DNA from: Pseudomonadota bacterium
GTDB lineage: Bacteria > Myxococcota > Polyangia > GCA-2747355 > JACKDQ01
DNA length: 6,320 bases
Assembly (NCBI GenBank): GCA_030591195.1
Contig: JAUVBO010000179.1
Location: 1-6,320, forward strand
Direction: 5' to 3'
Shown here: in pieces, positions 1 through 6,320 of the stretch
Position numbering within the stretch: the first letter of the stretch is position 1
Layout of the letters: each line of letters opens with the position of its first letter
The notes under the pieces: model-generated
The model's input: the letters and a program-made list of their open reading frames with translations, nothing else
Told to the model about the DNA's origin: nothing
Databases searched by the model: none
Made by a program: the position numbers and the translations under genes

Positions 1-894
1 ATCCCGGGCGCGGGCGTCGAGCTGACGCTGCTGCTGCCGTTGACCCTCTCGGTGATCCGCGCCTTGCTGGTACGGATCCGCGGCGAGCTCTACGCCTGCC
101 GGCTGGCGCGGATCGAGCGCTGTCTGCGGGTGCCCTGGTCGGAGGTCAAGGCGCTGGAGAACCGCGAGTACCTAGTCCACCAAGATCGCAACGTGGCGCT
201 GATCGACGCGGCGGAGATCCTCCAGCTCCCGCCGGAGATCGATCAGGGCGACGGCGAGCTGTCGGTGGTGCTGATCGGCGACGGCGAGCGGAGCTTCGGC
301 CTGGTGGTCGACTGCTTCCTCGGCGAGCACGATCTGGTGGTCCGACCGCTCGATCCGCGGCTGGGCCAGGTCCAGTGCGTCGCCACCGCGGCGATCGTCG
401 AGTCCGGCGAGCCGGTGCTGGTGCTCGACGTCGAGGACATGGTGGTGGCGATCGACGCGCGGCTCAGCGGCGCCCGGGTCGCGGCCCACGAGCTCTCCGC
501 CGAGGTCGACGAGGCGCGGGTGCTGGTGATCGACGACTCGGCCACCGTGCGCGAGCAGGAGCGCGAGCTGCTCGAGGGGCACGGCTTCGCCATCGACACC
601 GCCGAGGACGGGATGGACGGCTGGAGCGCGCTGACCCTCGGCCGCTACGAGGTGGTGATCACCGACATCGACATGCCGCGGATGAACGGGCTCGAGCTGA
701 TCCGCCGGATGCGGGCCTCCGAGCGTCACCGCCAGGTGCCGGTGATCGTCGTCTCCTACAAGGACCGCGACGAGGACCGCCAGGTGGCTCTCGCTGCTGG
801 CGCGACCCGCTACTTCACCAAGAGCGACCTTCACGACAGCTCGATCGTCGAGGCGGTCCGCGAGCTGATCGACAGCGGAGGGCCCGAGCGATGA
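1..894 (+). CDS. cheA: Hybrid CheA-type histidine kinase, WspE-like, C-terminal part (CheW-like + receiver domains), 5' truncated
   Basis: The reading frame is open from base 1, so the gene begins upstream; 297 C-terminal residues are visible. Residues 1-20 (window numbering) read like the end of a CheA ATPase domain, with the LPLTLSVIRALLV junction typical of CheA before its CheW-like (P5) domain, which spans about 21-150. A receiver domain follows at about 172-293: acidic pair D178-D179, phospho-acceptor D222 in TDIDMPRMNG, S252 and K274. The phosphotransfer (Hpt) and catalytic domains lie outside the window. CheA kinases autophosphorylate on histidine under control of receptors and CheW, then pass phosphate to receivers. 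The CheW+receiver tail, including VVSYKDR and ITDIDMPRMNG, closely resembles Pseudomonas WspE as I remember it. The fused receiver could act as a phosphate sink or regulate the kinase (inference). The stop overlaps the cheB start. An internal TTG at 40 is not a real start because coding continues upstream of it. Confidence 0.93.
   Translation: MPGAGVELTLLLPLTLSVIRALLVRIRGELYACRLARIERCLRVPWSEVKALENREYLVHQDRNVALIDAAEILQLPPEIDQGDGELSVVLIGDGERSFGLVVDCFLGEHDLVVRPLDPRLGQVQCVATAAIVESGEPVLVLDVEDMVVAIDARLSGARVAAHELSAEVDEARVLVIDDSATVREQERELLEGHGFAIDTAEDGMDGWSALTLGRYEVVITDIDMPRMNGLELIRRMRASERHRQVPVIVVSYKDRDEDRQVALAAGATRYFTKSDLHDSSIVEAVRELIDSGGPER
877..882 (+). promoter_or_regulatory. Shine-Dalgarno site for cheB (GGAGGG)
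   Basis: GGAGGG lies inside the end of the kinase gene, 8 bases before the ATG at 891 and 11 before the second ATG at 894. The spacing favours 891, which gives an ATGA stop/start overlap and probable translational coupling. The next junction has nearly the same leader (GGAGGGCC). Confidence 0.7.
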
Positions 895-1934
895 TGCGCG
901 TGGCGATCGTCAACGACCTGGGCCTCGCCGTCAGGGTCCTGACCGAGACCCTCGAGCTCGCGCCGGGCCGCTACCAGGTCGCGTGGGTCGCGGGCGACGG
1001 TCGCGAGGCGGTCGCGCGCTGCGCCGCCGACCCGCCGGACCTGATCCTGATGGACCTGGTGATGCCGGTGATGGACGGCGTGGAGGCCACGCGCCGGATC
1101 ATCGAGGGCGACCACCCGTGCCCGGTGCTGATCGTCACCGCGACGGTCGAGGGCCATGCCTCGATGGTCTTCGAGGCGATGGGATGGGGTGCCCTGGACG
1201 CGGTGGCGACGCCGGTCTTCAACGACCGGGCGGAGATCGATGGCGCCGAGGCGTTCCTCAAGAAGCTCGACACGGTCGGCAAGCTGCTGGCGGGCTCGGC
1301 CCGGGCGCGGCCGAGGGCGGCTCAGCCGCGGCGCTCCTCGAGCGCCTCGCCGCTGCTGGTCGCGATCGGCGCCTCGACCGGCGGGCCGCGGGCGCTGCGA
1401 GAGATCCTCTCGGGGTTGCCCGCCGACCTCGCCGCGCCAGTGATCCTGGTTCAACACATCGACGCTGGCTTCGTCGAGAACCTCGCCGGCTGGCTCGATC
1501 AGGACTCCCCGCTCGCTGTGCGGATCGCCAGCGCCGGCGCCCGTCCGGCGCCGGGTGAGGTCTTGCTGGCGGCCGGGCCGCGACACCTCGAGCTGACGGC
1601 TGCGGGGTTGCTGGCCTACCGCTCGGGTCCGTCGGACACGCCGTATCAGCCCTCGGTCGACATCTTCTTCTCGAGCGTCGCCCGCCACTGGCCGACGCCC
1701 TCGGTGGCGGTGCTGCTGACGGGCATGGGCGCCGACGGCGCCACGGGGCTGCTCGAGCTGCGCCGGGCAGGATGGCGGACCATCGCCCAGGACGAGGCGA
1801 CCTGCGCGGTCTTCGGCATGCCGAAGGCGGCGATCGAGCTCGGAGCGGTCGAGCGGGTGTTGCCTCTCGACCAGATTGGACGCGCGGTGCTCGACCGGCT
1901 GCGTGACCTCGTCGAACAGTGGAGGGCCGACTGA
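891..1934 (+). CDS. cheB: CheB receiver/protein-glutamate methylesterase, WspF-like
   Basis: This 347-residue protein has the normal two-domain CheB layout. An N-terminal receiver (about 3-125) carries phospho-acceptor D55 in LILMDLVMPVMDG; the usual acidic pair reads N8-D9, in the segment IVND that WspF also has. A basic, Ala/Ser/Pro-rich linker (about 139-153) leads to the methylesterase domain (about 155-345). Its catalytic triad is visible: S162 in GASTGGP, H189 in VQHI and D282 in GMGADGA. CheB removes methyl groups from receptor glutamates, and also deamidates glutamines, to reset signalling; phosphorylation by the kinase activates it. Receiver stretches such as FEAMGWGALDAV match WspF closely from memory. 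The likely client is the receptor encoded at 3144-5141. The start at 891 overlaps the kinase stop as ATGA and has a GGAGGG site 8 bases upstream; ATG 894 is a weaker alternative. No cheR is visible and it would be expected upstream. Confidence 0.96.
   Translation: MMRVAIVNDLGLAVRVLTETLELAPGRYQVAWVAGDGREAVARCAADPPDLILMDLVMPVMDGVEATRRIIEGDHPCPVLIVTATVEGHASMVFEAMGWGALDAVATPVFNDRAEIDGAEAFLKKLDTVGKLLAGSARARPRAAQPRRSSSASPLLVAIGASTGGPRALREILSGLPADLAAPVILVQHIDAGFVENLAGWLDQDSPLAVRIASAGARPAPGEVLLAAGPRHLELTAAGLLAYRSGPSDTPYQPSVDIFFSSVARHWPTPSVAVLLTGMGADGATGLLELRRAGWRTIAQDEATCAVFGMPKAAIELGAVERVLPLDQIGRAVLDRLRDLVEQWRAD
1921..1926 (+). promoter_or_regulatory. Shine-Dalgarno site for the receiver-phosphatase gene (GGAGGG)
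   Basis: GGAGGG lies within the last codons of cheB, 7 bases before the ATG at 1934. It favours that start over the GTG at 1919, which overlaps the site itself, and over the ATG at 1976, which has only a weak GGTGAG upstream. Confidence 0.7.
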
Positions 1935-3133
1935 TGCTCGCCTGTGAAGATCCCGGACGCGGCGCTGGTGAGCCGATGAAGACCATCGTGCTGCTGGTCG
2001 ATGACCAGCAGATCATCGCCGAGGCCGTGAGCCAGATGTTCGCCGGCGAGGCGGACATCGAGCTGCACCACTGCGGCGACCCGACCCGGGCGATCGACAC
2101 CGCGCTCGAGGTGCGGCCGACGGTGATCCTCCAGGACCTGGTGATGCCGGAGATCGACGGGCTGACCCTGGTCCGCTTCTTTCGCGCCCACCCCGAGACG
2201 CGCGAGATCCCGCTGATCGTGCTCTCGACCAAGGAGGAGCCGACGGTCAAGGCCGAGGCGTTCACGGTCGGCGCTAACGACTACGTCGTCAAGCTGCCCG
2301 ACAAGCTCGAGCTCTGCGCGCGGGTTCGCTACCACTCCCGCGGCTACGTCGCGCTCAAGCAACGCAACGCAGCCTTCTCGGCGCTGGCCAAGGAGCTCGC
2401 CGAGGCGGCGGCCTACGTTCGCTCGCTGCTGCCGCTCGAGCAGGACGAGGGGCCACCGGTTCGCTGGCGTTACATCCCCTCGGCCCAGCTCGGAGGAGAC
2501 GTCTTCGGCTACCACTGGATCGACGAGGAGCACTTCGCCGCCTACCTCTTCGACGTCTGTGGCCACGGGGTCGGGGCCTCGTTGCTTGGCGTCTCGCTGC
2601 TCAACCTGATGCGATCGCCCTCGCTGCAGCGGGAGACCGACCTGCTCGATCCAGCCGCCGTGCTGACGATGCTCAACCGGGTCTTCCCGATGGAGAGCAA
2701 CAACAACATGTTCTTCTCCGGCTGGTACGGGGTGATGCAGCGCCGCCAGCGGGTGCTGCGCTTCGCCAGCGGTGGCCATCCGCCGGCGGCGCTGGTCCAC
2801 GGCGTCGACCGCGAGACCGCGACGCTCGAGCGCCTGATCAGCCCCGGTGGATTCCTGATCGGCGCGATGCCCGACTCGCGCTACGATAACATCGAGGTCT
2901 CCCTCGCGCCCCAGGCGTCGCTGTTCGTCTTCAGCGACGGCGTCTACGAGGTGACGCGGGCCGACAGCGGCGAGATGTGGCAGCTCGACGACTGGCTCGC
3001 GGCCCTCGTCGCCAATGCCCGGGAGGCGGAGGTCGACCTCGACGCGCTGGTCGAGCTGGTGCGGCGGACCCAGGGGCGTGAGGGCTTCGACGACGACTTC
3101 TCCCTTTTTCAGGTGGACCTTTCGCGAGAGTGA
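1934..3133 (+). CDS. Response regulator with WspR-type receiver fused to a SpoIIE/PP2C-family Ser/Thr phosphatase
   Basis: The product has 399 residues. The receiver (about 16-135) has the D23-D24 acidic pair, phospho-acceptor D68 in ILQDLVMPEIDG, S98 and K120. Its stretches LSTKEEPTVK, GANDYVVKLPD and RYHSR are the same signatures I recall from Pseudomonas WspR. WspR continues into a GGDEF diguanylate cyclase; this protein instead has a short helical linker (about 136-172) and a SpoIIE-type PP2C domain (about 173-398). Acidic metal-site motifs are present: GGD (D189), FDVCGHG (D207), FSDG (D335) and FDDDF (D386-D388), so it looks catalytically intact. Such phosphatases usually dephosphorylate anti-anti-sigma (STAS) proteins; HsbR of Pseudomonas is a receiver-PP2C example that also carries a kinase domain, absent here. 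The substrate is not in the window. The TGATG overlap with cheB and the GGAGGG site support start 1934; ATG 1976 would remove 14 residues before the receiver. Confidence 0.93.
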   Translation: MLACEDPGRGAGEPMKTIVLLVDDQQIIAEAVSQMFAGEADIELHHCGDPTRAIDTALEVRPTVILQDLVMPEIDGLTLVRFFRAHPETREIPLIVLSTKEEPTVKAEAFTVGANDYVVKLPDKLELCARVRYHSRGYVALKQRNAAFSALAKELAEAAAYVRSLLPLEQDEGPPVRWRYIPSAQLGGDVFGYHWIDEEHFAAYLFDVCGHGVGASLLGVSLLNLMRSPSLQRETDLLDPAAVLTMLNRVFPMESNNNMFFSGWYGVMQRRQRVLRFASGGHPPAALVHGVDRETATLERLISPGGFLIGAMPDSRYDNIEVSLAPQASLFVFSDGVYEVTRADSGEMWQLDDWLAALVANAREAEVDLDALVELVRRTQGREGFDDDFSLFQVDLSRE

Positions 3134-3143
3134 GCCGAGGAAG

Positions 3144-5141
3144 ATGGCTGACGGTAAGATCCCATACTGGCGCACGATCCGTGGCGCGATCCTCTGGCGC
3201 ATCGGGTTGTTGGTGACGCTGGTCTTCTTTGGCGTCACCGGGCTCTATCTCCACGACCGCTACACCACGCTGCGCGAGGGGATCGCGCAGATCGTCCTCA
3301 ACGGCGCCAGGCTCGCCGCCCAGCCGATCGACGCTGCCAACGACGAGGCCATCGACCTGGCGCGGACCAGCGCGCTGCTGCAGGCCAACGGGCTGTTCGG
3401 GCTGCGCGCCCGCTCGCTGACCCACCTGCGTGGCTCGCTCGAGGCTTCGCCCGAGCTGCTGGCGACGTTCTTGATCTACGAGCGCGATGCCGACGGCAAG
3501 GACGGCGCGAGCCAGCAGCAGGCGGGGACCGACGCCGGCGGGCGGTTCACGCCACTCTGGCGCCGGACGGGCGCGGGGGTGCGCCTCGCCTCGGCGGCGA
3601 GCAAGGACCCGGAGGTCGAGCGGTGCCGGGTCAGCGCCCCTGGCAAGTCGACCGAGGCGAGCCGCCATTGCTTCGGCGAGCCACGCCGCGACGCCGAGGG
3701 ACGACTGGTGGCCGACATCCTCCATCCGGTCTACGGCCAGGGCGGCCAGCTCCTCGGAGCCGCCGGGGTCACCCGCCGGCTCGACCGGCTCGGCGCCGCA
3801 CTGAAGCAGGCGTTGCCCTCTCCGGGGGCGGAGCTGTTGCTGGTAAGCCGTCGCGGGCAGGTGATCGCCAGCACCCGCGACGCATCCCTCGCGGGCAAGC
3901 CGCTGGCTCGCGTCGCCGGGGGCTCCGCCTTTGGCGCGATGGCCACCGGGAAGGTCAAGACCGTCGAGGGCCGAGACGGTCACGGCTACATCGTCGCCGT
4001 GGCTCCGATCTCCCGGGGAGGCTGGCGGCTCTACCTCCGGGTGCCCGAGGCGGGGCTGCTGCGACCGGTGATCAGCGCCGTGCTGCGCAGCGGGCTGATT
4101 ACCCTCGCTGGTGTGCTGGTGCTGTTCTGGGTCCTGCTGCGCACTGCGCGCAACATCACCGCGCCGATCGAGGCTGCGGCGGCCTCGGCCCAGGCCATCG
4201 CCCGCGGCGATCTCACCGCCGAGGTCACCGTTAGCGCCCGCAACGAGACCGGCCAGCTGCTCGAGGCGATCCGCACCATGTCGGGTAACCTCGGCGATCT
4301 CGTGCGCCAGACCCAGGAGCTGACGGCTCAGGTAAACAGCTCCACGGTCCAGATCCTCGCCTCGGCCACCGAGCTCGAGGGGAACACCGAGACCCAGGCT
4401 GGCTTGGCGCGGGCGGTGGAGGGCACCGCCGAGGAGATCGCCGGCACGGCGAAGGAGCTGTCGGGCACGATGAACGAGATCGCGCGGACCGCCGAGCGGA
4501 CCCGCACCGCGGCGACGAGCAGCGTCTCCGATCTCGAGGGGATGGTCCGCGGCATCGAGCGGATGAAGGGGATCACCGAGCGCTTCGTCAGCCAGATGCG
4601 CGAGCTTGGCCAGCGGGCTCGCACCACCGATTCGATCATCGTCACCTTCACCAAGATCGCCGACCAGATCAACCTGCTGTCTCTCAACGCCGCGCTCGAG
4701 GCGGAGAAGGCCGGTGAGGCGGGGCGGGGCTTCGCGGTGGTGTCCCGGGAGATCCGGCGTCTCGCCGACCAGTCGGCCAACGCGATCCTCGAGATCGAGG
4801 CCGTGCTCGGCGGCTTCTCGACCTCGTTTGCCGAGGGCGTCGAGCAGCTCGAGCAGCTCGCCGCCGAGGTGCGCAGCTCGGCCAAGGAGATCGAGACCGT
4901 CGGTACGCGGCAGTCGACGATCATCGACCAGGTGCGCCAGCTCTCCCCCCGGGTCGACGCGATCAACGAAGGTATGGGCCAGCAGCTCGAGCGCACCAGT
5001 CGCATCTCCGCGGCGATCGGCGAGCTGAGCGATGGGGCCGAGCGGGTCGACCGTTCGCTGAAGGACTTCCGCAGCTCCACCGCCTCGCTCAATGACGTGG
5101 CCCAGCGGCTCGCGGGCCGGATCTCGCAGTTCAAGGTTTGA
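3144..5141 (+). CDS. Methyl-accepting chemotaxis receptor with probable double-Cache periplasmic sensor and WspA-like signalling tip
   Basis: This 665-residue receptor has a membrane helix near 20-36, a periplasmic region of about 275 residues (38-312), a second membrane helix near 317-332, a HAMP domain (about 333-386) and a cytoplasmic coiled coil with the MCP hairpin tip (about 500-550; core LNAALEAEKAGEAGRGFAVV at 514-533). The sensor looks like double Cache: 191-216 (HPVYGQGGQLLGAAGV) resembles the end of the first lobe, and ELLLVSRRGQVIAST (from 230) to about 305 resembles the second. The tip motifs LSLNAALEAEKAGE and EIRRLADQ and the C-terminal half (INEGM, ending SQFKV) resemble WspA as remembered; WspA's sensor is a different, helical type. 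Acidic pairs such as E430-E431 could be methylation sites. No CheR-tethering pentapeptide is seen at the C-terminus. The ATG at 3144 follows GAGGAAG and precedes the first membrane helix. The gene starts 10 bases after the phosphatase gene, so it is probably co-transcribed. Confidence 0.94.
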   Translation: MADGKIPYWRTIRGAILWRIGLLVTLVFFGVTGLYLHDRYTTLREGIAQIVLNGARLAAQPIDAANDEAIDLARTSALLQANGLFGLRARSLTHLRGSLEASPELLATFLIYERDADGKDGASQQQAGTDAGGRFTPLWRRTGAGVRLASAASKDPEVERCRVSAPGKSTEASRHCFGEPRRDAEGRLVADILHPVYGQGGQLLGAAGVTRRLDRLGAALKQALPSPGAELLLVSRRGQVIASTRDASLAGKPLARVAGGSAFGAMATGKVKTVEGRDGHGYIVAVAPISRGGWRLYLRVPEAGLLRPVISAVLRSGLITLAGVLVLFWVLLRTARNITAPIEAAAASAQAIARGDLTAEVTVSARNETGQLLEAIRTMSGNLGDLVRQTQELTAQVNSSTVQILASATELEGNTETQAGLARAVEGTAEEIAGTAKELSGTMNEIARTAERTRTAATSSVSDLEGMVRGIERMKGITERFVSQMRELGQRARTTDSIIVTFTKIADQINLLSLNAALEAEKAGEAGRGFAVVSREIRRLADQSANAILEIEAVLGGFSTSFAEGVEQLEQLAAEVRSSAKEIETVGTRQSTIIDQVRQLSPRVDAINEGMGQQLERTSRISAAIGELSDGAERVDRSLKDFRSSTASLNDVAQRLAGRISQFKV

Positions 5142-5178
5142 GCCCGCACCGCCTTCCCGGCAGACGACGGTTGAGCTC

Positions 5179-5204
5179 CCGGGGATCGAGCCGTAGATCC
5201 CCGG
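5179..5204 (+). terminator. Perfect 9-bp inverted repeat, possible terminator hairpin
   Basis: Arms CCGGGGATC (5179-5187) and GATCCCCGG (5196-5204) are exact reverse complements around an 8-base loop (GAGCCGTA). The hairpin begins 37 bases after the receptor stop, a usual terminator position, and is GC-rich. No T-run follows, so it is not a classical intrinsic terminator. It could end transcription with Rho, protect the 3' end, or be a protein-binding palindrome. Confidence 0.5.
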
Positions 5205-5213
5205 CGTAGATCC
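5192..5213 (+). repeat. Short tandem direct repeat CGTAGATCC (two copies, 13-base period)
   Basis: CGTAGATCC occurs at 5192-5200 and again at 5205-5213. The first copy includes the loop end and right arm of the inverted repeat. The second copy, continuing as GATCCTC (5209-5215), could pair with the left arm GGGGATC (5181-5187) through one G-U pair, giving an alternative hairpin. Confidence 0.5.
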
Positions 5214-5235
5214 TCGCCCCGCCCGCTGATTGGGA

Positions 5236-5263
5236 TTGACTTCCCGGCCAGGCGCGTGATACC
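5236..5263 (+). promoter_or_regulatory. Weak sigma70-like promoter candidate upstream of tssB
   Basis: TTGACT (5236-5241) matches five of six bases of the -35 consensus. GATACC (5258-5263), 16 bases downstream, matches only three of six of the -10. It sits at the edge of the AT-richer stretch of the gap. A second weak candidate is TTGGAA (5281-5286) with TAGATC (5305-5310) at 18-base spacing. Either would give a leader of about 140-190 bases before tssB. Confidence 0.22.
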
Positions 5264-5444
5264 AAACACCCGCTATTCCTTTGGAACTATTGATCATGCA
5301 GGGCTAGATCTGGGCGTCGTTGAGGCATCGGAGGGGCTAAGCAGTGCCTCTCGCGCCGCGCACTTCATCGGACGCCAGGACAGAACGCGCGAGCCGCCTT
5401 GCTGGACCGATAAATCCCAGATGCGGCAAAGGCCGAGGAAGACC

Positions 5445-5449
5445 GAGGG
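5445..5449 (+). promoter_or_regulatory. Shine-Dalgarno site for tssB (GAGGG)
   Basis: GAGGG lies 6 bases before the ATG at 5456 and supports that start over the internal ATG at 5495, which would cut into the conserved N-terminal strand and has no good site upstream. Confidence 0.6.
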
Positions 5450-5455
5450 ACACGG

Positions 5456-5989
5456 ATGGCGATTCAAGACGAAATACCGAAATCGCGACTGACGATGCGG
5501 TACAAGACGGAGATCGAGGGCCAGGCGGAGGACATCTCCCTGCCGATGCGGCTGGCGGTTCTCGGCGACTTCTCCAAGGGGACCTCGAAGGACAGCAAGG
5601 TGGACCTCGACGAGCGCCGGGTGCGCAACCTCGACGGCACCAACACCGACGCCGTGATGAAGGACATGGGGGTCAAGCTGTCGATGGCGGTCGAGAACAA
5701 GATCGACGGCGAGGGCGACGATATGCAGGTCGATCTGCCGATCGACAGCATGAAGGCGTTCTCGCCCGACGAGATCGCCCAGCACGTGCCGAAGCTTCGT
5801 GGGCTGTTGACGCTCAAGACCCTGGTCGAGGAGGCGGTCTCGAACGTCGACAATCGCAAGGAGTTCCGCAAGCTGCTCGCCCAGCTGATGGCGAATCCCG
5901 AGGCGCTGGAAAAGATGATCGGCGAGCTCAAGGGCTTCGAGAGCTTTAAGGTTCCCACCGCCAAGCCAGCCGAAGGCGCTGACGCGTAA
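5456..5989 (+). CDS. tssB: Type VI secretion system contractile sheath small subunit TssB (VipA/ImpB)
   Basis: At 177 residues this is the usual size for TssB. The N-terminal part has the family pattern: a short polar lead (KSRLTMRYKTEIEG), then LPMRLAVLGDFSKG (about 29-42), a DLDERRVRNLDGTNTDAVM stretch matching the VipA segment before 'AVM', and helical C-terminal sequence (about 104-165; PKLRGLLTLKTLVEEAV, MANPEALEKMIGEL). TssB and TssC interlock to form the cytoplasmic sheath around the Hcp tube; sheath contraction fires the spike and ClpV then recycles it. It is followed after 12 bases by tssC, the standard order. Codon use is like that of the upstream genes, with no sign of recent transfer. 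It is separated from the chemosensory operon by 314 bases and probably has its own promoter. Confidence 0.95.
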   Translation: MAIQDEIPKSRLTMRYKTEIEGQAEDISLPMRLAVLGDFSKGTSKDSKVDLDERRVRNLDGTNTDAVMKDMGVKLSMAVENKIDGEGDDMQVDLPIDSMKAFSPDEIAQHVPKLRGLLTLKTLVEEAVSNVDNRKEFRKLLAQLMANPEALEKMIGELKGFESFKVPTAKPAEGADA

Positions 5990-5994
5990 AGGAG
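5989..5994 (+). promoter_or_regulatory. Shine-Dalgarno site for tssC (AAGGAG)
   Basis: AAGGAG overlaps the last base of the tssB stop codon and lies 7 bases before the ATG at 6002. It is the best Shine-Dalgarno match in the window, in keeping with strong production of a sheath protein. Confidence 0.75.
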
Positions 5995-6001
5995 CGGAAA
6001 A

Positions 6002-6320
6002 ATGGCCGAAGACGTCAAGACCGAAGAGAAGGTCGAGCTCGACCTCAAGCGGTTCCTTTCGAGCATGAAGCTGAGCACCGAGGGTGCCGAGCCGGTGCCG
6101 ATGGTCCAGGAGGACCTCGCGGTCGTCAAGGAGGACGTGAGCGACGAGGACCGCTTCGTCAACAGCATGGCGGCGCTGCTGCTCAACGTCGACATCACCC
6201 AGGGCCGCTTCGACAAGGGTAGCGCCCAGGAGGTGATCGGGCGGATCGATCAGATCGTCAACGCCCAGCTCAACGAGATCATTCACCACGACGCGTTCAA
6301 GGAGATAAAATCGAACTGGC
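6002..6320 (+). CDS. tssC: Type VI secretion system contractile sheath large subunit TssC (VipB/ImpC), 3' truncated
   Basis: The frame is open to the window end and shows 106 complete codons; full TssC proteins are usually near 500 residues. The identifying part is at about 67-106: an acidic/helical stretch (IGRIDQIVNAQLNEIIHH) running into HHDAFKEIKSNW. This corresponds to the well-conserved TssC segment of the type 'ILHHPEFQxLESxWRGL', just before the sheath core. The first 60 or so residues are charged and variable. In V. cholerae VipB the N-terminal helix is the ClpV recognition element; here FLSSMKLS (19-26) is a possible counterpart, but I do not see the usual LLDxIV pattern. The start at 6002 has an AAGGAG site 7 bases upstream, and the gene is 12 bases after tssB, so the two are surely co-transcribed and made in stoichiometric amounts. 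Confidence 0.93.
   Translation, partial: MAEDVKTEEKVELDLKRFLSSMKLSTEGAEPVPMVQEDLAVVKEDVSDEDRFVNSMAALLLNVDITQGRFDKGSAQEVIGRIDQIVNAQLNEIIHHDAFKEIKSNW

Follow-up and report, generated by a model that had tools for sequence, protein, structure and literature searches.

What a Wsp-type chemosensory array controls when the gene in the place of wspR encodes a phosphatase is the question raised by this locus. In its textbook form, Wsp leads from surface sensing to c-di-GMP. The window, meaning the whole stretch of 6,320 bases analysed here, is apparently one entire contig, and the following features were assigned in it:

Positions 1 to 894, forward strand: 3' portion of a gene for a CheA/WspE-like kinase, covering a CheW-like domain and the C-terminal receiver, with the 5' end outside the window (Pfam CheW 7e-17, Response_reg 2e-24).
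Positions 891 to 1934, forward strand: CheB/WspF-like receiver-methylesterase (Pfam CheB_methylest 3e-59; NCBIfam CheB NF009206, 433 bits).
Positions 1934 to 3133, forward strand: REC-SpoIIE phosphatase response regulator of 399 aa (Pfam Response_reg and SpoIIE).
Positions 1979 to 2383, forward strand: Wsp-type receiver, residues 16-150 (WspR structures 3bre, 180 bits, and 3i5a, 172 bits; receiver trees).
Positions 2303 to 2425, forward strand: predicted long helix, residues 124-164, connecting receiver and phosphatase (DSSP on the AlphaFold2 model).
Positions 2525 to 3118, forward strand: SpoIIE/PP2C phosphatase domain, residues 198-395 (Pfam; invariant Asp residues; fold match to the SiaA PP2C domain 6k4e).
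Positions 3144 to 5141, forward strand: methyl-accepting chemotaxis protein, MCP (Pfam MCPsignal and HAMP above their cut-offs, dCache_1 below its cut-off).
Positions 5142 to 5455, forward strand: 314-base gap between the MCP gene and tssB (simple promoter/terminator scan).
Positions 5456 to 5989, forward strand: tssB, small sheath subunit of a type VI secretion system, T6SS (TIGR03358, 152 bits, above cut-off).
Positions 6002 to 6319, forward strand: 5' end of tssC, the large T6SS sheath subunit, cut by the window end (partial VipB and TIGR03355 matches, scoring below the whole-protein cut-offs, which is usual for a gene fragment).

The initial annotation placed the gene at 1934-3133 in the wspR position, directly after WspE-like and WspF-like genes, and the domain matches agreed with this: CheW plus a receiver (1-894) and CheB (891-1934) precede it. 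In the receiver tree, the receiver encoded in 1-894 grouped with that of WspE from an annotated operon with the Wsp gene order. From the complete wspA-F order, the 3' end of wspE and wspF were seen in sequence in the window, with the genes further 5' lying beyond the contig. The start ATG of the phosphatase gene overlaps the cheB stop and is shortly preceded by GGAGGG, and the MCP gene starts 10 bases past the phosphatase gene. The MCP sensor region (residues 1-330) had no relative except itself among 7996 scored candidates.

Pfam matched Response_reg at residues 19-131 (7e-19) and SpoIIE (PF07228) at residues 198-395 (6e-36) of the 1934-3133 protein; these were its only Pfam domains, with no GGDEF output. 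The phospho-acceptor site of the receiver was intact (D23, D24, D68, S98 and K120, all invariant in a 23-sequence alignment), as were the PP2C metal-site residues D189, D207, D335, D387 and D388, present and invariant in the same alignment. D386 was present here and variable across the alignment. The intact PP2C-type output proposed earlier (D189, D207, D335, D386-388) was thus recovered in full. D189 sits just N-terminal of the Pfam SpoIIE match. The structure model had a mean pLDDT of 91.5, and Foldseek on this model returned the SiaA PP2C domain (6k4e) as a close fold match of the phosphatase domain. Judged from sequence, the product joins a receiver to a SpoIIE/PP2C phosphatase whose catalytic residues are in place, and phosphatase activity is predicted.

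The WspR signatures named in the initial annotation, LSTKEEPTVK, GANDYVVKLPD and RYHSR, were located at residues 97, 113 and 132, and the kinship that they suggested was upheld by structure ranking and trees. The two best PDB sequence matches of the receiver were WspR structures, at 180 and 172 bits, with the next match at 91 bits; the Foldseek alignment to WspR 3bre_B spans 170 columns with 53% identity, and identity to WspR-type receivers ranged from 53 to 60%. One family member in three (29 of 87) entered the trees. In both the 76-row tree and a 102-row tree, to which 28 REC-GGDEF rows were added and from which two long CheB rows were omitted, the window receiver, WspR and REC-cyclase receivers fell in one starred clade. 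Support for this clade was 100/100 in the 76-row tree, although its bootstrap was still short of full convergence; the quick 102-row tree gave an SH-aLRT of 100. Outside it were 11 WspE receivers, 10 (76-row) or 8 (102-row) CheB receivers, and 14 other REC-SpoIIE receivers, our own sample drawn from matches to the 1934-3133 protein, none of them named HsbR or RsbU. A topology that unites every sampled REC-SpoIIE receiver in a single clade was rejected by an AU test (p=0.0055). The grouping with RsbU/HsbR-type regulators that was to count against Wsp kinship was therefore not seen in this sample. The receiver of 1934-3133 is accordingly classed, by sequence comparison, as Wsp-type. A phosphatase output older than the GGDEF output was considered separately: the 76-row tree, with WspR rows nested inside, seemed to favor it, but it no longer held once the 28 REC-GGDEF rows were added. 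For this reason, and because a single origin of REC-SpoIIE receivers within the Wsp-type family was compatible with the AU test (p 0.123), the idea is not claimed. A SpoIIE-domain tree, with four changes and long branches, was compatible with one as well as with several lineages of phosphatase domains.

Far from being an exception, the arrangement proved to be common. Among the best 80 of 574 loci found with a REC-SpoIIE alignment, CheB was encoded directly upstream of the phosphatase gene in 44, and CheA as well in 32. The CheB-preceded loci span nine named phyla outside Pseudomonadota, as named from MAG records, some of which may be misbinned; near-identical receivers were found in loci assigned to Ignavibacteriae (L052) and Desulfobulbaceae (L065). 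One relative (G065) had the full Wsp order by Pfam, MCP, CheW, CheR, CheW, CheA-REC, CheB and REC-SpoIIE, matching the gene order of the annotated Azoarcus Wsp operon; another (G070) had MCP, CheR, CheA and CheB in order, with no CheW gene identified. No che genes were found within up to 10 kb in 16 of the 80 relatives, indicating that the receiver is perhaps not always served by an adjacent CheA. Wsp-type receivers were also found on GGDEF or nucleotide cyclase domains, and some loci hold a second Wsp-type regulator of either kind. A search of 8000 scored candidates gave 7689 at E<=0.001, a number of matches rather than a count of Wsp-type proteins. Both domains were present in all 120 candidates listed; the names, where given, included RsbU, fused response regulator/phosphatase and SpoIIE family phosphatase. 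No relatives were found in viral contigs.

As the initial annotation had stated, the window holds no STAS or anti-sigma partner: Pfam searches of its six main ORFs found no STAS, anti-sigma HATPase, FHA or Ser/Thr kinase domain. In the relatives, a STAS gene, an RsbW-like HATPase gene or both lay within 1.6 kb in 11 of the 80 loci (six STAS, nine HATPase_c_2), and all 15 genes were confirmed by Pfam. Some of these loci look alike (L001/L004, L060/L073 and L071/L074), so the number of independent cases is smaller. None was found in the searched stretch of the other 69 relatives, where contigs were often short and the models were seeded with nearby genes. In a non-random background of 22 genomes, hand-picked from 44 that came in turn from the 80 loci, HATPase_c_2 had 84 matches in 107.3 Mb; six loci with this domain near the phosphatase were seen, against an expectation of 0.03 for 22 x 2 kb (Poisson 2e-12). 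In genome G014, the sole HATPase_c_2 match at E<=1e-8 coincided by coordinates with the gene adjoining the phosphatase (L020). This locus, from Desulfoferrobacter suflitae, combines che genes and the phosphatase gene with a convergent HATPase and a STAS gene. A scan of downstream genes found eight HATPase_c_2 among 109 genes; 112 had been listed, three were omitted and two were exchanged for known HATPase genes (L059, L060), and leaving out the two inserted genes gives six, tied with EF-Tu (6). The HATPase of L073 lies outside the 109.

The domain architecture, the intact residues, the gene order, the receiver type and the STAS and HATPase genes beside some relatives lead us to a reading to which we give a probability of about 0.7: the protein would be the terminal regulator of a Wsp-type (ACF-class) system, in which a receiver phosphorylated by CheA controls how the PP2C domain dephosphorylates the STAS member of a partner switch. 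The CheA/WspE kinase would itself answer to chemoreceptors, among them perhaps the MCP of 3144-5141, and would phosphorylate D68 of the receiver. Phosphorylation may be relayed along helix 124-164, and the PP2C domain at its far end would dephosphorylate a phospho-STAS protein of anti-anti-sigma type encoded outside the window. The dephosphorylated STAS protein would then capture an RsbW-like HATPase and free the target of that HATPase, putatively a sigma factor or an enzyme. The direction of control is likewise the one we infer.

The two T6SS genes, which the initial annotation had passed over, offer another target. The phosphatase could be a T6SS control enzyme that dephosphorylates a T6SS protein, with a surface or contact signal setting firing or assembly. 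PppA is a phosphatase acting on a T6SS protein in the threonine phosphorylation pathway. After a gap of 314 bases, the MCP gene is followed on the same strand by tssB and then tssC, a simple scan found no sigma-70-like promoter or terminator-like site in 5100-5500, and GC3 is alike in all six window genes (0.89-0.94). Some 1.4 kb beyond the phosphatase gene, one relative (L072) carries a gene for a protein with a Tlde1 domain, Tlde1 being a T6SS effector family. The partners of T6SS threonine phosphorylation (Ser/Thr kinase, FHA) were absent from the window, the rest of the T6SS cluster lying beyond the contig. Across relatives, however, the association did not recur: in none of the 80 related loci, over stretches of up to 10 kb, did tblastn with the window proteins find either tssB or tssC. 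Single genes may be missed, since of 13 known T6SS regions the same search recovers tssB in 10 and at least one of the two genes in 12. These 13 regions cover 13 of the 16 tssB places in the 11 tssB-matching genomes, and none held che genes or the phosphatase. No tssB match was found in 33 of the 44 genomes with the family, many of them incomplete MAGs. None of three sets of 61, 148 and 247 genomes (the last two overlap) gave a close relative of the window TssB (E<=1e-40), counts that say little because no genome is known to match and because tblastn with the window TssB left 3 of the 13 regions without a tssB match. The domain is moreover of SpoIIE type, with STAS and HATPase among its recurrent neighbors. 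We consider a T6SS control enzyme unlikely. A further reading, in which a Wsp-type array that senses surfaces or contact is wired through the REC-SpoIIE protein and an extra chemoreceptor to the adjoining T6SS and contact sensing sets its expression or assembly by dephosphorylation, fares slightly better and is still doubtful.

The remaining alternatives concern the output domain and its partner. The pathway could still control c-di-GMP if the STAS substrate of the phosphatase were one that binds a diguanylate cyclase, in the manner of HsbA/HsbD and SiaC/SiaD. According to the available text of PMC5812489, HsbA is dephosphorylated by HsbR and, in its phosphorylated form, is believed to switch on the cyclase HsbD; a SiaABCD pathway is reported in that of PMC9239204. 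The close fold of the SiaA PP2C domain and the occurrence of REC-GGDEF beside REC-SpoIIE genes in both L001 and L004 agree with such a route, but Pfam found no GGDEF gene in the window, and of the 139 families in the 109 downstream genes, the 25 most frequent did not include GGDEF. We regard it as rather unlikely. That the protein is RssB-like and its PP2C domain merely a binding adaptor was suggested by P. aeruginosa RssB, first in the structure list and third by sequence, and by NCBIfam RssB_Pseudo, the top model at 102 bits, far under its 700-bit cut-off. The metal-site aspartates, invariant in 23 aligned members, and the higher scores of the receiver with WspR than with RssB make this very improbable. 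Hardly more credible is a general RsbU/HsbR kind of regulator placed beside che genes by chance; the domain order is shared with REC-SpoIIE proteins that are linked to STAS/HATPase genes in Pantoea and Paracoccus, whereas the receivers do not group with those of the other REC-SpoIIE proteins sampled and the che linkage recurs well beyond this locus.

The proposed Wsp-type route to a partner switch has precedents in part. Wsp systems (WspA-F and WspR, from Pseudomonas and betaproteobacteria) share the order CheA-REC, CheB, response regulator; the WspR output is GGDEF, whereas here it is SpoIIE/PP2C. In the part of the Wsp survey PMC8552884 available, the system is defined by wspA-wspF synteny and confined to beta- and gammaproteobacteria, and the outputs recognized are WspR and WspH only; the loci described here lie outside that range. 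In the Burkholderia WspH systems of that survey, too, a Wsp-type receiver is joined to an output other than GGDEF; there the output is a histidine kinase and the wspH gene lies at the 5' side, unlike the phosphatase gene here. A standard Wsp variant of this form was only partly on record: the accessible text of PMC3447774 (2012) lists REC fused to a family 2C phosphatase, the fusion seen here, and REC fused to a mononucleotidyl cyclase in ACF/CheR-TPR che clusters, so the arrangement is a variant of something known. That text gives domain combinations; the receiver kinship with WspR and the STAS partner are points of the present analysis. Chemosensory genes are tied to a partner switch, as proposed here, in the Shewanella Che1-CrsR-CrsA system (PMC9855816) and in F7 clusters with a serine phosphatase and an anti-sigma antagonist (PMC7184735), as far as the available portions describe them, but both are F7-type, with CheY and CheD. 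HsbR-HsbA also pairs a receiver-controlled PP2C with a STAS protein; in the portion of PMC5812489 available, HsbR differs in having an extra kinase domain and in being fed by HptB, not CheA, and diguanylate cyclases can themselves be targets of STAS proteins (HsbA/HsbD), so the contrast with c-di-GMP control put forward in the initial annotation is provisional. Neither a paper naming both WspE and SpoIIE nor biochemical work on this family was found in the open-access literature searched.

With a Wsp-type receiver on a phosphatase in nine named phyla, Wsp would be an input module with exchangeable outputs. The Wsp-type REC-SpoIIE loci predict a direct chemosensory route to partner switching, and a putative function is thereby suggested for a large set of proteins drawn from the 7689 matches.

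The window carried six genes:

1-894, + strand, 3' end of a CheA/WspE-like kinase gene, with a CheW-like domain and a receiver (Pfam)
891-1934, + strand, CheB/WspF-like methylesterase (Pfam, NCBIfam)
1934-3133, + strand, REC-SpoIIE protein (Pfam)
3144-5141, + strand, MCP (Pfam)
5456-5989, + strand, tssB (profile match)
6002-6319, + strand, 5' end of tssC (profile match)

The cheB stop was overlapped by the start codon of the REC-SpoIIE gene, with GGAGGG just 5' of that start, and 10 bases separated the REC-SpoIIE and MCP genes. The initial annotation had described a REC-SpoIIE protein behind WspE-like and WspF-like genes; Pfam and gene order bore this out, and its coordinates, motifs and catalytic residues for 1934-3133 were correct. 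The six genes resembled one another in GC3 (0.89-0.94), while their total GC was 0.61-0.62 for tssB/tssC and 0.68-0.73 for the remaining four; we did not read this as clearly pointing to a chimera. Residues 1-330 of the MCP, its sensor part (window 3144-4133), gave a dCache_1 match under the Pfam cut-off, and no relative except itself was found among 7996 scored candidates.

In a 23-member alignment, receiver residues D23, D24, D68, S98 and K120 and PP2C residues D189, D207, D335, D387 and D388 were unchanged in all members. The AlphaFold2 model was confident (mean pLDDT 91.5, pTM 0.75) and comprised a receiver, a single long helix (124-164) and a PP2C-like domain. Its top Foldseek match was the REC-PP2C protein RssB; WspR (3bre_B, 53% identity across 170 columns) and the phosphatase domains of SiaA, SpoIIE, RsbU and RsbX were matched as well. 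When PDB entries were ranked by sequence, WspR (180 and 172 bits) stood above RssB (91 bits) and PleD (63 bits). In a 76-row receiver tree, the bootstrap of which was not fully settled, one clade with 100/100 support held the window and 29 family REC-SpoIIE receivers together with 5 WspR (GGDEF), 3 REC-cyclase and three further receivers; 14 other REC-SpoIIE, 11 WspE and 10 CheB receivers fell outside it. This clade was kept after 28 extra REC-GGDEF receivers were added (69 rows, SH-aLRT 100). Judged by sequence, the window receiver is thus of Wsp type, as had been proposed. The outgroup rows were picked by similarity to the window protein; none was named HsbR or RsbU, and they included Pantoea and Paracoccus REC-SpoIIE proteins linked to STAS/HATPase. 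A single clade of all sampled REC-SpoIIE receivers was rejected in the AU test (p 0.0055); one of the family's own was not (p 0.123). Since the alignments were short (125 columns), only the main split was trusted. The receivers and surroundings of loci L052 (Ignavibacteriae) and L065 (Desulfobulbaceae) were nearly identical, reflecting misbinning or very recent transfer.

The REC-SpoIIE arrangement is common, not unique. Of 8000 candidates scored in the protein search, 7689 passed E<=0.001, with both Pfam domains present in all 120 among the matches listed, and a genome scan gave at least 574 relatives, the best 80 of which were used for locus counts. CheB lay directly upstream on the same strand in 44 of these 80 loci, accompanied by CheA in 32; che genes were elsewhere in the locus in 15, 16 lacked them over the stretch searched (up to 10 kb), and 5 had too little room to judge. 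Going by NCBI names, the 44 CheB-upstream loci came from nine phyla, in addition to six records with no phylum given. Strong members (E<=1e-70) were sparse. Of 297 acidobacterial genomes 6 had one, in one case as a match confined to the phosphatase part, and so did 11 of the 247 genomes in the phylum to which genome G016 belongs. By Pfam, the order in genome G065 was MCP, CheW, CheR, CheW, CheA (Hpt, HATPase, CheW, REC), CheB and REC-SpoIIE; like the window, it had an MCP behind the phosphatase gene. This order equals that of an annotated Azoarcus operon, which ends in a diguanylate cyclase instead. Genome G070 had MCP, CheR, CheA, CheB and REC-SpoIIE, and no CheW gene was identified in that locus. 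Planctomycete members that lacked che genes over a stretch of up to 10 kb included L003, L006, L008, L009, L011, L034, L062, L078 and others, so their input may differ from that of the che-linked members.

Some loci carried two regulators of Wsp type. In L001 and L004 (Methylococcaceae), a REC-GGDEF gene adjoined CheB and the REC-SpoIIE gene lay about 9 kb off on the opposite strand. In three others, a Wsp-type receiver with a Guanylate_cyc (adenylate/guanylate cyclase) domain (Pfam) sat between CheB and REC-SpoIIE:

L007, 8447-9913
L005, 7624-9111
L022, 8338-9798

Loci L122-L125 had CheB and a tandem pair of Wsp-type receivers, REC-GGDEF in both places except for the second of L125, which was cut by the contig end. 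Such paired regulators fit the pattern expected if one CheA were to feed several outputs. In L043 (Lentisphaerae), the REC-SpoIIE gene was followed by a second Wsp-type receiver protein (11177-11980, 267 aa), in which Pfam found no domain besides the receiver.

STAS and HATPase genes lying beside the phosphatase served as seeds for search models, which were run over the ORFs of the same best 80 loci. Six loci had STAS genes and nine had RsbW-like HATPases, together 11 of 80, all within 1.6 kb; Pfam confirmed 6/6 STAS and 9/9 HATPase_c_2 genes. A tenth HATPase match, 3.3 kb away in L017, covered just 45 residues of a longer ORF and was not counted. Phosphatase, HATPase and STAS were consecutive in L002, and in L020 HATPase and STAS stood just behind the phosphatase on the opposite strand. 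In a set of 109 downstream genes, no family was more frequent than HATPase_c_2 (8, two of them deliberately added, without which it tied with EF-Tu at 6); STAS accounted for 4 and MCP for 3, and EF-Tu (6/109) was a planctomycete neighbour. Against a background of 84 HATPase_c_2 matches at E<=1e-8 in 107.3 Mb from 22 genomes, the 2 kb stretches downstream of 22 loci would together be expected to hold 0.03 matches, and 6 were seen (Poisson 2e-12), an enrichment of rough size because the genomes were hand-chosen and the models seeded from nearby genes. The sole such match in genome G014 fell, by coordinates, on the gene adjoining the phosphatase. These neighbours and the HATPase excess favour a STAS protein as substrate for some members of the family at least. 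The window's own phosphatase is inferred to act on such a substrate by extension; its contig held no STAS or anti-sigma partner, as first noted, and the model search saw neither gene in 69 of the 80 relatives. In L021, an HATPase_c_2 (RsbW-like) domain, the only Pfam domain found, began a 509-aa protein (11166-12695) 17 bases after REC-SpoIIE. In L071 and L074 (Verrucomicrobiota), REC-SpoIIE was followed by HATPase_c_2 and, by eye, ABC transporter ATPase-like genes.

The tssB and 5' tssC genes (5456-6319) came next after the chemosensory genes, in the same orientation; the initial annotation had made no mention of them. Relatives 66-76% identical to the window TssB occurred in Methylobacter, Methylomagnum, Syntrophobacter, Syntrophus, Deltaproteobacteria and Myxococcales records. 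By tblastn over up to 10 kb, 0 of the best 80 family loci had tssB/tssC; among 44 family-bearing genomes 33 had no tssB match, and 13 T6SS regions from the other 11 contained no che genes. The absence at family loci is good but not complete, because on 13 known T6SS regions the query recovered tssB in 10 and tssB or tssC in 12. A simple scan of the 314-base gap before tssB found no promoter or terminator, which for GC-rich DNA says little in either direction. This contig does have the adjacency, which did not recur in the reachable genomes and is an odd local feature. In L072 (Sulfidibacter corallicola), a gene (12588-13082) with a Tlde1 domain, which marks a T6SS effector family, lay about 1.4 kb behind the REC-SpoIIE gene.

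Each ingredient of the window system has a precedent in published work: CheR-TPR clusters, assigned to the ACF class, with regulators including REC fused to a family 2C phosphatase and to a mononucleotidyl cyclase (PMC3447774, 2012); partner switches tied to Shewanella Che1 (PMC9855816) and early F7 clusters (PMC7184735); and HsbR, in which a receiver controls a PP2C that targets a STAS protein (PMC5812489). A survey of 794 wsp clusters, which had to show synteny and match two query systems at 30% identity or more, described only WspR or WspH outputs and a system confined to beta- and gammaproteobacteria (PMC8552884, 2021), whereas the output in the window is a SpoIIE phosphatase. Gene content and sequence support the proposed mechanism, in which a Wsp-type receiver would control a SpoIIE/PP2C phosphatase. 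As far as the open-access literature searched shows, what is new is that the receiver is kin to Wsp receivers, together with the wide spread, the paired outputs and the STAS/HATPase neighbours.
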